Both the position numbers and the translations under genes were made by a program. A stretch of DNA of 64,000 bases from Rhodophyticola sp. CCM32 (GTDB lineage: Bacteria > Pseudomonadota > Alphaproteobacteria > Rhodobacterales > Rhodobacteraceae). The notes below the pieces were generated by a model. The model ran no database searches and was not told the DNA's origin. It saw only the letters and a list, made by a program, of their open reading frames with translations. This document shows positions 1 to 64,000 of the stretch, piece after piece. Within the stretch, counting starts at the first letter, position 1. The number at the start of each line of letters is the position of its first letter. The stretch covers positions 248,001-312,000 of the forward strand of contig NZ_CP038492.1 of NCBI RefSeq assembly GCF_004751985.1. The letters are read 5' to 3'.

Positions 1-209
1 TATGCAGATGGCAATGGATCTGCCCGCACTGCCTGAGTTGCTGTGGGTCGTTTTAGTGCTGCATGGGCCTGCGTGCAATGCGGAAGGATCGAGAGGGGTG
101 GGAAAAATTGCCTCAGTCCGGGTGTCGCACCACAAACAGGTTTGACCTGCCTGTCAAAGAACGGCCCGGATGGGTCAGGATGGGCGTGCTGTAGTGGCTG
201 GAAAGAGCC

Positions 210-313
210 TAAAGCACCCTGCCTTAGACTTGCATCACAAATGCCCTGCCACGCTTCGCGGCCCCGGGACATTTGTGATGCGCGATGTCTCAGGTGTAAG
301 GCAGCATGCGGTA
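210..313 (-). mobile_element. Palindromic miniature element (MITE-like), copy 1
   Basis: This 104-bp unit, counting the TA at each end, is imperfectly palindromic. The outer arms pair a CCTGCCTTA side with a TAAGGCAG side, an inner pair is TCACAAAT / ATTTGTGA, and a small CGCTTCGCG hairpin sits near the middle. Near-identical units lie at 20403, 23764 and 27521. This is the most diverged copy, with about seven substitutions against copy 3. Read on the minus strand, the frame that takes the terminal TA as codon positions 2-3 is open through the element. Apart from this unit, bases 1-375 contain no gene I can support. Confidence 0.85.
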
Positions 314-375
314 TTTTCCAAATGCTGGAAGCTTGACGAATGGCAGCTTTAGCTAAGTTGCGCCAGCCAGCGGTT

Positions 376-1569
376 CTAGGTCGCCTCTATAGACCTGAAG
401 TGGAAGCGAGGTTTGCGATGAAACGGCAAGCCCGTCGCAAAGCGCGTAACGGCAAACTGCGCCGCGCCCCACGCCAGCAGGATACTCAATATGGTTGTAA
501 GGATTGCGATGGTCGTTGCCTTCAATAGCGTCATGCTGGCCCAATCCAGCCACAACCAGCCAAGAAGAACGATAATCGTCTGGTGGAAAAGGTAGAATGG
601 CAGTGCAATCGGCACAAAGGCGCGCAACAGCGGAATGGGATGGCTGAACAAGGTCCGCCCGTATCCCAGCAGGGTCAACAGCAGGCACCATTCTGCAGCA
701 AATCGGATCAGGTGGCGGATCGTGTGTGAGGTTTCGATTATACCAAAACCGCCCACGTCTATCGGCATTGTTGCGAACCAGATTGCAATCAGGCCCAGCG
801 CGATGATCAACGCAATTTGCCGGATGGCGCCGATAGATGCCTCTACCTCGGGATTGCGTCCCAACCACCACCCAAAGAGCACCAGAAAGCCATAATGCGC
901 ATGGTTCGCCCAGTCCCAGACAAGATTATGGGTGCTTGGGAAGGCCGGGCGCAGGGCGGCCTCGATACCGATCAGGATCAAGCCTGGCAGGAACAGCCGC
1001 CAGGGCGCTTCGATCATCGACTGGGCAGGTCGCCGTGCAACACCGGCATGGCTGAGAAAAGCGAGCGGCAGACAGTAGATAAAGAGATAGGGAAGGAACC
1101 ACAGGTGATGCCAGGAGAAATTGGCTTCGGGATAACAGCAGCGAAAGTAGGTGCCCATGAACAACCAAAGGCCGCCTTCGTGATCGTGCGGGCTCATCCG
1201 CAAAGGCACCTCGGGCGTGATCCGTTCCAACCAGACCTGCGGTGCAACCAGCACCACAGCGCCGATCAGCAGCGGTACGATAAGCCGGGCGGAACGCTCT
1301 TTCAAAAATGCCACTCCGCTGCGGTGTTCCAGGGCCCAGGCCGCGCTCATCCCTGCCAGCAGAAAGAGTAGCGACATCTGCGCGACATTAAGGAACCGGA
1401 TCAGAAAACCGGCAATCCAGAAAGGCGCCTCAAGATCCTTCATATGCCAGACCTCCGCATCAAAAAGCCGGGCGGTGTGAAATGGAACCAAAAGCAAGAC
1501 GACAACAGCGCGGAGTGTATCGACATCGTTTCGGCGCGGGGGCTGGACGTCACGATCACTTTCAGGCAC
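376..1569 (-). CDS. Acyltransferase 3 family membrane protein (OpgC-like)
   Basis: A 397-residue integral membrane protein with about ten hydrophobic segments. Its N-terminal pattern VDTLRAVVVLLLVPFHTA is the usual opening of acyltransferase 3 (OafA/YrhL/OpgC) proteins, where the conserved His follows the first membrane segment. Relatives transfer acetyl or succinyl groups to periplasmic glucans or surface polysaccharides; the substrate here is unknown. The start is a GTG. An AGGAG sequence overlaps that codon, so the exact start is uncertain. The gene diverges from the TetR regulator at 1579 with only nine bases between the two starts, so control by that regulator is likely (inference). Confidence 0.82.
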   Translation of the reverse strand: MPESDRDVQPPRRNDVDTLRAVVVLLLVPFHTARLFDAEVWHMKDLEAPFWIAGFLIRFLNVAQMSLLFLLAGMSAAWALEHRSGVAFLKERSARLIVPLLIGAVVLVAPQVWLERITPEVPLRMSPHDHEGGLWLFMGTYFRCCYPEANFSWHHLWFLPYLFIYCLPLAFLSHAGVARRPAQSMIEAPWRLFLPGLILIGIEAALRPAFPSTHNLVWDWANHAHYGFLVLFGWWLGRNPEVEASIGAIRQIALIIALGLIAIWFATMPIDVGGFGIIETSHTIRHLIRFAAEWCLLLTLLGYGRTLFSHPIPLLRAFVPIALPFYLFHQTIIVLLGWLWLDWASMTLLKATTIAILTTILSILLAWGAAQFAVTRFATGLPFHRKPRFHFRSIEAT

Positions 1570-1578
1570 TCCTAAATA

Positions 1579-1599
1579 ATGAACGAATCACTCATTCAT
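1579..1599. promoter_or_regulatory. Candidate TetR operator palindrome
   Basis: The arms ATGAACGA and TCATTCAT match as an inverted repeat at 7 of 8 positions around a 5-bp centre. The site lies in the divergent junction between the acyltransferase and tetR genes and covers the proposed tetR start codon. A site of this size and place is typical of TetR self-control. No binding evidence exists, and the overlap could mean that tetR starts further downstream or is translated from a leaderless transcript. Confidence 0.5.
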
Positions 1600-2316
1600 G
1601 ATAACCAGAAAAACGCTAAATCTTCAAGACGCAGGGGGCCGAAGCGAAGCCCAGCCAAGCTTGAAGCTATCGCCCGCGCCGCGCGCCATGTGCTGGCCAT
1701 GAACGGGCCGCGGCTGACCCAGATCGCCGATGTGGCGCAGGCCGCCGGCGTCGCGGCGGGAACAGTATATGTCTACATTTCTGAAAAGGAGGCATTGATT
1801 GAGCTCGCTATTCTTTACGCCGCCCGCTTCGATCTGCCAGACGCGGGCAAGCCCGTGAAGTTCAGTGCGGCGCGGTTGAAACAGGCTGCGTCCCGCGCCC
1901 TTGAGGAGCGGTTGGACTGGCCGGTGCTCAAGGAGGCCGCGCTGCGCGCACCGCCAAGTGCCGACGTGCTCGCGGCTGTCTTGTCCGAGACCTACGATAT
2001 GCTTCGGCGTGAGCACCAACTCATCACCTTGCTAGACAGTTGTTCCAAGGAAAACGCGGTGCTTGAACGGCTCTACACCAAGGGTCAGCGCAGCTTGTTT
2101 TTCAGGGATTTCGAAACCTGTATAGATCGGCTCTCAATGTCGGGTTATGTCCGACGCGATCTTGATATCGCTGCGGCCTCGCGCGCGGCAGTGGAAATGC
2201 TTGTTTGGATGGCGATGCGCAGACCTGGCGACCGCGATCCGCCACTCTGCGATGACGCTGCCGCGCGCAGCGCAAGTATTGGGTTTGCCATCGCCGGGCT
2301 GACCAACAGAGGGTAG
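1579..2316 (+). CDS. TetR/AcrR family transcriptional regulator
   Basis: A 245-residue protein. Residues about 25-75 form the TetR helix-turn-helix (LTQIADVAQAAGVAAGTVYVY), preceded by a basic, Arg/Ser/Pro-rich tail. The rest is the variable all-helical ligand-binding domain, too divergent for me to assign an effector. No good ribosome site precedes the ATG, and the start overlaps a candidate operator, so the true start could be a few codons further in. Its natural target is the divergent acyltransferase gene. Confidence 0.88.
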   Translation: MNESLIHDNQKNAKSSRRRGPKRSPAKLEAIARAARHVLAMNGPRLTQIADVAQAAGVAAGTVYVYISEKEALIELAILYAARFDLPDAGKPVKFSAARLKQAASRALEERLDWPVLKEAALRAPPSADVLAAVLSETYDMLRREHQLITLLDSCSKENAVLERLYTKGQRSLFFRDFETCIDRLSMSGYVRRDLDIAAASRAAVEMLVWMAMRRPGDRDPPLCDDAAARSASIGFAIAGLTNRG

Positions 2317-2359
2317 GCAAGCGCATTCTGGCCCGGCTCTGGTTCCGTGTCTCGCCGCC

Positions 2360-2995
2360 TCAGCCCCAAAGGCTCAGCAAAACCGCACCGGCGCTGGCCA
2401 CGGGGATCAAGGCCACCAACGCCCATAGCCCGTCACGGGTCATCATTGCCAGGCACATCAGACAGACCGCCATGGCCAGCAGGGACGAGGAAAAGGGAAC
2501 AAGTTCCAGAAACGGCATTGCAAACCCGCAAAGCGCGCAGGCCAGTTGCAGGATGCTGAGCATCGGTTGCCGGGTCAGAAGGCGCAATCGCTGCCCGCTA
2601 TGGGCATCAAGCCAAAGGGCGGGCCGGCGCAGCCGCACAATGCCTGAGCGCAGCCTGTGCGAACTGATCCCGCGTCTGCGCAGCCAACCGGGCAGCCACA
2701 AAGACCGGCGATGCCCAAGCATTTGACAGGCAACCAGAAAAATCATCATGCCGCAGATGCTTGGAAGGATCGGGATGCCGGAAAGCGGTGACAGGACGAT
2801 CACGGCGGGGATCAACAGGGCGGGCAGAAACCCCGTCGCGCCGAAGGCGGCCAGCAGATCGCCCATGCTGACCCGATCCGTTTTGCAGAGGGCCAGAATA
2901 TCGTCAACGATCTCGGCCAGGCCCGTTGGGGGAACCGGTGCTGTGGCAGGCTGAATGATCAAAGCGGCCTGCTTGCGCCTGGTCCGCAGGCCCAT
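2360..2995 (-). CDS. exoD: ExoD family exopolysaccharide-synthesis protein
   Basis: A 211-residue inner-membrane protein with hydrophobic segments around residues 55-90 and 145-210, separated by an Arg-rich cytoplasmic stretch. The order of features (IVDDILALC, then LPSICGMMIFLVACQMLG, then two long C-terminal hydrophobic blocks) fits the ExoD family, named after a rhizobial gene needed for exopolysaccharide production and nodule invasion. The biochemical role is not known. It converges on tetR with a 43-bp gap. No other polysaccharide genes are nearby. Confidence 0.8.
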   Translation of the reverse strand: MGLRTRRKQAALIIQPATAPVPPTGLAEIVDDILALCKTDRVSMGDLLAAFGATGFLPALLIPAVIVLSPLSGIPILPSICGMMIFLVACQMLGHRRSLWLPGWLRRRGISSHRLRSGIVRLRRPALWLDAHSGQRLRLLTRQPMLSILQLACALCGFAMPFLELVPFSSSLLAMAVCLMCLAMMTRDGLWALVALIPVASAGAVLLSLWG

Positions 2996-3032
2996 CGGAG
3001 GGACATGGCCGGGCCATGCCGATCAAGAGGGG

Positions 3033-3245
3033 TCACCCGGATATCCAGACTGAGGGCGCATGTAAAACTGTGGGGTCAGGCATGTCCGGCGGCGTCACGT
3101 CAGACACGAACTCGGCAATGGCCATGCCCAGCACGATGCACAGACCGGCAAGGGCGGCCACCAGCATATGCACCTCCAGCCAGTCATCACGACCGATCTG
3201 ATAATCCGAATCCACGGAAGGAAGGCGGGTATCCTGTATCGTCAT
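3033..3245 (-). CDS. Small single-span membrane protein, function unknown
   Basis: A 70-residue protein with one hydrophobic segment (about residues 26-48, LVAALAGLCIVLGMAIAEF) after a charged N-terminus and before a Pro-rich tail. An AGAGGGAC sequence about 8 bases before the ATG is a reasonable ribosome site. I do not recognise a family. It lies between exoD and lipB on the same strand and has codon usage like theirs, so it is probably expressed. Confidence 0.55.
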   Translation of the reverse strand: MTIQDTRLPSVDSDYQIGRDDWLEVHMLVAALAGLCIVLGMAIAEFVSDVTPPDMPDPTVLHAPSVWISG

Positions 3246-3385
3246 GTTGTTTTCGTCCCTCTGTAGGGATCGGGAACTTCAAAGACAGGGAACATGTGAG
3301 ACTGAGAACACGTTATGAATGTGATTGTTGCAGAAACGGGGCCAGAGGCAGAAAGGGTTTGATGTCGGACGGGAAATTTAGGCAA

Positions 3386-4036
3386 TCAGTTGCCAAAGAT
3401 CGGCGGAAATGTGCGTTTCAGTGCTGCGTCCACATCCTCCAGCGTCACGGGCAGGCCCATATCCACAAGGCTGGTGACCCCATGACCGGTGATGCCGCAG
3501 GGCACGATACCGTCAAAATGGCTCAGATCCGGCTCCACATTGATCGACACCCCGTGAAAGCTGACCCATTTGCGAATCCGCAGGCCCACGGCAGCGATCT
3601 TGTCTTCCCTCGGGCTGCCATCGGGCAGGGGTGGTTTTTCCGGCCGCTGAACCCAGACACCCACCCGGCCTTTCCGCCGTTCGCCAGTGACATTGAACTC
3701 CGCCAGCGTGGCGATGACCCAATCCTCGATCCGGCTCACAAACTGGCGCACATCGCGCTCGCGCCGGTTCAGATCAAGCATCACATAAGCCACACGCTGG
3801 CCCGGCCCGTGATAGGTGTATTGCCCGCCGCGCCGGGTTTCATAGACCGCAAACCGGTCGGGTTGCAGCAGATCATCGGGTCTGGCCGAAGTGCCGGCCG
3901 TGTAAAGCGGCGGGTGTTCAAGAAGCCAGATTGCCTCCTCCGCCCGCCCCCCGGCAATGGCACTGACCCGCGCCTCCATCTCTGCCAGCGCGGTTTCATA
4001 GGGCACAAGCCCGTGGGATGTCAGCCATTCCACCAT
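3386..4036 (-). CDS. lipB: Octanoyltransferase LipB
   Basis: A 216-residue enzyme that moves an octanoyl group from acyl carrier protein to the lipoyl domains of dehydrogenase complexes and GcvH, the first step of lipoate synthesis. Visible motifs are [12 protein letters not shown] in the N-terminal half, the catalytic Lys segment [17 protein letters not shown], and the catalytic Cys in GIVPCGI. Length is normal for the family. It starts three bases downstream of the stop of the LytTR gene on the same strand, so the two are probably co-transcribed. Confidence 0.96.
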
Positions 4037-4039
4037 CGT

Positions 4040-4804
4040 TTAGCGCGGTAAAAGCCCGGCGGCCCTGGCCTCGGCCAGGCGTGACCGGCTGACCGGGATA
4101 TCGGCTCCATGGCTCATGGTCAGGATCGCCCGGTCCCCGTCCCGCCGTCCCGCTTTGACCGCGGCCAAAGCCACCCAATGCGACCGGTGGACCTGTATCC
4201 CTTCGACAGGGCCAGCCTCGCGGATCGCATCCGACAGACGCATCAGCAGCATCTCTTCCCCTTTCGTTGTCCTGACCCGCACATAATGATCCTCGACGCA
4301 GAGCGCCACCAGGCGCCCGCGTTTCTCAAGCGGCAGTCGGTCGAGCAGCGGGATTGTCGGCTTTGTTGCCAGATCGGTACTAGCCCCCAACTGGCGCCCG
4401 GCAATGTCGAGCATCACGGTGATGATCATCGCAATACTGACCACCGTTGCGATGAAGCTGGCAATCTCGTCCCGCGCGGGCGATTGCGCGAAAACCAGAT
4501 AATTCAGTACGACGACCAGCCCCGTCACCCCAAGCCCCGTCACGATCCCGATCAGAAGGACCCCACCCCGGACCGGCACAACCGGCTTCAAAAGCTGACC
4601 CGACCAATAGCCGATGGAATAGCTTCCCAAGGCAATGCCGCCCCAATAGGCCAGCCGTGGCCAGAAGCTTAGCACCCGATCTGTCCCGAACGGCCCGACC
4701 AGCGCCAGAATCGCGGCCAATCCGGCCAACGCAGGCAGCACCAGAGGCTCACGCATATGCCGCCGCCATATGCGAAGCGCGGATTGCGACCCGTTGGTGA
4801 CCAC
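4040..4804 (-). CDS. Membrane-anchored LytTR-domain transcriptional regulator
   Basis: A 254-residue protein with about four membrane segments in residues 20-150, followed by a LytTR DNA-binding domain (residues about 155-250). The domain is recognisable from LVALCVEDHYVRVRT, HRSHWVALAAV and VSRSRLAEA. LytTR proteins bind DNA through beta strands. This membrane-bound layout is a known alphaproteobacterial type in which the sensor and DNA-binding parts are one chain. No separate kinase is present. It is divergent from the DUF2306 gene and directly upstream of lipB. Signal and targets are unknown. Confidence 0.86.
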   Translation of the reverse strand: MVTNGSQSALRIWRRHMREPLVLPALAGLAAILALVGPFGTDRVLSFWPRLAYWGGIALGSYSIGYWSGQLLKPVVPVRGGVLLIGIVTGLGVTGLVVVLNYLVFAQSPARDEIASFIATVVSIAMIITVMLDIAGRQLGASTDLATKPTIPLLDRLPLEKRGRLVALCVEDHYVRVRTTKGEEMLLMRLSDAIREAGPVEGIQVHRSHWVALAAVKAGRRDGDRAILTMSHGADIPVSRSRLAEARAAGLLPR

Positions 4805-4903
4805 GCAATTCTCCCGTCATTGGCGCATCCGGAATTGAAACCCGCGCCCGTTGTCGCCTGTGGTGCCATGGCAAACGCATCTTGCCAAGATTGGAGCCCG
4901 CCT

Positions 4904-5398
4904 GTGACCATCGACCCGATCCTTTCGGCATCGCCGGCTGTTCAGGTTCACATCGCGGCGGCCTGTCTGGCAATCCTCCTGGGGCCATTCGCGATTTATC
5001 GCCGTCAGCGCGACCGGATACATAAACTCACCGGGTATATCTGGATCATGGCGATGATGCTGCTTGCGGGCAGCAGCCTGACGATCCCGGCACATGTCTT
5101 CCCCATTGTCGGGATGTTCGGGCCGATCCATCTTCTGTCCATTGCGGTATTTTACATACTCTGGAAAGGATATCGCCACATTCGCGCCGGGCGGCGGGCT
5201 TTGCATGCACAGTCGATGCGGGCGCTTTACTGGAACAGTCTGGGGATCGCCGGGGCCTTCACCTTTCTGCCGGGGCGGGTGATGAACCGGGTCTTTTTTG
5301 CCGGGGCCGAAAGGTTTGGCTATGTGATGATCCTGCTGCTCTTGGCCGGGGTTCTGGCCCATACCCTTGGGCAGAGGAAAGCCCGACGCCCGGTATGA
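4904..5398 (+). CDS. DUF2306 family membrane protein
   Basis: 164 residues from a GTG start that has GGAG seven bases upstream. The open frame extends further up to 4757, but there it would overlap the start of the divergent LytTR gene, so the GTG is preferred. It has four to five membrane segments, with conserved-looking His in VQVHIAAA, RIHKLTGYIW, GPIHLLSI and RALHAQSMR. This spacing of His residues in membrane helices is seen in DUF2306 proteins. Function is not known. Confidence 0.75.
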   Translation: MTIDPILSASPAVQVHIAAACLAILLGPFAIYRRQRDRIHKLTGYIWIMAMMLLAGSSLTIPAHVFPIVGMFGPIHLLSIAVFYILWKGYRHIRAGRRALHAQSMRALYWNSLGIAGAFTFLPGRVMNRVFFAGAERFGYVMILLLLAGVLAHTLGQRKARRPV

Positions 5399-5503
5399 CA
5401 TATGCATGAGGGCCACCGCGGAACGGCGTGCGCCGATGGCGCAACTTTTCCTCTTTTCTTTCGGGGATGACCTGACTAAACGTGCGCCCACTTCTGATCA
5501 CGT

Positions 5504-5590
5504 GCGGTCGTGGCGGAATTGGTAGACGCGCAGCGTTGAGGTCGCTGTGGGGTAACACCCGTGTGGGTTCGAGTCCCACCGACCGCACCA
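5504..5590 (+). tRNA. tRNA-Leu (anticodon GAG)
   Basis: An 87-base type II tRNA with encoded CCA. The acceptor stem pairs GCGGTCG with CGACCGC, the anticodon arm is CAGCG-TTGAGGT-CGCTG giving GAG, a variable arm follows, and the T loop is GGTTCGAGTCC. The accessory stretch 5.6-24.1 kb begins directly at its 3' end, a usual place for island integration, but I found no second copy of the 3' end to act as an att repeat. Confidence 0.97.
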
Positions 5591-5635
5591 GAAACTACAT
5601 AATATCAAATACTTGGTAGATTTGTTCGTAAATAG

Positions 5636-5755
5636 TTAGTTCCTGAGATCGAAAGCAACGCGCAGGCACCACCGACATTTTTCATCTTTTTTGCACGATT
5701 CAACCGCGTGCAGGTCGATTTCCGCCTGGATGTAGCGGAAGCGCTCTGTCACCAT
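5636..5755 (-). CDS. Hypothetical small protein, possibly phage-derived
   Basis: A 39-residue frame starting MVTERFRYIQAEIDLHA and ending in a Cys-rich tail with CKKDEKCRWC. Upstream the same frame stays open and protein-like (a PLPPAITGPLFCDM segment) but lacks a start codon before the stop, and no ribosome site is seen. It lies just after the truncated phage-like gene on the same strand. It may be a real small gene or the end of a longer decayed one. Confidence 0.3.
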   Translation of the reverse strand: MVTERFRYIQAEIDLHAVESCKKDEKCRWCLRVAFDLRN

Positions 5756-5795
5756 ATCGCAAAAGAGCGGGCCGGTGATCGCCGGCGGCAGCGGG

Positions 5796-6582
5796 TCATT
5801 CGGCGGCGGGCTGGACTGATTTCAGAACCCGGACAGATCCCACAGCCTGCACCCGGTTACTGCTGTCCCAGATGTTGAAAAATCTCCTGGTGCCTTCCGG
5901 CAAATGCTCGACCGGAACGGTGAATACCGCAACACCACTGGCATCGGTGGTCTCCGTTCCGGTCCAAAGCGGATCACCACCCGCCGTATCCGACAACGCC
6001 AGACTCACCTCTTCCTCACCAAGCACAACTTCGTCGGGATCATGAGCCGTGATCTGGATAATCAGAGGTTCACCGTGATAATAATGTGTGATCTTCGTGT
6101 CTGTCGCAGGCATGTTGCCCTCCATTTCTCTGACGCCCGAGGGCGCACCGATGATACTGGCCGACCCGCCCGGTGCGCCGAGGATGTCACGCCAGCCGAC
6201 AGGCGCGGCCGCCATCTGCATCACACCCTGCGGCGCACCGGTTAAGGTCACGATACTGCGCGGGGTGCCGATCACCGTGGCAATTGGGACTGGCGTGTAC
6301 TTTATCACAGCGGGCAGATGGCCAATGCCGGATGTCATACCCACACCTGTGAGCGCCAGCGCACCTGCTGTCGAAACAGGCCGGCGGCCGGCACCCGCCA
6401 TATCGCCGGCTTGAGTATCAGACCCTGCGCCGACAATAACCGCGCGGGCATACCCACGGCCGGAAGCCTGGCCCGCCCCGGAAGCAGCGCTGCTACCTTG
6501 CCCCACCATGGGCAATTGCCCCGATCCGATACCCTGGCCCCCGGATGGGGCAACAATCGCGCCCGCCGCCACAACTGGTGAA
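5796..6582 (-). pseudogene. 5'-truncated phage-like structural or Ig-like domain protein
   Basis: About 260 codons are open, but the only available start codon lies in foreign DNA. At about 6583 the frame runs into the cut 5' end of an IS5-family transposase, so the original N-terminus is missing. The N-terminal 150 residues are rich in Gly, Ala and short beta-like repeats. The C-terminal 100 residues (HGEPLIIQITAHDP to VGSVRVLKS) look like an Ig-like beta-sandwich. The composition suggests a phage fibre or surface protein, but I do not recognise a family. It may be the last trace of a prophage that entered at the adjacent tRNA-Leu gene. Confidence 0.45.
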
Positions 6583-7184
6583 TACACAACGATCTACAAC
6601 CGTTTCAACCGATGGACTTATGCGGGCATTTGGGATCGGGTAATGGAGGCGGTCGCCGATGCGCACAATATCGACACCGTGATGGTGGATGGCACATCGG
6701 TTCGGGTTCACCATTCTGCAGCGACGCTCAAAAAAACGACCCGCGTCGTTGCATGGGCCGGTCGCGGGGTGGGTTAACCACGAAAATACATGCACTTACC
6801 AATCAGGACGGGTTGCCGATCCGCTATGAACTGACGCCGGGCCAAGCCCACGATGCACCCCCATGCGAACAGCTTTTGGACGGGCTGCAACCTGGCCAAT
6901 ACGTTCTGGCTGACAAGGCATATGACGCGGATTGGATCCGCAAGATGATCTGGGAACAGGGCGCCATCGACGTCATCCCGTCCAAATCCAACCGCAAACT
7001 GCCCGCCGAGTTCGACGTCGATATCTATCGCGAGCGCAACAAGATCGAGCGGTTCTTTGGCCGCCTCAAAGCTTCCTTCCGCCGCATCGCAACCCGATAC
7101 GAAAAGACATCTGCCAACTTCTTGGCGATGATCAAACTCGCATCCGTCAGGCTATGGTGCCAGTTTTATGAGTCCGCTGCCTAA
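6583..7184 (+). mobile_element. IS5 family (IS427 group) transposase, 5'-truncated
   Basis: Transposase sequence starts abruptly at YTTIYNRFNRW; the first 60 or so residues and the left end of the element are missing. A first frame runs to HHSAATLKK and continues one frame back as GRSRGGLTTKIHAL through DDE-region motifs (ADKAYDADWI, RNKIERFFGRLKASFRR). The change of frame falls on seven A at 6730-6736, the usual programmed frameshift site in this group, so it is not a lesion. The 5' truncation makes the copy non-functional. It abuts and truncates the phage-like gene. Confidence 0.85.
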
Positions 7185-7249
7185 TTTCTTCGAAGACGTG
7201 TTCACCGAGGACAACGAAAGATTCAAGAACGTAGTTTTCACTGAACCGC

Positions 7250-7569
7250 CGTCTGAAGCGCATGTATGCTGAGATGAGCATGCAGAATGATCTGCTGAAG
7301 GAAGCCCTTGGAAAAAAGCGTTAAGGCCGTCTCAACGACGAGAGATGGCCATAAAGGTGGTCGCAGTGCATGGGATCAGCGTGGCGCTGGCTTGCCGCAC
7401 GTTCCAAATCAGCGAGACGTGCTATCGATACAGCCCGGTTCTGAGCGACGAGAACGAAGAGATCGCGGACTGGTTGGAACGGCTGACGACGAACAAGCGC
7501 AATTGGGGCTTTGGCCTGTGCTTTTTGTATCTGCGCAATGTGCAGGGCTACCGGCAGCCGATCGTCTGA
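7250..7569 (+). mobile_element. IS3 family remnant (orfA end plus orfB start)
   Basis: The first part encodes a typical OrfA C-terminus (RLKRMYAEMSMQNDLLKEAL, stop at 7322). From 7345 another frame gives the start of an IS3-type OrfB (VALACRTFQISETCYRY, then ERLTTNKRNWGFGLCFLYLRN). The integrase core with its DDE residues is absent, so this is a dead fragment. The left boundary with the preceding IS5 fragment is not precise. Confidence 0.7.
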
Positions 7570-8057
7570 TCCTGTCACAAGATGCAAGACGCTTGATGTG
7601 ATGATGCGAAACGAAGTCAACCAAGAGTAAGGACACTCCGACGAATGTCGCGGCCCTCAGAGGTCGTTTAGCCGATAGGAACCTTGCTTGCGGAACTCAT
7701 CAGGGCCAGTGGCAGCCGCCACGCAAACAGGCCGGACACACGACTGTACTGACAGACCATCGCAATATCGCAAAAACTCTTGCAATGCAGGAGCCATCCA
7801 CACAGGACTTTCACTTGAACCACGAGTTGTCGCAGTGCGGCCCGGCAAAGCAGCCGTTCGGCGTTAGAGGAAAAAACCAGCACTCATATATGTCAACGTT
7901 TGGTAGCCCACCTATCGATTGACTTCAGACGGAAACAAAATTCTCAAACCGCGATCAAAAACCTTACGCTAAGAAAGAATAACTTTACTCGCGCAATGTT
8001 TTTGTGGTTTTTGGCTATGAACTTTGACACCCCGTCTAAACCAAAACGCAGGTTTGC
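7570..8057. other. Non-coding stretch upstream of the LacI-type regulator
   Basis: No supported gene lies in these 490 bases; short open frames on both strands lack ribosome sites or protein-like composition. The part before about 7900 is probably IS or island debris. The part after 7900 becomes AT-rich and carries the promoter region of the regulator gene, including a candidate operator at 7984. Confidence 0.5.
7984..7996. promoter_or_regulatory. Candidate operator of the polyol LacI-type repressor (site 1)
   Basis: The 13-mer TTTACTCGCGCAA fits the pattern TTnACnCGCGnAA shared with two sites in front of the polyol operon (9107 and 9129). A CG-centred site with TT/AA ends is typical for LacI-family proteins. 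It lies about 60 bases before the regulator start, suggesting self-control. Confidence 0.5.
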
Positions 8058-9089
8058 ATGAGCGCCCAGAAGATCAAGAATATGGAGGAGTTCGCCGCCG
8101 TAAGCGGGCTGTCTCGTCCCACGGTTTCGAAGTATTTCAATGACCCGGATAGCGTGCGAAAAACGACGCGCGACCGAATCGAGGCTGCGCTAGATCGATA
8201 TGATTACCGTCCCAATATTTACGCTGTGAACCAGAACCGACGCCTGACAAAGAATGTTGGGATCTTGGTTCCGTTTCTGGCCGATCCGTTCTTTGCCGAA
8301 ATTGCCCGCACAATTGAAACGCTCTGCATGGAGGCCGGCTTTCGTCCGATCTTGCTTAGTTCACACGGTGATCGAGCGCTTGAAAACGAAAACCTCGACA
8401 GCTTGAAGGCCCTTAAACCAGCGGGCGTTCTGATGGCACCGCTTGGCCGGGCGTCTGACAGGGGCGAAATCGAGCGGTTCTGCGAGGATGTCCCGACGGT
8501 TTTGTTCGACTCCAACACCGAAGGCGTTGGCGAAGACTTCATTGGGTCAGACAATCAACAAAGCGTAGGTATGATCGTGGACTATCTCAATCGCACCGGG
8601 GAAGCCCCTGCCTTTTTCGAGATGGCTAAGCCGGTCAACCCGAACGCGAACAAGCGGCGGGCCGCATATCTGGCGGCAATGGACCGGCTGGGGCACAACC
8701 CCGAGCTGTTCCAGATTGATGGCGAAGGCTGGTCATTTGAAGAGATCGGATTCCGCGGCGGGATGGAGTTGTTTTCGCGCAGGGCGACGCGCCCCGGGAC
8801 CGTTCTTTGTTCTAATGACCGTCTGGCCATCGGACTGCTATCGGCGGCATATGAAAGCGGGCTAAGCGTGGGCCATGGGCCGTCTTGCGATATCCGAATC
8901 GCAGGTCATGACGATCACCCGTTTTCGCGCTTCACCTGCCCAAGCCTGACGACCGTTGCCCAGGATTATGAAGCGATTGCCCGCAAAAGTGTTGCTCGGC
9001 TTGTCGAAAGAGTTGAGACCGAAAGCGATGTAAGATACAGAATTGAAACACTTATTCCGGGGAAGTTGGTCATGCGAAATTCGGCATAG
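8058..9089 (+). CDS. LacI family transcriptional regulator of the polyol operon
   Basis: A 343-residue protein. Residues 6-50 form the LacI helix-turn-helix with hinge (FAAVSGLSRPTVSKYFNDP), and residues 65-340 are the periplasmic-binding-protein-like effector domain (NVGILVPFLADPFFAEIA near its start). It is placed directly upstream of, and in the same direction as, the sugar-alcohol transport and dehydrogenase operon, with similar 13-bp candidate operators in front of both. Family knowledge plus context suggest a repressor relieved by a polyol such as sorbitol or mannitol; the effector is inferred. Confidence 0.92.
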   Translation: MSAQKIKNMEEFAAVSGLSRPTVSKYFNDPDSVRKTTRDRIEAALDRYDYRPNIYAVNQNRRLTKNVGILVPFLADPFFAEIARTIETLCMEAGFRPILLSSHGDRALENENLDSLKALKPAGVLMAPLGRASDRGEIERFCEDVPTVLFDSNTEGVGEDFIGSDNQQSVGMIVDYLNRTGEAPAFFEMAKPVNPNANKRRAAYLAAMDRLGHNPELFQIDGEGWSFEEIGFRGGMELFSRRATRPGTVLCSNDRLAIGLLSAAYESGLSVGHGPSCDIRIAGHDDHPFSRFTCPSLTTVAQDYEAIARKSVARLVERVETESDVRYRIETLIPGKLVMRNSA

Positions 9090-9106
9090 CGGCGCGTACT
9101 AAAAAA

Positions 9107-9158
9107 TTAACTCGCGTAAAGTTTTTAATTGACGCGCGAATGCAAAGTTGACTACCTT
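9107..9158 (+). promoter_or_regulatory. Polyol operon promoter with two candidate LacI-type operators
   Basis: Two sites resemble the one upstream of the regulator: TTAACTCGCGTAA at 9107-9119 and TTGACGCGCGAAT at 9129-9141. Their starts are 22 bases apart, about two helical turns. The second overlaps a plausible -35 box (TTGACG, 9129-9134), which is 18 bases from a weak -10 box (TACCTT, 9153-9158). Repressor bound there would block RNA polymerase. A strong ribosome site (GGGAGGAA) follows before the first gene. Confidence 0.5.
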
Positions 9159-9189
9159 TTGAGCATCACATCCAATCAGGGAGGAACGG

Positions 9190-10482
9190 ATGTCCTTTAA
9201 GCTCACACTAAGCGCGACGACTGCGCTTTCATTGTGTGCCACCGCCGCGATTGCGGACGGCCACAGCACAACGCTAACCATCGCCATCGTGAACAACGGC
9301 CACATGATTAACATGCAGACCGTTGCCGAAGCGTATACCGAAGAAACCGGCGTTCAGCTGGAATGGGTTGCCCTCGAAGAAGGTGTCTTGCGTGAACAGG
9401 TAACCTCGGACACTGCCACGGGCGGTGGTCAATATGACATTATCAACATCGGCATGCAGGAAGCCCCGATTTGGGGTCAGGCTGGCTGGATCGAAGCACT
9501 GAATTTCGGCGACGACTACGACATCGACGACATGCTGCCCGCAATCCGCAATGGCCTATCCGCAGATGGCACGCTTTATGCGGCGCCATTCTATGGTGAA
9601 TCCTCTATGGTCATGTACCGTGCCGACCTGATGGAGGCCGCTGACGTCTCGATCACAGACAATGACAGCTGGGACAACATCGCCACAGCAGCGGCGGCGA
9701 TCCATGATCCCGATAACGGCGTCTACGGCGTTTGTCTGCGCGGCAAACCCGGCTGGGGCGACAACATGGCGTTTATCACAACCGTGGTGAATTCCTTTGG
9801 TGGTGCATGGTTCGACGCAGATTTCCGCCCAACTATCGATAGCGACGAATGGCGCGCTGCGATCAACTTCTACGTTGATCTCTTGGGCACCTATGGTCCT
9901 CCGGGCTCGGAAGGGAACTCGTTCAACGAGATCCTGGCGCTTTATAACGAAGGGCGTTGCGGCATGTGGATCGACGCCACGATCGCGGCCTCGTTCCTAG
10001 AGGTGGACAACGTCGCCTACGCGCAATCGCCAAATGCCGGTAACCCCGTAGGGGCCAACTGGTTGTGGGCATGGGCCATGGCGGTGCCAGCAGGCACTGA
10101 GAATACAGAAGAGGCAATGGCCTTCATCGAGTGGGCAACCTCGCGCGACTATATTCAGGCGGTCGCTGACCATCCTGAGTTTGGCTGGGGTTCCGTTCCA
10201 ACCGGCACACGCGCATCTACCTATGCGTCCCCTGAGTTCCAGGCGGTCGCAGGTTTCGCAGAAGCAGAGCTTGCAGCCATCGAATCCGCGGCCCCAGAGG
10301 CCACAGAGCTAAAACCATACGTCGGGGTCCAGTTTGCGGCAATTCCCGAATTCCCAGAAGTGGGATCGGCAGTTGCACAGGAAATGGCTGCGGCTTTGTC
10401 TGGCGCACAGACCGTTGATGAAGCACTTGCAAACGCGCAGGCCGCCGCAGAGGCGATCATGAGCGAAGCAGGCTACTTCTAA
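9190..10482 (+). CDS. smoE: Polyol ABC transporter, periplasmic binding protein
   Basis: A 430-residue extracellular solute-binding protein (family 1) with a signal peptide (about residues 1-22, cleavage near AIADG) and two lobes typical of sugar-binding proteins. It is preceded by GGGAGGAA. The gene order that follows (two permeases, ATPase, sorbitol dehydrogenase-type SDR, mannitol dehydrogenase) matches the Rhodobacter smo/mtl polyol operon, in which this protein captures sorbitol or mannitol in the periplasm. The exact substrate range cannot be read from the sequence. Confidence 0.88.
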   Translation: MSFKLTLSATTALSLCATAAIADGHSTTLTIAIVNNGHMINMQTVAEAYTEETGVQLEWVALEEGVLREQVTSDTATGGGQYDIINIGMQEAPIWGQAGWIEALNFGDDYDIDDMLPAIRNGLSADGTLYAAPFYGESSMVMYRADLMEAADVSITDNDSWDNIATAAAAIHDPDNGVYGVCLRGKPGWGDNMAFITTVVNSFGGAWFDADFRPTIDSDEWRAAINFYVDLLGTYGPPGSEGNSFNEILALYNEGRCGMWIDATIAASFLEVDNVAYAQSPNAGNPVGANWLWAWAMAVPAGTENTEEAMAFIEWATSRDYIQAVADHPEFGWGSVPTGTRASTYASPEFQAVAGFAEAELAAIESAAPEATELKPYVGVQFAAIPEFPEVGSAVAQEMAAALSGAQTVDEALANAQAAAEAIMSEAGYF

Positions 10483-10498
10483 AGGCCGCGAGATCTCT

Positions 10499-10528
10499 GG
10501 TGGTCCGGTTTGCGCCGGGCCACCTTTT
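10499..10528 (+). terminator. Hairpin after the binding-protein gene (partial terminator or 3' stabiliser)
   Basis: The stem GGTGGTCCGG / CCGGGCCACC has ten pairs including one G-T, a 6-base loop, and TTTT directly after it. It lies 16 bases after the smoE stop, inside the 160-base gap before the permease genes. Such hairpins in ABC operons keep binding-protein mRNA in excess over permease mRNA (established for maltose and similar operons; inferred here). Confidence 0.7.
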
Positions 10529-10642
10529 CCAGAACGGGCGTCAAAATTTACGCTATAGCGATTTTCGCCGTTCAAACGATCCAATCGGAACCGAATTCTT
10601 GTAAGCAAGACGGAATACTCGTTTTGCAGGGATGATAGACTT

Positions 10643-11581
10643 ATGTCCGACAGAAGACTTCCTCGCCTCCTTCAAACGCCCGCTGTTGCGCTGCTTTTGG
10701 TTTGGATGGTGGTTCCCCTTGGAATGACCCTATTCTTTTCCTTTATCCGCTATGTGCTGAACAATCTGCGGAACCCGCACTGGACAACACCGTCGTTTAG
10801 CAATTGGCGCGGCTTTGGGAATTATCAGTTTGTCTGGAACAACGATGGGTTCTGGCTGGCGATCCAAAACAGCCTGTTCATCGTGTGTAGCATCCTATTG
10901 CTGACCGTTATTCTGGGCGTCTTGATCGCCGTTCTGATCAACAAGACCTTCCCGGGACGCGGAATCGCGCGGGTGCTGATCATCTCACCCTTTTTTGTCA
11001 TGCCTGCGGTGAATGCCGTGCTGTGGATCAATATGTTGCTCGATCCCGTTTTGGGCCTTCAGGGGTTGGCCATTGATGGCATCAATGATCTTGTATCGTC
11101 GTTACAAAATGCGCGAGGCGTCGGTTGGTTTTTCTCGCTTTGGCCTGAGCTTGAGCCAATCTCATTTCGGGCAACGCAAACCTCGGCGATTGCTGTCATC
11201 ATCATGGTCACCTGGCAGTGGACCCCCTTTGCAGTACTTATCTTTATGACCTCGCTGCAATCCGAGGATCAGCAGCAGAAGGAGGCCGCCGTGCTGGACG
11301 GGGCCGGGACGTTCTCTCAGTTTCGTTTCCTGACGCTGCCTCACCTTTCCCGTCCGATAGCGATTGTCGTGATGATCCAGGCCATCTTTCATCTCTCGCT
11401 TTACGCCGAGATTGAGATCGTCAGCCGGGGCAATGGCAACAAAAACCTGCCCTATCTGATCGGGGAATTCGCCAACAACAATATCGGCGCCGCCAGTGCT
11501 ACCGGTATTTTCGCAGTCATTCTTGCCAATATCGTCGCGTTCTTTCTGCTGCGCATGATTGGCAAGACGTTGATGGATTAA
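10643..11581 (+). CDS. smoF: Polyol ABC transporter permease (first)
   Basis: A 312-residue inner-membrane permease of the MalF type with six or more membrane helices. The cytoplasmic EAA loop is visible at about residues 212-230 (KEAAVLDGAGTFSQFRFLTL), where the ATPase docks. It is preceded by a long leader after the smoE hairpin and followed at 15 bases by the second permease with a GGAGAGG ribosome site. It forms the channel with the next gene's product. Confidence 0.9.
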   Translation: MSDRRLPRLLQTPAVALLLVWMVVPLGMTLFFSFIRYVLNNLRNPHWTTPSFSNWRGFGNYQFVWNNDGFWLAIQNSLFIVCSILLLTVILGVLIAVLINKTFPGRGIARVLIISPFFVMPAVNAVLWINMLLDPVLGLQGLAIDGINDLVSSLQNARGVGWFFSLWPELEPISFRATQTSAIAVIIMVTWQWTPFAVLIFMTSLQSEDQQQKEAAVLDGAGTFSQFRFLTLPHLSRPIAIVVMIQAIFHLSLYAEIEIVSRGNGNKNLPYLIGEFANNNIGAASATGIFAVILANIVAFFLLRMIGKTLMD

Positions 11582-11596
11582 GGAGAGGTTCGGACC

Positions 11597-12430
11597 ATGG
11601 CAATTGTTGCACAAACCTCAAGGTTCAGCCTGTTTGGCCGCCCTGTTGTCGCGTGGGTCGTGGCGCTGCTGTTCTTCTTTCCAATCTTTTGGATGGTGCT
11701 GACCAGCTTTAAGACCGATGCCGATGCGGTGCGCCCGGAATTCCTGTTTTTCTTTACGCCGACGCTCGAAAACTACCTGAATATGACCGAGAATTATGAC
11801 TATTGGCGCTTTGCGGCCAACTCGGTCATCACGGCAACCTTTGCGACCGTCTTTACGCTTTTTGTGGCTATCCCCTGTGCCTACACGATGGCGTTTTATC
11901 CAAGCCGTTCTACCAAAGACATCCTGATGTGGATGTTATCCACCAAAATGCTACCGGCGGCCGCCGTGCTTTATCCGATGAACTTCCTGACCAAGGGGTT
12001 GGGGATCTATGACACGCATTTCCTGATTGTTCTGGTGCTCAGCCTGATCAATCTGCCGATCGTGATCTGGATGCTGTTCACCTATTTCAAAGAGATCCCG
12101 AAAGACATCATCGAAGCTGGTAAAATGGATGGTGCCAACACATGGGATGAGATCAAGGAAATCCTGATTCCACTGGCATGGGGCGGAATCATTTCAACGG
12201 CGCTGCTGTGTTTTATCTTTTGCTGGAATGAGGCCTATTGGACCGTTCGTCTGACGACGACGGATGCGGCGACGCTGTCCAAATTGATCGAAGGCAATCG
12301 CGCGCCAGAGGGCCTCTTCTTTGGTCGCCTATCCGCTGTTTCAACCGCCGCCGTCGGGCCGATCGTGGTGCTTGGTTGGTTCTGTCAAAAACAACTCGTC
12401 CAAGGCTTGACCTTCGGCGCCGTTAAATAG
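11597..12430 (+). CDS. smoG: Polyol ABC transporter permease (second)
   Basis: A 277-residue MalG-type permease with six membrane segments and an EAA loop ([20 protein letters not shown], about residues 173-192). It pairs with the preceding permease. AGGAGAGG precedes the start, and the ATPase gene begins 11 bases after its stop, so the operon is tightly packed. Confidence 0.9.
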
Positions 12431-12441
12431 GGAAACACGTA

Positions 12442-13446
12442 ATGGGACAGATTAACCTTGAGAACGTGGTAAAACGGTTTGGCGATGCTGAGGTCATCCC
12501 CCCCTTGAATCTGACCATCGAAGATGGCGAGTTCGTGGTTTTTGTAGGCCCCTCGGGCTGCGGTAAATCAACGCTTTTGCGCCTGATTGCGGGCCTTGAG
12601 GAGGTGACCTCGGGTACGATTTCAATTGACGGAGAGGATGTCACAAAAGTGGCCCCCGCTAAACGCGGACTGGCGATGGTGTTCCAATCTTATGCGCTCT
12701 ACCCGCACATGACCGTGCGCAAAAATATCGCCTTTCCGATGCGTATGGCAAAGATGGCACAGCCTGACATAGACGCCCGGGTCGAGGCGGCAGCCAAGTC
12801 GCTGAACCTTGTCGATTACCTGGAACACAAACCCGGTCAGCTTTCCGGGGGGCAGCGCCAGCGAGTCGCCATCGGACGGGCGATTGTACGCGAACCCGAG
12901 GCCTTTCTGTTCGACGAGCCGCTTTCAAATTTGGATGCGGCGCTGCGTGTTGGCATGCGGCTTGAGATTGCCGAACTGCACAAAAAACTCGAAACGACGA
13001 TGATCTATGTGACCCATGATCAGGTCGAGGCCATGACCATGGCAGACAAGATAGTCGTGCTGCGGGCGGGCAATATCGAACAGGTCGGCAGTCCGCTGGA
13101 CCTATACCGCACGCCCCGCAATCTGTTTGTCGCGGGTTTCATTGGCTCGCCCAAGATGAACCTTCTTGATCGTGATATGGCCGCGCCCTTTGGCGTGCCA
13201 ACCATTGGTATCCGGCCCGAACATATCACCGTCTCCAAGACAGAAGGCGCTTGGGAAGGCACCATTGGCGTGTCTGAACATCTGGGGTCTGATACTTTTT
13301 TCCACGTCCATATTCCGGGCCGCGAAGACCCAATGACCGTACGCGCGGTGGGCGAGGTCGATATGTATCACGGTGATAGCGTTTTTCTGACGCCGGTTGA
13401 GGATCAAGTTCACCGCTTCGACGAAGAGGGGCTGCGGATCGAATGA
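12442..13446 (+). CDS. smoK: Polyol ABC transporter ATP-binding protein
   Basis: A 334-residue MalK/UgpC-type ATPase. Walker A is GPSGCGKST (about residue 36), the signature is [17 protein letters not shown], Walker B is [12 protein letters not shown], and the H loop is [16 protein letters not shown]-terminal OB-like (TOBE) regulatory domain covers residues about 235-334. The stop overlaps the start of the SDR gene by four bases (ATGA), showing translational coupling of transport and catabolism. Confidence 0.93.
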
Positions 13447-14216
13447 CACGGCTCGTCGGGAAATCGGCTTTGATAACCGGTGCCGCGCGCGGCATTGGGC
13501 GCGCCTTTGCTGCGGCCTATGTCGCGCAAGGCGCGCGCGTGGCTATTGCCGATATCGACATTGAACGGGCGCGCATCACAGCCGCAGAAATGGGCGAAGC
13601 GGCAATTGCGGTTGAGATGGACGTGACGCGTCAAGACAGCATAGACAGTGCCATTGCCCAGACCGTCGCTAACCTTGGACAGATTGATATTCTGATCAAC
13701 AATGCCGCTATCTTTACCGCGGCTCCTCTGGTCGAGATTGACCGCAGCGACGCGGCGCGCGTCTTTGATATTAACGTCTCGGGCACGCTTTTTACCATGC
13801 AGGCCGTGGCGCGCCACATGATCGAAAAAGGCATCCGGGGCCGCATTATCAACATGGCGAGCCAAGCGGGGCGCCGGGGCGAACCGCTGGTTGCCGTTTA
13901 CTGCGCGACGAAGGCCGCTGTGATCTCGCTTACGCAATCGGCGGGCCTGAATCTGATCCCACATGGCATCAATGTAAACGCTATCGCCCCCGGCGTGGTC
14001 GATGGTGAACACTGGAACGGTGTGGATGCGTTCTTTGCCAAACATGAAGGCAAAGAACTAGGCCAGAAAAAGGCTGAGGTAGGCGCCGCGGTGCCATATG
14101 GCCGGATGGGGAGGCCAGAAGACCTCACCGGAATGGCGGTGTTTCTGGCCTCGGATGAGGCCGACTACATCGTCGCACAATGCTACAACGTGGATGGTGG
14201 CCAATGGATGAGCTGA
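13443..14216 (+). CDS. smoS: Sorbitol dehydrogenase, short-chain type
   Basis: A 257-residue SDR enzyme with the NAD-binding [12 protein letters not shown] motif near residue 12, NNAA around residue 88, and the catalytic Ser and YxxxK (YCATKAAVI, Tyr about 153). It closely follows the known Rhodobacter sphaeroides sorbitol dehydrogenase, including [25 protein letters not shown] and the C-terminal [10 protein letters not shown]. It oxidises D-glucitol to fructose (and galactitol to tagatose in the model enzyme). It overlaps both neighbours. Confidence 0.92.
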
Positions 14217-15694
14217 AGACAGATCTCGTGCCATTGTCGGACGCCACGCTTGACCAACTGCCCGCAGGCATCGAGCGACCCCGCTATGACCGCCGTGGTC
14301 TGACACCGGGCATAGTCCATATTGGCCTCGGCAATTTTCATCGCGCCCATCAGGCTTGGTATCTGCACCGATTGATGCAGCAAGGCGACGCGCAAGATTG
14401 GGCGATTTTAGGTGCCGGCGTCCGTCCCTATGATGCCGCGATGCGCGAAAAGCTCTTGGCGCAAGATTGCCTAACAACGCTGATTGAACTGGCGCCCGAA
14501 AGCCGCTCGGCCGAGATCACCGGCTCGATGATCGACTACCTGCCGATTGAAGAAGACAATGCCGCGCTAATCCGCTCCATGTCCGATCCTGCCATCCGCA
14601 TTGTGGCCCTCACAGTGACAGAGGGTGGACACTACATCGACCCGGGCTCGGGCGGGTTGGACTCCAATCACCCCGACATTCGCCACGACGTTGCCCACCC
14701 TGATAACCCGCGCACCGCCTTTGGCGCCATGGTTGCGGCGCTCAGGCATCGTCGAGCGCAAAGCGCGCGACCATTCAGCGGGCTTAGCTGCGATAACCTA
14801 ACCAGCAACGGCGATATCCTACGCCACACCATTGTTGGCCTCGCTCGTTTGAGCGATCCGGACCTCGCCGATTGGATCGATACCGAGGGTGCCTTCCCCA
14901 ATTCAATGGTTGATTGCATCGTCCCCGCCACCGGCCCCCAGGAACTTGCCCTCGTGCAAAGCTTCGGCCTTGCCGATGTGGCCCCTGTCGTCCACGAAGA
15001 TTTCCGCCAATGGGTTTTGGAGGATACCTTCTGCAATGGGCGCCCCAATTGGGACGCCGTCGGCGCGACATTTACCAATGACGTACATGCCTATGAAGCG
15101 ATGAAGATCCGCATTTTAAACGCGGGCCATCAGGTTCTGGCAAATGTCGGCGAGCTCCTCTCGCTGACAACCATTGCCGATTGTATGGCCCACAAAACCG
15201 TCGCGGCATTTTTTCACAAGGTTCAAAGCGAAGAGATATTGCCCTATGTCGCGCCTGTTCCGGGCACGACGCCAAGTCAGTATCTTGAGCTGATTGAGCG
15301 CCGGTTCGCCAACCCCGCAATCCGCGACACGACCCGTCGCGTAGCCTTTGACGGCTCGGCCCGGCATTCGGGCTTTGTGCTGCCCGTTTTGCGCGACGCC
15401 ATCGCCGCAAACGGCTCAATCGAAGGTTTGGCGCTGGTCGAAGCGCTATGGGCCAAGATGTGTGCCGGATCGCGGGACGATGGCACCCAGATCGAACCAA
15501 ACGACCCACATTGGGCTGCGCTTCAAGCCACGGCAACGGCTGCCCAGAACCATCCAATTAAGTGGCTGGAGCAATCGGCGATCTACGGAGAGCTAAACGC
15601 TGCCCCGCAATTTGAGGCGGCATTTGCGAATTGGCTGAATATCTTGTCTAGAGAAGGTGCGATTGGCACCTTAAAGGCCTATTTGAACGATTGA
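14204..15694 (+). CDS. mtlK: Mannitol 2-dehydrogenase (polyol-specific long-chain dehydrogenase)
   Basis: A 496-residue NAD-dependent mannitol/arabitol dehydrogenase. The N-terminal nucleotide-binding motif is IVHIGLGNFHRAHQAWY, the middle has the characteristic SCDNLTSNGD, and the catalytic Lys segment is MKIRILNAGHQ. The ATG at 14204 overlaps the end of smoS by 13 bases; an upstream in-frame ATG at 14180 is less likely. It converts mannitol to fructose. No fructokinase or xylulokinase gene follows; the operon ends here, 0.3 kb before mobile-element debris. Confidence 0.92.
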   Translation: MDELKTDLVPLSDATLDQLPAGIERPRYDRRGLTPGIVHIGLGNFHRAHQAWYLHRLMQQGDAQDWAILGAGVRPYDAAMREKLLAQDCLTTLIELAPESRSAEITGSMIDYLPIEEDNAALIRSMSDPAIRIVALTVTEGGHYIDPGSGGLDSNHPDIRHDVAHPDNPRTAFGAMVAALRHRRAQSARPFSGLSCDNLTSNGDILRHTIVGLARLSDPDLADWIDTEGAFPNSMVDCIVPATGPQELALVQSFGLADVAPVVHEDFRQWVLEDTFCNGRPNWDAVGATFTNDVHAYEAMKIRILNAGHQVLANVGELLSLTTIADCMAHKTVAAFFHKVQSEEILPYVAPVPGTTPSQYLELIERRFANPAIRDTTRRVAFDGSARHSGFVLPVLRDAIAANGSIEGLALVEALWAKMCAGSRDDGTQIEPNDPHWAALQATATAAQNHPIKWLEQSAIYGELNAAPQFEAAFANWLNILSREGAIGTLKAYLND

Positions 15695-15986
15695 AGCGTC
15701 AAAAGCCCCAATTCTGCCCCATGATATAGAAGCAGTCGAATGTCAGCCTAGACGAATTTGAGTGATCAGTTCGCAGCCACAGCGAAGTACCGCTTCCCGC
15801 CCTAGGTGTTTTTCGCTGCAGTCGCGAAGCGCGCAAAGCGAACCTTGACGCTTCGATAAAGAACGGCAGGTTTGTCCCGCAAAGTGGCCAACTGGGACGT
15901 CAAACATAACGTAATTCGTACGTGTCGGCATGAGAGCGGCTTTGGCGTTGCCGCAAATGGTCCAGCCGAAGCCGGGATTTGGTTCA
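15695..15986. other. Intergenic stretch, nothing recognised
   Basis: These 292 bases between mtlK and the hypothetical gene at 15987 have no gene I can support and no clear terminator hairpin with a T-run. They mark the change from the intact operon to mobile-element debris. Confidence 0.5.
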
Positions 15987-16415
15987 TTATCCAAAGAGAT
16001 CGCCTTGTTGGGTTAGCAGTTTCTCCAAGCGCGTAAGATGTGCGAAGCTGTTGCTGAGATGGGCGTATTTGAGTGAGATTGCCATGTATGGGCAGCTTGA
16101 GATGGGGTGTTCGGCAATGATACCATTGCGCGGCAAGCGGCGGATGTCCGATGCAATCTGACGATAGCGGGCGAGATCGCACTTCAAATCGCGGGGGACT
16201 GTTGCGTTCAAAGCGCGCAGTTTTTGCGATCTGACGGGCTCGGCCATTTGGTCAATCGCTTCGATCTCATCGCCGCGATATCCTTCATATCCGCTTGCAA
16301 TCACCTCGGCGCGGATCGCCTTTGGTTTCAGGGTTTCGCCTCCGAGGCGATAATACCAGCTATGTCCAACCGGATAATCCTCATGTGTAACTCCTGCATA
16401 TAAATCTAATCCCAT
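15987..16415 (-). CDS. Hypothetical protein starting MGLDLYAG
   Basis: A 142-residue, probably soluble protein. The start is well supported by AAAGGAAAAAG just upstream. The MGLDLYAG opening followed by a Tyr/Trp-rich stretch (HSWYYRLGG) and a helical C-terminus recalls small uncharacterised proteins often found on plasmids and phages, but I cannot name a domain. It stands alone among IS remnants and a decayed recombinase, so it is probably cargo of a mobile element. Confidence 0.5.
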   Translation of the reverse strand: MGLDLYAGVTHEDYPVGHSWYYRLGGETLKPKAIRAEVIASGYEGYRGDEIEAIDQMAEPVRSQKLRALNATVPRDLKCDLARYRQIASDIRRLPRNGIIAEHPISSCPYMAISLKYAHLSNSFAHLTRLEKLLTQQGDLFG

Positions 16416-16710
16416 AACTTTTTCCTTTCATTTTGGTTTGGACCGTCCCGAAGGACGTCAAAGAAAGGGCAGCGGGGATGAGGCGAACGGGTCATGGGCA
16501 ACACGGGGAAGGCGCGGGCCGCCCATTGACCCCGAGACGCCCGATGCCAGATTGGCGGTTGACCATTCGGAACGGCTCGAACCATTGAAGGGGCGGGTTG
16601 GGATGTTTGATATTTGCAGTTGATATCTGCCTGAGATCGGTTGTGACGAGTTTGGAGTATTTGGAATTGTCGAAGTCTTTGATCACTAGTGCATTCGCGC
16701 GGGCCAGGAA

Positions 16711-16993
16711 CCCGATCAAGGGCCTGCCGATGACGGTGGATAGCGCTTATGAGGGCGATGAGACCCGCCAGCTCGTCCTCGATCTTGGTATGGAGCCCGT
16801 CGTTCCACCAAAAGCTAACCGGCTGGTGAAATGGGAGTATGACCGCACGATTTACAAGCGCAGAAATGAGGTAGAACGCCTGTTTCGACGCCTCAAAGGC
16901 TACCGCCGCATCTTCTCGCGCTTCGAAAAGCTCGATGTAATGTACCGCGCTTTCCTAAACTTCGCCCTCATCGTGGATATGATTAACTGTTAA
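16711..16993 (+). pseudogene. IS5 family transposase C-terminal remnant
   Basis: Only the C-terminal third of a DDE transposase is present: VDSAYEGDETRQLVLDLG, then YDRTIYKRRNEVERLFRRLK with the catalytic Glu, ending with FALIVDMINC. The open frame runs up to about 16598, but its first part does not look like transposase. It is a different IS5-type from the element at 17520. Its end meets the end of the recombinase pseudogene. Confidence 0.7.
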
Positions 16994-17517
16994 CAGAACC
17001 TAGACACCGGCGGCAGAGCATTCAGCTGTTCGACCAGCGCATCATCATCCTGAATGATATCCGCCCAATCCTCAAATTCGGACAGGCATTCTGCAATCAA
17101 TTCGGGTTCTAGGTCGCTCCCCTGTGGTGCACCGTATAACACTTCATCCTGTGAGCTTTCCAATAACCCTTTTAATGTAAAGGAAATTCCTGGATTTCTG
17201 GCTCCTTGGTTTCGGTAGTATTTGAGTCGTTCTGCGAAGGTCAATTTGGGCACCAAACGGCGTAGTTGAGTGCGGTGCAGGCTGGGGCTTTCCCAGAGTT
17301 TCCAGGGGTTTGCGAGGAACAGGAGCGCGGGTTCTAGTTTTTCTTCGAATGTGTCTTTTGGTTCCGCCTGTTTTGCAAGATTTTCGGTCAAGCGCGCCTT
17401 GGTGCCGTCATGTGCTGCAATCTTTTCCTCGTATTTCTGGATCGCGTTGGTGTCCACGCAGTCGGGTCTTCTCTGGCTCAAGCGCATCAATCTTTTTATC
17501 ATAGATGGCGACAACCC
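16990..17517 (-). pseudogene. Large serine recombinase, C-terminal part, frameshifted and split by an IS
   Basis: The minus-strand frame ending at 16990 encodes a recombinase-like C-terminus: ALLFLANPWKLWES followed by RLVPKLTFAERLKYYRNQG, as in site-specific serine recombinases of alphaproteobacterial mobile elements. A frameshift lies near 17455, between a YDKKIDALEPEKT frame and a TNAIQKYEEKIAAHDG frame. At 17517 the gene is cut by the IS427-type element. The reading continues across it at 18349 onward, where removing the IS and one TA gives VLDRIVASSNTRVVAIYDKK in one frame. The catalytic N-terminal domain is not seen, so the gene is dead. Confidence 0.7.
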
Positions 17518-17519
17518 TA

Positions 17520-18348
17520 GGGCGTAGACTCATAAGAACCAAATCACTGTAGCGGCGATGTGGGCGGCCGCGAGGAAGGTGTTGGGGCATCGGAATGTGC
17601 GCAGGCTGAGTTGTCGCCAGTCTTTCAGGCGATTGAACATGCGCTCTACGATATTGCGGGTTTTGTAGAGATCTGCGTCATATTCAAACTGCACCTTGCG
17701 GTTTTTGCGGGGCGGGATGCAGGCTGTTGCCTCTGCCTTGGTCAGCCAGTCACGCAGGTGATTGGCGTCATAGCCACGGTCCGCGATGACGGTGCAGCCT
17801 TTGGCGACATAGGGTTCAAGGCACTGGCGTGCTTGGGAAATATCGGCCCGATTTCCCGCAGTCAGCCCCAAGTGAACCGGGCAACCGCCACCGTCGCAAA
17901 CCAGATGCAGCTTCGAATTCAGCCCGCCTTTGGTCTTGCCGATGCTCCGTCCGCCCGGGCTGTTTTTTTGACACCGTTCGCTGCGATCCGATGCGTTTTG
18001 ACATGGCTCGCATCGATCATGAGTGTCGACAGGTCGGCCGTCTCGCGCGCCAGCGCGTCAAAGACACGTTCGAAAACGCCTGCCTCGGACCAACGTTTCC
18101 AGCGGTTGTAGAGCGTCTTTGCCGGGCCATATTCGGGCGGCACATCGGACCAGCGATAGCCTCGCTGGATACAGAAAATGATCCCGGACAAGACACGACG
18201 ATCATCCACCCGTGGCACGCCTCGGGGCTTGTTTGGCAGCAAAGGACTGATTTTATTGAACTGTTCTTCGGTGAGCCAGAAATTCGACGACATGAAACCT
18301 CCCAGATTTCACATCTTGAAGCACATCGCCATTTATAGGTCTACGCCC
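17520..18348 (-). mobile_element. Intact IS5-family (IS427 group) insertion sequence
   Basis: An 829-bp element bounded by imperfect inverted repeats beginning GGGCGTAGAC and flanked by TA (CTA) on both sides, the usual duplication for this group. It encodes a transposase in two frames (see next entry). It is inserted in a serine recombinase pseudogene, and its removal restores the reading across the junction. Ends, coding region and target duplication are all present, so it may still be active. Confidence 0.88.
17530..18293 (-). CDS. IS427-group transposase (two frames, programmed -1 frameshift)
   Basis: OrfA (18293-17919) starts MSSNFWLTEEQFNKI and carries the DUF4096-type N-terminal region and the first catalytic Asp (LSTLMIDASHVKTH). 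OrfB (to 17530) carries IADRGYDANHLRDWL and RNIVERMFNRLKDWRQL with the other acidic residues. The frames meet at a run of seven A (reverse complement of about 17958-17964), after which the sequence reads GKTKGGLNSKLHL. This is the standard frameshift site, so the two parts make one transposase. Confidence 0.88.
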
Positions 18349-18605
18349 TAGTATTGCTGCTGGCGACGATGCGGTCGAGGACGTACAAGACCAAAGCTTC
18401 TATTATCTTATGAATAAAGCATGTCTCGAAATACCTGAAATATCCAGAATTACAAAACCCCCGAGAAAGCAATCGCTTGGCAGGGCTTTGTGAGTCGGGT
18501 TTTTCGAGATTTACTATAGAAGGTCAGATTTGGCGGCCCGAATTCGGGGTCCGGTACTCAAACCGTCTCACGGCTATCGGGCGCACAGACCAAGTCGGGC
18601 CCCCT
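18349..18605 (-). pseudogene. Recombinase remnant beyond the IS, then unassigned sequence
   Basis: Directly after the IS (from 18349 to about 18400, minus strand) lies the continuation of the serine recombinase (LVLYVLDRIVASSN in the coding frame). The remaining bases to 18605 are AT-rich and show no gene or clear structure. Confidence 0.45.
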
Positions 18606-19598
18606 CTACCGTAACCAGAGTTTCTCGCGTTTCAGGGTGTTTCGGATGGCTTGCTCGCGGCGGGGCAGGTTGTTTTGATCAAACAAGGCGCGGGCTTTCT
18701 CGCCTTTGGACTGGTAGATCATGCGTTTCATCGGCTCATAGGCTTTCAGGACTTTTTTGACCCAGTTGGGGGCTGCGACCTCTGCCAGGGCGTCGATCAC
18801 GGATTGGGGCTCTCGGGCATAGAGCAGCGGCAGGACCCGGTAGTGGCAACTGGTTTGCCCGTCAAGCCAGCCCGGTTCCAGCGTGTCGCGACCGCCGCCA
18901 AGGGCGTGGATCACAAGGGGCAGGGCCACCTGATCAAGCCAGGGATCCAGAGACTGGCAGACCAGTTCCCCGGGCGCGTCATCGCGGATTGCAACCGCAT
19001 ATTCCAGATAGCGGGCACCGAAGACATGAGGGCATTTGTAATAGAAGAAGCCTGCGTTGAAATAGAGATAACGCTGCCAGTATTCATCGGGCTGGTCGAG
19101 ATCGAGGGAGCTTTCGAAATCGAGCCCGAATTTATCATAGAGGGATTTCCAGGTGGCGGTATATCCGGGGCCGTAGAGCTCTTGCCGGGGCCATGTGTCT
19201 TCGCGTCTGAGAGAGGCGGAGGGTCTGGTGAAATCGAAGGGCACCCGGGTCAGGTCCCCGGTGATCAGGGTATCTGTGTCGAAAAAGACGAAAGGTTCTC
19301 CTTTGGGCAGGGCTGTCAGGGCCTCGATCTTGTTGCCATAGGGGTAGCTGTCACCGAAATGCCGGGTCTCGAAGGGCAGGATTTCGGCGTCGAGACGCGC
19401 AAATAACTGGCGCACGGCCTCGTCATTGATACGGGGGTCTTTCTGCCAGCGAGGCCCGGGCTGCGGCTCGGCAATATAAAGCGTGCCGGGAAAGTCGGGG
19501 TTGTGATGCCGGAAAGACGCGGCAAACAAGGCCGCCTCATATTGCAACCGGCCCGCTTGCGCGACGACGAAGACGTTAAAGGGATGATCTGGGGGCAT
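18606..19598 (-). CDS. Glycosyltransferase-like protein (GT-A type, DxD motif)
   Basis: A 330-residue soluble protein. FVFFDTDTLITGDL at about residues 103-116 resembles the DxD metal/nucleotide-sugar site of GT8-like enzymes, preceded by an N-terminal beta-strand (FNVFVVAQAGRLQYEAALF). The remainder is rich in aromatic residues and suits a sugar or acceptor site. I recognise the fold type only; donor and acceptor are unknown. It is a complete gene isolated between mobile elements. Confidence 0.6.
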   Translation of the reverse strand: MPPDHPFNVFVVAQAGRLQYEAALFAASFRHHNPDFPGTLYIAEPQPGPRWQKDPRINDEAVRQLFARLDAEILPFETRHFGDSYPYGNKIEALTALPKGEPFVFFDTDTLITGDLTRVPFDFTRPSASLRREDTWPRQELYGPGYTATWKSLYDKFGLDFESSLDLDQPDEYWQRYLYFNAGFFYYKCPHVFGARYLEYAVAIRDDAPGELVCQSLDPWLDQVALPLVIHALGGGRDTLEPGWLDGQTSCHYRVLPLLYAREPQSVIDALAEVAAPNWVKKVLKAYEPMKRMIYQSKGEKARALFDQNNLPRREQAIRNTLKREKLWLR

Positions 19599-19730
19599 AT
19601 CTGCTCACTGGCCCGAACGGCGTGTGGTCAGTCTAAAGCGAAATCGTTTTATTCTGCAACATCGCTCATTGAAATTCGCGTTCGAGATCAGCATCTTGCT
19701 GATCGAGAGGCAGAGGATTTTGATACAGAT

Positions 19731-20625
19731 TAGAGCGTTTTGCGTTTAATTGGTTCCATATCCTGCGGCTTTGAAGAAGTTGAAGCCTTCTTCGTCCGTG
19801 AAGAGATCGCACACTTGACCGACCGCGTTCCATAACGCGTCATATGTTCTTGCTGCGGCTTTTCGGATCAGCGTTTTGAGCTTTGAGAAAGCCATCTCTA
19901 TGGGGTTGAGATCGGGCGAGTATGGCGGCAAGAACAAGAACCACGCACCGACATCGCGCAACATTTCGGCGGCCCGCGCACTTTTGTGGCTGGAAAGGTT
20001 GTCCAGGATGATCACGTCCCCCTTGCTCAGGGTCGGTGCGAGTTGGGTTTCGACGTAGGTATCGAATGTCACGCGGTTCATGGCACCGTCGATGACCCAT
20101 GGCGCGTCCAGCCTGTTATGTCGCAACGCCGCGACAAAGGTTTGCGTGCGCCAGTGCCCGAAAGGCGCGTGATCGACCAGCCGCTGACCGCGCGGTGCCC
20201 AGCCGGTCGTCTTGGCCATGTTGGTTTTCAGCCAGGTTTCGTCAATGAAGCCAATACGTTCCAGCATATGTGCCATGAACGGCTGGCTGTGTGTGATCCA
20301 GATATGCCTTTGCCGGGCAACCTTGGCACGCTTCTGCTCAAGAGCTTGCAGGTCTTTTTTTATGCGTCAGCCCGAGCCGCTGAAAAAGTCGCCAGACCGA
20401 GCTAAAGCACCCTGCCTTAAACTTGACTCACAAATACCCTGCCACGCTTCGCGTTCCCGGGACATTTGTGATGTGCGATGTCTCAGGTTTAAGGCAGCAT
20501 GCTGTAGGAGCGACAGACACGCCGCGCTCTGCCTGTAAACGCGCCGCCATTTCGTCAAGCGTGATCTCGCCTTTGGCGTCCACCTGCGCGCGCACCCAAT
20601 CTTTGTGAGGCGTCAGCTTGCCTAT
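19731..20625 (-). mobile_element. IS630 family element, interrupted by a miniature element
   Basis: The C-terminal part (minus strand, stop at 19746) has the DDE motifs IGFIDETWLKTNM, VIILDNLSSHKSARA and PPYSPDLNPIEMAFSKLK. The upstream part reads THKKDLQALEQKRAKVARQRH across a run of seven A at 20355-20361, where the frame changes, as is common in IS630. The N-terminal part (DWVRAQVDAKGEITLDEMAARL) lies at 20508-20620, separated by the 104-bp palindromic element. Removing that element with one TA gives GVSVAPSSVWRLFQRLG in one frame. The left end is probably the TA at 19731. The right end is cut where the helicase fragment begins. Confidence 0.85.
20403..20506 (-). mobile_element. Palindromic miniature element (MITE-like), copy 2, inside IS630
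   Basis: The same 104-bp TA-flanked unit, with two differences from copy 3. Its terminal arms (TAAAGCACCCTGCCTTAAAC; and TACAGCATGCTGCCTTAAAC from the other end) are good inverted repeats. It disrupts the IS630 transposase: in the transposase frame the element brings an in-frame stop, so here it is inactivating. This copy gives the best evidence for mobility, since the empty site can be rebuilt exactly. Confidence 0.92.
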
Positions 20626-21168
20626 GGGGTTCCGCCGCTATTCGGGGGCGATCCCGGGATGATCCATGATCGTGTTATCGAGAAGATGTTCGACATTCTC
20701 GAAGGGAGTTTTGAGCCGAGCTACATGGATCAAGCAGCCCTGCGCCTGCTTAGCGAGGCTTGCGCCAACTATGCGCGGCAGGGGTTCGCGGCAACGCCTT
20801 TCGTTGAGTTGGGTGGAGGCGCATGTATTCTGGCAACGCGCTGCGGCACGGTAAAAACGACGACGCTGGCCATGGCACTGGGCGCATCAGGTTTTCAGAT
20901 CACTCAGCACGATGGGTTTTTATTGGTTGAGACAGGCGACGCTGATCACTCTTTGGGGCAGGTGCTATCGGCAATGGCCTACGAGGAGATGCCCGATCTA
21001 TTCACCCATGCTCCGAACCTAGTTTTTGAGAAGTACCACCCTTATCTGACGCCCGATTTATTGAAACTGGATGCTCTTTCGACACGTGTTGACGCCGGTT
21101 GCCTGCAAAAGCTGTGCGCGGATCTTCAGGAATACACGAGCGACCGGATTGGATTGAAACCAAGCTGA
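20620..21168 (+). pseudogene. C-terminal remnant of a DEAD/DEAH-type helicase
   Basis: About 180 codons beginning at PPLFGGDPGMIHDRVIEKMF right after the cut IS630 end. The pattern (PPxFGG, HDRV, YMDQAALRLLSEACANY, later VFEKYHPYLTPDLLKLDALS) matches the C-terminal region of large SF2 helicases of the kind found in mobile and defence loci. The helicase motor domains are absent, and the nearest start codon is inside the IS, so this is a fragment. The family assignment comes from memory of sequence pattern only. Confidence 0.45.
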
Positions 21169-21247
21169 ACGCGCAACCGTTCGAGGCGTTATCAAAAATT
21201 TAAGATCAATTTGACATGATCTTGGTTCGTCAATCGCGGAAAAATCC

Positions 21248-22951
21248 ATGAATCAGTCATTTTCAGAGTTTCTCCGCTCCGGCGGTGAAGGAGAGTTTCT
21301 TTTGCGCAAATCGACCACCGGCATGATCGGTCGCCGGGTTGGTTGGTCCGTTAAAAACGCATTACCCAACTACAGTTCCCTACGAGCAGCCTTCGAGGGC
21401 CAGCTTGGCGAGGCAGCAGCTGAAAACGCCAGCATGCTTCTGGCCGCGTTGGCAGAATCCTACGATCCACTCCTTGAAGAGCAAGACCTGCCCAACATCG
21501 ACACGGCGACAAACGAAACGCTGGCCGTCTGGGATCAGCGGCTGGCAAGAATCCGGGCCGAATGGCATTCTCATCCTCAGCGATTGCGGCCTCTTCGGCT
21601 GGCAATGGAGGAAAGGCTGTTGCGCAGCTATGCGGGTTTGATCAATGAAATCAGACAGCGTGAACTGGGCATTGAGCAATACACTTGGGAAACGGTTGGT
21701 GATGAGAGGGTCCGCGCGGGACATGCCGCTCTGGATGGCCGTGTTTTCCGCTGGGATTCAGATGGCGAGCGCCCCGGAGAGGCCCCAAATTGCCGCTGTT
21801 CGGCCCGTCCGGTGCCACCTGATACGGGTATCGGTGTCTTGGGGCCGCTTGGTCTGCTGGACCGCTTCCTCGGAACCCTTGATGAGGATTTCTCGGCTGG
21901 TCTGGGCGTCCGGCCACAATCATTTTCCGAACGGCTCCGCGATCTGTTCCAGCCCGAACCCGGCGTGACTATCGACGGCGAAATGCTCGATATCCAAACG
22001 CAGGGTGATCTCGCCGTTGCCTTCCAGCAGCTTGGCGACGCGATCAAGGATGATCCGGGTGCGTTCCTGGACTTGATCGGTCGCTATGGCGAGGGCTTTG
22101 ATCGGCTGGCATCGGTGTTTGGTATCACCAATGCCGAAGCCCTGATGACGGCGGCGGCCTTGGCTGCCTCGGGTGCCCCGGAAGCGCTGGTCAATGAGGC
22201 GCTGACCCAATCGCGAAGCGCCATTGATCGGTTTGTGGGTGGAACGGCAACGTCCTTGGTGGATATTGCCGACGCCATCCGAAACATCCCGAACATCCGA
22301 TGGTCAGATATTCGCCGTGTTGCGCAGGCGCTTTATGCCGACCCATCGGCGCTGCCTGAGGCGATGGTCGAGCCATTCAGAGAACGCATTGCCGTTGGCG
22401 ATTACGCGGGCGCATTGGGATACGCCCTGCCGGAGGTGATCGCGGGCGTGGCCGCACTGGGCCGAGTGCGCAATCGTGCCGAGGGGCTATCCGCGCCCGA
22501 AGAACTCACGCTTGAGCGGCTTCAAACCGACCCCGACTTCGAGGGCATTCTCAATGCGGGGTCGAATGCGCCTCGGTTCGAGCGCTGGATCAATCAGGGC
22601 GGCAATGTTGAGCTTATGCCAGAAGGGCATTTCCGCTACTCTGCCGAGATTGACGTGCAGGGTCAGCGCCAGCGGGTCTCGGTGGAATATCCCGAGGGAT
22701 ACCCGGATTTCACCCCCTTCATGACACATCCGAGCGGGGTGAGATCTGTTGAGATTGAGGTGTCGGGGCATTCACGAACAGATAATCGGCGCGCCAACAC
22801 GGAAGCTGGTCACCCGGAATGGGGAAGCAGTCCGCCTGCAGGATGGGTTTGGCACCATGTCGAAGATGCGCGAACAATGCAGCTGATTCCACTCGAAATA
22901 AACCGCGATTTCTATCATCTTGGCGGCGCATCAATTGCGAGGAACCAATGA
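21248..22951 (+). CDS. MuF-domain polymorphic toxin with WHH-type nuclease C-terminus
   Basis: A 567-residue protein with a GGAAA ribosome site. Residues about 100-190 form a phage head-morphogenesis (Mu gpF/SPP1 gp7) domain: YTWETVGDERVRAGHAALDG and NCRCSARPV. Residues about 200-450 are a helical, Asp/Ala-rich linker. Residues about 460-567 are a different, Gly/Pro- and His-containing module ending with WVWHHVEDARTMQLIPLEI and DFYHLGGASIAR. This is the WHH signature of HNH/EndoVII-fold DNases used as toxin tips (W535, H536, H537, H557). The SUKH gene overlaps its stop, giving a classic toxin-immunity order. No portal, terminase or capsid gene is near, so this is an orphan or remnant of a prophage module. 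The DNase activity is predicted. Confidence 0.85.
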   Translation: MNQSFSEFLRSGGEGEFLLRKSTTGMIGRRVGWSVKNALPNYSSLRAAFEGQLGEAAAENASMLLAALAESYDPLLEEQDLPNIDTATNETLAVWDQRLARIRAEWHSHPQRLRPLRLAMEERLLRSYAGLINEIRQRELGIEQYTWETVGDERVRAGHAALDGRVFRWDSDGERPGEAPNCRCSARPVPPDTGIGVLGPLGLLDRFLGTLDEDFSAGLGVRPQSFSERLRDLFQPEPGVTIDGEMLDIQTQGDLAVAFQQLGDAIKDDPGAFLDLIGRYGEGFDRLASVFGITNAEALMTAAALAASGAPEALVNEALTQSRSAIDRFVGGTATSLVDIADAIRNIPNIRWSDIRRVAQALYADPSALPEAMVEPFRERIAVGDYAGALGYALPEVIAGVAALGRVRNRAEGLSAPEELTLERLQTDPDFEGILNAGSNAPRFERWINQGGNVELMPEGHFRYSAEIDVQGQRQRVSVEYPEGYPDFTPFMTHPSGVRSVEIEVSGHSRTDNRRANTEAGHPEWGSSPPAGWVWHHVEDARTMQLIPLEINRDFYHLGGASIARNQ

Positions 22952-23445
22952 TTTTTGACAGGCAAAACAAACCGACCGATGAAGCTCAAATCAAGGATTT
23001 TGAGGCGAGCAGAGGTTTCACGCTTCCTGAAGATTACAGGGTGTTCCTTCTGAAATACAATGGCGGTCGACCCGCAGACGCAAATTCCTCATTTCAGCCA
23101 GACAGACTTACCTGGTTAAGCGTAGAAGAATTTTTTGGATTTACAGAAGAATCGCTAAATGACATCGCAAGTTTTCGCTACAATGACTTCTCAGACTACA
23201 TCCATGCGCGCTTGCTTCAAGTCGCCAATACGGGTTCGCAAGGCATATACATCGACCTGCGAGAAGGGTCTATGCACGGCAAAATCTACATTTTGGCTCG
23301 TCCCGCAAACGAAACTGTTTTGGTCGACGACGCGGGTTTTGAGGACGACGGCGACTATGACGAAGCCAGGTTTCTTCATCCCGTCGCAAGCAGCTGGTCT
23401 GAATTCATAGCTATGCTCGGCCCCGATCCACAACTTGAAGAATGA
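22948..23445 (+). CDS. SUKH (SMI1/KNR4) family immunity protein
   Basis: 165 residues. The ATG overlaps the toxin stop (ATGA), indicating coupled translation. The SUKH pattern is visible: IKDFEASRGFTLPEDYRVFL then KYNGG near residues 15-40, WLSVEEFFGF about residue 55, and a late acidic segment (VLVDDAGFEDDGDYDEARF) with ASSWSEFIAML near the end. Members of this superfamily neutralise many nuclease toxins by binding them. Its role here as the antidote of the preceding WHH toxin follows from position and family. Confidence 0.9.
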   Translation: MIFDRQNKPTDEAQIKDFEASRGFTLPEDYRVFLLKYNGGRPADANSSFQPDRLTWLSVEEFFGFTEESLNDIASFRYNDFSDYIHARLLQVANTGSQGIYIDLREGSMHGKIYILARPANETVLVDDAGFEDDGDYDEARFLHPVASSWSEFIAMLGPDPQLEE

Positions 23446-23691
23446 GTGCTGAGTGGGCGCTTTGATTATTCTAATCCGATTGTGGCCAGACAATTTGCGG
23501 CCGCCGTGCCGCTTTTTGTCGACTTCCCCTTTTCGTAGTTCATTCATCTGGTGCCGTTCAGGCAAGTGTCCCGGGTGCGGCTCAAGCTAACTCACTGCGT
23601 CACCTAACAATTGCTCACAAGTATGCCTTGCATATGGAAAGCTTGAGCCGCGATCTTATTCCGCCCCGACGACAGTGGCCTTGCGCATGCG

Positions 23692-23970
23692 CTATCGGGT
23701 TTTGGGGCCAGGCTTTTTGGGCCTCGGCAAGGCCAGAGCCTCGGTCTGCATCACAATCGTTTCTAAAGCACCCTGCCTTAAACTTGAATCACAAATACCC
23801 TGCCACGCTTCGCGTTCCCGGGACATTTGTGATGCGCGATGTCTCAGGTTTAAGGCAGCATGCTGTAGTTGATTTTCGGGCAATGAAGACACAGCAACAG
23901 CCAACCGATCCATCATCTGGGATCGTATGCTAGGCGGTTCGGCGTAGGAGCGGCATAGGGTGTTTTGCAT
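23692..23970 (-). CDS. Possible small gene carrying an in-frame miniature element
   Basis: A 92-residue minus-strand frame beginning MQNTLCRSYAEPPS, with GGGA nearby as a weak ribosome site, and ending KKPGPKTR. The 104-bp palindromic unit lies inside it in the phase that stays open and adds 34 codons. Without the insert the frame would be 58 codons. I do not recognise either flank, so this may be a chance frame in degenerate DNA. Confidence 0.25.
   Translation of the reverse strand: MQNTLCRSYAEPPSIRSQMMDRLAVAVSSLPENQLQHAALNLRHRASQMSREREAWQGICDSSLRQGALETIVMQTEALALPRPKKPGPKTR
23764..23867 (-). mobile_element. Palindromic miniature element (MITE-like), copy 3
   Basis: A 104-bp TA-flanked copy closest to the family consensus. 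The outer arm CCTGCCTTAAACTTGA pairs with TCAGGTTTAAGGCAG, the inner arm ATCACAAAT with ATTTGTGAT, and a CGCTTCGCG hairpin is inside. Its minus-strand 34-codon frame is open and in phase with the surrounding short frame. Confidence 0.9.
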
Positions 23971-24150
23971 TTTGGGTCCCAAGTTGGGCTGGTTCGCTAA
24001 ACGAAATCTGGGCTGTTGAAGCGCCAAATCGCTGCATCACGGCCCAAGCAAATCAGCTTCAACTGCCTACTATGTGCCTACTAACGCCAAACACCCCCTT
24101 GAGCCACCTCGCTGAGGTGTCTCGTAAATCTCTGATCTACTTGAATTCTT

Positions 24151-24225
24151 TGGCTCCGGCGGTAGGGATCGAACCTACGACCAATTGATTAACAGTCAAC
24201 TGCTCTACCGCTGAGCTACGCCGGA
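24151..24225 (-). tRNA. tRNA-Asn (anticodon GTT)
   Basis: 75 bases with encoded CCA. The acceptor stem pairs TCCGGCG with CGCCGGA, the D arm contains AGCTCAGCGGTAGAGC, the anticodon loop CTGTTAA gives GTT, and the T loop is GGTTCGATCC. It is the right-hand border of the accessory stretch that starts at tRNA-Leu. Its 3' end points into that stretch, as expected for an integration site. Confidence 0.97.
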
Positions 24226-24295
24226 ACTGAGCGCCGATATAGCAAGCCCGATTTGCCGCGTCCAGTGGGCAGGGGTGAAAAACCCCTTTGGATTT

Positions 24296-25174
24296 TCAAA
24301 CTGATCTGAACCGGGCGCTGGCAGACAGATCGCCATCGGTTGTGATGAGATTTCTTTCTTCCAGATCAATAAGATGGGCCAGAATATTGCGCTCTGCCAT
24401 TGGCAGAAGGGCAGGCGGTGTATCTGTATAGATGCGCTCTGCCAGACCGGCGGTGTCTGCGGGGGCGGTTTTCAGGGCGTCAAGGATTGCGGTCTCGCGG
24501 GTGCGACGATGGGCGACCAGTTCGGCACAGCGGGTTTGCGGGTCGTGCACCGGCGCGCCATGGCCGGGGTAGTATATGCGGTCATGGCGGGCCAGCAGCC
24601 CGTTGAGAGAGGCGTAAAAGGCAGTCATGTCCCCATCAGGCGGCGAGATCAGCGAACTGGACCATCCCATGACCAGATCGCCTGAAAAAAGCGCACCCTT
24701 CCAGACGAAGCTGAGATGATTGGCCATATGGCCGGGGGTGGTGAGGGTTTCAATCTGCCAGCCGGCTCCGGTCACAACCTCTCCATCGGTCAGCCGCCTG
24801 TCTGGCGCGAAACTGTCATCCACACCCTCGCCGCCGCCGATCAGACCGGTGCGGGCCAGTGTCTGCATCGTGGCGCTGCGGCCCCAGTCACTTGGACCGG
24901 CGGCCAGAACCGGGGCGCCGGTGGCCAGGGCCAGAGGGCGGGCGAGAGGGGAATGGTCCAGATGCGAATGGGTGACAAGGATCGCGGTGATGCGCTGGCT
25001 GGGGCCGACCGCCGCCAGAATGGCGTCCAGATGCGCGTCAATGGCCGGGCCCGGGTCGATCACCGCCAGATCGGTCTGGCCGAGCAGATAGGTATTGGTG
25101 CCCTGTTCGGTCATCGGCGAGGGGTTGGGGGCCAGGATACGGCGCAATCCCGGTTCCATCTGGGTCAGAGCCAT
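24296..25174 (-). CDS. MBL-fold metallo-hydrolase (LACTB2-like)
   Basis: A 292-residue protein with metal-binding motif THSHLDHSPLA (about residues 68-78), further ligands in GHMANHLSF, SGDLVMGW and GHGAPVHDP, and a C-terminal helical region as in LACTB2-type hydrolases. The N-terminus NPSPMTEQGTNTYLLG is typical of this subgroup. Substrate unknown; relatives include endoribonucleases and thioesterase-like enzymes. It diverges from the histidine kinase gene. Confidence 0.88.
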   Translation of the reverse strand: MALTQMEPGLRRILAPNPSPMTEQGTNTYLLGQTDLAVIDPGPAIDAHLDAILAAVGPSQRITAILVTHSHLDHSPLARPLALATGAPVLAAGPSDWGRSATMQTLARTGLIGGGEGVDDSFAPDRRLTDGEVVTGAGWQIETLTTPGHMANHLSFVWKGALFSGDLVMGWSSSLISPPDGDMTAFYASLNGLLARHDRIYYPGHGAPVHDPQTRCAELVAHRRTRETAILDALKTAPADTAGLAERIYTDTPPALLPMAERNILAHLIDLEERNLITTDGDLSASARFRSV

Positions 25175-25218
25175 TCGCTTGTCCTTTGCACCGCCCTGCG
25201 CCCCGGGTTAGATGGGGC

Positions 25219-26520
25219 ATGATGTTTGGCTGGCTCAATAGATTCATGCCGCGGGGCTTGTATGGCCGGGCCGCGCTGATCCTGATCGTGCCGATCGTCA
25301 CGCTGCAACTTGTCGTCTCGGCGGCATTTCTGCAACGCCATTTCGAGGGGGTGACAGAGCAGTTGACCAATGCGCTGGCGCTGGACCTGCGCTATGTTCT
25401 GGATCGTTGGGAGCAGGAGGGCGCCACAGCCGCCGCTGCGTCGGCGGAGGGGTTGCAGATCATACTGACCGGCGATGCGCCGCCTTCACAGGATGAGCGC
25501 CTGTTCTACGATCTGTCCGGGCGCGAGGTGATCCGGGTGTTGCGGGCCGCGATCCCCGAGGTTCAGTTCATTGATCTGCTGGAGAATAAGCGGATGGTTC
25601 AGATCGGGATGCACACCCCCGACGGGCTGCTTGAACTGGCGGTAAGACGCAACCGGGTGTCAGCCTCAAACCCGCATCAGCTGCTTGTGCTGATGGTGTT
25701 CACCGGGCTGTTGATGACGGCTATTGCCTTTCAGTTTCTGCGCAACCAGTTGCGTCCCATTCGCCGCCTGTCGCGCGCGGCCGAGGCGTTCGGGAAGGGC
25801 CGGGTGGTGGGGTATAACCCGCGCGGTGCGCTTGAGGTGCGTGCCGCCGGGCGGGCCTTTCTGGACATGCGCAGCCGGATCGAGCAGCAGATCGAGCAGC
25901 GCACGATGATGCTGTCTGGTGTCAGCCATGATCTGCGCACGCCGCTGACACGGATGAAACTGGGGCTGAGCCTGCAGGAAAGATCGCCGGATATCGAGGC
26001 ATTGGAACGTGATGTGGAAGAGATGCAGGCGCTGCTGACCACGTTCCTGGATTTTGCCCGTGCCGATGCGCTGGATGATCCGGCCCCGACCGATCCGCGG
26101 GCGCTGGTGGAGCGGATCATCCTGGATGCGGGCCGGGCGGGGAAGCAGGTGGATCTGGTGGCCCCGGATGATGCGCCTTCTGTGGATATCCGCCCCCAGG
26201 CGGTGCATCGGGCCCTTGAAAATCTGGTGTCAAATGCCTTGCGCTATGGGCGTCAGGCCCGGGTTACCCTGCATGTGCTGGATCACGCGCTGCGCTATAC
26301 GGTCGAAGATGACGGGCCGGGCATTCCGCCCGATCAACGGGCCGATGCGTTGCGGCCCTTTGCCCGGCTGGATGAGGCGCGCAATCAGGACAAGGGCAGC
26401 GGTGTGGGTCTGGGTCTGGCGATTGCCCATGATATCGCGCGCAGTCATGGCGGCACTCTCAGGCTGAGCCAGAGCACGGATATGGGCGGGCTTCGGGTCG
26501 ATCTGGTTCTGGCGCGGTAA
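25219..26520 (+). CDS. EnvZ-like membrane sensor histidine kinase
   Basis: About 433 residues from the ATG at 25219. Membrane segments lie near residues 13-35 and 160-180 with a periplasmic loop between them, followed by a HAMP domain, a HisKA box with phosphorylated His (MMLSGVSHDLRTPLTRMKL), the N box (ALENLVSNALRYG), and G boxes (DDGPGIPPDQ, GSGVGLGLAIAHDIARSHGG). It is most like the osmosensor type EnvZ. No response regulator gene is adjacent in the window, so it is an orphan as seen here. Confidence 0.9.
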   Translation: MMFGWLNRFMPRGLYGRAALILIVPIVTLQLVVSAAFLQRHFEGVTEQLTNALALDLRYVLDRWEQEGATAAAASAEGLQIILTGDAPPSQDERLFYDLSGREVIRVLRAAIPEVQFIDLLENKRMVQIGMHTPDGLLELAVRRNRVSASNPHQLLVLMVFTGLLMTAIAFQFLRNQLRPIRRLSRAAEAFGKGRVVGYNPRGALEVRAAGRAFLDMRSRIEQQIEQRTMMLSGVSHDLRTPLTRMKLGLSLQERSPDIEALERDVEEMQALLTTFLDFARADALDDPAPTDPRALVERIILDAGRAGKQVDLVAPDDAPSVDIRPQAVHRALENLVSNALRYGRQARVTLHVLDHALRYTVEDDGPGIPPDQRADALRPFARLDEARNQDKGSGVGLGLAIAHDIARSHGGTLRLSQSTDMGGLRVDLVLAR

Positions 26521-26651
26521 TCTGTGTGGCTTGTAGACGACAACCTGTCACGGCTCTTAACGGGATCAGCGAAGCGGCGACGGAAAGCAGAGGAAAACAG
26601 CAAGAAACCTGCCGCGAGGCAGGACTGGCAGACAGCAGGAATATGTACCTA

Positions 26652-26680
26652 TTGACTGTATATACATATAGTATATACAG
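26652..26680. promoter_or_regulatory. Promoter with perfect palindromic operator upstream of brnTA
   Basis: CTGTATATAC and GTATATACAG (26656-26665 and 26671-26680) form a perfect 10-bp inverted repeat around ATATA. A -35-like TTGACT (26652-26657) and a -10-like TATACA (26674-26679), 16 bases apart, overlap the palindrome. BrnA-type antitoxins repress their own operon by binding palindromes, so this is the probable autoregulatory site. It lies about 100 bases before brnT. The rest of 26521-26782 shows nothing else. Confidence 0.6.
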
Positions 26681-26782
26681 GTAACTGCTACCATATCATT
26701 GATCAATCGGCACTAAGTCGAATCCATAACATGAGGCAGAGACCATGCGGGAACATACAAGAAATCTATGGGGACGGAATAA

Positions 26783-27063
26783 ATGGAGTTTGAATGGGAC
26801 GAAGAAAAGAGGCAGGCAACGCTCAAAGAACGCGGCGTCGATTTGCTCTATGCTGCTCTGATCTTTGAGGGAAAAACCCTCACACGAGAAGACAACCGAG
26901 AGGACTATGGGGAAGTCAGGTTTGCGTCATTGCGTCATTGGGTCTGGTTGATGGTGCGCCGTACACCGTCATTCACACCGAGCGAGGCGAAAACATACGC
27001 CTGATCTCTGCATGGAAAGGAGGCAGAAAAGACTATGAAAAATACAAAAACAGCTTCCCTTAA
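26783..27063 (+). pseudogene. brnT: brnT toxin gene, frameshifted by an 8-bp duplication
   Basis: The gene opens as a normal BrnT ribonuclease toxin (MEFEWDEEKRQATLKERGVD, then LIFEGKTLTREDNREDYGE) and then shifts frame after VRFASL. The cause is a direct tandem repeat of GCGTCATT at 26924-26939. Removing one unit restores ASLGLVDGAPYTVIHTERGE, RLISAWKGGRKDYEKYKNSF and a stop at 27061 that overlaps brnA by 29 bases, the usual BrnTA arrangement. As given, translation ends at 27004 with a wrong C-terminus lacking the conserved His/Glu/Arg part, so the toxin should be inactive. Confidence 0.9.
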
Positions 27064-27325
27064 AAGTTTGAGGGATATGCACGAACACGGAGAGGTCACG
27101 TCTCCTCGCGCCGATGCGCCAGAAATTGATATGCCTGAAGGCTTCTGGGATGTAGCCAAGCCCCAAGAACCCAAGGCCAAAAAGCCCGTCAGCTTGCGCG
27201 TTGATCCTGATATTCTGGAGTTCTTCAAAGGGCAGGGCAACGGCCATCTGACACGAATGCACTCTGTGCTGAGGGCGTATGTTGATGCGCATAAAAAAGC
27301 GGCGGATGACCGTCACACCCCATGA
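27035..27325 (+). CDS. brnA: BrnA antitoxin
   Basis: 96 residues. A variable N-terminus with charged residues is followed by the segment DMPEGFWDVAKP and a C-terminal ribbon-helix-helix (KPVSLRVDPDILEFFKGQG, then HLTRMHSVLRAYVDAHK). BrnA binds BrnT and represses the shared promoter. The ATG lies inside the end of brnT. It is intact although the toxin gene is broken, and may still repress the palindromic promoter upstream. Confidence 0.9.
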   Translation: MKNTKTASLKSLRDMHEHGEVTSPRADAPEIDMPEGFWDVAKPQEPKAKKPVSLRVDPDILEFFKGQGNGHLTRMHSVLRAYVDAHKKAADDRHTP

Positions 27326-27378
27326 GCAGGGCAGGGCGGTAGATGGTAGAATCCCTTTTTCGAAAAGGAGATTTGAGC

Positions 27379-27708
27379 ATGGGCAACAAGCCAACACATG
27401 ACATTTTACCGGTCGAAAACTGTGAAGAGGGCGACGGCGAACAGAAGGCGTATTTCACCAATACCGGCAGCGCATGGCAGAAGGACAGCGGTGCGATCTC
27501 ATGCGAAATGCGCGACGGCCTACAGCATGCTGCCTTAAACCTGAGACATCGCGCATCACAAATGTCCCGAGAACGCGAAGCGTGGCAGGGTATTTGTGAT
27601 TCAAGTTTCAGGCAGGGTGCTTTAAGCGTGTCTGGCCGCTTTGTGCCGAGTGGCAAAGATGCGTGCCCCCAAACGGAAAGGTGCCAGACCCGAAGATCCG
27701 GCACCTGA
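27379..27708 (+). CDS. Small hypothetical protein carrying an in-frame miniature element
   Basis: The start is strong (AAGGAG at 27365-27370 before ATG). Residues 1-47 (MGNKPTHDILPVENCEEG to ISCEMRDGL) are host sequence. Then 34 codons come from the palindromic element at 27521-27624, and the original frame resumes with SVSGRFVPSGKDA to a stop at 27708. With the element the protein is 109 residues; without it, 75. The insertion (100-bp core plus one TA, 102 bp) preserves the frame. I do not recognise the host family. Whether the longer protein is made is unknown. Confidence 0.5.
   Translation: MGNKPTHDILPVENCEEGDGEQKAYFTNTGSAWQKDSGAISCEMRDGLQHAALNLRHRASQMSREREAWQGICDSSFRQGALSVSGRFVPSGKDACPQTERCQTRRSGT
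27521..27624 (+). mobile_element. Palindromic miniature element (MITE-like), copy 4
   Basis: The 104-bp TA-flanked unit in opposite orientation to copies 1-3, with two substitutions against copy 3. On the plus strand it reads without a stop through QHAALNLRHRASQM and EREAWQGIC to FRQGAL. It lies within a small gene with a strong ribosome site and does not break its frame. Confidence 0.92.
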
Positions 27709-27736
27709 CCGTCGCAGGCGACAGGGAGAAACCTGA

Positions 27737-29287
27737 TCAGTTCAGAGTGGCACCGAACAGGTAGACTTTTTCATCCGGGCGCGGGGTCCAGTTGATCCGG
27801 TTGCTGACGCCATAGAAATCCGGCTGGAAGTACAGATGCAGCCAGGGACCGTCATCATAGAAGACCTGCAACATCTCATCGACAATCGTGCGGACCTCTT
27901 CGTCGCTGCTGGCCGCGGCGATATCGGCCCAACGGTCGAACCAGCGGGGATCATCCCAATGGGTGTAGTTGGTGCCTGCATCGACAGCGGCCAGATCGGT
28001 CATGTCGTAAAGCGGGCTCCACAATGCCCCGCCGGAACCGATGAAATATAGCGGCCCTGCGTTGCGTTCCCGGATCAGCGGGATGTAGACGCTGGACCAT
28101 TCCATGATGTCCAGATCAATATCCAGCCCCACATCCGACAGGTACTGGGCAATGGCCTGAACCACATTGGCGTCATTCAGATACCGGCCCTGACCGGCCT
28201 GAAAGCGGATCGAGAACCGGGTGCCGTCATCCCCCCGGGGCCAGCCGGCCTCGTCCAGAAGCCGTTCAGCCGTTTCGGGATCATAGGGGTAGGGGTCGAT
28301 ATCGGGGTTCGCATTGGGCGGGTTCACAATGCCGGTCATCCGCTCACATTCGAAGTTCAGCAACTGACGACAGATCGTCGGCACATCCACCGCATATTGC
28401 AGCGCGCGCCGGACCGCCGGATCCTGAATGGCATCGCCTCCGGGTTCCAGCGCCATCGTATCGCTGAGGTTGAAGCCCACATACATCCGCCGTGTGCCCT
28501 GGATCGGGTTCACCTCGGCTGCACCGCTGGCATTGATCACATCCATCTGATCAGGGGCCACATTGGTGATGATGTCCACATTGCCCGCCATCAGTTCGGC
28601 AGACCGGGTGGAGGCTTCGGGGATGATGCGCCAGACGATCCGGTCGAACGTCACGTCGCCACCGACGCGTTCCAGAACGATTTCAGAGCCGGGCCGCCAG
28701 TCGGCCACGCGATACGCACCGGACCCGACAGGATTGCCCGAGGCTTCATCCAGAGACATCGCTTCATAGCTATCCTTGCAGTGGATCAGCACCTCGGCGA
28801 TCAGGCCGAATGCAATCGGGTTTGGGGCGCCGATATTGACCTGTACATGCAGATCATCCAGCGCCTCGGCACTCTGGAAGTCGATGGAGCTGAACACGAA
28901 CCCGGGCGTATTTCCGGTGAAGGCATTTTCCGGGTCGGCCGCACGGTTGAAGGAATAGGCCGCATCCTCGGCGGTCAGCGGCTCCCCGTCCTCGCAGGTC
29001 AACCCCTCGTTCAGGGTGTAGACATAGGCCATGCCGTCTTCGGAAACCTCAAGATTGTTGGCCAGATCAGGCTGGGCCACGCCTGCGCCATCAATGGTAA
29101 AGAGCGTTCCGAAAACGTGGCGGGCGATATTGGCATTGTCGCGCGAGGAGATCGCAGAAGGGTCGAATGTGCTGATATCCGCGCTCAACCCGACGACAAT
29201 TGTATCATCAGATACCTGCGCAATTGCGCCGGTCCCGACGATGAGGCTTGCAGCGCCGGCTGCAAGCAAGTGGTGTAGTCTTTGCAT
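27737..29287 (-). CDS. Oligopeptide-type ABC transporter substrate-binding protein
   Basis: 516 residues from the ATG at 29287, which has AAGGAAAG before it and begins a clear signal peptide (cleavage near GAIAQ). A family 5 (DppA/OppA-like) solute-binding fold is indicated by length, an early ADISTFDPSAISSRDNANIA and the central RALQYAVDVPTICRQL segment. Such proteins bind peptides, nickel or opines. No permease or ATPase genes accompany it here. The GntR regulator gene lies just upstream on the same strand and may control it. Confidence 0.88.
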   Translation of the reverse strand: MQRLHHLLAAGAASLIVGTGAIAQVSDDTIVVGLSADISTFDPSAISSRDNANIARHVFGTLFTIDGAGVAQPDLANNLEVSEDGMAYVYTLNEGLTCEDGEPLTAEDAAYSFNRAADPENAFTGNTPGFVFSSIDFQSAEALDDLHVQVNIGAPNPIAFGLIAEVLIHCKDSYEAMSLDEASGNPVGSGAYRVADWRPGSEIVLERVGGDVTFDRIVWRIIPEASTRSAELMAGNVDIITNVAPDQMDVINASGAAEVNPIQGTRRMYVGFNLSDTMALEPGGDAIQDPAVRRALQYAVDVPTICRQLLNFECERMTGIVNPPNANPDIDPYPYDPETAERLLDEAGWPRGDDGTRFSIRFQAGQGRYLNDANVVQAIAQYLSDVGLDIDLDIMEWSSVYIPLIRERNAGPLYFIGSGGALWSPLYDMTDLAAVDAGTNYTHWDDPRWFDRWADIAAASSDEEVRTIVDEMLQVFYDDGPWLHLYFQPDFYGVSNRINWTPRPDEKVYLFGATLN

Positions 29288-29421
29288 TGGCTTTCCTTTC
29301 ACCTGTTGGATGGTCTTCAAAGGACTGTTTTTGGTCTTTTGATTATCGTTGCCGCAGTCCGGTTCACTAAAACCGCAACCATCCGGGGCGTGGGTTCCGC
29401 CATATGTCAGGTCACAGAATA

Positions 29422-30117
29422 TCAAAGGGCTTGCACAATGGTCGCGGGGTCGAACGCGGCCAGTACACGTGTATGGTCAGAGATCAGCTTGATCGCACGG
29501 TCCGCATCGCCATCGGCCAGCGCCTGGACAATGGGCGGGTGATTGCCCGCAACCTCATCAAGGTTGCGTTCATCGCGGTTTCTAAGTGCCATGATCTGGT
29601 GGATGCGCAGGTAGAGATTTTTCCATGACGCCAGAAGCAGATCGTGATCGGCAAGCATGATCAGCGCATGGTGGAAGGCCTCATCGGCGGCGATCAGCGC
29701 TTCGAAATCATCATCCGCGGCGGCGGCGGTCATCGCATCGCAATGTTCGCGCAGCAGGTCCAGCGGGGCGCCGTTTTCCAGAATGCGCTGCACGGCCATC
29801 ACTTCAAAGACCTCGCGCAGGGAATAGGTCTCGGCCACCTCGCGGGCAGTCAGCGGTTTCACCCGTTTGCCCTTATAGGCGATGGTTTCCACCAGCCCGT
29901 CATTTTCCAGAATCTGGATCGCTTCGCGGATCGGCGCGCGCGACACATTCATCTGTTCGGCCAGTGCCGTTTCCACCAGCCCGGTTCCGGGCCGCAAGCG
30001 TCCGCTCAGAATGGCGCTGCGCAAGCGATCGGCCACCTGAACGCGCAGGGGCACATTTTCGATCGGGGCGATGTCATGGGGCATCGGATCGGTCAAAGCG
30101 GGTTTTGCAAGGGTCAT
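29422..30117 (-). CDS. GntR family (FCD/FadR group) transcriptional regulator
   Basis: 231 residues from an ATG with GGAGG nine bases upstream. Residues about 25-90 are a winged helix (LRSAILSGRLRPGTGLVETALAEQMNVSRAPIREA, seen as separate motifs), followed by an all-helical FCD domain with metal-type ligands (DEAFHHALI and later NHPPIVQAL). FadR-group proteins sense small organic acids. It precedes the orphan peptide-binding protein gene on the same strand with a gap of 134 bases and is its likely regulator. Confidence 0.9.
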   Translation of the reverse strand: MTLAKPALTDPMPHDIAPIENVPLRVQVADRLRSAILSGRLRPGTGLVETALAEQMNVSRAPIREAIQILENDGLVETIAYKGKRVKPLTAREVAETYSLREVFEVMAVQRILENGAPLDLLREHCDAMTAAAADDDFEALIAADEAFHHALIMLADHDLLLASWKNLYLRIHQIMALRNRDERNLDEVAGNHPPIVQALADGDADRAIKLISDHTRVLAAFDPATIVQAL

Positions 30118-30535
30118 AATATGTTTCCTCCAAGGCAATAACTGCCTGCCTGTCGGACCGTCGGAACCGGCCTGGTGTGCGGGAAATGTCCGACAGGAAG
30201 GTGGCGATACTTAAAGGAGGGGGTCACGGGTCTGGCAACATCAATCAGCAAGGCGCAGGTCGATTGGATACAATCCGTGGCATTTGGTGTAATGCCCGGA
30301 TGCGGCCGCCATGTTGTGTAATGTCGACAATCCATAAGTGGACAATGCGGCACGGGTGAAAGGCTTGTCAAGCGCTCTTGCCGGCCTGTTTGGTTCCGGG
30401 CCGCATTCACCGCACCGGATGATCGTTTGAACCCAAGGGGTTTCTGCGCCGACAGACCTGTAGGAATATATCATTTGGCAAGAGGCCGGTGGGGCTTCTA
30501 CCCTGCCTGCATGTCAAGGAAGGCCTGTTTTGATC
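30118..30535. other. Intergenic stretch between gntR and the LRR lipoprotein gene
   Basis: These 418 bases contain no supported gene. A TGTCGACA palindrome at 30322-30329, in an AATGTCGACAAT context, could be an operator for the adjacent GntR protein, but it is about 200 bases from its start and is a common short motif. Confidence 0.4.
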
Positions 30536-31282
30536 ATGACACCCGGACCCCTTCATATCTATGCCCTGATGGCGCTGCTGGGCACAGCTCTTGGTGTTCT
30601 GACCGCCTGCCAGACGGTCAGCGACGGGAGCAATGCCACGCAATGGCGCGCAGAGCGTCTGGCGCAGGGCGAGGCGACATTGGCCGCCTGCATGGCCGAG
30701 CGGTGCAGCACGCTCAACCTCGACGGGCAATCCCTGCCGGATTATGCCGTTCTTGCCTCGCTGGATCATGTGACGGTGCTGATGGCAAGCTTTACGGATT
30801 TTTCCGATCTGTCCGATATCGCACCGATGACCCAACTGACCGAATTGCATCTGGGCGGCACGCGGCTGACCGAACTCTCCGGGCTGGACGGGTTTCAGCG
30901 GCTGACGGTTCTGCATATTCAGGATGTGTCCCTGAACGATTATACCCCGATCGGGCGGCTGAACCGGCTTGAGGAACTGGCGGTTGGCGGCGCAACACTG
31001 ACCGATCTGTCCTTTGTGGCGGATCTGCCCGGGCTGGAACGTCTGATCATATCGGGTGCATATGAACTTGAGGATCTGTCAGACCTCGCAGGGCATCCCG
31101 GTCTGCTTGCGGTCGATCTTGGTCATACCTATGCCACCGATCTTGGCGCGTTGCTGACCCTGCCCCATCTGCGGCAGGTCTCGGTCGCCGATTGGGGGGA
31201 TGCCGGGGCAGAGGCACAGATCGAAGCGTTGCGCGCCAGAGGGGTCGAGGTGAGCTATGAGGTGCTGCTGCCGGTCTGTTAG
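30536..31282 (+). CDS. Leucine-rich-repeat lipoprotein
   Basis: 248 residues. The lipobox LTAC near residue 25 after a hydrophobic signal indicates a lipid-anchored periplasmic or outer-membrane protein. From about residue 60 there are six or so LRR units of about 22 residues (LSDIAPMTQLTELHLGGTRL; LSGLDGFQRLTVLHIQ; YTPIGRLNRLEELAVGG; LSFVADLPGLERLIISG; LSDLAGHPGLLAVDLGH). LRRs usually bind proteins; no partner is evident. A TTG codon at 30530 with better ribosome-site spacing is an alternative start. Confidence 0.75.
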   Translation: MTPGPLHIYALMALLGTALGVLTACQTVSDGSNATQWRAERLAQGEATLAACMAERCSTLNLDGQSLPDYAVLASLDHVTVLMASFTDFSDLSDIAPMTQLTELHLGGTRLTELSGLDGFQRLTVLHIQDVSLNDYTPIGRLNRLEELAVGGATLTDLSFVADLPGLERLIISGAYELEDLSDLAGHPGLLAVDLGHTYATDLGALLTLPHLRQVSVADWGDAGAEAQIEALRARGVEVSYEVLLPVC

Positions 31283-31423
31283 TGGCCGGGCGGCCTGTAT
31301 GGTCCGCGCGACCTGCATCAAACCCCTTGCATTTCGGGGTTGAACGCACCCTGCCCCCCACTAGTAAGGCGCAAATTCTGCCAGGGGCCTCTGTGGGGGC
31401 CTCTTCACCCATGCGAGGACCTT

Positions 31424-32752
31424 ATGAACGTCACCGAGACGCTGAACGACGGATTGAAACGCGCTTATGAAATCACCATCACCGGTGCGGAACTGGATGC
31501 GAAGGTGGACGAAAAGCTGGCTGAGGCGCAGCCCGAGGTTGAGATGAAGGGGTTTCGCAAGGGCAAGGTGCCGATGCCGCTGCTGAAAAAGCAGTTTGGC
31601 CAGCGTCTGATGGGCGAGGCGATGCAGGAAACCGTGGACGGGGCGATGCAGTCCCATCTGGAAGACAGCGGCGACCGGCCGGCGATGCAGCCCGAGATCA
31701 AGATGGTCAACGAGGACTGGAAAGAGGGCGATGATATCGTCGTCGCCATGTCTTACGAAGCGCTGCCCGCAATCCCGGATGTGGATTACAAGAAGCTGAA
31801 GCTGGAACGCCTTGTTGTAAAACCCGCCGCCGAAGAGGTGGATGAGGCCCTGGGCAAGATTGCCGAAAGCGCACAGAATTTCGCAACCAAGAAGGGCAAG
31901 GCGGCCAAGGGCGATCAGGTTGTGATTGATTTTCTGGGCAAGGTCGACGGGGAGCCGTTTGAGGGTGGTGCTGCCGAAGACTATCCGCTGGTTCTGGGCT
32001 CTGACAGTTTCATCCCCGGGTTCGAGGAACAGCTTATCGGTGCCAAGGCGGACGAAGAGAAAGATGTCGAGGTGTCGTTCCCCGAGGAATACCAGGCCGA
32101 ACATCTGGCGGGCAAGGCCGCGATCTTTGAGTGCAAGATCAAAGAGGTGAAGAAACCGGTTGCCGCCGAGTTGAACGATGATCTGGCCAAGCAATACGGG
32201 GCCGAGGATCTGGCCGCCCTGAAAGGCCAGGTCGAGGAACGCCTGGGCACCGAATATTCCGGTGCCGCGCGTCAGGTGCTCAAGCGCCAGTTGCTGGACC
32301 AGTTGGATGAACATGTGGCATTCGACCTGCCGCCCAGCCTTGTTACGGCCGAGGCGGGCCAGATTGCCCATCAGCTGTGGCATGAGGAAAACCCCGATGT
32401 CGAAGGCCATGACCATCCCGAGGTCGAGCCGACAGACGAACATACCAAACTGGCCGAACGCCGGGTGCGTCTGGGCCTGCTGCTGGCCGAGCTGGGGCAG
32501 AAAAACGACGTTCAGGTCTCGGATGCGGAAATGACCCAGGCGATCATGAATCAGGCACGACAATATCCGGGTCAGGAACGTCAGTTCTTTGATTTCATTC
32601 AGCAAAACCAGCAGGCGCAACAGCAGCTGCGGGCACCGCTTTTCGAAGATAAAGTGGTGGATTTCGTCTTTGAAATGGCGGCGGTCAAAGACAAGGATGT
32701 GACCAAAGACGATCTGCAAAAAGCGGTGGAAGCCCTGGATGACGATAGCTGA
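31424..32752 (+). CDS. tig: Trigger factor (ribosome-bound chaperone, peptidyl-prolyl isomerase)
   Basis: 442 residues from the ATG preceded by GAGGA. The N-terminal ribosome-binding domain has the signature GFRKGKVP (about residues 43-50). The FKBP-type PPIase domain is at about residues 160-245 ([20 protein letters not shown], then [13 protein letters not shown]), followed by the C-terminal helical substrate cradle. It binds near the ribosome exit and helps nascent chains to fold. It is followed by a clear terminator. Confidence 0.97.
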
Positions 32753-32796
32753 GACCGGGGCCGCCACCCAAGCTGATTGCAGAAAGATATGACCTG

Positions 32797-32821
32797 GGCC
32801 GTCCGTTGGGGCGGCCTTTTT
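32797..32821 (+). terminator. Rho-independent terminator of tig
   Basis: The stem GGCCGTCC / GGGCGGCC (8 pairs with one G-T) has loop GTTG and is followed by TTTTT. It lies 45 bases after the tig stop. Confidence 0.88.
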
Positions 32822-33059
32822 CGTGACCTGCACAAAGAAAGCCACATTTTAAGGTTATTTTGCCTATGCTTGCGGCGGAAAGCCGCTTATCGTGCCGCCA
32901 CGTCCCGTATTGGGGCAACTTGATCCGTTTGTGCCTTGGGTGCCAGTGATGACGCTATTTTATGAGACAGCAAACCGGGCCTGGGTATTGGACCCTTGTC
33001 CCGGCACGACACCCCCGGCCAACGGTTTCGTATTGATATAATGTAGGAGGGTATTCCTT

Positions 33060-34424
33060 ATGAAATTATTCTTAGCCAGCATTTTCGTATTCCTGTCCAT
33101 GGGCGTGGCCGCGATGGCCTGCCCGAACTATCAGCTGGGTGGCAACGCGTTCAGCTATACCGGCGAACAGCTTTATACGCCGACCACCTTTGGCGTGCAG
33201 GCGGGCGGCAATAACAGCCTGACCAATTGCGGGCTTGGCAGCCTGGGCTCGGGCAACTTCCGCTCCGCGCCGGATTATTCCTTTGATCTTACCGGTATGG
33301 ACCAATATCTTCTGGCGATCGACGTTGACAGCCAGTGCGATGCGGCCTTGCTGGTCAATACTGCAAATGCCCAATGGCTGTTCGATGATGACAGCAATGG
33401 TAACCTTGACCCGCGGATCGAACTGAATAACGCAGCACAGCTCAATGGCCGGGTGGACATCTGGGTTGGCACCTTTTCAGGGGGCGCTTGCAGCGGCACG
33501 GTCACGCTGGAGACCTTCTTCAACCAGCAGGCCCCCGCCCCGGCACCAGTTCCCGCACCTGCGCCGCTTCCGGCCAATTGCCCGAACTGGAACATGCAGG
33601 GCGCCCAGATTCAACTTACCGGTGATCAGCTTTATGCCCCGCAGCGCTATGGCGTTCAGGCCCAGGGCAGCATGTCAGCCTCGTCCTGTGGCGAGTTCCA
33701 GGGAACCGGCTATTTCAGCGCCGCGCCACAATATTCGTTCTATCTGAGCGGTATGGATGCCTATCGCCTGGCCATCGACGTTGTGGCCGATTGTGACACG
33801 ACGCTTCTGGTCAATACCGCTGATACCCAGTGGCATTTCGATGATGATGGCGCGGGTTATCCGAACCCAAGTCTTGATCTGGTCGGTGCCCAGGCCCTGA
33901 ATGGTCGGGTGGATGTCTGGGTTGGCAGCTATAATGGCACGCCCTGCAATGCGACGCTGAACATGGAGACGTTCTATGCCAGTGCGCCCCAACCTCAGCC
34001 CCAGCCACAGCCGGTTTCCGGTTGCCCGACCTTCGCGCTGACAGGCCAGCAGTTGAACCTGACCGGTCAGCAGCTCTATAGCCCGCAATCCTATGGTTTG
34101 CAGGCCGGTGGCGGCGCAGATGTCAGCGGCTGCGGGATCAACGCAGGTGGCTATGCCAATGCTGCACCGAACTACAGCTTCTATCTGAGCGGGATGGAAG
34201 ATTACCGGCTTGCCATTGATGTGGACAGCCAATGCGATACCACATTGATTGTGAACACGGCCGATGGTCAGTGGCTGTATGACGATGACAGCAATGGCAA
34301 TCTGGACCCGCGTATGGATATCCGTGGCGGCAATCAGCTGAACGGGCGCGTGGATGTCTGGGTCGGCACCTTTGGCGGCAGCTCTTGCCCGGCAACGCTG
34401 AATATGGAAACCTGGCTTAACTGA
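33060..34424 (+). CDS. Secreted protein with three tandem about 130-residue domains
   Basis: 454 residues with signal peptide (1-20, cleavage before CPNYQ). Three repeats begin at about C21, C174 and C322. Each has the order CPNxxL, TGxQLYxP, fgvQAgG, CG, APxYSFxLxGMdxYxLAIDV, CDttLLVNTA, QWxFDDD, DPxxxl, LNGRVDVWVGt and a late Cys. Pro/Ala and Pro/Gln linkers join them. The conserved Cys suggest disulphides, and the acidic DDDSNGNLDP loop resembles a Ca-binding loop. I do not recognise a named family. A one-domain paralogue follows at 34522. Role unknown, likely extracellular or surface. Confidence 0.8.
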   Translation: MKLFLASIFVFLSMGVAAMACPNYQLGGNAFSYTGEQLYTPTTFGVQAGGNNSLTNCGLGSLGSGNFRSAPDYSFDLTGMDQYLLAIDVDSQCDAALLVNTANAQWLFDDDSNGNLDPRIELNNAAQLNGRVDIWVGTFSGGACSGTVTLETFFNQQAPAPAPVPAPAPLPANCPNWNMQGAQIQLTGDQLYAPQRYGVQAQGSMSASSCGEFQGTGYFSAAPQYSFYLSGMDAYRLAIDVVADCDTTLLVNTADTQWHFDDDGAGYPNPSLDLVGAQALNGRVDVWVGSYNGTPCNATLNMETFYASAPQPQPQPQPVSGCPTFALTGQQLNLTGQQLYSPQSYGLQAGGGADVSGCGINAGGYANAAPNYSFYLSGMEDYRLAIDVDSQCDTTLIVNTADGQWLYDDDSNGNLDPRMDIRGGNQLNGRVDVWVGTFGGSSCPATLNMETWLN

Positions 34425-34446
34425 ACAGGTTTGTTCTGAATGTGAA

Positions 34447-34477
34447 TTTTGCCGCAGGTAGAAAACCTGCGGCAAAA
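34447..34477. repeat. Perfect 13-bp inverted repeat between the two paralogous secreted-protein genes
   Basis: TTTTGCCGCAGGT pairs perfectly with ACCTGCGGCAAAA around a 5-base loop. The T and A tracts are on the wrong sides for a normal terminator with a T-tail on the plus strand. It may end transcription in a bidirectional way or act as an mRNA stabiliser. Confidence 0.7.
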
Positions 34478-34521
34478 TCGTCCCTCGGGGCGTGTTTTTG
34501 TTCAAAATATGGATGGTAACT

Positions 34522-34983
34522 ATGAAACTTGTGTTCTCCGTGCTCCTCGCCTTTTTCAGTCTGACAGCGGCGGCGATCGCCTGCCCCAATTATTCCCAGA
34601 CCGGGGCAAGCTATAATTTCACCGGCGACCAGCTTTACTCCCCGCAGAGCTTCTCGGTGACCGCAGGCGGACAGAACAGCCTCGGAAACTGTGGCTTCAA
34701 CCATTCCGGCTATGTGATCTCGCAACCGGACTTCTCGTTTTATCTGAGCGGGATGCAGGGCTATCGGCTGGAGATCGAAGTCGCCTCCAACTGTGACACG
34801 GTTCTGCTGGTCAACTCGGCCAACACAACCTGGTTCTTCGATGACGATTCACGCGGAAACCTTGACCCGGTCATCAATATCCGCGGTGGTGAGCATCTGA
34901 ACGGTAAGGTCGATATCTGGGTCGGCACCTTCGATGGGGCCTATTGCAACGCCAGCCTTGAACTGGAAACCTGGAACAACTGA
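34522..34983 (+). CDS. Single-domain paralogue of the three-domain secreted protein
   Basis: 153 residues: a signal peptide (1-20, before CPNYS) and one copy of the same domain (TGDQLYSPQSF, FSFYLSGMQGYRLEIEV, CDTVLLVNSA, WFFDDDSRGNLDPV, HLNGKVDIWVGTFDG). The start ATG is chosen because the signal peptide begins there and because it matches the MKL start of the paralogue. It is probably a duplicate. A strong terminator follows. Confidence 0.8.
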   Translation: MKLVFSVLLAFFSLTAAAIACPNYSQTGASYNFTGDQLYSPQSFSVTAGGQNSLGNCGFNHSGYVISQPDFSFYLSGMQGYRLEIEVASNCDTVLLVNSANTTWFFDDDSRGNLDPVINIRGGEHLNGKVDIWVGTFDGAYCNASLELETWNN

Positions 34984-35016
34984 CCTTCCGGCAAGACAGC
35001 CTAGATGACTTCGCAG

Positions 35017-35047
35017 AACCCGCTGATAAGGCGGGTTTTGTTTTTTT
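35017..35047 (+). terminator. Rho-independent terminator after the secreted-protein pair
   Basis: The stem AACCCGC / GCGGGTT has a 7-base loop and is followed by TTTTGTTTTTTT. It lies 33 bases after the stop of the one-domain gene. Confidence 0.9.
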
Positions 35048-35165
35048 GTTGTTCTACGAATATGAGGACGCCTTGAGCCGGGCGGAACTGCTTTTGGATG
35101 GCCTACGGTTCCGCGTGCACATTTCTTCACGTATCTTGGTATCTACGAAACCGCCAGCAGGCCAC

Positions 35166-38100
35166 TCACCCCTGCAGTGACCTGACCCCCAACTCCCCTT
35201 CCCGGGCGGCTTTCATTGCCAGGGCGGCGGCATGGCTGGCGGCCAGCGTCGTGAAATAGGGGATCTTGTCGTATAGGGCCACGGCGCGCATGGAGCGGCT
35301 GTCTTCCACCGCTTGTGCGCCTTCGGTGGTGTTCATCACCAGCGCCACATGGCCGTCTTTCATGATGTCCACAATCGTGCGGCCGCCCTCATAGGCCTTG
35401 TTCACCACATCTGATGCGATCCCGTGGTCTGACAGGAAGCTGGCGGTGCCGCTTGTGGCGAGGATTGTGAGGCCCAGATCGGTGAGCGTCCGGGCGGCTT
35501 CGATCAGCTGGTCGGTTTTATCGGCGTCCTTGATCGACAGGAAAACCACACCGGCCTCGGGCAGAACGGTTCCGGCGCCCAGTTGCGCTTTCAGGAAGGC
35601 GCGGGGGAAGGTGCGGTCCCAGCCCATGACTTCGCCGGTGGAGCGCATCTCGGGGCCAAGCAGGGTATCGACACCGGGGAAGCGGGCAAACGGCATCACC
35701 GCCTCCTTGACCGAGAACCACTGGGTGCGGAAATCGGCCAGGGTCATCGGGTCGGCCTGGGGCAGGTCCACATCGTCGGGCACGGGTGTCTGGCGCGGGG
35801 TAAGCGGGAAGGCCGAAAGCGGCTCTCCGGCCATCAGGCGGGCGGCAATGGATGCAATCGCGCTGTCCGTGGCCTTGGCGACGAAGGGCACGGTGCGCGA
35901 GGCGCGGGGGTTGACCTCGATCAGGTAAATCTCCCCCTCTTTCACCGCGAACTGGATGTTCATCAGGCCGATGACATTCAGCGCTTTGGCCAGCGCCACG
36001 GTCTGGGTGGTGATCTGTGCGATGATGTCATCGGGCAGTGTATGGGGGGGCAGCGAACAGGCACTGTCACCGGAATGGACGCCCGCCTCTTCGATATGCT
36101 GCATGATCCCGGCGACATGGACATCTTCACCGTCAGAAAGCGCATCCACATCAACCTCGACCGCGCCGGAAAGGTAGCTGTCAAGCAGCACCGGGCTGTC
36201 ACCGGAGACCACAACGGCCTCGGCGATATAGCGATCAAGCTGCGCGGTATCGCGGACGATCTCCATCGCGCGGCCGCCCAGCACATAAGACGGGCGGATG
36301 ACCAGCGGGTAGCCAAGGGTCTCGGCGGCGGCTTTGGCCTCGGCATCACTGGTGGCGATGGCATTGGCGGGCTGTTTCAGGCCCAAACGCTGCACCAGTT
36401 GCTGGAATCGTTCCCGGTCTTCGGCCAGGTCGATGGCATCGGGCGTGGTGCCCAGGATCGGGATGCCCGCATCATGCAGCGCATTGGCGAGTTTCAGCGG
36501 TGTCTGGCCGCCGAATTGCACGATAACGCCGTGGAGCGTGCCATTTTCCTGCTCCACCCGCAGGATTTCCATCACATGCTCAAAGGTGAGAGGTTCGAAA
36601 TACAGCCGGTCGGACGTGTCGTAATCGGTGCTGACCGTCTCGGGGTTGCAGTTGATCATGATCGTCTCGAAACCCGCATCGGTCAGCGCATAGCAGGCGT
36701 GGCAGCAGCAGTAATCGAACTCGATCCCCTGGCCGATCCGGTTCGGGCCACCGCCCAGGATGACGATCTTTTTTGCAGCTGACGGGCGGGCCTCGCATTC
36801 CACCTCGCCCATGACCGGGGCCTCATAGGTGGAATACATATAGGGGGTTTGCGCCTCGAACTCGGCGGCGCAGGTGTCGATCCGTTTGAACACGGCGGTG
36901 ACGCCTTGGGCGATCCGGTCGGCGCGGATGAACACCTCGGCCCGGCCGGTGAGTTTTGCGAGGCGGGCATCGGTGAAGCCCATCATCTTGAGGCGCCGCA
37001 ACCCGGCCGCGTCCTCGGGCAGGCCGGTGTCGCGCAGCTGTTTCTCCACGTCGACAATCTCGCGGATCCGAGCCAGGAACCAGGGGTCGAAGCGTGTGAC
37101 TGCGTGGATGTCGTCATCCGTAAGGCCGTGGCGCATGGCCTGCGCGATGACGCGCAAGCGGTCGGGGGTTTGCTGGGAGAGGGCTTTGGTGATTGCAGCG
37201 CGGTTGTCCGACAACCAAGCGATATAGGCGTCTTTATGTTCCCAGGCCTCGTCGTAGCTCATGTATCTCGACGGGGTTGGGTTCGGTGTGAGACCCGCGA
37301 TCCCGATCTCGTCAAAGCCGCTGAGGCCGGTTTCCATCGACGCCAGCGCCTTCTGCACGCTTTCATGAAAGCTGCGCCCGATCGACATTGCCTCTCCCAC
37401 GGATTTCATCGCCGTGGTCAGATAGGGCTCGGAGCCCGGGAATTTCTCAAACGCGAAGCGGGGGATCTTGGTGACCACATAGTCGATGGTGGGCTCGAAA
37501 CTGGCGGGCGTGACCTTGGTGATGTCATTGTCCAGCTCGTCCAGCGTATAGCCCACCGCCAGTTTCGCGGCGATCTTGGCAATCGGGAACCCGGTGGCCT
37601 TGGAGGCCAGCGCGGAGGAGCGCGAGACCCGCGGGTTCATCTCGATCACCACCATCCGGCCATCTTCGGGGTTGATCGCCCATTGCACATTGGACCCGCC
37701 GGTTTCCACCCCGATCTCGCGCAGCACGGCAATCGAGCCATTGCGCATGATCTGGTATTCCTTGTCGGTCAGGGTCAACGCCGGGGCCACGGTGATGCTG
37801 TCGCCCGTATGCACGCCCATCGGGTCCACATTTTCGATGGCACAGACGATGATCGCGTTATCCGCCTTGTCGCGGACCACTTCCATCTCGAACTCTTTCC
37901 AGCCAAGCAGGCTTTCGTCGATCAGGATTTGAGAAACGGGCGAGGCATCAAGGCCGGATTTGCAGATCCGTTCATACTCATCGCGGTTATAGGCCACCCC
38001 GCCGCCGGTGCCGCCAAGGGTGAAGGCCGGGCGGATGATCGCAGGCAGGCCCACATGTTCCAGCGCCGCCATGCAGTCTGCCATCGTCTCGGCAATGGTG

Positions 38101-38537
38101 GCTTTGGGGTTTTCCAGCCCGATCCGGTCCATCGCCTCGCGGAACAGTTTGCGGTCTTCGGCCATCTCGATGGCGGGGCGTTTGGCGCCGATCATTTCCA
38201 CCCCGAACCTGTCCAGCACACCGGATTCTTCCAATGCAAGAGAGGTGTTGAGACCGGTCTGCCCGCCCATGGTGGGCAGAAGCGCGTCGGGGCGCTCCTT
38301 CTCGATGATCTTGGCGACGACTTCCGGCGTGATCGGTTCGATATAGGTGGCGTCGGCAAGCCCCGGGTCGGTCATGATCGTGGCCGGGTTCGAGTTGACA
38401 AGGATGACCCGATAGCCTTCCTCGCGCAGCGCCTTGCAGGCCTGGGCCCCGGAATAGTCGAATTCGCAGGCCTGGCCGATCACGATGGGGCCCGCGCCGA
38501 TGATCATGATCGAGCTGATATCGGTTCTTTTCGGCAT
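35166..38537 (-). CDS. carB: Carbamoyl-phosphate synthase large subunit
   Basis: 1123 residues, slightly longer than the 1073 of E. coli and usual for alphaproteobacteria. Two homologous halves each have a pre-ATP-grasp and an ATP-grasp domain ([19 protein letters not shown] at the N-terminus; [20 protein letters not shown] near residue 590; [12 protein letters not shown] and [11 protein letters not shown] loops). A C-terminal MGS-like allosteric domain covers about residues 970-1123. It makes carbamoyl phosphate for arginine and pyrimidine synthesis together with CarA, which is not in the window. It stands alone on the minus strand. Confidence 0.98.
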
Positions 38538-38689
38538 GAGGTCCCCCGGGCGGCCAAGCTGCGCAAATTGGCCGTGTTATAGACAGCGCGCAGGTCGGCG
38601 CAACCCCGGAACGGGTCTTTGGATCACCTGACAGGGATCAGGGGCCTCGTGCAACCCGACAGGGACGCGGAACAGGCGGGTCCGCGCGT

Positions 38690-39918
38690 CTATTCAGCGG
38701 CACGGATATGGCGGCTGACATCGGCAGAATAGAGATAATCGCGGGTCAGCGGCACTGCCTCCTGATGTTTGGCCAGTTGCAGTTGAAACACGCATTGGCG
38801 ATTGTGGCGGAAGGTCAGTTCCGAAGCTTTCAGATAATAGCGCCACATGCGGGTAAACCGCGTGTCAAAAAGGCTTTCGGCCTCCCCCTCGCGGGCTACG
38901 AACCGGTCATGCCAGTGGCGCAGGGTGTCTGCATAATGCAGCCGCCAGACCTCCAGATCCGTGGGGTAAAGCCCGGATTTCTCCATCGCTTTCGACATCT
39001 CGGAAAGCGCCGGGACATAGCCGCCGGGAAAGATATATTTGGTGATCCAGGGTGATGTGGCACCCGGGGGGAGGCCCGGCCAATGGTATGGATCAACGCC
39101 ACGCCATCGGGTTTGAGACGGGCATTCACATGGTTGAAATATTCCCGGTAATGAGGCACGCCCACATGTTCGAACATCCCCACCGAGACGATCCGGTCAA
39201 ACTGACCACTGACATGCCGGTAATCGCGGAGTTCATAGCGCACCCGGTCAGACAGGCCAGCCTCGGCCGCGCGCCTTGTGGCATAGCGGTGCTGCTCCTC
39301 CGACAGTGTCACGCCCAGAACCCGGACGCCGTATTCCTGAGCCAGCGTCAGGCCAAGCCCGCCCCAGCCGCAGCCGATCTCGAACACCTCCATATCCGGT
39401 TCCAGCAGAAGCTTGGCGGCGATATGGTGTTTCTTTGCGGCCTGCGCCTGTTCCAGCGACATATCCGGGCGGGCGAAATAGGCACAGGAATACTGCCGGT
39501 CCTCATCAAGGAACAGGTCGTAAAGCCGCGATGACAGATCATAGTGATGGGCCACGTTCCGATGGGCGCGCGGGGCCGGGTTCCATTGGTCGAACACCCG
39601 GCGGATGCGGCGGAAAGCAAGCGAGACACGCCGCCACCAGAGCCTGTCTGAGGTTTTGACATTGCGGGTGACAAGGGTCAGGAACCCGCCCAGATCATCC
39701 TGGGCGATGGTCATGTCGCCATTCATGTACGCCTCACCCAGTGTCATCTCGGTACTGAAAAAAAGGCGTCTCGGCAGATTTGCCTTATGCAGGGTGATGC
39801 GGATGGGCTCGGCATCGGATTGCCCGTATTGCCGTTCAGTGCCATCAGGGTAGGTGACGTGCAGCGCTCCGAGGGTGATAAACCCACCCAGCATATGATC
39901 CAATATATGATTCCACAT
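38690..39918 (-). CDS. Cyclopropane-fatty-acyl-phospholipid synthase family protein (frameshifted)
   Basis: Two frames together encode a full SAM-dependent fatty-acid-modifying enzyme of about 409 residues. The first has ANLPRRLFFSTEMTLGEAYMNGD and the SAM site VFEIGCGWGGLGLTLAQEYG. After IGRASP the frame is lost, and the rest (FPGGYVPALSEMSKAMEKSG region and RMWRYYLKASELTFRHNRQ) is found one frame over from 38998 down to 38690. The break is at six G at 39066-39071; seven would restore the gene. As given, it is a 340-residue protein with a wrong end, lacking the C-terminal catalytic helix region. Sequencing error, slippage or real loss cannot be told apart here. Confidence 0.85.
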
Positions 39919-40323
39919 CTTCTCGCCTCCCTCCTTCTTAAAAGGTCGATCCGAAGTTCCGAGACATCATATTCCGCCGGATTGGGGGGAAAAAGAAGAA
40001 AATTCCAGAAATGGCGAATTTGCGCCATCGGCCTGTTCGGCCGCGGCGCCCGGGCATTCGCCTGCGTCACGCCCCCGAAGCGGGAGCCCTCCTCAGGCGA
40101 AGATGTCTCCGACGGAAGTATTTATGAGATAAAGAAGAGGGGAATTAACCCTTTGGTGACCAGAATCGCGGAAGGATTTTCCTGCGGTACAGGCGGAAGC
40201 GCCGATGACCGTAGATGGAGAAGGCCCCCTGGTGAAGCCGATAGGATAACCAAGGGGGCTGGACCGTCATGAAGTATCTTCTTCATCTCAGAAATACTTC
40301 CGTCGGAGACACGTCCGTTTCGG
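39919..40323. other. Intergenic region between the nlpD-like gene and the cyclopropane synthase
   Basis: No gene is supported here. It is the leader region of the cyclopropane synthase plus a 206-bp sequence bounded by long inverted repeats (listed separately). Confidence 0.5.
40105..40310. repeat. Element with 33-bp inverted repeats
   Basis: The left arm (40105-40137, starting GTCTCCGACGGAAGTATTT) matches the reverse complement of the right arm (40278-40310) at 31 of 33 positions. The arms enclose 140 bases that include a second hairpin (GGCCCCCTGGT / ACCAAGGGGGCT). The right arm ends 14 bases beyond the stop codon of the nlpD-like gene. It may be a long-range terminator structure or a miniature repeated element; short CCGCCGGA..GTATTT-like sequences are common between genes in this bacterial group (from memory, unchecked). 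Confidence 0.75.
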
Positions 40324-41448
40324 TCAGTTGATGAACTCGCTCGGGTCCACGGCCTCGAACCCGCGTCGCACTTCGAAATGCAGGAAGGACGGATCACCCG
40401 AACCGACATCTGCAACGGTTTGTCCACGGGTGATTGTATCCCCACGGGCCACCCGGATATTCTGGATATTGGCATAGACCGTCAGCAGGTTGTTCGGATG
40501 CCGGATCACCAGAATCGGGATCTGATCAGTGTCGCGGGTGATGGCAGCGACCTCACCATCGGCGGCGGCCAGAACCGCGCTGCCCGTGCCCGCGCTGATA
40601 TCAATCCCTTCATTGCTGGCGGAAAATGGTCGGATGATCGCGCCGGAGACCGGGCGTTGCATTTGCGAGGTCGAGGCGGGCGCAGGCGTGGGGGCCGGTT
40701 CAGGGGCTGGCGCGGGTTGGGACGCGTCACTGAGATCGGGGGTGTCGGGCAGCGGCTCCGTTGCGATCGGGTCCGGCAAAGGCTCTGAGGCGGAGGGTGG
40801 CACCGGGGTAATGGATGCGCCCGGGGCATTGCCATCACTGACCGGACCGGCCTCTTCAAGCACCAGCGGGATGATCAGATACTGGCCTTCCCGCACGGAC
40901 AGATCCGGGCCAAGCCCGTTCCATTCCGCCAAGGCGCGGACCGAAACACCATAGAGCCGGGCCACGGAATAGGCGGTTTCGCCCCGTGTCACCCGGTGGC
41001 GCACGGGCTCTGTGCCCGGTTGCACGGCGACAGGTGCGGTGGGCGTATCGGCATCGGCGGCGTCAATCGCGGCGGAGGCGATGGAGGTGATGTCGGTGCC
41101 TGTACCCCCGCCCGGGCTGACCCGGCGTGGCAATGCAATGATTTCGTCAGCACGCAACGTATCTTCGGTCTCGCGGCCATTGAATATGGCCAGTTCCTGC
41201 GGGTCCAGGCCCAGACGGGTGGCGACGCTGCTGACCGTATCACCCCGGCGCGCCACGGCGACCTGATAGTTGGGATAGGTGATCAGCCCGTTTGCATCCG
41301 CTTCCGGTCGGGGAGCGGTTGCGCCATCGGCTGTCGTGTTCGAGATCGCGTTGCCGCGAAAATCGAAATCAAGACCGCCAGGGGCGCTGGCACAACCGGC
41401 CAGAAGTGGCAGACAGAGACCAAGCAGAAGATATCTGGACGCGGGCAT
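40324..41448 (-). CDS. nlpD: NlpD-like LysM/LytM-domain lipoprotein (amidase activator)
   Basis: 374 residues from the ATG at 41448, which has GAGGAA upstream. A lipobox (LLAGC) ends the signal peptide, two LysM domains follow at about residues 60-105 and 150-195 (YQVAVARRGDTVSSVATRLG; HRVTRGETAYSVARLYGV), then a Pro-rich linker and a C-terminal LytM/M23 domain. The metal ligands are replaced as in NlpD: NEGIDISA lacks the first His, YANIQ lacks the His of YAH, and LHFEVR replaces HxH. It is therefore an activator of cell-wall amidases rather than an enzyme. It follows surE and pcm as in the classic surE-pcm-nlpD order. Confidence 0.88.
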   Translation of the reverse strand: MPASRYLLLGLCLPLLAGCASAPGGLDFDFRGNAISNTTADGATAPRPEADANGLITYPNYQVAVARRGDTVSSVATRLGLDPQELAIFNGRETEDTLRADEIIALPRRVSPGGGTGTDITSIASAAIDAADADTPTAPVAVQPGTEPVRHRVTRGETAYSVARLYGVSVRALAEWNGLGPDLSVREGQYLIIPLVLEEAGPVSDGNAPGASITPVPPSASEPLPDPIATEPLPDTPDLSDASQPAPAPEPAPTPAPASTSQMQRPVSGAIIRPFSASNEGIDISAGTGSAVLAAADGEVAAITRDTDQIPILVIRHPNNLLTVYANIQNIRVARGDTITRGQTVADVGSGDPSFLHFEVRRGFEAVDPSEFIN

Positions 41449-41571
41449 TGCTCGGGTATTCCTCAAAGATCATTTCGCCTAGCGTGCGTCTGCCCCGTTT
41501 GTCGGGGTCTCGCACGTCATTGAACAGGGTTTTACACCAGAATGGCAGGTTAACGCCAGCCCTGCCGCGTC

Positions 41572-42213
41572 TCAATCCGGGGCCAAGCCTTCGATCAGAG
41601 GGACAAAGCGCACCGGCAAAAGCTCGTGATAATGCAGCCCGTCAGCCTCACGGGTGACCTTGATCAGGCTTTGCACCGCATCGGACTGGCCTACGGGCAC
41701 CACCATGATCCCGCCCTCTTTCAGTTGCGCCAGAAGCGGGCCGGGCGGGTCTTCGGCGGCGGCGGTGACCAGAATCCGGTCAAAAGGCGCCTGTTCCGGC
41801 ACCCCGAAACAGCCATCGCCGGTCATCACGGTGACATTGGTGATATCCTGTGCGGCCAGACGCCTTTCGGCTTCGCGGATCAGTGCGCGGTGGCGGTCGA
41901 TTGTATAGACCCGGCGGGCCAGATGGCTGAGCACGGCCGCCTGATAGCCGGAGCCGGTGCCGACCTCCAGCACCTTGTCGCGGGGCTGAACGTTCAGCGC
42001 CTGTGTCATCAGGCCCACGACCGAGGGTTGCGATATGGTCTGCCCGCAGGAAATCGGCAGAGGCATATCGTCATAGGCCCGATCCTCGAAATGCCCGCGC
42101 ACAAATTCCCCCCGGTCGACCTTTTCCATGGCGCCAAGCGTGCGCGGGTCTGTCACGCCCTTGGAGCGGAGAGAGAAGAGGAATTGCATCTTGCGCTCGG
42201 CATCGGCTGTCAT
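41572..42213 (-). CDS. pcm: Protein-L-isoaspartate O-methyltransferase
   Basis: 213 residues. The SAM-binding motif [16 protein letters not shown] is at about residue 80, preceded by the family's [17 protein letters not shown] region, and [14 protein letters not shown] follows. It repairs damaged aspartyl residues in aged proteins. The start is four bases after the surE stop, so it is co-translated with surE. Confidence 0.96.
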
Positions 42214-42217
42214 CGGG

Positions 42218-43003
42218 TCATTCCAGGGCGGTTTTCAGGTCATCCAGCGCTTCATGGGCGGTGAGATCGGCGCGCAACGGGGTGATCGAGATATAGCCGT
42301 CAAGATTGGCATGGGCATCGGTGCCGGGTGCTGTCGGGATATGTTGCGGCCCGCCGGTGATCCACAGAAATCGGCGGCCATTGGGGGCTGTGTGGGGGGC
42401 CATGCCAAAGCCGGTTTCGGTGCGAAACCCCTGCGCGGTGACTTTCCGGCCCTTGACCTCGGCCGCGGCAACCGGCGGGAAATTCACATTATAGAATATC
42501 CGGTAATCGGCCTGGTCCCAATGACCCTGATCAACCAGCGCGCGGACAACCCCGGCGCCATGCTGGACAGCGGCCTCGAACGGGTCATCAAGATGGGCAT
42601 TGCCGGGCCCGAAATACTGCGACAGGGCAATCGCGGGCAGGCCCTGCAGGGCGGCCTCCATCGCGCCGCCGATGGTGCCGGAATACAGCACGTTTTCCGC
42701 AGCGTTATTGCCCTTGTTGACGCCGGAAAGGACGAGATCGGGTTTGGTCTCGCTCAGCACATCATAGAGGCCGGCAAGGACACAATCGGCGGGTGTGCCT
42801 TCGGCGGCAAAGCGGCGGGGGGCCAGTTCGGCGATCATCATCGGGTGGATATACGAAATACAATGCCCGACGCCGGATTGTTCAAAGGCCGGGGCCACGG
42901 TCCAGACCTCGCCCTCCGGGCCGGCAATTTCGGCGGCGATCGCTTCAAGGACTTTCAGGCCGGGGGCATTGATGCCGTCATCATTGGTGAGAAGAATGCG
43001 CAT
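42218..43003 (-). CDS. surE: 5'/3'-nucleotidase SurE
   Basis: 261 residues starting [15 protein letters not shown], the diagnostic N-terminus with the metal-binding Asp pair. [18 protein letters not shown] carries the other ligand (Asn/Ser), and the C-terminus ends with the [16 protein letters not shown] pattern. It dephosphorylates nucleoside monophosphates and helps stationary-phase survival. The upstream reading frame is open to 43183, but the MRILLTNDD start is certain from the family. It heads the surE-pcm-nlpD group. Confidence 0.97.
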
Positions 43004-43118
43004 GGGTGCCCCGATCCTGCGTTTTGTGTCTGGTTTTGCAATAGCTTTGCCAGAGGGGCGGGGGAAAGGCCAGATGGGTTGGGAATTCGGGAAGCCTCCC
43101 CGTTCGGGCGCAGAGGGA

Positions 43119-43880
43119 TCAGCCCTTGCGAAGCCCCCGGATAAAACCGAACCCGATTGCGGAAAACGCGGCGCAGATTCCAAATGCGAAGGGCAGGTTC
43201 AGGGGCGTGTGGCTGAAAACGGAAACCGCCACCCCGACCAGCGCCCAGTCAAGCGCCACCGCATACGTGACCGGCGGGCGCAGGCGCAGGATGGTCAGGC
43301 CAAGAACGCCTATAGCAATCAGCCCGATCCAGTTTGCCGCCCCGGCGCTGATCCCGGTCCAGCCCGCCAATGTGGTGGCCGCGGCCACGAAACTCGCCGC
43401 TGTCAGCCAGCCCGCATAGAGCCCGATGGGGGCTGCACAAAGCCATATGTCCGTCAGTGGCGCGCGGGCCATGGCGATCAGCGCCCCGCCCAGCATTACG
43501 AAGATCAGCAATGTGGCGATCAGCGGGTTCAGAAGTGCCACGCCGATCCAGCTTGCGCCCAGGGCCAGGCTGAGAAACAGCGGCCAGCGTGTTGCATCCC
43601 AGCCCGGGTCCACATCGCGTTTGATCAGGCCATAGATCGCCGAGATGATCAGCCAGAGATAGATCACCCCCCAGATCGCAAAGGCATATCCCGCCGGTTG
43701 CAGGGGCAGGGGCGGCGTGGGGTTGGGGAACTGATCGGGGGCGAACCCGGTGAAGGGCCGGGTCATCAGCGGTGCCGCGGCAAAGGCGAGTGCGGCACAG
43801 ACCAGCAGGATCGCCTTTAGCCTGGCGCCATCCTGCGGGTCATCGGGGTTTCCCGGATCAGACAAGTCTGCCCTCTGCAT
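43119..43880 (-). CDS. TspO/MBR-related tryptophan-rich membrane protein
   Basis: About 253 residues from the ATG at 43880 that overlaps the serS stop region by 22 bases; the start is not certain. Six to seven membrane segments are visible, with [21 protein letters not shown] early on, a pattern of the TspO/MBR superfamily (longer variant). Such proteins bind tetrapyrroles or act as sensors; the role here is unknown. It lies between serS and surE on the same strand. Confidence 0.7.
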
Positions 43881-45150
43881 CAAGCCGGGTTTTGCCACCC
43901 AGATAGGGATGCAGCACATCAGGCAGACTGACGGACCCGTCCTCCTGCTGCCCGTTTTCCAGCACCGCGATCAGGCAGCGGCCCACGGCCAGACCGGAGC
44001 CGTTCAGCGTATGCACGAATTCCGGCTTGCCGCCGCCTGCGGGGCGGAACCGGGCATTCATCCGGCGCGCCTGAAAATCGCCGCAGGTGGAGCAGGAACT
44101 GATCTCCCGATAGGTATCCTGCCCCGGCAGCCAGACCTCGATGTCATGGGTACGCCGCGCGCCGAACCCCATATCGCCGGTGCACAGCACAACCGTGCGA
44201 TAGGGCAGGCCCAGCTTTTCCAATATGCCCTCGGCGCATCGGGTCATCCTCTCAAGCTCTGCATCGGAGCGGTCGGGATGGGTGATCGAGACCATTTCGA
44301 CCTTCTCGAACTGGTGCTGGCGCAACATGCCGGATGTATCACGCCCAGCGCTGCCCGCTTCCGACCGGAAACACAGGGAATGGGCGGTGTAGCGGCGCGG
44401 CAGATAGCTTTCCTCGATCATCACATCATTGACGATATTGGTCAGGCTGACCTCGGAGGTGGGGATCAGCCACCAGCCATTTGTGGTCTGATAGCTGTCT
44501 TCGCCGAATTTGGGCAATTGCCCGGTGCCATACATCATCTCGTCACGCACCAGCACCGGGGCGTTCACCTCGGTCAGGCCGTTTTCAAGCGTGTGGGTGT
44601 CCAGCATGAACTGGGCAAGCGCCCGGTGCAGGCGGGCCACCCCGCCATTCAGCAGCACAAACCGGCTGCCGGAAAGCTTGGCGGCCACCTCGAAATCCAT
44701 GCCGTCCCGGGTGGCGGCCAGATCAAAATGCTCTTTCGGCGCAAAGCTGAAATTGCGCGGGCTGCCATGGCGGCGGATTTCCACATTATCGTCTTCGCTA
44801 TCGCCATCGGGGATGCTGTCATAGGGCAGGTTGGGCAGGGCGGCCAGCATGTCGGTCAGGGCGGCATCCCCGGTTCTGGCCTCCTCCTCCAGCCGGGCGA
44901 TTTCGGCTTTCTTTTCCGCCATCAGCGCGCGCAGACGTTCAAACCCGGCCTCATCGCCGCTGGCCTTGGCGCGGCCCACATCCCTGGAGGCCGCATTGCG
45001 ATCAGCCTGTGCGGTCTCAGCGGCCAGAATGCAGGCGCGCCGCGCCTCATCAAGGGTCAGGATGGCGGCGGATTGCGGGGCCAGCCCCCGGCGGGCAAGG
45101 GCGGCGTCGAAAGCGGCGGGATTGTCGCGGATGGCGCGGATATCATGCAT
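43858..45150 (-). CDS. serS: Seryl-tRNA synthetase
   Basis: 430 residues starting [19 protein letters not shown]. An N-terminal antiparallel coiled coil (about residues 30-100) binds tRNA-Ser. The class II core has motif 2 ([27 protein letters not shown], visible as pieces) and motif 3 ([17 protein letters not shown]). It charges tRNA-Ser. The frame is open 32 codons further up, but no ribosome site is present there and the family start is here. Confidence 0.97.
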
Positions 45151-45258
45151 GGGGGCCTCGGGGCTCGGGTTCTCAATGGCGGTGATATGCCTGATTGGCG
45201 GGCGAGGGGCCAGCCCCTCGCGCGCGCCGGGATATGTGTGAGGCAAGGAAAGGTCCGG

Positions 45259-47361
45259 TCAATCTTCCGGCGGGTCGGGGGGTATGTAGCCTTCCGGGTC
45301 GGCCAGCCATCTGCGCCATTCGATATGGAAGGGGGAGTCTGCCTCGTCAGAGGATTTGAAATCAAGTTTATGGCCGGGCCAGTGACCCGGCCGCTGGCCG
45401 TCCGGCACCTGAACCGTACCATCAGCGAAAATATCCTCCCAGAAATCCCGCAATTTTGCTATGGTTGTATCATCAACGGATCTCACCGCAGCACCTAGAA
45501 GAGTAGCTTCAGTGAGATCCGTTTCTTCCGACATCTTCGCGTACCAGAGGACTGCCCCCTGCATCTCCGCGCGCCTGAGGTCTGCCCCCTGCATCTCCGC
45601 GACCCTGAGGTCTGCCCCCTGCATCTCCGCGACCCTGAGGTTTGCCCCCTGCATCTTCGCGCCCCTGAGGTCTGCCCCCTGCATCTTCGCGCCCCTGAGG
45701 TCTGCCCCCTGCATCTCCGCGCGCCTGAGGTTTGCCCCCTGCATCTCCGCGACCCTGAGGTCTGCCCCCTGCATCTCCGCGAACCCGAGGCGTGTCCCCT
45801 GCATCTCCGCGCCCCTGAGGACTGCCCCCTGCATCTCCGCGAACCCGAGGTTTGCCCCCTGCATCTCTGCGCCCCTGAGGACTGCCCCCTGCATCTCCGC
45901 GCCCACGAGGCCTGCCCCCTGCATCTTTGCGCCCACGAGGCCTGCCCCCTGCATCTTCGCGCCCTCGAATCTGGCCCCGTTCAGATGCAGGCGGCTTAGG
46001 TCATAGCCTTGCAGATTGCTGCGCCGCAGGTCGAGGCGATAGCCCTGATAGGCGTCATGCTCGCGACGGATCTGCCGGTGCCGGATTTTATAGGTTTCAA
46101 ACCGGGTTGCCCAATCTTCATGGGCGGCGGCGGAATAGGGTTTGGGATAGGCGGGCGGTGCGGGAAAGACCTGATCAAAGACAAACGCCCCGTCTTTTTT
46201 CGGATCGGGCCAGCCGGCTTCCCGCATCCGCTGTGCCCCGGTCCGACGGCCCAGAACCTCAAGCGCGGCCTGAATATCGGTGCGGGTGGTGATGCGTTCT
46301 TTCAACTCATCAAGCGCCTGTTTCAGGCCGTCATGCCAGGTGCCGCCCTCATCTTCATACCCGTCTTTCCAACGCGCCCATGCTTCATGCGGGTTTTCCT
46401 CGTCTTTGGCTGGCATTTGCGGCATATGCAGCGGTTCCGCCTGTTCCGCCGGGCTGTTTTCACGGATATAGGCACAGAGGATTTCCATGATCTGGACATG
46501 GAAATCGAGATTTTCGCGGGCAATACGTTCCAGCGCATAGATCGCACCGATGCGGACCTCCATATTGGGGAGGGTTTCAGAAAAGATCTGCCACTTATCA
46601 ACGGCGCCAACGGCTTCGCTGTCCGCGAGGAAGAGATCTTTGCCCTGCCATTCTATTGTCGTTCGCGAGCGAGGCCAAGTTTCAACTGCAATGGACACGG
46701 GAAATACATTATTGGAATCTGGAGGGTTCGCATGCGCGATGTTTTCGAGTGAGCGCTGCAAGCTTAATTCAGGAAGTTCAAAGTCTTTCTGGTTGTTCGC
46801 TGAATAGTTGAGCACTCTGCTTTTGCCGGTGAAGATTACAACAGGCCTTCCGATCTGATCGACTTTACGCTCAGCCCCTAAACCGGCCACCGCCGCGTTG
46901 ATCCGGTCGGTGATCAGGCCCTGTTCGGTCACATCCACGGTTTTCTGCGCCACGATGCTGCGCCAGATCACAAACGGGGCCGAGATCAGCGCCACCAGAA
47001 GCGCACCAAAGCCAAGGGATTGGCCGGGGCTGTTGCCGGGATCAGCCGGGATGCCGGTGATCACCTCCCAGATTATCAGGAAGGCGGCGGCCAGTGCGAA
47101 GGCGAAAAGCGGCAGATAGACAAGGCCAAGACCGAAGATCACCGTGGTGGTCAGGCGCGAGGCCCCGGCGAAGCCAAGCCAGGATTTAAGCGCCTCGATC
47201 TTTTGGGCCATGCGGGTTTCGCCGGTGCGGGGCAGGATTGTGTAGACCACAAGGCTGGCAAGGATCACACCGGCAAGGACCAGCATCGTCCAGAAGGTCT
47301 GTTCCGGGATCGGCAATGTGATTGTCCCGCTACTCTCCACCATGTCTTTCCCGGTTGTCAT
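45259..47361 (-). CDS. Membrane protein with expanded pentapeptide repeats
   Basis: 700 residues. Three membrane segments lie in the first 140 residues (FWTMLVLAGVILASLVVYTI, then two more). A cytoplasmic region of about 300 residues includes a probable HEAT-like or helical part (IGAIYALERIARENLDFHVQIMEIL). From about residue 430 the pentapeptide domain begins: YDLSRLHLNGARFEG, then fourteen near-identical decapeptides of the type GAEMQGADLR, ending with YAKMSEETDLTEATLLGA, then a C-terminal tail. Pentapeptide repeats fold as a quadrilateral beta helix. Proteins of this layout are common but uncharacterised. The coding DNA is a recent 30-bp tandem array. Confidence 0.85.
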   Translation of the reverse strand: MTTGKDMVESSGTITLPIPEQTFWTMLVLAGVILASLVVYTILPRTGETRMAQKIEALKSWLGFAGASRLTTTVIFGLGLVYLPLFAFALAAAFLIIWEVITGIPADPGNSPGQSLGFGALLVALISAPFVIWRSIVAQKTVDVTEQGLITDRINAAVAGLGAERKVDQIGRPVVIFTGKSRVLNYSANNQKDFELPELSLQRSLENIAHANPPDSNNVFPVSIAVETWPRSRTTIEWQGKDLFLADSEAVGAVDKWQIFSETLPNMEVRIGAIYALERIARENLDFHVQIMEILCAYIRENSPAEQAEPLHMPQMPAKDEENPHEAWARWKDGYEDEGGTWHDGLKQALDELKERITTRTDIQAALEVLGRRTGAQRMREAGWPDPKKDGAFVFDQVFPAPPAYPKPYSAAAHEDWATRFETYKIRHRQIRREHDAYQGYRLDLRRSNLQGYDLSRLHLNGARFEGAKMQGAGLVGAKMQGAGLVGAEMQGAVLRGAEMQGANLGFAEMQGAVLRGAEMQGTRLGFAEMQGADLRVAEMQGANLRRAEMQGADLRGAKMQGADLRGAKMQGANLRVAEMQGADLRVAEMQGADLRRAEMQGAVLWYAKMSEETDLTEATLLGAAVRSVDDTTIAKLRDFWEDIFADGTVQVPDGQRPGHWPGHKLDFKSSDEADSPFHIEWRRWLADPEGYIPPDPPED
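45553..45964. repeat. 30-bp tandem repeat array inside the pentapeptide gene
   Basis: About fourteen units of 30 bp, each with TGCCCCCTGCATCTCCGCG on the plus strand and a variable CCTGAGG part, encode decapeptides. Many units are identical or differ at one to three positions, showing recent slippage or recombination expansion. Copy number is likely to vary between strains and assemblies. Confidence 0.92.
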
Positions 47362-47513
47362 TCACCACACCCTTCCCATATGCCGCAGAAGGGTGGTTTA
47401 TGGGAACCGGGAAATCACCTGCGGCTTGCCATTGCCTTCCCCGGGTCGCGCCCGTATCTTGCCGCCGATTTCGCGGGCTGGCCCGCCCTGGCTCAACAAA
47501 GAGGACCTCTTCC

Positions 47514-47800
47514 ATGGATGGTGCATTTGCCCAGTTTCTCCCCCTGATCCTGATTTTCGCGATCATGTATTTCCTGCTGATCCGCCCGCAGCAGAAGAAA
47601 GTGAAAGAACACAAGGCGATGGTGGATGCCCTGCGCCGGGGGATCAGGTGATCACCCAGGGCGGGCTCTATGCCAAGGTGACCAAGGTCAAGGATGAGAC
47701 CGAGGTTGAGGTCGAGATTGCCGATGGCGTGAAGGTGCGCGTGGCGCGGGCGACGATTGTGCAGGTCCTGTCGAAGACCGAACCGGCCGAAACCGCCTGA
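47514..47800 (+). CDS. yajC: Preprotein translocase subunit YajC (frameshifted by one base)
   Basis: The first frame gives the YajC N-terminus with its single membrane segment (LPLILIFAIMYFLLIRPQQK) up to VDALRRG and then stops at 47651. The second frame, from DQVITQGGLYAKVTKVKD to the stop at 47800, completes a normal YajC of about 95 residues. Five G at 47638-47642 (CCGGGGGATC) should be six. YajC joins SecDF in the holo-translocon, and secD follows 25 bases on, so loss in an otherwise intact yajC-secD-secF set is surprising. A sequencing error is a strong alternative. Confidence 0.88.
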
Positions 47801-47825
47801 TCCGCCCTTTGGGAGCGCCCTTGCG

Positions 47826-49493
47826 ATGCTGAATATCCCCCTTTGGAACCGGGCGCTGATCTGGGCCGTGGTTCTGGCCGGGCTGCTTCTGGCGATGCCG
47901 AACCTGTTCTATGACCGGGTGGAGCGGCATAATGATGCGGTCGCCATGATTGAGGAGACCGGTGCCACGACCGATGCGCTTGAGGCGGACCGGGCGCTGT
48001 GGCCCGGCTGGCTGCCCGGGACGCTGGTCAATCTGGGGCTGGACCTGCGCGGCGGGGCGCATCTGCTGGCCGAGGTGCAGGTGGAGGATGTCTATGCGCA
48101 GCGGATGGACAGCCTGTGGCCCGAGCTGCGCGATGCCCTGCGCGAGCGGCGCGAGACTGTCGGAACGATCCGCCGGCAGGACGCCCCTGCGGGAGAGTTG
48201 CGGGTGCAGATCTCCCAGCCCGGGGGGATGGCCGATGCGGTGGCCGCCGCGCGGGCGATTGCGCAACCGGTGGTCAGCCTGACCGGGATTGCGCAAAGCA
48301 CGCTGGATGTGCGCGGCGAGACTGATATGCTGATCGTGACGCTGAGCGCCGCCGAGCAGCAGGCGACCAATGACCGGACGATGCAGCAATCGGTAGAGAT
48401 TGTACGCCGCCGGGTGGATGAGGTGGGCACGCGGGAGCCGACGATTCAACGTCAGGGCGACCGGCGGATTTTGATCCAGGTGCCCGGTCTCGGCTCGGCC
48501 GAGGAGCTGAAGGATCTGATCGGCACCACCGCGCGGCTGACCTTTCACCCGGTGGTGGGGCGGGCGGCATCCGCCGATGAGACGCCCGGGGCGCGGCAGA
48601 TTGTGCTGCCCTCGATCGACGAGGAGGGTGTGTTTTACGTGCTGGAGGAAACCCCGGTGGTGACCGGTGATGATCTGATGGATGCGCAGCCCGCCTTTGA
48701 CGCGCAGACCGGCCAGCCCAGTGTGACCTTCCGTTTCAACCCCCATGGCGGGCAGTTGTTCTGCGTGTACACCACGGCGAATGTGGGCGCGCCCTTTGCC
48801 ATCGTGCTGGATGAAGAGGTGATCTCTGCCCCCTCGATCCGGCAGGCGATCTGCGGCGGGTCGGGTCAGATCACCGGCAATTTCAATGTGCAGGAAAGCA
48901 TTGATCTGGCGGTTCTGCTGCGGGCCGGTGCCCTGCCGGCCGAGATGACTTTTCTGGAGGAACGCACCATCGGCCCGGAACTGGGCGCTGACAGTGTCGC
49001 CGCCGGGCAGGTCGCAGCACTGGTGGCCTTTGTCGCGGTGTTGCTGTTCATGGGGCTGAGCTATGGGTTGTTCGGACTGTTCGCCAATATCGCGCTGCTT
49101 TTGAATGTGGGGCTGATTTTCGGAGTGGTGAGCCTGATCGGGGCCACGCTGACCCTGCCGGGGATTGCGGGTATCGTGCTGACCATCGGGATGGCGGTGG
49201 ATGCCAATGTGCTGGTGTTTGAGCGAATCCGCGAAGAGCTGAAAACCGCGCGCGGGCCGTCCCGGGCGATTCAGCTTGGGTATGAACGGGCGCTCAGCGC
49301 GATTATTGATGCGAACCTGACAACCTTCATCATCGCGGTGATCCTGTTTACGGTCGGCTCCGGCCCGGTCAGGGGGTTTTCGGTCACCCTTGGGATCGGG
49401 ATCATGACCTCGGTTTTCACCGCAATTTATGTCACCCGTCTGCTGATTGTGACCTGGTTTGACCGCCGGCGTCCCAAGACAATCGAGGTCTGA
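47826..49493 (+). CDS. secD: Protein translocase subunit SecD
   Basis: 555 residues. The N-terminal membrane segment is at about 10-28, the periplasmic P1 domain starts at VNLGLDLRGGAHLL, and the five C-terminal membrane helices begin near residue 385 (ALVAFVAVLLFMGLSYGLFG). The conserved helix TIGMAVDANVLVFERIREEL contains the Asp used for proton flow. With SecF it uses the proton gradient to pull exported proteins into the periplasm. Confidence 0.97.
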   Translation: MLNIPLWNRALIWAVVLAGLLLAMPNLFYDRVERHNDAVAMIEETGATTDALEADRALWPGWLPGTLVNLGLDLRGGAHLLAEVQVEDVYAQRMDSLWPELRDALRERRETVGTIRRQDAPAGELRVQISQPGGMADAVAAARAIAQPVVSLTGIAQSTLDVRGETDMLIVTLSAAEQQATNDRTMQQSVEIVRRRVDEVGTREPTIQRQGDRRILIQVPGLGSAEELKDLIGTTARLTFHPVVGRAASADETPGARQIVLPSIDEEGVFYVLEETPVVTGDDLMDAQPAFDAQTGQPSVTFRFNPHGGQLFCVYTTANVGAPFAIVLDEEVISAPSIRQAICGGSGQITGNFNVQESIDLAVLLRAGALPAEMTFLEERTIGPELGADSVAAGQVAALVAFVAVLLFMGLSYGLFGLFANIALLLNVGLIFGVVSLIGATLTLPGIAGIVLTIGMAVDANVLVFERIREELKTARGPSRAIQLGYERALSAIIDANLTTFIIAVILFTVGSGPVRGFSVTLGIGIMTSVFTAIYVTRLLIVTWFDRRRPKTIEV

Positions 49494-49496
49494 GAA

Positions 49497-50468
49497 ATGC
49501 GTCTGCGCCTGGTTCCCGACGAGACAAAGATTGATTTCTTCAGATATGCCCGCCTGACTTTCGGGGCCTCGGTGGTGGCGATGGTGCTGTCGATTGGCCT
49601 CTGGCTGGCGATGGGCCTGAATTTCGGGATCGACTTTCTGGGCGGCACCACCCTGCGGGTGGAAAGCACGCAAGAGGTGGATGTCGCGGCCTATCGCGCG
49701 GCACTGGACCCGCTGGGCCTGGGCGATGTGTCGATCACCGAGGTGTTCGACCCGACTTTCGAGGCAGGCCGCCATGTGGCGATGGTCCGCATTCAGGCCC
49801 AGGACGGGCAGGAGAGTGTGACGCCAGAGATCGTGCGTATGGTGCAGGAGGCGTTGCAGGCGGCGATTGACCCGGGCATGACCTTCCCCTCGGTTGAAAG
49901 TGTGGGCCCCAAGGTCTCGGGTGAGTTGATCACCACTGCCCTTCTGGCGGTGGGCATCTCGCTGGGGGCGATCCTGTTCTATATCTGGCTCAGGTTTGAG
50001 TGGCAGTTTTCCGTGGGAGCGGTGGCGGCGCTGATCCATGATGTGGTGCTGACAATCGGCGTCTTCTCCCTGCTGCAGATCCGGTTTGATCTGGCGACCA
50101 TCGCCGCCCTGCTGACGATCATCGGCTATTCGATCAACGACACGGTGGTGATCTTCGACCGGCTGCGGGAAAATCTGCGAAAATACAAGAAGGTGCCGCT
50201 TCGCGAGGTGATGAATCTCAGCGCCAATGAAACCCTCAGCCGGACCCTGATGACCTCGGGCACCACGCTTCTGGCGCTTCTGGCGCTTCTGATCCTGGGG
50301 GGCGATGTGATCCGCGGGTTTGTCTTTGCGATTTTCTGGGGGGTGATCGTGGGCACCTATTCCTCGATTTATGTGGCCAAGAATGTCGTGCTGATGATCG
50401 GCGTCAAACGCGACTGGTCAAAGCCGGACGGGAAAGCCGGAACACAATTCTCCAGAATAGATGCCTGA
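49497..50468 (+). CDS. secF: Protein translocase subunit SecF
   Basis: 323 residues, starting three bases after the secD stop. The GIDFLGGTTLRVES motif follows the first membrane segment, and SINDTVVIFDRLRENLRK corresponds to the conserved SecF helix. Five further membrane segments follow as expected. It forms the SecDF complex. The stop overlaps the start of the next gene by eight bases. Confidence 0.97.
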   Translation: MRLRLVPDETKIDFFRYARLTFGASVVAMVLSIGLWLAMGLNFGIDFLGGTTLRVESTQEVDVAAYRAALDPLGLGDVSITEVFDPTFEAGRHVAMVRIQAQDGQESVTPEIVRMVQEALQAAIDPGMTFPSVESVGPKVSGELITTALLAVGISLGAILFYIWLRFEWQFSVGAVAALIHDVVLTIGVFSLLQIRFDLATIAALLTIIGYSINDTVVIFDRLRENLRKYKKVPLREVMNLSANETLSRTLMTSGTTLLALLALLILGGDVIRGFVFAIFWGVIVGTYSSIYVAKNVVLMIGVKRDWSKPDGKAGTQFSRIDA

Positions 50469-51213
50469 GGCACTCAATGCTGCGCTGGCCCTGGAGGGGC
50501 TGGTGTGGATACTGGGGGCAACCACGCTTGCCGGTGTGGTCTACGGGTTTGCAGGGTTTGGTTCGGCCCTGATCTATATGCCGCTTGCCACGATCTGGCT
50601 GGAACCGGCCTTTGCGATTGCCGCCTTTTCGCTGTCGGCTTTGGTGTCATTGTTCACCGTGGTGCCGCGGGCCTGGCATGTGGCTGAAAAACCGGCGGTG
50701 TTCACGTTGATCGGGGCGGCCTTCGTCAGCGCCCCTCTGGGTATCTATCTGTTGCGCGTGCTGGATGTGGATTGGGTGCGCATCGCCGTGGCGGTCACGG
50801 TGCTGGTGACATTGGCGGCGCTGATGGCCGGTTGGCGCTATGCCACACGGCCCGGCTTTGCCACGCGGCTGGGTGTGGGGGCAGCCACGGGTGTTCTGGG
50901 CGGGTTGACTGGGCTGATGGGGCCGATTGTGATCCTCTTCAATCTGGGGGCGGGCGCCCGGGCCGAGGTGATGCGGGCCAACACGCTGATCTTTCTGACC
51001 CTCATCAGCATTCTGGTGCTGCCGCAAATGGCGGCGCAGGGGATATTGAGCGTGGATGCCCTGTGGCTGGGTGTGGTGATGATGCCGGTTTACGCGCTGG
51101 GCACACGGATTGGCCAGATGCTGTTCAACCCTAGGCGCGAGGCCCTGTATCGTCAGGTTGCCTATGGTATCATTGCCCTGGCGGGCGTGATGGGCCTGCC
51201 GGTCTGGCAGTAG
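50461..51213 (+). CDS. TauE/SafE family (sulfite exporter-type) membrane protein
   Basis: 250 residues, eight hydrophobic segments. The paired repeat GVVYGFAGFGSALIYMPL and TGVLGGLTGLMGPIVILFNLGAGA is the signature of TauE/SafE permeases that export sulfur-containing or small organic anions. It overlaps secF, so it is translationally coupled to the secretion genes; substrate unknown. Confidence 0.88.
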   Translation: MPEALNAALALEGLVWILGATTLAGVVYGFAGFGSALIYMPLATIWLEPAFAIAAFSLSALVSLFTVVPRAWHVAEKPAVFTLIGAAFVSAPLGIYLLRVLDVDWVRIAVAVTVLVTLAALMAGWRYATRPGFATRLGVGAATGVLGGLTGLMGPIVILFNLGAGARAEVMRANTLIFLTLISILVLPQMAAQGILSVDALWLGVVMMPVYALGTRIGQMLFNPRREALYRQVAYGIIALAGVMGLPVWQ

Positions 51214-51233
51214 CGGAGACGGGCAGTAGGCGG

Positions 51234-51602
51234 ATGCGGCTGAATGAAGTGCAGTATGATGACAGCAAGCCGGTCGATGGCTATGGGCCGGGGTTCTTTC
51301 GCATAGGCGGCGTGGTGATCGAGGGCGCTGTGCTGCTGCTGCCTTCGGGCGTTAGCCCCTGGGATGGATATGACGCGCCGCACCCCCTGCTGGCGGCGGG
51401 TGATAAAATCGACGTGCTGCTGATTGGCACCGGCGCAGAGATTACCCATATCCCCGACGCGCTCCGCCATGCGTTGGAGGCAGCGGGGATCGGGGTGGAG
51501 GTGATGTCATCCCCTTCCGCTTGCCGGACCTATAATGTGCTTCTGGCCGAAGGCCGCCGGATCGGCGCGGCGCTGCTGCCCCTGAGCGACAGCGAGACGT
51601 GA
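51234..51602 (+). CDS. Mth938-like domain protein (DUF498)
   Basis: 122 residues with the single-domain Mth938/NDUFAF3-like fold: YGPGFFRIGGVVIEGAVLLLP near the start, DVLLIGTGAEI in the middle, and MSSPSACRTYNVLLAEGRRI near the end. It is commonly placed downstream of secDF in alphaproteobacteria. The mitochondrial homologue helps complex I assembly; the bacterial role is unproven. Confidence 0.88.
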   Translation: MRLNEVQYDDSKPVDGYGPGFFRIGGVVIEGAVLLLPSGVSPWDGYDAPHPLLAAGDKIDVLLIGTGAEITHIPDALRHALEAAGIGVEVMSSPSACRTYNVLLAEGRRIGAALLPLSDSET

Positions 51603-51692
51603 AGCCAAAGAGGATCCCGGGCGCTCTGCATGCCTTCTTCTTGTTCCAAATACGCAAAATTCTGACCTGTCGACACATACCCATGGGAGCGG

Positions 51693-52421
51693 CTATTCCT
51701 CCAACTCCTCCAGCACGCCCAGGATCAGCACCCGCAATTCCCGTTCCAGTTTGCGGCGCATGACCTCTTCGAAATGATCATGGTTCAGGGCATGTTCGAC
51801 AAAGGCGCCGGGGCCGCGGATCACCTCATCTTCATAATAAAGCTCGATCTCGCGAGAGGCCCCGCCAATGGCCAGCCCGTTCACCGTGACCCCGTTCAGC
51901 GCGAAGTGTTCATAAGCCGCCTGAGGGGTGAACCCGTCATTATTCTGCCCGTCGCCCGAGATATCGAGGGTCTGGAACAGACAGGACGGGGCCTCGGCAA
52001 ACCGTTCGGCGGCAAAGCCGATGGCATAGCCAAGGGCCGTGGGGAAATCTGCATGGGTGCGGGTGGCCGCCGCAACCTGTTCGGTGACGCCGATCAGATC
52101 GGCCTGGGTTTCGATCAGCGTCCAGTTGACCAGAATATCCTGCTGGAACCGCCCGCTCCATTCATAGATGCCAAGTGCGACCGGCCCGGGCCCGTTGAAA
52201 AACCCGTTCTGCACCTCGGGCGATAACAGTGCCGAGACCAGCCCGTTGATTTGCAGATCATATTCCGCCTGATCGACCGAGGCAGAGACATCAAGCGCCA
52301 GAAGCAGGGCCAGGCGGCACTGCTCCTGCGCTTTGACGGGCAGGGTTGCTGTCAAAATCAGACCGAGGGCCAGACCGAGGGCCGGGCCGGGAAGCGTCAG
52401 GGTCCTGCTGGGCCTCACCAA
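51693..52421 (-). CDS. DUF1194 (VWA-like) secreted protein
   Basis: 242 residues with a signal peptide (1-31, ending LPVKAQEQ). The MIDAS-type motif DVSASVDQAEYDLQ follows, and TLDISGDGQNNDG contains further metal-site residues, as in von Willebrand factor A-like DUF1194 proteins. The gene overlaps the end of gloA by seven bases, so both are read from one transcript. The role is unknown; it probably binds another protein in the periplasm. Confidence 0.86.
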   Translation of the reverse strand: MVRPSRTLTLPGPALGLALGLILTATLPVKAQEQCRLALLLALDVSASVDQAEYDLQINGLVSALLSPEVQNGFFNGPGPVALGIYEWSGRFQQDILVNWTLIETQADLIGVTEQVAAATRTHADFPTALGYAIGFAAERFAEAPSCLFQTLDISGDGQNNDGFTPQAAYEHFALNGVTVNGLAIGGASREIELYYEDEVIRGPGAFVEHALNHDHFEEVMRRKLERELRVLILGVLEELEE

Positions 52422-52843
52422 TGGCCGGTATTGGGCATCGAGGCCCAGGGTTCTGCGGGGGCAAGATGCTCCCCCTCCTGCAACAGCTCGACCGAGATAT
52501 TGTCAGGGGAGCGGACAAAGGCCATATGGCCGTCGCGCGGCGGGCGGTTGATGGTGATACCGGCCTCCATCAATTGCCGGCAGGTTTCATAGATATTGTC
52601 CACGCGATAGGCCAGATGGCCGAAATGGCGGCTGTCGGATGGCAGGCCCTCATCCCCATCCCAGTTATAGGTCAGCTCCACCGGGCAGTCCTCCTGCCCC
52701 GGGGGGGCCATGAACACCAGCGTGAAGCGACCGCCTTCACTGTCCATGCGTTTGGTCTCATGCAGGCCAAGCTGCTGATAGAAGGCCATGCTGGCCTCCA
52801 GATCTTTCACACGGACCATGGTGTGGAGGTATTTCAGGCCCAT
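52415..52843 (-). CDS. gloA: Lactoylglutathione lyase (glyoxalase I)
   Basis: 142 residues with the two beta-alpha-beta-beta-beta modules of glyoxalase I. It begins YLHTMVRVKDLEASMAFYQQLG (metal-binding His) and later has VELTYNWD (Glu) and HFGHLAYRVDNIYETC (His), ending with SVELLQ (Glu). It converts the methylglyoxal-glutathione adduct to lactoylglutathione. It is the first gene of a pair with DUF1194. Confidence 0.93.
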   Translation of the reverse strand: MGLKYLHTMVRVKDLEASMAFYQQLGLHETKRMDSEGGRFTLVFMAPPGQEDCPVELTYNWDGDEGLPSDSRHFGHLAYRVDNIYETCRQLMEAGITINRPPRDGHMAFVRSPDNISVELLQEGEHLAPAEPWASMPNTGHW

Positions 52844-53094
52844 TGCGGTATCTCCCTGTTTGGATCTGGATCAGCCTAGCGCGTCCAACTCAAAACCGCA
52901 CGCTTTAAGAGTGGTAAATTTTTCGGGCGACGGTGATTTCCATATGGTTGCTGACAGGCGACCCAAGGGAAAATGTCGCCCGCTCCACCCGCCATGGCAC
53001 CCTTTATCTTGCGTGCTCTATACCCGGTGATGCAAGATGTTGTAGGTTCCGAATCCCTGGATCGCCTGAATATCTGGAAAGAAAGAGCAGAGAC

Positions 53095-54009
53095 ATGTCG
53101 CTGAGCCCTGAGCAACTGGCCGAAATTGAAGAGAGCCGTCAGACCCCCCAACCCACGTTGCGTGCTGTCGCCCCGGGGATGGAACAGCACCTGTACAAGG
53201 CAGCCCCCGTACTTGACCACGGCTTTGTGCGGGTGATCGACTATATGGGCGATGACAGCGCCATCGTGCAGGCGGCGCGGGTGAGTTATGGCAAGGGCAC
53301 CAAGGCGGTGCAGAATGACGAAGGGCTGATCCGCTATCTGATGCGGCACTGGCATTCCACGCCGTTCGAGATGTGCGAGATCAAACTGCATGTGAAACTG
53401 CCGGTCTTCGTGGCACGGCAATGGATCCGGCACCGGACGGCAAATGTGAACGAATATTCCGCGCGCTATTCGATTCTGGACCGGGAGTTTTATATCCCCG
53501 CGCCGGAACATCTGGCGGCGCAATCCACGATCAACAATCAGGGCCGGGGGGAGGTGCTGCAAGGCGCGGAAGCCGCCCGCGTGCTGGAGGTGCTGAAGAC
53601 CGATGCGGGCCGCGCCTATGACCATTATGAGGAGATGCTGAGCCAGGACGGCCAGGCCGGGCTGGCGCGTGAGCTGGCGCGGATGAACCTGCCCGCGAAT
53701 GTCTATACGCAATGGTATTGGAAGGTGGATCTGCACAACCTGTTCCATTTCCTGCGCCTGCGCGCGGATGCCCATGCGCAATATGAAATCCGGGTCTATG
53801 CGGATGCGATTGCCGGGATGGTGAAAGACTGGGTCCCGGCGGCTTACGGGGCGTTCGAGGATTACCGGATGGGCGGTGTGAATGTGAGCGGGAAAGGGGT
53901 TGAGGTTCTGCGGCGGCGACTGGCGGGGGAAGTGGTGACGCAGGAGAATTCCGGCATGAGCAAAGGCGAATGGCGGGAGTTTGAGGGGGTGTTTGGTGAT
54001 CCGGGATGA
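53095..54009 (+). CDS. thyX: FAD-dependent thymidylate synthase
   Basis: 304 residues from the ATG at 53095. The ThyX motif is present ([15 protein letters not shown]), with [18 protein letters not shown] upstream and [21 protein letters not shown] downstream contributing FAD and dUMP contacts. It makes dTMP with methylene-tetrahydrofolate and NADPH, replacing ThyA. The open frame upstream of 53095 is not part of the family. Confidence 0.97.
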
Positions 54010-54140
54010 GCCGGGGTAAATCTCCACTATAGTGCGGTTTGAATTGAAACCGGAAACTTATTTTGTGCACTTGTCTATGCCAGACTATTGACGTTGCTAA
54101 TGGTTTTGCCTTTCACTGTCTGCAAATTCGGGAGGCGACA

Positions 54141-55190
54141 GTGAGTAATCTTGATACATCTATTTCTGCTTTGGCTGAAAGAGTGCGCCAGCACTCGGAG
54201 ACGATTCAGACAGAAGAGGCAGTAAAAACATCTGTTGTTCTGCCTTTTTTGCGGGCTTTGGGCTATGATGTCTTCAATCCCGCTGAGGTAATTCCAGAGT
54301 TTACGGCCGATACTCCCGGTAAACGTGCGGAGAAGGTCGACTACGCCATCCAGAAAGATGGCGAGATGTTGCTTTTGATCGAGTGTAAGGGCTTGAGCAC
54401 CCAGCTCAACCAACGCCACTTGGGGCAGTTGTTTCGCTACTTTTCAGTCACTAAGACGCGCTTTGCGCTGCTCACCAATGGACAGGAATACCAGTTTTTC
54501 ACGGATCTGGATGAGACGAATAGGATGGATGAAAGGCCATTTTTTGTATTTGATCTACTTAACTTTTCACCGTCTTCAATTAGCGAATTGAATAAGTTCT
54601 CTAGAAGTGAATTTAGTGTTGATGTCATCTTGGCGCAGGCGGAAAGGCTTCGTTACGTCTCTGCCGCCAAACGCCTCTTGCATGACTGGTTTGACGCGCC
54701 GCCTGATGAACTTATCAAACTGGTTGCCAACGAGATTCATAGTGGCCGGGTTACTGCACAAGTTAGAGAGGTGCTCTCGAAAGTTATAGTCACCGCGATG
54801 CGTGAGATCGTCAGGGACCGTTTGCAGACGCGGTTGTCTAGCGCGCTTGAGGACCCAAGTGATGAGACCTTGGAAAAAGAAGCGCAGATTAAGGGCAGGG
54901 ATATTGAAACAACCGAAGAGGAGATGGAAGGATTTCTTTTGGTGAAAGCCCTTCTTCGGGGGGCCGTGGATGTAGAAAGGGTGGCAATAAGAGATGCAAA
55001 ATCTTACTGTGCTATTCTGCTTGATGACAACAATAGAAAACCTCTTGCGCGATTGCACTTTAATGGTCGCTCAAAGTATTTAGGGTTGTTTGATGGCGAT
55101 CAGGAAGAGAGGGTCCAAGTGACATCTTTGGACGACATTATCCCGTTACAGGATCGACTGGTCGCAACAGCCGCAAAATACGATACTTAA
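54141..55190 (+). CDS. Stand-alone type I restriction HsdR-N-like nuclease
   Basis: 349 residues from a GTG with GGGAGG just upstream; an ATG at 54063 has no ribosome site. The N-terminal half carries the HSDR_N PD-(D/E)xK fold: EEAVKTSVVLPFLRALGYDVFNP, KVDYAIQKDGEMLLLIECKG with the D...ExK residues, and LGQLFRYFSVTKTRFALLTNG. The C-terminal half is helical. Similar lone proteins occur widely without the HsdM/HsdS or helicase parts. It is clearly AT-richer than its neighbours, which suggests recent transfer; a defence role is possible but unproven. Confidence 0.82.
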   Translation: MSNLDTSISALAERVRQHSETIQTEEAVKTSVVLPFLRALGYDVFNPAEVIPEFTADTPGKRAEKVDYAIQKDGEMLLLIECKGLSTQLNQRHLGQLFRYFSVTKTRFALLTNGQEYQFFTDLDETNRMDERPFFVFDLLNFSPSSISELNKFSRSEFSVDVILAQAERLRYVSAAKRLLHDWFDAPPDELIKLVANEIHSGRVTAQVREVLSKVIVTAMREIVRDRLQTRLSSALEDPSDETLEKEAQIKGRDIETTEEEMEGFLLVKALLRGAVDVERVAIRDAKSYCAILLDDNNRKPLARLHFNGRSKYLGLFDGDQEERVQVTSLDDIIPLQDRLVATAAKYDT

Positions 55191-55229
55191 ACGTTTAGCT
55201 GTAGTGGAAAATTCTAGAGCAGCGCCCGA

Positions 55230-55253
55230 CCCTCCCCCCGGGAGGGCGCTTTT
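55230..55253 (+). terminator. Probable terminator after the HsdR-N-like gene
   Basis: CCCTCCC / GGGAGGG with a three-base C loop is followed by CGCTTTT. It lies about 40 bases after the stop. The T-run is short and offset, so strength is uncertain. Confidence 0.6.
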
Positions 55254-55475
55254 GCGAGGTTTCCAGAAGATCAGTGCTTAGCCGTTTTGGCGCGCGCGCA
55301 TGCAGTTCCACCGTTGCGATACGCTCGCTCAGGCTCGGGCGCTGCCCTCAGTGGCCCAACAAAGCAAAACTGTTCACGAGGCGGTTTTCTGGAAACCCGC
55401 TTGTCCACCCTCCGGCATAGACGCCGCTGCAATCCGTGCTACCTGTCTGGGATCGCAACCGGAGCCTTCGCCCTC

Positions 55476-55877
55476 ATGTCTCTTCTGATCCTTTTTCTCG
55501 CCACCTCGGTGATTTTTCTTCTGGCCGATGCCATCATGCTGTCGACTGTGATCCAGCCGGTTTTTGCCCGGCATCTGGGTGCGGGGCTGTATGAGGGCGG
55601 GTTCCGGCTGCTGCCGGCGGTGTTGTTCTATTTCACCTTCATGTTCGGGGTGATCTGGTTTGCAGGCTGGCCTGCGCTGCGGGACGGGGTGCCGCATATG
55701 GCGCTGATCAACGGGGCGGTGCTGGGCTTTGTGGCCTATGGCACGTATGAGCTGACCTCCTGGGCGGTCATGCGCGACTGGCATCCGCAGATCGTGATCC
55801 TTGACATGGCCTGGGGCACGGTGCTGACGGCGGGGGCGGCCTGGGGCGGGGTGATGGTGGCGCGCGCGTTGAGTTGA
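55476..55877 (+). CDS. DUF2177 family membrane protein
   Basis: 133 residues from an ATG with GGAG upstream. Four membrane segments are visible, with VIFLLADAIMLSTVIQPVFARHLG at the start (conserved Asp in the first helix) and GFVAYGTYELTSWAVMRDW and DMAWGTVLTAGAAWG later, the DUF2177 pattern. Function unknown. Confidence 0.85.
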   Translation: MSLLILFLATSVIFLLADAIMLSTVIQPVFARHLGAGLYEGGFRLLPAVLFYFTFMFGVIWFAGWPALRDGVPHMALINGAVLGFVAYGTYELTSWAVMRDWHPQIVILDMAWGTVLTAGAAWGGVMVARALS

Positions 55878-56051
55878 GGCGTTTTTATTTGATCTGAACC
55901 GAAAAACGTCGCTTCTCGTTCGGCTCAAACGCATTTTCGAGGGGGTTGCCTTATATAAAAGGCCAATGGCGATAGACGCACCAAATCTCTGGTGCCGCCC
56001 GGGCTTTGCCCCCGTGCGGCATGCCTTTTGTCTGCAATCCGGCGCGCGGGT

Positions 56052-56258
56052 CTATAGTTTGACCAGATCCACCGCAGAAGCGCGGCCATCGCGGCCTTCG
56101 CGCAGGTCATAGCTGACCTTCTCATTATCGGCCAGGCCGGTCATGCCTGCCTGTTCCACAGCCGAGATATGAACAAAGACGTCCTTGCCGCCATCATCGG
56201 GGGCAATGAACCCGTATCCCTTGGTCGTGTTGAACCATTTTACTGTGCCTGTGGGCAT
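56052..56258 (-). CDS. Cold-shock domain protein (CspA family)
   Basis: 68 residues. RNA-binding motifs KGYGFIAPDDGGKDVFVHIS (RNP1 and RNP2) and the start MPTGTVKWFN are standard. It binds single-stranded RNA/DNA as an RNA chaperone. It diverges from the ArsC-like gene with a 220-base gap that would hold its leader. Many paralogues are expected in the genome, so no gene number is given. Confidence 0.95.
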   Translation of the reverse strand: MPTGTVKWFNTTKGYGFIAPDDGGKDVFVHISAVEQAGMTGLADNEKVSYDLREGRDGRASAVDLVKL

Positions 56259-56481
56259 TGTCGTGGTCTTTCCTTCTCAAGATGTCGTGCCCGCGGGGAT
56301 GCGGGGCGCGGTGTCGTCAGGGCCGTCCTGTTGCAATGCCTTCTTGAAAGGGCGGTTCAGCACTCATCTGGTATCACGGTAAAAATTGTGATGCGAAATC
56401 GGAAAAAGGCAAGAGAAGGGTTGCGGCTGGCCTCTGGCTGGCATCAATTCGCGACTGTAAATGGCGAAAGGTGCATAAAAG

Positions 56482-56808
56482 ATGATCGTTTATGGGCTTA
56501 AAACCTGTGACACCTGCCGGAAAGCGGTGAAAGAACTGCTGGCGGCGGGGCATGATGTGGTGCTGCGGGATGTACGGGCCGAACCGTTGAGCGCGGCAGA
56601 CCTGGCGCTGTTTCTGGATGCATTCGGCGCGGCGCTGGTAAACCGGCGGTCAACCACCTGGCGCGGTTTGTCGGATGCCGAGCGGGAGACGGCACCCGAA
56701 GATTTGTTATCTGCGCATCCCGCCCTGATGAAACGCCCGGTGATCGCAGCGGCAGGCGGGCAGCTTTATCTGGGCTGGGATGCGAAAGTGCAGGCGGCGC
56801 TTATGTAG
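56482..56808 (+). CDS. ArsC/Spx-type (YffB-like) thioredoxin-fold protein
   Basis: 108 residues, MIVYGLKTCDTCRKAVKEL with CxxC at residues 9 and 12, and later STTWRGLSDAER and HPALMKRPVI (Arg-Pro cis loop), the ArsC/YffB pattern. YffB-type members are glutathione-dependent thiol reductases rather than confirmed arsenate reductases. Its stop overlaps the end of the convergent DoxX gene. Confidence 0.85.
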   Translation: MIVYGLKTCDTCRKAVKELLAAGHDVVLRDVRAEPLSAADLALFLDAFGAALVNRRSTTWRGLSDAERETAPEDLLSAHPALMKRPVIAAAGGQLYLGWDAKVQAALM

Positions 56809-57358
56809 CGGACATACGCCCGCGCAGCAGCGCGTCCACCGAAAGCGGGCCTGCCCCCCGGAACACCAGAACCAGCAATACAAACACCCAGAATGCCCGC
56901 TGATCCAGGATCAGACTGCCCGGGGTGCCGTCGAACCAGGTGCCGATATCTTCTGCCCCGATGCCATGGCCGAAGATGTCGACCCAGCTTTGCGCGACCA
57001 CGAAACCGATCATCCCAAGGGCGGCCAGCCGGGTGAGAAGCCCGATCAACAGCAGAAACGGCAGGGTGAATTCGCCGATTGTCGCGGCGACCACCAGGAT
57101 ATGGACGAGAAAGCCCATCTGACCTGGGTCATAGCCCGCAGCCTCGAACAGGCGCGGGGTGATCTGGGTATAGGCGCCGAAATCGACATTGTAGAAGCCG
57201 AAAAACCCGTCGCCCAGTTTGGTCATGGCGGAGTTCCAGTAATAGAACAGGAGCGTGGCGGCAAAGACCAGCCGGGCAAGGGTGGGTATAAGGGCAGGGG
57301 CCACCAAAGCCTCAAGCCCGGTGAAGAAACGGTTATGGAGCGAAATCAGAGCATTCAT
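56801..57358 (-). CDS. DoxX family membrane protein of the bufferin operon
   Basis: 185 residues with four membrane segments typical of DoxX (LARLVFAATLLFYYWNSAMTKLG at the start). Its ATG overlaps the stop of the BufC gene by four bases. A DoxX gene is the usual last member of bufferin (bufABC) operons; its role there is not settled. Confidence 0.85.
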   Translation of the reverse strand: MNALISLHNRFFTGLEALVAPALIPTLARLVFAATLLFYYWNSAMTKLGDGFFGFYNVDFGAYTQITPRLFEAAGYDPGQMGFLVHILVVAATIGEFTLPFLLLIGLLTRLAALGMIGFVVAQSWVDIFGHGIGAEDIGTWFDGTPGSLILDQRAFWVFVLLVLVFRGAGPLSVDALLRGRMSAT

Positions 57359-58101
57359 GGGTCTTTCCGTTCAAGTGTCAGGGCGCCGGTGCTGATGAAA
57401 AGCGACAAAAGCGCAGAGATATCGGCGGTGGGGGTGTCGGCAAGTGTGGCGGCCATGGCCTCGGCCAGGCTGATCCGGCCTTTCAGAAGCCGGGCGAAGG
57501 CAACCCCGCCGGGCGGTAGCAGATGCGGTGCCGGGTCAAAACCGGGCCGGGTGATCAGGATATCCTGACCGCCGCCTGCGGCTTTGGGCGCATCGGCGGC
57601 GGTATTGGCGCGCCAGATCGCAAAGATCGGATAGCGGGACTGAACCACCAGCGTGGCAGGGGCGACACGCGGTTTCAGGGTCAGGACCTCGTTCGGATCC
57701 CTGCCCTGAACCGAAAGCGGTTTGGCATCCGCCGCGTGATAGGATTGGCGCAGGCCCAGTTCCAGCCGGGCGATATCGGGCAGATAGGGCAGATGGGCCA
57801 CGGGCGGAAAGCTGGCAAGAAAACCCGGCAGACGCTGGCCATAGAGTTGCAGGCGTGGATGTTCCGGCGGATGCGCGCGGACAAACGCACCGGCCATGGC
57901 TTTGAAAAACACGTCGCCAACCAGTTTGCGCAGGATCGGAAAGCCGGTTTCCAGGGCCTCGGTCAGGGACACGACAACATTGTTGCGATAGACATCGAAC
58001 CGTTTGCCCGCAGGGCCGCCATGGGCATCGGTCAGACCCGGGGGAACCGGATGGCCCGCATCCAGAATGGCATTGGTAAAGCTGGCTTGCTCTGCCGACA
58101 T
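57355..58101 (-). CDS. bufC: BufC-type protein (DUF2063, HvfC-like)
   Basis: 248 residues. The N-terminal DUF2063 domain has FDVYRNNVVVSLTEALETGFPILRKLVGDVFF and HPPEHPRLQLYGQRLPGFL, and a C-terminal domain with RYPIFAIWRANT follows. It is the partner protein that presents the precursor to the BufB enzyme. It sits five bases after bufB. The name HvfC is used for a related subgroup. Confidence 0.88.
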   Translation of the reverse strand: MSAEQASFTNAILDAGHPVPPGLTDAHGGPAGKRFDVYRNNVVVSLTEALETGFPILRKLVGDVFFKAMAGAFVRAHPPEHPRLQLYGQRLPGFLASFPPVAHLPYLPDIARLELGLRQSYHAADAKPLSVQGRDPNEVLTLKPRVAPATLVVQSRYPIFAIWRANTAADAPKAAGGGQDILITRPGFDPAPHLLPPGGVAFARLLKGRISLAEAMAATLADTPTADISALLSLFISTGALTLERKDP

Positions 58102-58106
58102 ACGGG

Positions 58107-58961
58107 TTACGCCTCAACCGGTGACAGGATCGCATCGGCGCGGGCAGCCTCGGCCTTCAGAATGTCAAAGCCGGGCACATCGGTATCCCATTCGATCAGG
58201 GTGGGGCAGGGCCCGGTTTTGGCGATGGTATATCGGTAAAGCGCCCATACCGGATCGACGACCTCGCGGCCATGGCTGTCGATCAGCAGCGGACGCCCCT
58301 GATCATCCTGATCCTCATCATGGCCACCCAGATGCATTTCTCCCACATGGTGGAGCGGGAAACTGTCGATATAGGCGCGGGCATCGCTGCCCTGATTGGT
58401 GGCAGAGACAAAGACATTGTTGATATCCAGCAGAAGCCCGCAGCCGGTGCGATGGGCCAGTTCCGCCAGAAACTCAACCTCCGCCATCGTGGTGTCCTCG
58501 AAGGCCAGATAGGTGGAGGGGTTTTCAAGCAGCACCCGGCGCCCGACACTGTCCTGCACCTGGTCGATATGGGCCGCGACACGGGCTAGGGTCGCCTCTG
58601 TATAGGGCAGGGGCAGCAGGTCGTTGAGATAGCCGATATCGTGGCTTGACCAGGCTAGATGTTCCGAGAAAGACGCGGGGTCAAGCCAGTCGCAAAGATG
58701 TTTCAGGCGCGCAAGATGATCCCGGTCAAGCGGGGCCTCCCCGCCGATCGACAGGCCGACACCGTGGACGGAGATCGGGAACCGTTCGGCCAGGGCGCGA
58801 AGCTGGGCAATCGGGCGCCCGCCATCCCCCATATAATTCTCGGCATGGATTTCCAGCCAGCTGACCGGACCCGGCGCAGCCGTAAGCGCGGTATAATGCT
58901 GGGCCTTGTAACCGATACCAGCAGCAAGGGGCAGTCGCGTAGGAAAAGCCATGTCACGCAT
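58107..58961 (-). CDS. bufB: MNIO-family (DUF692) oxidase BufB
   Basis: About 284 residues (an ATG at 58952 is an alternative start). TIM-barrel, multinuclear non-heme iron oxidase family. Metal-ligand motifs are EIHAENYMG, SVHGVGLSIGG, FSEHLAW, LLDINNVFVSATN, GEMHLGGH and LIEWD. MNIO enzymes modify Cys residues of the precursor peptide, for example to thiooxazole in bufferins. It lies 64 bases after bufA. Confidence 0.92.
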   Translation of the reverse strand: MRDMAFPTRLPLAAGIGYKAQHYTALTAAPGPVSWLEIHAENYMGDGGRPIAQLRALAERFPISVHGVGLSIGGEAPLDRDHLARLKHLCDWLDPASFSEHLAWSSHDIGYLNDLLPLPYTEATLARVAAHIDQVQDSVGRRVLLENPSTYLAFEDTTMAEVEFLAELAHRTGCGLLLDINNVFVSATNQGSDARAYIDSFPLHHVGEMHLGGHDEDQDDQGRPLLIDSHGREVVDPVWALYRYTIAKTGPCPTLIEWDTDVPGFDILKAEAARADAILSPVEA

Positions 58962-59025
58962 GATAGCACCGGATCGGGGTGGAATGGACCCCCGGACATG
59001 CCGGAGGCCGCAAAGTCACGGATAT

Positions 59026-59373
59026 TCAGAGCGTGCGCAGAACTGTGGTGTCGGTATCGGCGGGCAGATCACGGTTCAGGCCCTGATAGCCATCGGCTTC
59101 CAGCGAGGCTTCGGCTTCGCCGACGCGGCCATCGGGCAGTTCAATCTCGGCGCAGGTGCCTGCGGGCACCAATGTCCAGGCGTTGCCCTGATAATCCACG
59201 GTTGAGGTGCCCGCACATGTTGTGCCGGGGCCTGCGGCGCAGTCGTTTTCGCCTGCGAGGCTCACACCATAGCATTTTTCCTGCGCCTGGGCCTGCGCCG
59301 GGGCGGTGCCATGGGCAGTCACAACGGCAGCAGCGGCCCCCAGAAGCGCCAGGGATTTTACATGGGTGGTCAT
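59026..59373 (-). CDS. bufA: Bufferin precursor BufA (DUF2282)
   Basis: 115 residues with a signal peptide (about residues 1-29, [19 protein letters not shown]...AQA). The mature part has [17 protein letters not shown] and [11 protein letters not shown] then PAGTC: the four core Cys of DUF2282 bufferins. After the fourth Cys comes a tail of about 38 residues (acidic, ending TDTTVLRTL) that is longer than I expect for the family. GGAGAG precedes the ATG. It is the substrate of BufB/BufC and a periplasmic copper-binding RiPP. Confidence 0.9.
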
Positions 59374-59719
59374 GTCAGAAACTCTCCAGAATTGGTTAGA
59401 CGGCAAGATCGCGGGAAATCGCGATATCTGTATGTGTATCGGACCAGACCCGGTTTTGGCCAATCACAGACCCGTGGCCCACGGGCCTGTGAGCGGATGT
59501 GAGCCGGTTCAGGCCCTGTCAGGCTGCCCCCTAAGCCATGGAAACAAGGTGTTTTGACAGAGATACAGCCCGGCAGGTTTTGGCGGCGTTCCATGCCGGG
59601 CCGGGGGAAAGCTTCGGGGGGGAATCTGCACAAATGTTTCACCCCGGGGCCGTTGGGTGCAGGATCTTGGATTGGGGTGTCGCGATGGCTACATCCAGGG
59701 CAGAGCGTGCAGATAAAGG
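59374..59719. other. Upstream region of the bufferin operon
   Basis: 346 bases between the divergent bufA and the membrane protein gene at 59720. No gene is supported. A CCGTGGCCCACGG hairpin lies around 59470. I could not identify a clear promoter or copper-responsive element. Confidence 0.4.
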
Positions 59720-60097
59720 ATGGATCAGATGCGCAATGCGGCCATGGTTTTAGGGATTATCGGCGGGGTTCTGTGCATGATCGTGGGCTTCTTTGTCTAC
59801 GGATATGTGGAGTTCATAGGTCATTTCGGTGACGTGCCCGATCTCGCGCAGCAGGTCGAGGATCCGCACTTGTTACAGACCGTGTCGATACTCTCCCCGC
59901 TTCTGGCAATCGCAGGCGGCGCGATGGCCCGGGCGCGGGCGCTTTGGGGCGGAATTCTGCTGCTGATCTCGACCGCGGGCATGTATCACGCCTTTGGCTT
60001 CAACGTGGCCACCATGTTCCCGATCACGTTTTGCGGTCTGGCCGGGGTGCTGGCGCTGGCCGCAGGCAAGCCGGATGAGGAGAAGGCGCATTTCTGA
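59720..60097 (+). CDS. Four-span membrane protein, function unknown
   Basis: 125 residues with four membrane segments (VLGIIGGVLCMIVGFFVYGYVEF; LQTVSILSPLLAIAGGAMA; LWGGILLLISTAGMYHAFGF; FPITFCGLAGVLALAAGK). DUF4064-like in layout, but I cannot name the family with certainty. The start could also be the fourth codon (ATG at 59729). Confidence 0.6.
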   Translation: MDQMRNAAMVLGIIGGVLCMIVGFFVYGYVEFIGHFGDVPDLAQQVEDPHLLQTVSILSPLLAIAGGAMARARALWGGILLLISTAGMYHAFGFNVATMFPITFCGLAGVLALAAGKPDEEKAHF

Positions 60098-60218
60098 GGC
60101 GTGTCAGGGGTAAACCCGGAAAGTTGTAAAAACGCCCTGTGTGACACCGCACTGGTGGTGGCGATGCAAAGAGGGCCGGGATATGATCCGGCAAACCGCC
60201 AGATAATGAGCCGACCCC

Positions 60219-60995
60219 ATGCGGAACGCGCGCTACACATCCTACATCATCTGCACAAGCCCGCGCAGCGGCAGCACTTTGCTGTGCAGGATGCTTGCAG
60301 CAACCGGCAGATCGGGACAGCCCGACTCTCATTTCCATAAACCCTCACTCTCAAGCTGGCTGAAGACGTTTGCGCTTTCCGCAGCCGATTTCGCATCAGA
60401 CCGCGATGCCTTGAAGGCGATATTCGAGGTGGCGCGCAAACGCGGGACAGGGGATACCGGGATATTCGGCTTGCGATTGCAGAGAGGAAGTTTTGACTAT
60501 TTCATGCAACAGGCGGGCCTTCTTTATCCGGATCAGAAAAGTGATCTCGACCGTATTCAAGCGGCTTTTGGAAGCACGCTATTCATTCATCTGACGCGCG
60601 AAAACAAGCTTGATCAGGCCATTTCAATTGTCAAAGCGACCCAGACAGGATTGTGGCACAGGGCGGCAGACGGGACAGAGCTGGAGCGGCTTTCAGCACC
60701 GCAGGACCCGGTTTATGACGCAGATGAGATTGCAGGCCAGCTTGCCGGATTATCCGCATTGGATACGGCCTGGAAAACCTGGTTTGAGCGAGAGAAATTG
60801 CACCCCTTGCGGATTTCCTATGAGGCGCTTTCGGACGATCCTGCGGGGATGCTTGCAAAAATTCTGGAGGCGCTTGGGCTGGACCAGGACATGGCGCAGG
60901 ATATCGAACCGCCGGTGGCCAAACTTGCTGACGCAACCAATCGCATCTGGGCGGAACGGTTTCGTGCGGAAAAGCGGCATGGTCAATATATGTGA
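60219..60995 (+). CDS. Stf0-type sulfotransferase
   Basis: 258 residues. The PAPS-binding motif is near the start (IICTSPRSGSTLLCRML), 3'-phosphate contacts follow in LFIHLTRENKLDQAISIVKA, and the C-terminal part has LHPLRISYEALSDDP. Stf0 of mycobacteria sulfates trehalose; here the acceptor is unknown. Stop at 60995, followed by 166 bases before the convergent thrS. Confidence 0.86.
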   Translation: MRNARYTSYIICTSPRSGSTLLCRMLAATGRSGQPDSHFHKPSLSSWLKTFALSAADFASDRDALKAIFEVARKRGTGDTGIFGLRLQRGSFDYFMQQAGLLYPDQKSDLDRIQAAFGSTLFIHLTRENKLDQAISIVKATQTGLWHRAADGTELERLSAPQDPVYDADEIAGQLAGLSALDTAWKTWFEREKLHPLRISYEALSDDPAGMLAKILEALGLDQDMAQDIEPPVAKLADATNRIWAERFRAEKRHGQYM

Positions 60996-61161
60996 GGGGT
61001 CCCGGCACTCCGTTCCGGTTGGGCAGATCGCGGCTGTTTCACGGATCATGACGATCTGGGTGTTACGCAAGGCAGGTGTCGCAGAGCTGCGGATAACGGA
61101 ACCGGATTGAGATATGCTTTGCCCTGCAAGTCAGTCATCTGCCTTGCAGGGCATCTGCCGG

Positions 61162-63108
61162 TCAGCGCAGATCGGGGGGCACGGCTTCGGCGGTCAGGTG
61201 GCTCAGCATCTGGTCGGTGGGCAGCACGCTGGTCTGTTTCTCCCCCAGGCGGCGCAGGGTCACGCTCTGGTCTTCCACCTCTTTGCGGCCAATGGCGAGG
61301 ATGACGGGCACTTTGCCGACCGAATGTTCGCGGACCTTGTAGTTGATCTTTTCATTGCGAATGTCGGCCTCGGCGCGGATGCCGGCATCTTTCAGCATCC
61401 GGGTCACCTCCAGCACATACTCATCCGCCTCCGACACGATTGCTGCAACCACCACCTGACGCGGGGCCAGCCAGAAGGGCAATTTGCCGGAATAATTCTC
61501 GATCATGATGCCGATGAAGCGTTCAAACGAGCCCAGAATCGCCCGGTGCAGCATGACCGGGCGATGTTTCGCGCCGTCTTCACCGACATAGGTGGCATCC
61601 AGCCGTTCGGGCAGGTTGAAATCGGCCTGGAACGTGCCGCATTGCCATTCGCGGCCAATCGCGTCGGTCAGTTTGAAATCAAGCTTCGGGCCATAGAAGG
61701 CGCCTTCGCCGGGGTCCACCTCATAATCGTTCCGCACGCTGAGAATGGCCTTTTCCAGCGCATCCTCGGCCTTGTCCCAGATCTCGTCAGAGCCGACACG
61801 CACCTCGGGCCGGGTGGAAAGTTTGATGTCGAAACTGGTAAAACCTGCATCTTTATAGATCCCGCTGAGCAGGTCGATGAAAGCAGCGCATTCCGCCTCG
61901 ATCTGATCTTCGGTGCAGAAGATATGGGCGTCATCCTGGGTAAACCCGCGCACCCGCATCAGACCGTGCAGAGCGCCATGGGCCTCGTAGCGGTGGCAGG
62001 AGCCGAATTCGGCCAGTCTGAGCGGCAGATCGCGATAGGATTTGATGCCCTGATTGAACACCTGCACATGGCAGGGGCAGTTCATCGGCTTCAGCGCGTT
62101 CACACGTTTTTCGTTTGCATGCTCTTCGTCGATTTCCGTGATATACATGTTTTCACGGTATTTATCCCAGTGGCCCGAGGCCTCCCATAATTTGCGATCC
62201 ACCACCTGCGGGGTTTTGATTTCGGCATATCCCGCCCTGGTCAGCTTGCGGCGCATATAATCCTCAAGCTCGCGATAGATCGACCAGCCATTGGGGTGCC
62301 AGAAGACCATGCCGGGGGCTTCCTCCTGAAAATGGAACAGCTCCATCTCGCGGCCAAGGCGGCGGTGGTCGCGTTTCTCGGCCTCTTCCAGGAAATGCAG
62401 ATGATCTTTCAGATGTTGCCGGTTCTGGAAGGCGACACCGTAGATGCGTTGCAATTGCGGCCGGTTGCTGTCGCCACGCCAATAGGCCCCAGCCAGTTTC
62501 ATCAGTTTGAACGCATCGGCAGGCACCTGCCCGGTATGTTGCAGATGCGGGCCACGGCAAAGATCCTGCCAATGGCCATGCCAGTACATCCGAAGGGGTT
62601 CAGTGCCGGGAATGCTCTCGATCAGTTCGACCTTGTAAGGCTCGTTATTGGCCTTGTAATAGGCGACCGCGCGGTCCCGCTCCCAGATCTCGGTGGTCAC
62701 CGGGTCGCGGCGGTTGATGATCTCTTTCATCTTCGTCTCGATCACGCCCAGATCTTCCGGGGTGAAGGGCTCTGCCCGGTCAAAATCATAGTAGAACCCG
62801 TTGTCGATGACCGGGCCGATGGTGACTTTCACATCGGGCCAAAGCTCCTGCACGGCGCGGGCCATGATATGGGCGCAGTCATGGCGGATCAGCTCCAGCG
62901 CCGGGGCCTCATCCTTCATCGTGTTGATGGCGATCTCGGCATCCGCTTTGATGGGCCAGGACAGGTCCCAATGGGTGCCGTTGACCAAGGCCGAAATGGC
63001 TTTCTTGGCGAGCGAGGGGGCGATGCTTTCGGCGACCTCGGCAGGGGTCACGCCTGCTGCATAATCGCGTGCATTGCCATCGGGGAAAGTCAGGGAAATC
63101 CGGGCCAT
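61162..63108 (-). CDS. thrS: Threonyl-tRNA synthetase
   Basis: 648 residues from the ATG with GAGGAG 8 bases upstream (an ATG nine bases earlier is too close to it). It has an N-terminal TGS domain, then the editing domain with [14 protein letters not shown] and [15 protein letters not shown] (Zn/His and Cys residues), and the class II core with [21 protein letters not shown] and [22 protein letters not shown]. The C-terminal anticodon domain begins near [12 protein letters not shown]. It charges tRNA-Thr. Confidence 0.97.
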
Positions 63109-63216
63109 TGGGGCCATCTCCTCGTCAGTTTGGCGCCTACGGAACGCCCGGTTGCGGGTATATGTGGTGACGCGGCCTCAATGCCGGGGCATCGGGGCCG
63201 CGTCAAGGGGTGTGCG

Positions 63217-63627
63217 TCACATCTGTGCCGTGAACACCGCGTAAGCCATGATCAGGCAACAGATCCATCCGGCGGTAAACAGGATCGGGCGCAGCGGCAT
63301 CCGTGCCATGCCCGAGATCATGCCGGCCGCATGGGCAACCCTGATCCAGAAAAACGCAATCGCCGTCCAATAGGTGAGGGCGGTGAACCCATCCATCCGG
63401 TCCACCAGCAGAACCAGAATGGCGAAGGGAATGCCCTGTTCCAGCAGGTTCAGATGGGCACGATGGGCGCGCTGTACCCAGGGGCGCAATCTGCTGATAG
63501 TGGCCGGGGTGTCAAAGGCATCCTCTTCAGCGGGGTCCGAGCTGATGCCGATGACATAAGGTATCCACATCGAGGCGGCGAAGATCATCAGGCAGGTGAG
63601 AATGCCCAACTCTGTGGGGAATTCCAT
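63217..63627 (-). CDS. MAPEG family membrane protein
   Basis: 136 residues, four membrane segments. The arrangement RLRPWVQRAHRAHLNLLEQGIPFAILVLL with the Glu in the second helix, then YWTAIAFFWIRVAHAAGMI, is typical of MAPEG/MGST proteins (glutathione-linked or eicosanoid-type in eukaryotes; unknown role in bacteria). Its ATG overlaps the stop of the next gene (TAATG), so the pair is co-translated. Confidence 0.87.
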   Translation of the reverse strand: MEFPTELGILTCLMIFAASMWIPYVIGISSDPAEEDAFDTPATISRLRPWVQRAHRAHLNLLEQGIPFAILVLLVDRMDGFTALTYWTAIAFFWIRVAHAAGMISGMARMPLRPILFTAGWICCLIMAYAVFTAQM

Positions 63628-64000
63628 TATGCGGCTCCTTTCAGGGCGGTGCCCGTTTCCAGATAGGATTTGAGAGAGGATGTCATCCGGGCCCAGCCTT
63701 CGGCAAAGCCCTCCTGACCGGGTGCCATATCGTAATGCTCCACGGTCAGCATGCAGGTCTCGCCCTGGGGTTCGATCAGATAGACCATATGCGAATGCGG
63801 CGCATCGGGGCCCATGAACAGGGGTTCGAATGTCATCGCGATGCGGGATTTCGGGTCCATCTCGCTGGTGACCTGGCGCAGCATCGTGCTGCCATCGGGT
63901 TGAATGAATTCGGTCACATTGTCCGGTTTGGCGTCGCCGCGCACCTCATTGCACATGAAGTGATAGGCGGCCATTTGATCGGCCTTGGTCAAGGCGTCCC
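63627..64000 (-). CDS. SRPBCC (AHSA1-like) domain protein, cut by window end
   Basis: The C-terminal 124 or so residues of a START/Bet v1-like protein. The conserved FEPLFMGPDAPHSHMVYLI strand and the helix FAEGWARMTSSLKSYLETG are visible. The N-terminus lies outside the window. Relatives bind hydrophobic ligands or act as Aha1-like partners. It is upstream of and overlaps the MAPEG gene. Confidence 0.82.
   Translation of the reverse strand, partial: DALTKADQMAAYHFMCNEVRGDAKPDNVTEFIQPDGSTMLRQVTSEMDPKSRIAMTFEPLFMGPDAPHSHMVYLIEPQGETCMLTVEHYDMAPGQEGFAEGWARMTSSLKSYLETGTALKGAA

Follow-up and report, generated by a model that had tools for sequence, protein, structure and literature searches.

A MuF-WHH polymorphic toxin gene with a likely SUKH antidote outside recognised prophages in Rhodophyticola sp. 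CCM32

A gene for a polymorphic toxin, in which an N-terminal MuF domain of the phage-head type is joined to a C-terminal WHH nuclease tip, lies outside any recognised prophage in Rhodophyticola sp. CCM32 and is followed by a gene of the SUKH type. It was analysed in a window of 64,000 nucleotides (NZ_CP038492.1, positions 248,001 to 312,000), to which all positions below refer unless another locus is named. The orphan state is no accident of this strain and recurs across the family, and a weapon known as phage-encoded likely has its own life in bacteria because its relatives, present in many related genomes, constitute a lineage distinct from the copies borne by phages. The best reading of the gene is a free-standing MuF polymorphic toxin, a non-phage variant, which is predicted to be carried by heads that the cell produces. 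More specifically, there is in our judgement an even chance that the orphan toxin and its antidote serve to kill antidote-free neighbours by riding phage-like heads, most likely those of gene transfer agents (GTAs). The SUKH protein would bind the WHH tip and keep it harmless in the producer, while the MuF domain would dock at the portal of heads under assembly; the toxin would then leave with the particle and enter a recipient, whose DNA would be cut unless a matching SUKH protein were present.

A preliminary description, made from the letters of the DNA, had proposed the fusion of a MuF domain and a C-terminal WHH module in one protein of 567 residues, together with an adjacent SMI1/KNR4-type gene. 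Profile searches bear this out: the Pfam matches of both proteins, including the MuF and WHH domains listed in Table 1 and the SMI1_KNR4 match at residues 9-155 of the second protein, each lie above the curated cut-off. The toxin also matches Colicin-DNase in Pfam (residues 480-559, E 2.6e-10), TIGR01641 SPP1 gp7 in NCBIfam (E 7.2e-12), and PHROG 324 head morphogenesis (E 6.2e-21). Six positions of the tip, W535, H536, H537, L546, H557, and G559, are invariant in six WHH copies, and we take the tip to be a putative DNase from the name of its family. The N-terminal module (residues 1-195) is common to phage-borne and non-phage relatives that bear other tips. Its predicted structure (pLDDT 82, pTM 0.72) resembles predicted phage head-morphogenesis or minor capsid proteins, with 34 matches at E 0.001 or lower and the best at 3.3e-6. 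Fold searches of the PDB with this model and with the full-length toxin model, which is poor (pLDDT 63), turned up nothing at E 0.001 or lower. Two predicted viral proteins that match the model of the module (E 1.7e-3 and 1.6e-3) bear portal or HK97 portal names, a weak hint that MuF-like domains may pair with portals of the kind used by GTAs.

Table 1. Features of the toxin locus, in positions of the window.
Feature	Position	Strand	Basis or remark
MuF-WHH toxin gene	21248..22951	+	567 aa, ORF call and Pfam
N-terminal module, residues 1-195	21248..21832	+	alignment, tree, model matching phage head-morphogenesis proteins
Phage_Mu_F domain, residues 114-186	21587..21805	+	PF04233, E 1.1e-12
Middle region, residues 196-430	21833..22537	+	helical, poorly predicted, conserved among WHH relatives
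C-terminal toxin part, residues 431-567	22538..22948	+	exchanged jointly with immunity gene between relatives L003 and L004
WHH nuclease domain, residues 528-566	22829..22945	+	PF14414, E 2.6e-14
SUKH (SMI1/KNR4) likely immunity gene, 165 aa	22948..23445	+	PF09346, E 2e-17; start overlaps toxin stop
tRNA-Asn bordering variable site of cassette	24151..24225	-	

The overlap of the two genes that had been noted earlier is real, as the letters ATGA are common to the toxin stop and the start of the SUKH gene. With 165 aa, the latter somewhat exceeds the 150 aa applied to immunity-like genes in PMC5576092. It is the likely antidote to the adjacent toxin, to which its joint exchange with the tip, described below, points indirectly. 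At E 1e-10, the SUKH protein was found in three of 394 genomes of the family, which are the same three that carry the full-length toxin. A second gene of the same type is present in a Ruegeria genome (G228; L064, 9220-9717), where it ends 52 bases from the contig end and encodes a protein 72% identical to the partner of that genome's own toxin. Such a second copy fits competition among kin.

The locus lies in a closed chromosome of 3.86 Mb, and PF04233 has no match there besides the toxin. No structural phage gene, be it a terminase, portal, capsid, or other one, was recognised among the scanned neighbouring ORFs. In blastn comparisons with 50,697 phage records, the flank at 13.5-21.2 kb matched a single record, over 122 nt, and the flank at 23.4-31.4 kb matched 393 records, of which the ten listed all correspond to tRNA-Asn. 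The neighbouring-ORF scan and the flank comparisons support the earlier claim that terminase, portal, and capsid genes are absent nearby, and the pairing and the orphan state had rightly been named as the unusual points. A block of kinase, hydrolase, and tRNA-Asn genes is kept in all six congeners, and their gene content differs beyond the tRNA-Asn (about 1 to 14 kb compared); therefore, the cassette sits at a variable tRNA-Asn site. ORFs of the window had no match at 1e-10 in the congener stretches past the tRNA-Asn, except for distant matches of the ABC-transporter type. Each of the six congeners (L078-L083) has different genes there, and the site in one of them (L078) begins with an ORF that by eye resembles a DNA methylase. 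A repeat of 105-106 nt is found around the locus (20402-20507, 23763-23868, and 27520-27624). Of 116 candidate copies in the genome, 40 were scored and all 40 match at about 98-100% identity, so that it is a general dispersed repeat, and the idea that it marks the ends of the cassette was dropped. Directly upstream of the toxin, an ORF of 187 aa (20605-21168) matches only the C-terminal portion (residues 552-716 of 720) of Shango SngC (8.2e-28); it looks like a remnant and adjoins an IS630-type transposase (19746-20276). Farther away, a minus-strand ORF of 263 aa (5796-6587) has a repetitive, Gly/Ala-rich first half.

Comparison of the locus in related strains, which the preliminary description had proposed, yielded five full-length relatives outside recognised phages, on chromosomes and one plasmid, with best-segment identities of 62-74%. 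They come from Roseobacter H9 (L003), an uncultured Labrenzia (L004), Ruegeria spongiae (L005), Sulfitobacter DFL-14 (L006), and a Pukyongiella plasmid (L008). DNA similarity of the window to L003, L006, and L008 runs from the start of the toxin to just short of the immunity stop (21247-23429), so that the DNA held in common is essentially the toxin and the immunity gene; in L006, a further 45-51 nt are in common with the dispersed repeat. Immediately upstream of the toxin, L004, L006, and L008 have a run of three tyrosine recombinases, an arrangement as in RIT elements (PMC3414803). Between L006 and L008, recombinases, toxin, and immunity gene are common over 6.2 kb at 93%. By eye, a single ORF of 688 aa in L003 (6588-8654) appears to join the second of the three recombinases to a stretch of Rhs-type repeats.

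The toxin tip and its SUKH gene have changed hands as a pair. Between L003 and L004, protein identity is 92% up to residue 430, 76% in the tip, and 41% in the immunity protein (143 aligned residues), and dS rises from 0.43-0.44 upstream of the tip to 1.69 within it; this contrast indicates that tip and SUKH gene were exchanged together. The immunity protein of L004 is closer to that of L005 (62%) than to that of L003 (41%). L005 has a different N-terminal module, which is 46% identical to that of the window and 81% identical, over 162 residues, to that of L052, a copy with an EndoU tip. Among L003, L004, and L006, purifying selection acts on each of the three modules, with dN/dS of 0.06-0.14 overall and 0.06-0.10 in the MuF module. 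For the copy in the window against L003, L004, L006, and L008, synonymous change is near saturation (pN 0.14-0.19, pS 0.67-0.80), and the near-identical pair L006 and L008 gives 0.61 in the tip, a value of little weight on a dS of 0.02. These data bear on the idea that toxin and SUKH protein form an intracellular pair of the toxin-antitoxin kind, which helps to retain islands, plasmids, or recombinase elements. The toxin-SUKH pair is indeed the unit common to the relatives, and the variable tRNA-Asn site, the plasmid copy, and the recombinases beside L004, L006, and L008 would agree with such addiction. However, it would explain neither the selection on the MuF module nor the swapping of tips, and we consider it quite unlikely.

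The N-terminal module was detected in 36 of 394 Rhodobacteraceae genomes by a family search (1e-6, matches to any part of the query counted) and in 40 of 390 genomes by an order search (profile of residues 1-195, 1e-15). A scan of viral contigs with a single protein confirmed no relative, and the N-terminal alignment gave 77 relatives in IMG/VR. Altogether 89 loci were analysed: the window, the five WHH relatives, 35 genome stretches, and the best 48 of the 77 viral contigs. Nine structural markers came from L044 and L039, and PHROG describes the majority of them as terminase, portal, head protease, tail terminator, tail, or tape measure; at least one was found in 54 loci (48 viral and 6 genome). 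In all 54, some of which are near-copies and not independent, the toxin gene lies on the strand opposite to all markers detected. Among the 42 loci with both the tail terminator and phrog_6367, 38 have the toxin between these two and four have it beyond phrog_6367. Because the phage-borne copies run antisense to the late genes, head loading is only a prediction even in phages. L039, L044, and L085-L131 are lambda-like phages in which the MuF toxin and its downstream gene are antisense to the late genes. All 12 phage records tested, which may be fragments, have a single PF04233 domain. WHH-like matches in Ruminococcus phages were considered as further MuF-WHH toxins and rejected, the one that was profile-compared having no MuF similarity (probability 0.03). 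These phages (L207, 2591-4777, and L208) encode a WHH-tipped protein whose middle is HINT-like by eye, followed by a gene that by eye resembles SUKH.

The other 35 loci carry none of the nine markers in the stretch covered; one of them (L198) is on the same contig as L003, and two (L004 and L040) are short contigs. Since the markers stem from one type of phage, the flanking ORFs were scanned as well. Comparison of 122 of the 274 listed ORFs, from 25 non-phage loci, with PHROGs matched 93 families. Of the 25 families listed, 19 match at least two ORFs, namely five integrases, one anti-restriction family, one FabG-like family, and 12 undescribed families, and no recurrent family among those listed has a head, tail, portal, or terminase description. 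The tree of the N-terminal module (76 rows; 44 phage and 32 non-phage) requires two changes of label, compared to a mean of 24.8 after shuffling, with one non-phage row (L192) inside the phage part; being unrooted, it gives no direction of transfer between phage and non-phage copies. The lambda-type portal family is absent in 16 of the 23 genomes that bear non-phage copies. Beyond the earlier view that the module seems kept without the phage, the orphan state recurs across the family, is separated from phage-borne copies on the tree, and is accompanied by tips of the DNase type.

Some non-phage copies have decayed. Six end before 230 residues, L055 has a stop within the N-terminal stretch, and four of the RNase type have shortened tips, one of which (L054) is frame-broken. 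Together with the homology of the N-terminal module to phage-borne ones, such broken copies would suit a toxin that is a leftover of a decayed phage. The tree separation, the 122 flanking ORFs of 25 non-phage loci, among whose listed recurrent families none is described as structural, and the copies of the WHH and EC869 types, which are open through the tip, speak against this origin, and we give it hardly any credence.

Within Rhodobacteraceae, the first 195 residues are combined with several kinds of nuclease tip, and each kind has a downstream ORF of its own. Outside phages, the WHH tip occurs in six copies and an EC869-like tip in five, all of the latter assigned by Pfam and with EC869 CdiA-CT as the nearest PDB entry; a CdiI gene is recognised by Pfam beside one of these five, and two more fall in the same BLAST cluster. 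Nine non-phage copies are of the RNase A type (L046 and L192 scoring above the cut-off, L043 scoring below, and another six assigned through their BLAST cluster), one has an EndoU tip by Pfam (L052), and the remaining copies are unassigned. The phage set comprises 45 distinct ORFs from the 54 marker-bearing loci, after five duplicates, L087, and three short ones were left out. It shows 19 RNase A, five CdiA_C, and four EndoU tips, about 17 ORFs without a recognised tip, and no tip of the WHH or EC869 family. Going by the names of their families, WHH and EC869 tips are presumably DNases, whose counterparts acting on RNA would be the RNase A and EndoU tips. Recognised DNase tips thus number 11 in non-phage copies and none in phage copies (Fisher p 1.2e-5, treating related copies as independent), and they derive from about three lineages on the N-terminal tree. 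One CdiA_C example (L114) matches PDB 4g6v, which we take to be the Bp1026b CdiA-2 toxin. That toxin is described as a tRNA nuclease in PMC5576092, where the predicted targets of phage MuF toxins are RNA and (p)ppGpp metabolism, and this fits the split between DNase and RNase tips. In contrast, the mention of HNH nucleases in MuF prophage neighbourhoods in PMC3482391 speaks against a strict rule.

The split could be understood in terms of sabotage, in which the MuF domain is captured by the heads of an infecting phage and the DNase, away from the SUKH protein, cuts the packaged genome, leaving dead particles. The restriction of recognised DNase tips, WHH and EC869-like, to non-phage copies (11 versus 0) would agree with this, as would, weakly, flanking ORFs that match defence families (type I restriction, Cas1e/Cas7e, mads, and SngC). 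Since these defence-type neighbours were counted without a background rate, the reading as a defence island is kept as a weak one. Moreover, the DNase tips trace to only about three lineages, non-phage copies with RNase tips exist too, and the matched exchange of tip and immunity gene, which defence would not need, points to encounters with other producers. We regard sabotage as rather unlikely and prefer intercellular competition to phage defence, since the matched tip and immunity gene diversify together, serving encounters with other producers. Two things count against the head-riding explanation: a DNase enclosed together with DNA might ruin what the head carries, and some non-phage copies have decayed. 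A bolder combination, which we hold to be unlikely, is that a non-phage MuF-DNase line of Rhodobacteraceae rides the heads of others, GTAs above all, and kills non-kin or shreds phage genomes, and that phages would keep RNase tips because a DNase cannot be packed with their own genome.

As for the vehicle, a search for two portal families (PF04860 and PF05136) found one HK97-type portal in this genome, about 350 kb from the toxin and within an RcGTA cluster, in which the RcGTA tape measure and megatron baseplate protein also score above cut-off. A profile search found no lambda-type portal in this genome. The RcGTA cluster is thus the only candidate source of heads found here with these two families, and it would supply the portal at which the MuF domain docks. 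GTAs are widespread in this bacterial group, so that the presence of RcGTA gives weak support for its role as the vehicle. Alternatively, another secretion route such as type VI could carry the toxin, with the MuF domain reused as an adaptor. Two observations would suit this: WHH tips are listed with carriers of types II, V, VI, and VII in PMC3482391, and the nearest solved structures are Rhs proteins. Profile searches with Pfam and NCBIfam, however, reported no PAAR, Rhs, or LXG domain in the toxin, and we judge such a route very improbable.

MuF toxins have so far been described as exclusively phage-encoded, and their virion delivery is still a hypothesis. Among the literature matches listed, with preprints and most subscription papers outside the scope, no non-phage MuF toxin lineage was recognised. 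A non-phage lineage in GTA-bearing bacteria would offer a clean test of whether a MuF domain can bring a toxin into heads in trans and, if it does, GTAs would gain a role in kin competition. Likewise, DNase tips outside phages and RNase tips within them lead to a testable prediction on what can be packed beside DNA.

The gene resembles the MuF polymorphic toxins (Jamet 2017, PMC5576092; Apk2, PMC12226406; Bxa, PMC11699363) in its N-terminal MuF domain, its C-terminal toxin, and the small immunity-like gene downstream. The C-terminal tip is variable among relatives here too (WHH, EC869-like, RNase A, EndoU, and Bp1026b-like), as in PMC5576092. Loading into the virion head, predicted for this toxin, is according to these papers a hypothesis for that family as well. 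Unlike phage MuF toxins, this gene lies outside a phage, is not beside a portal, bears a WHH tip, and has relatives that form a non-phage lineage. In PMC5576092, muf genes sit immediately downstream of portal genes, whereas the related phages of the present set carry the gene antisense to the late genes. Tox-WHH and Imm-SUKH polymorphic toxins (Zhang 2012) show the same order of a WHH tip followed by a SUKH gene, but the carriers in their table row in PMC3482391 do not include MuF, which is the carrier here. Relatives of the gene bear CdiA-type tips (EC869-like, RNase A, and Bp1026b-like) on the same MuF module, and one has a CdiI immunity gene by Pfam, as in CdiA systems; this family nevertheless uses a MuF carrier in place of the CdiA stalk. 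RcGTA, finally, is a possible vehicle, known in this genome from its gene cluster.
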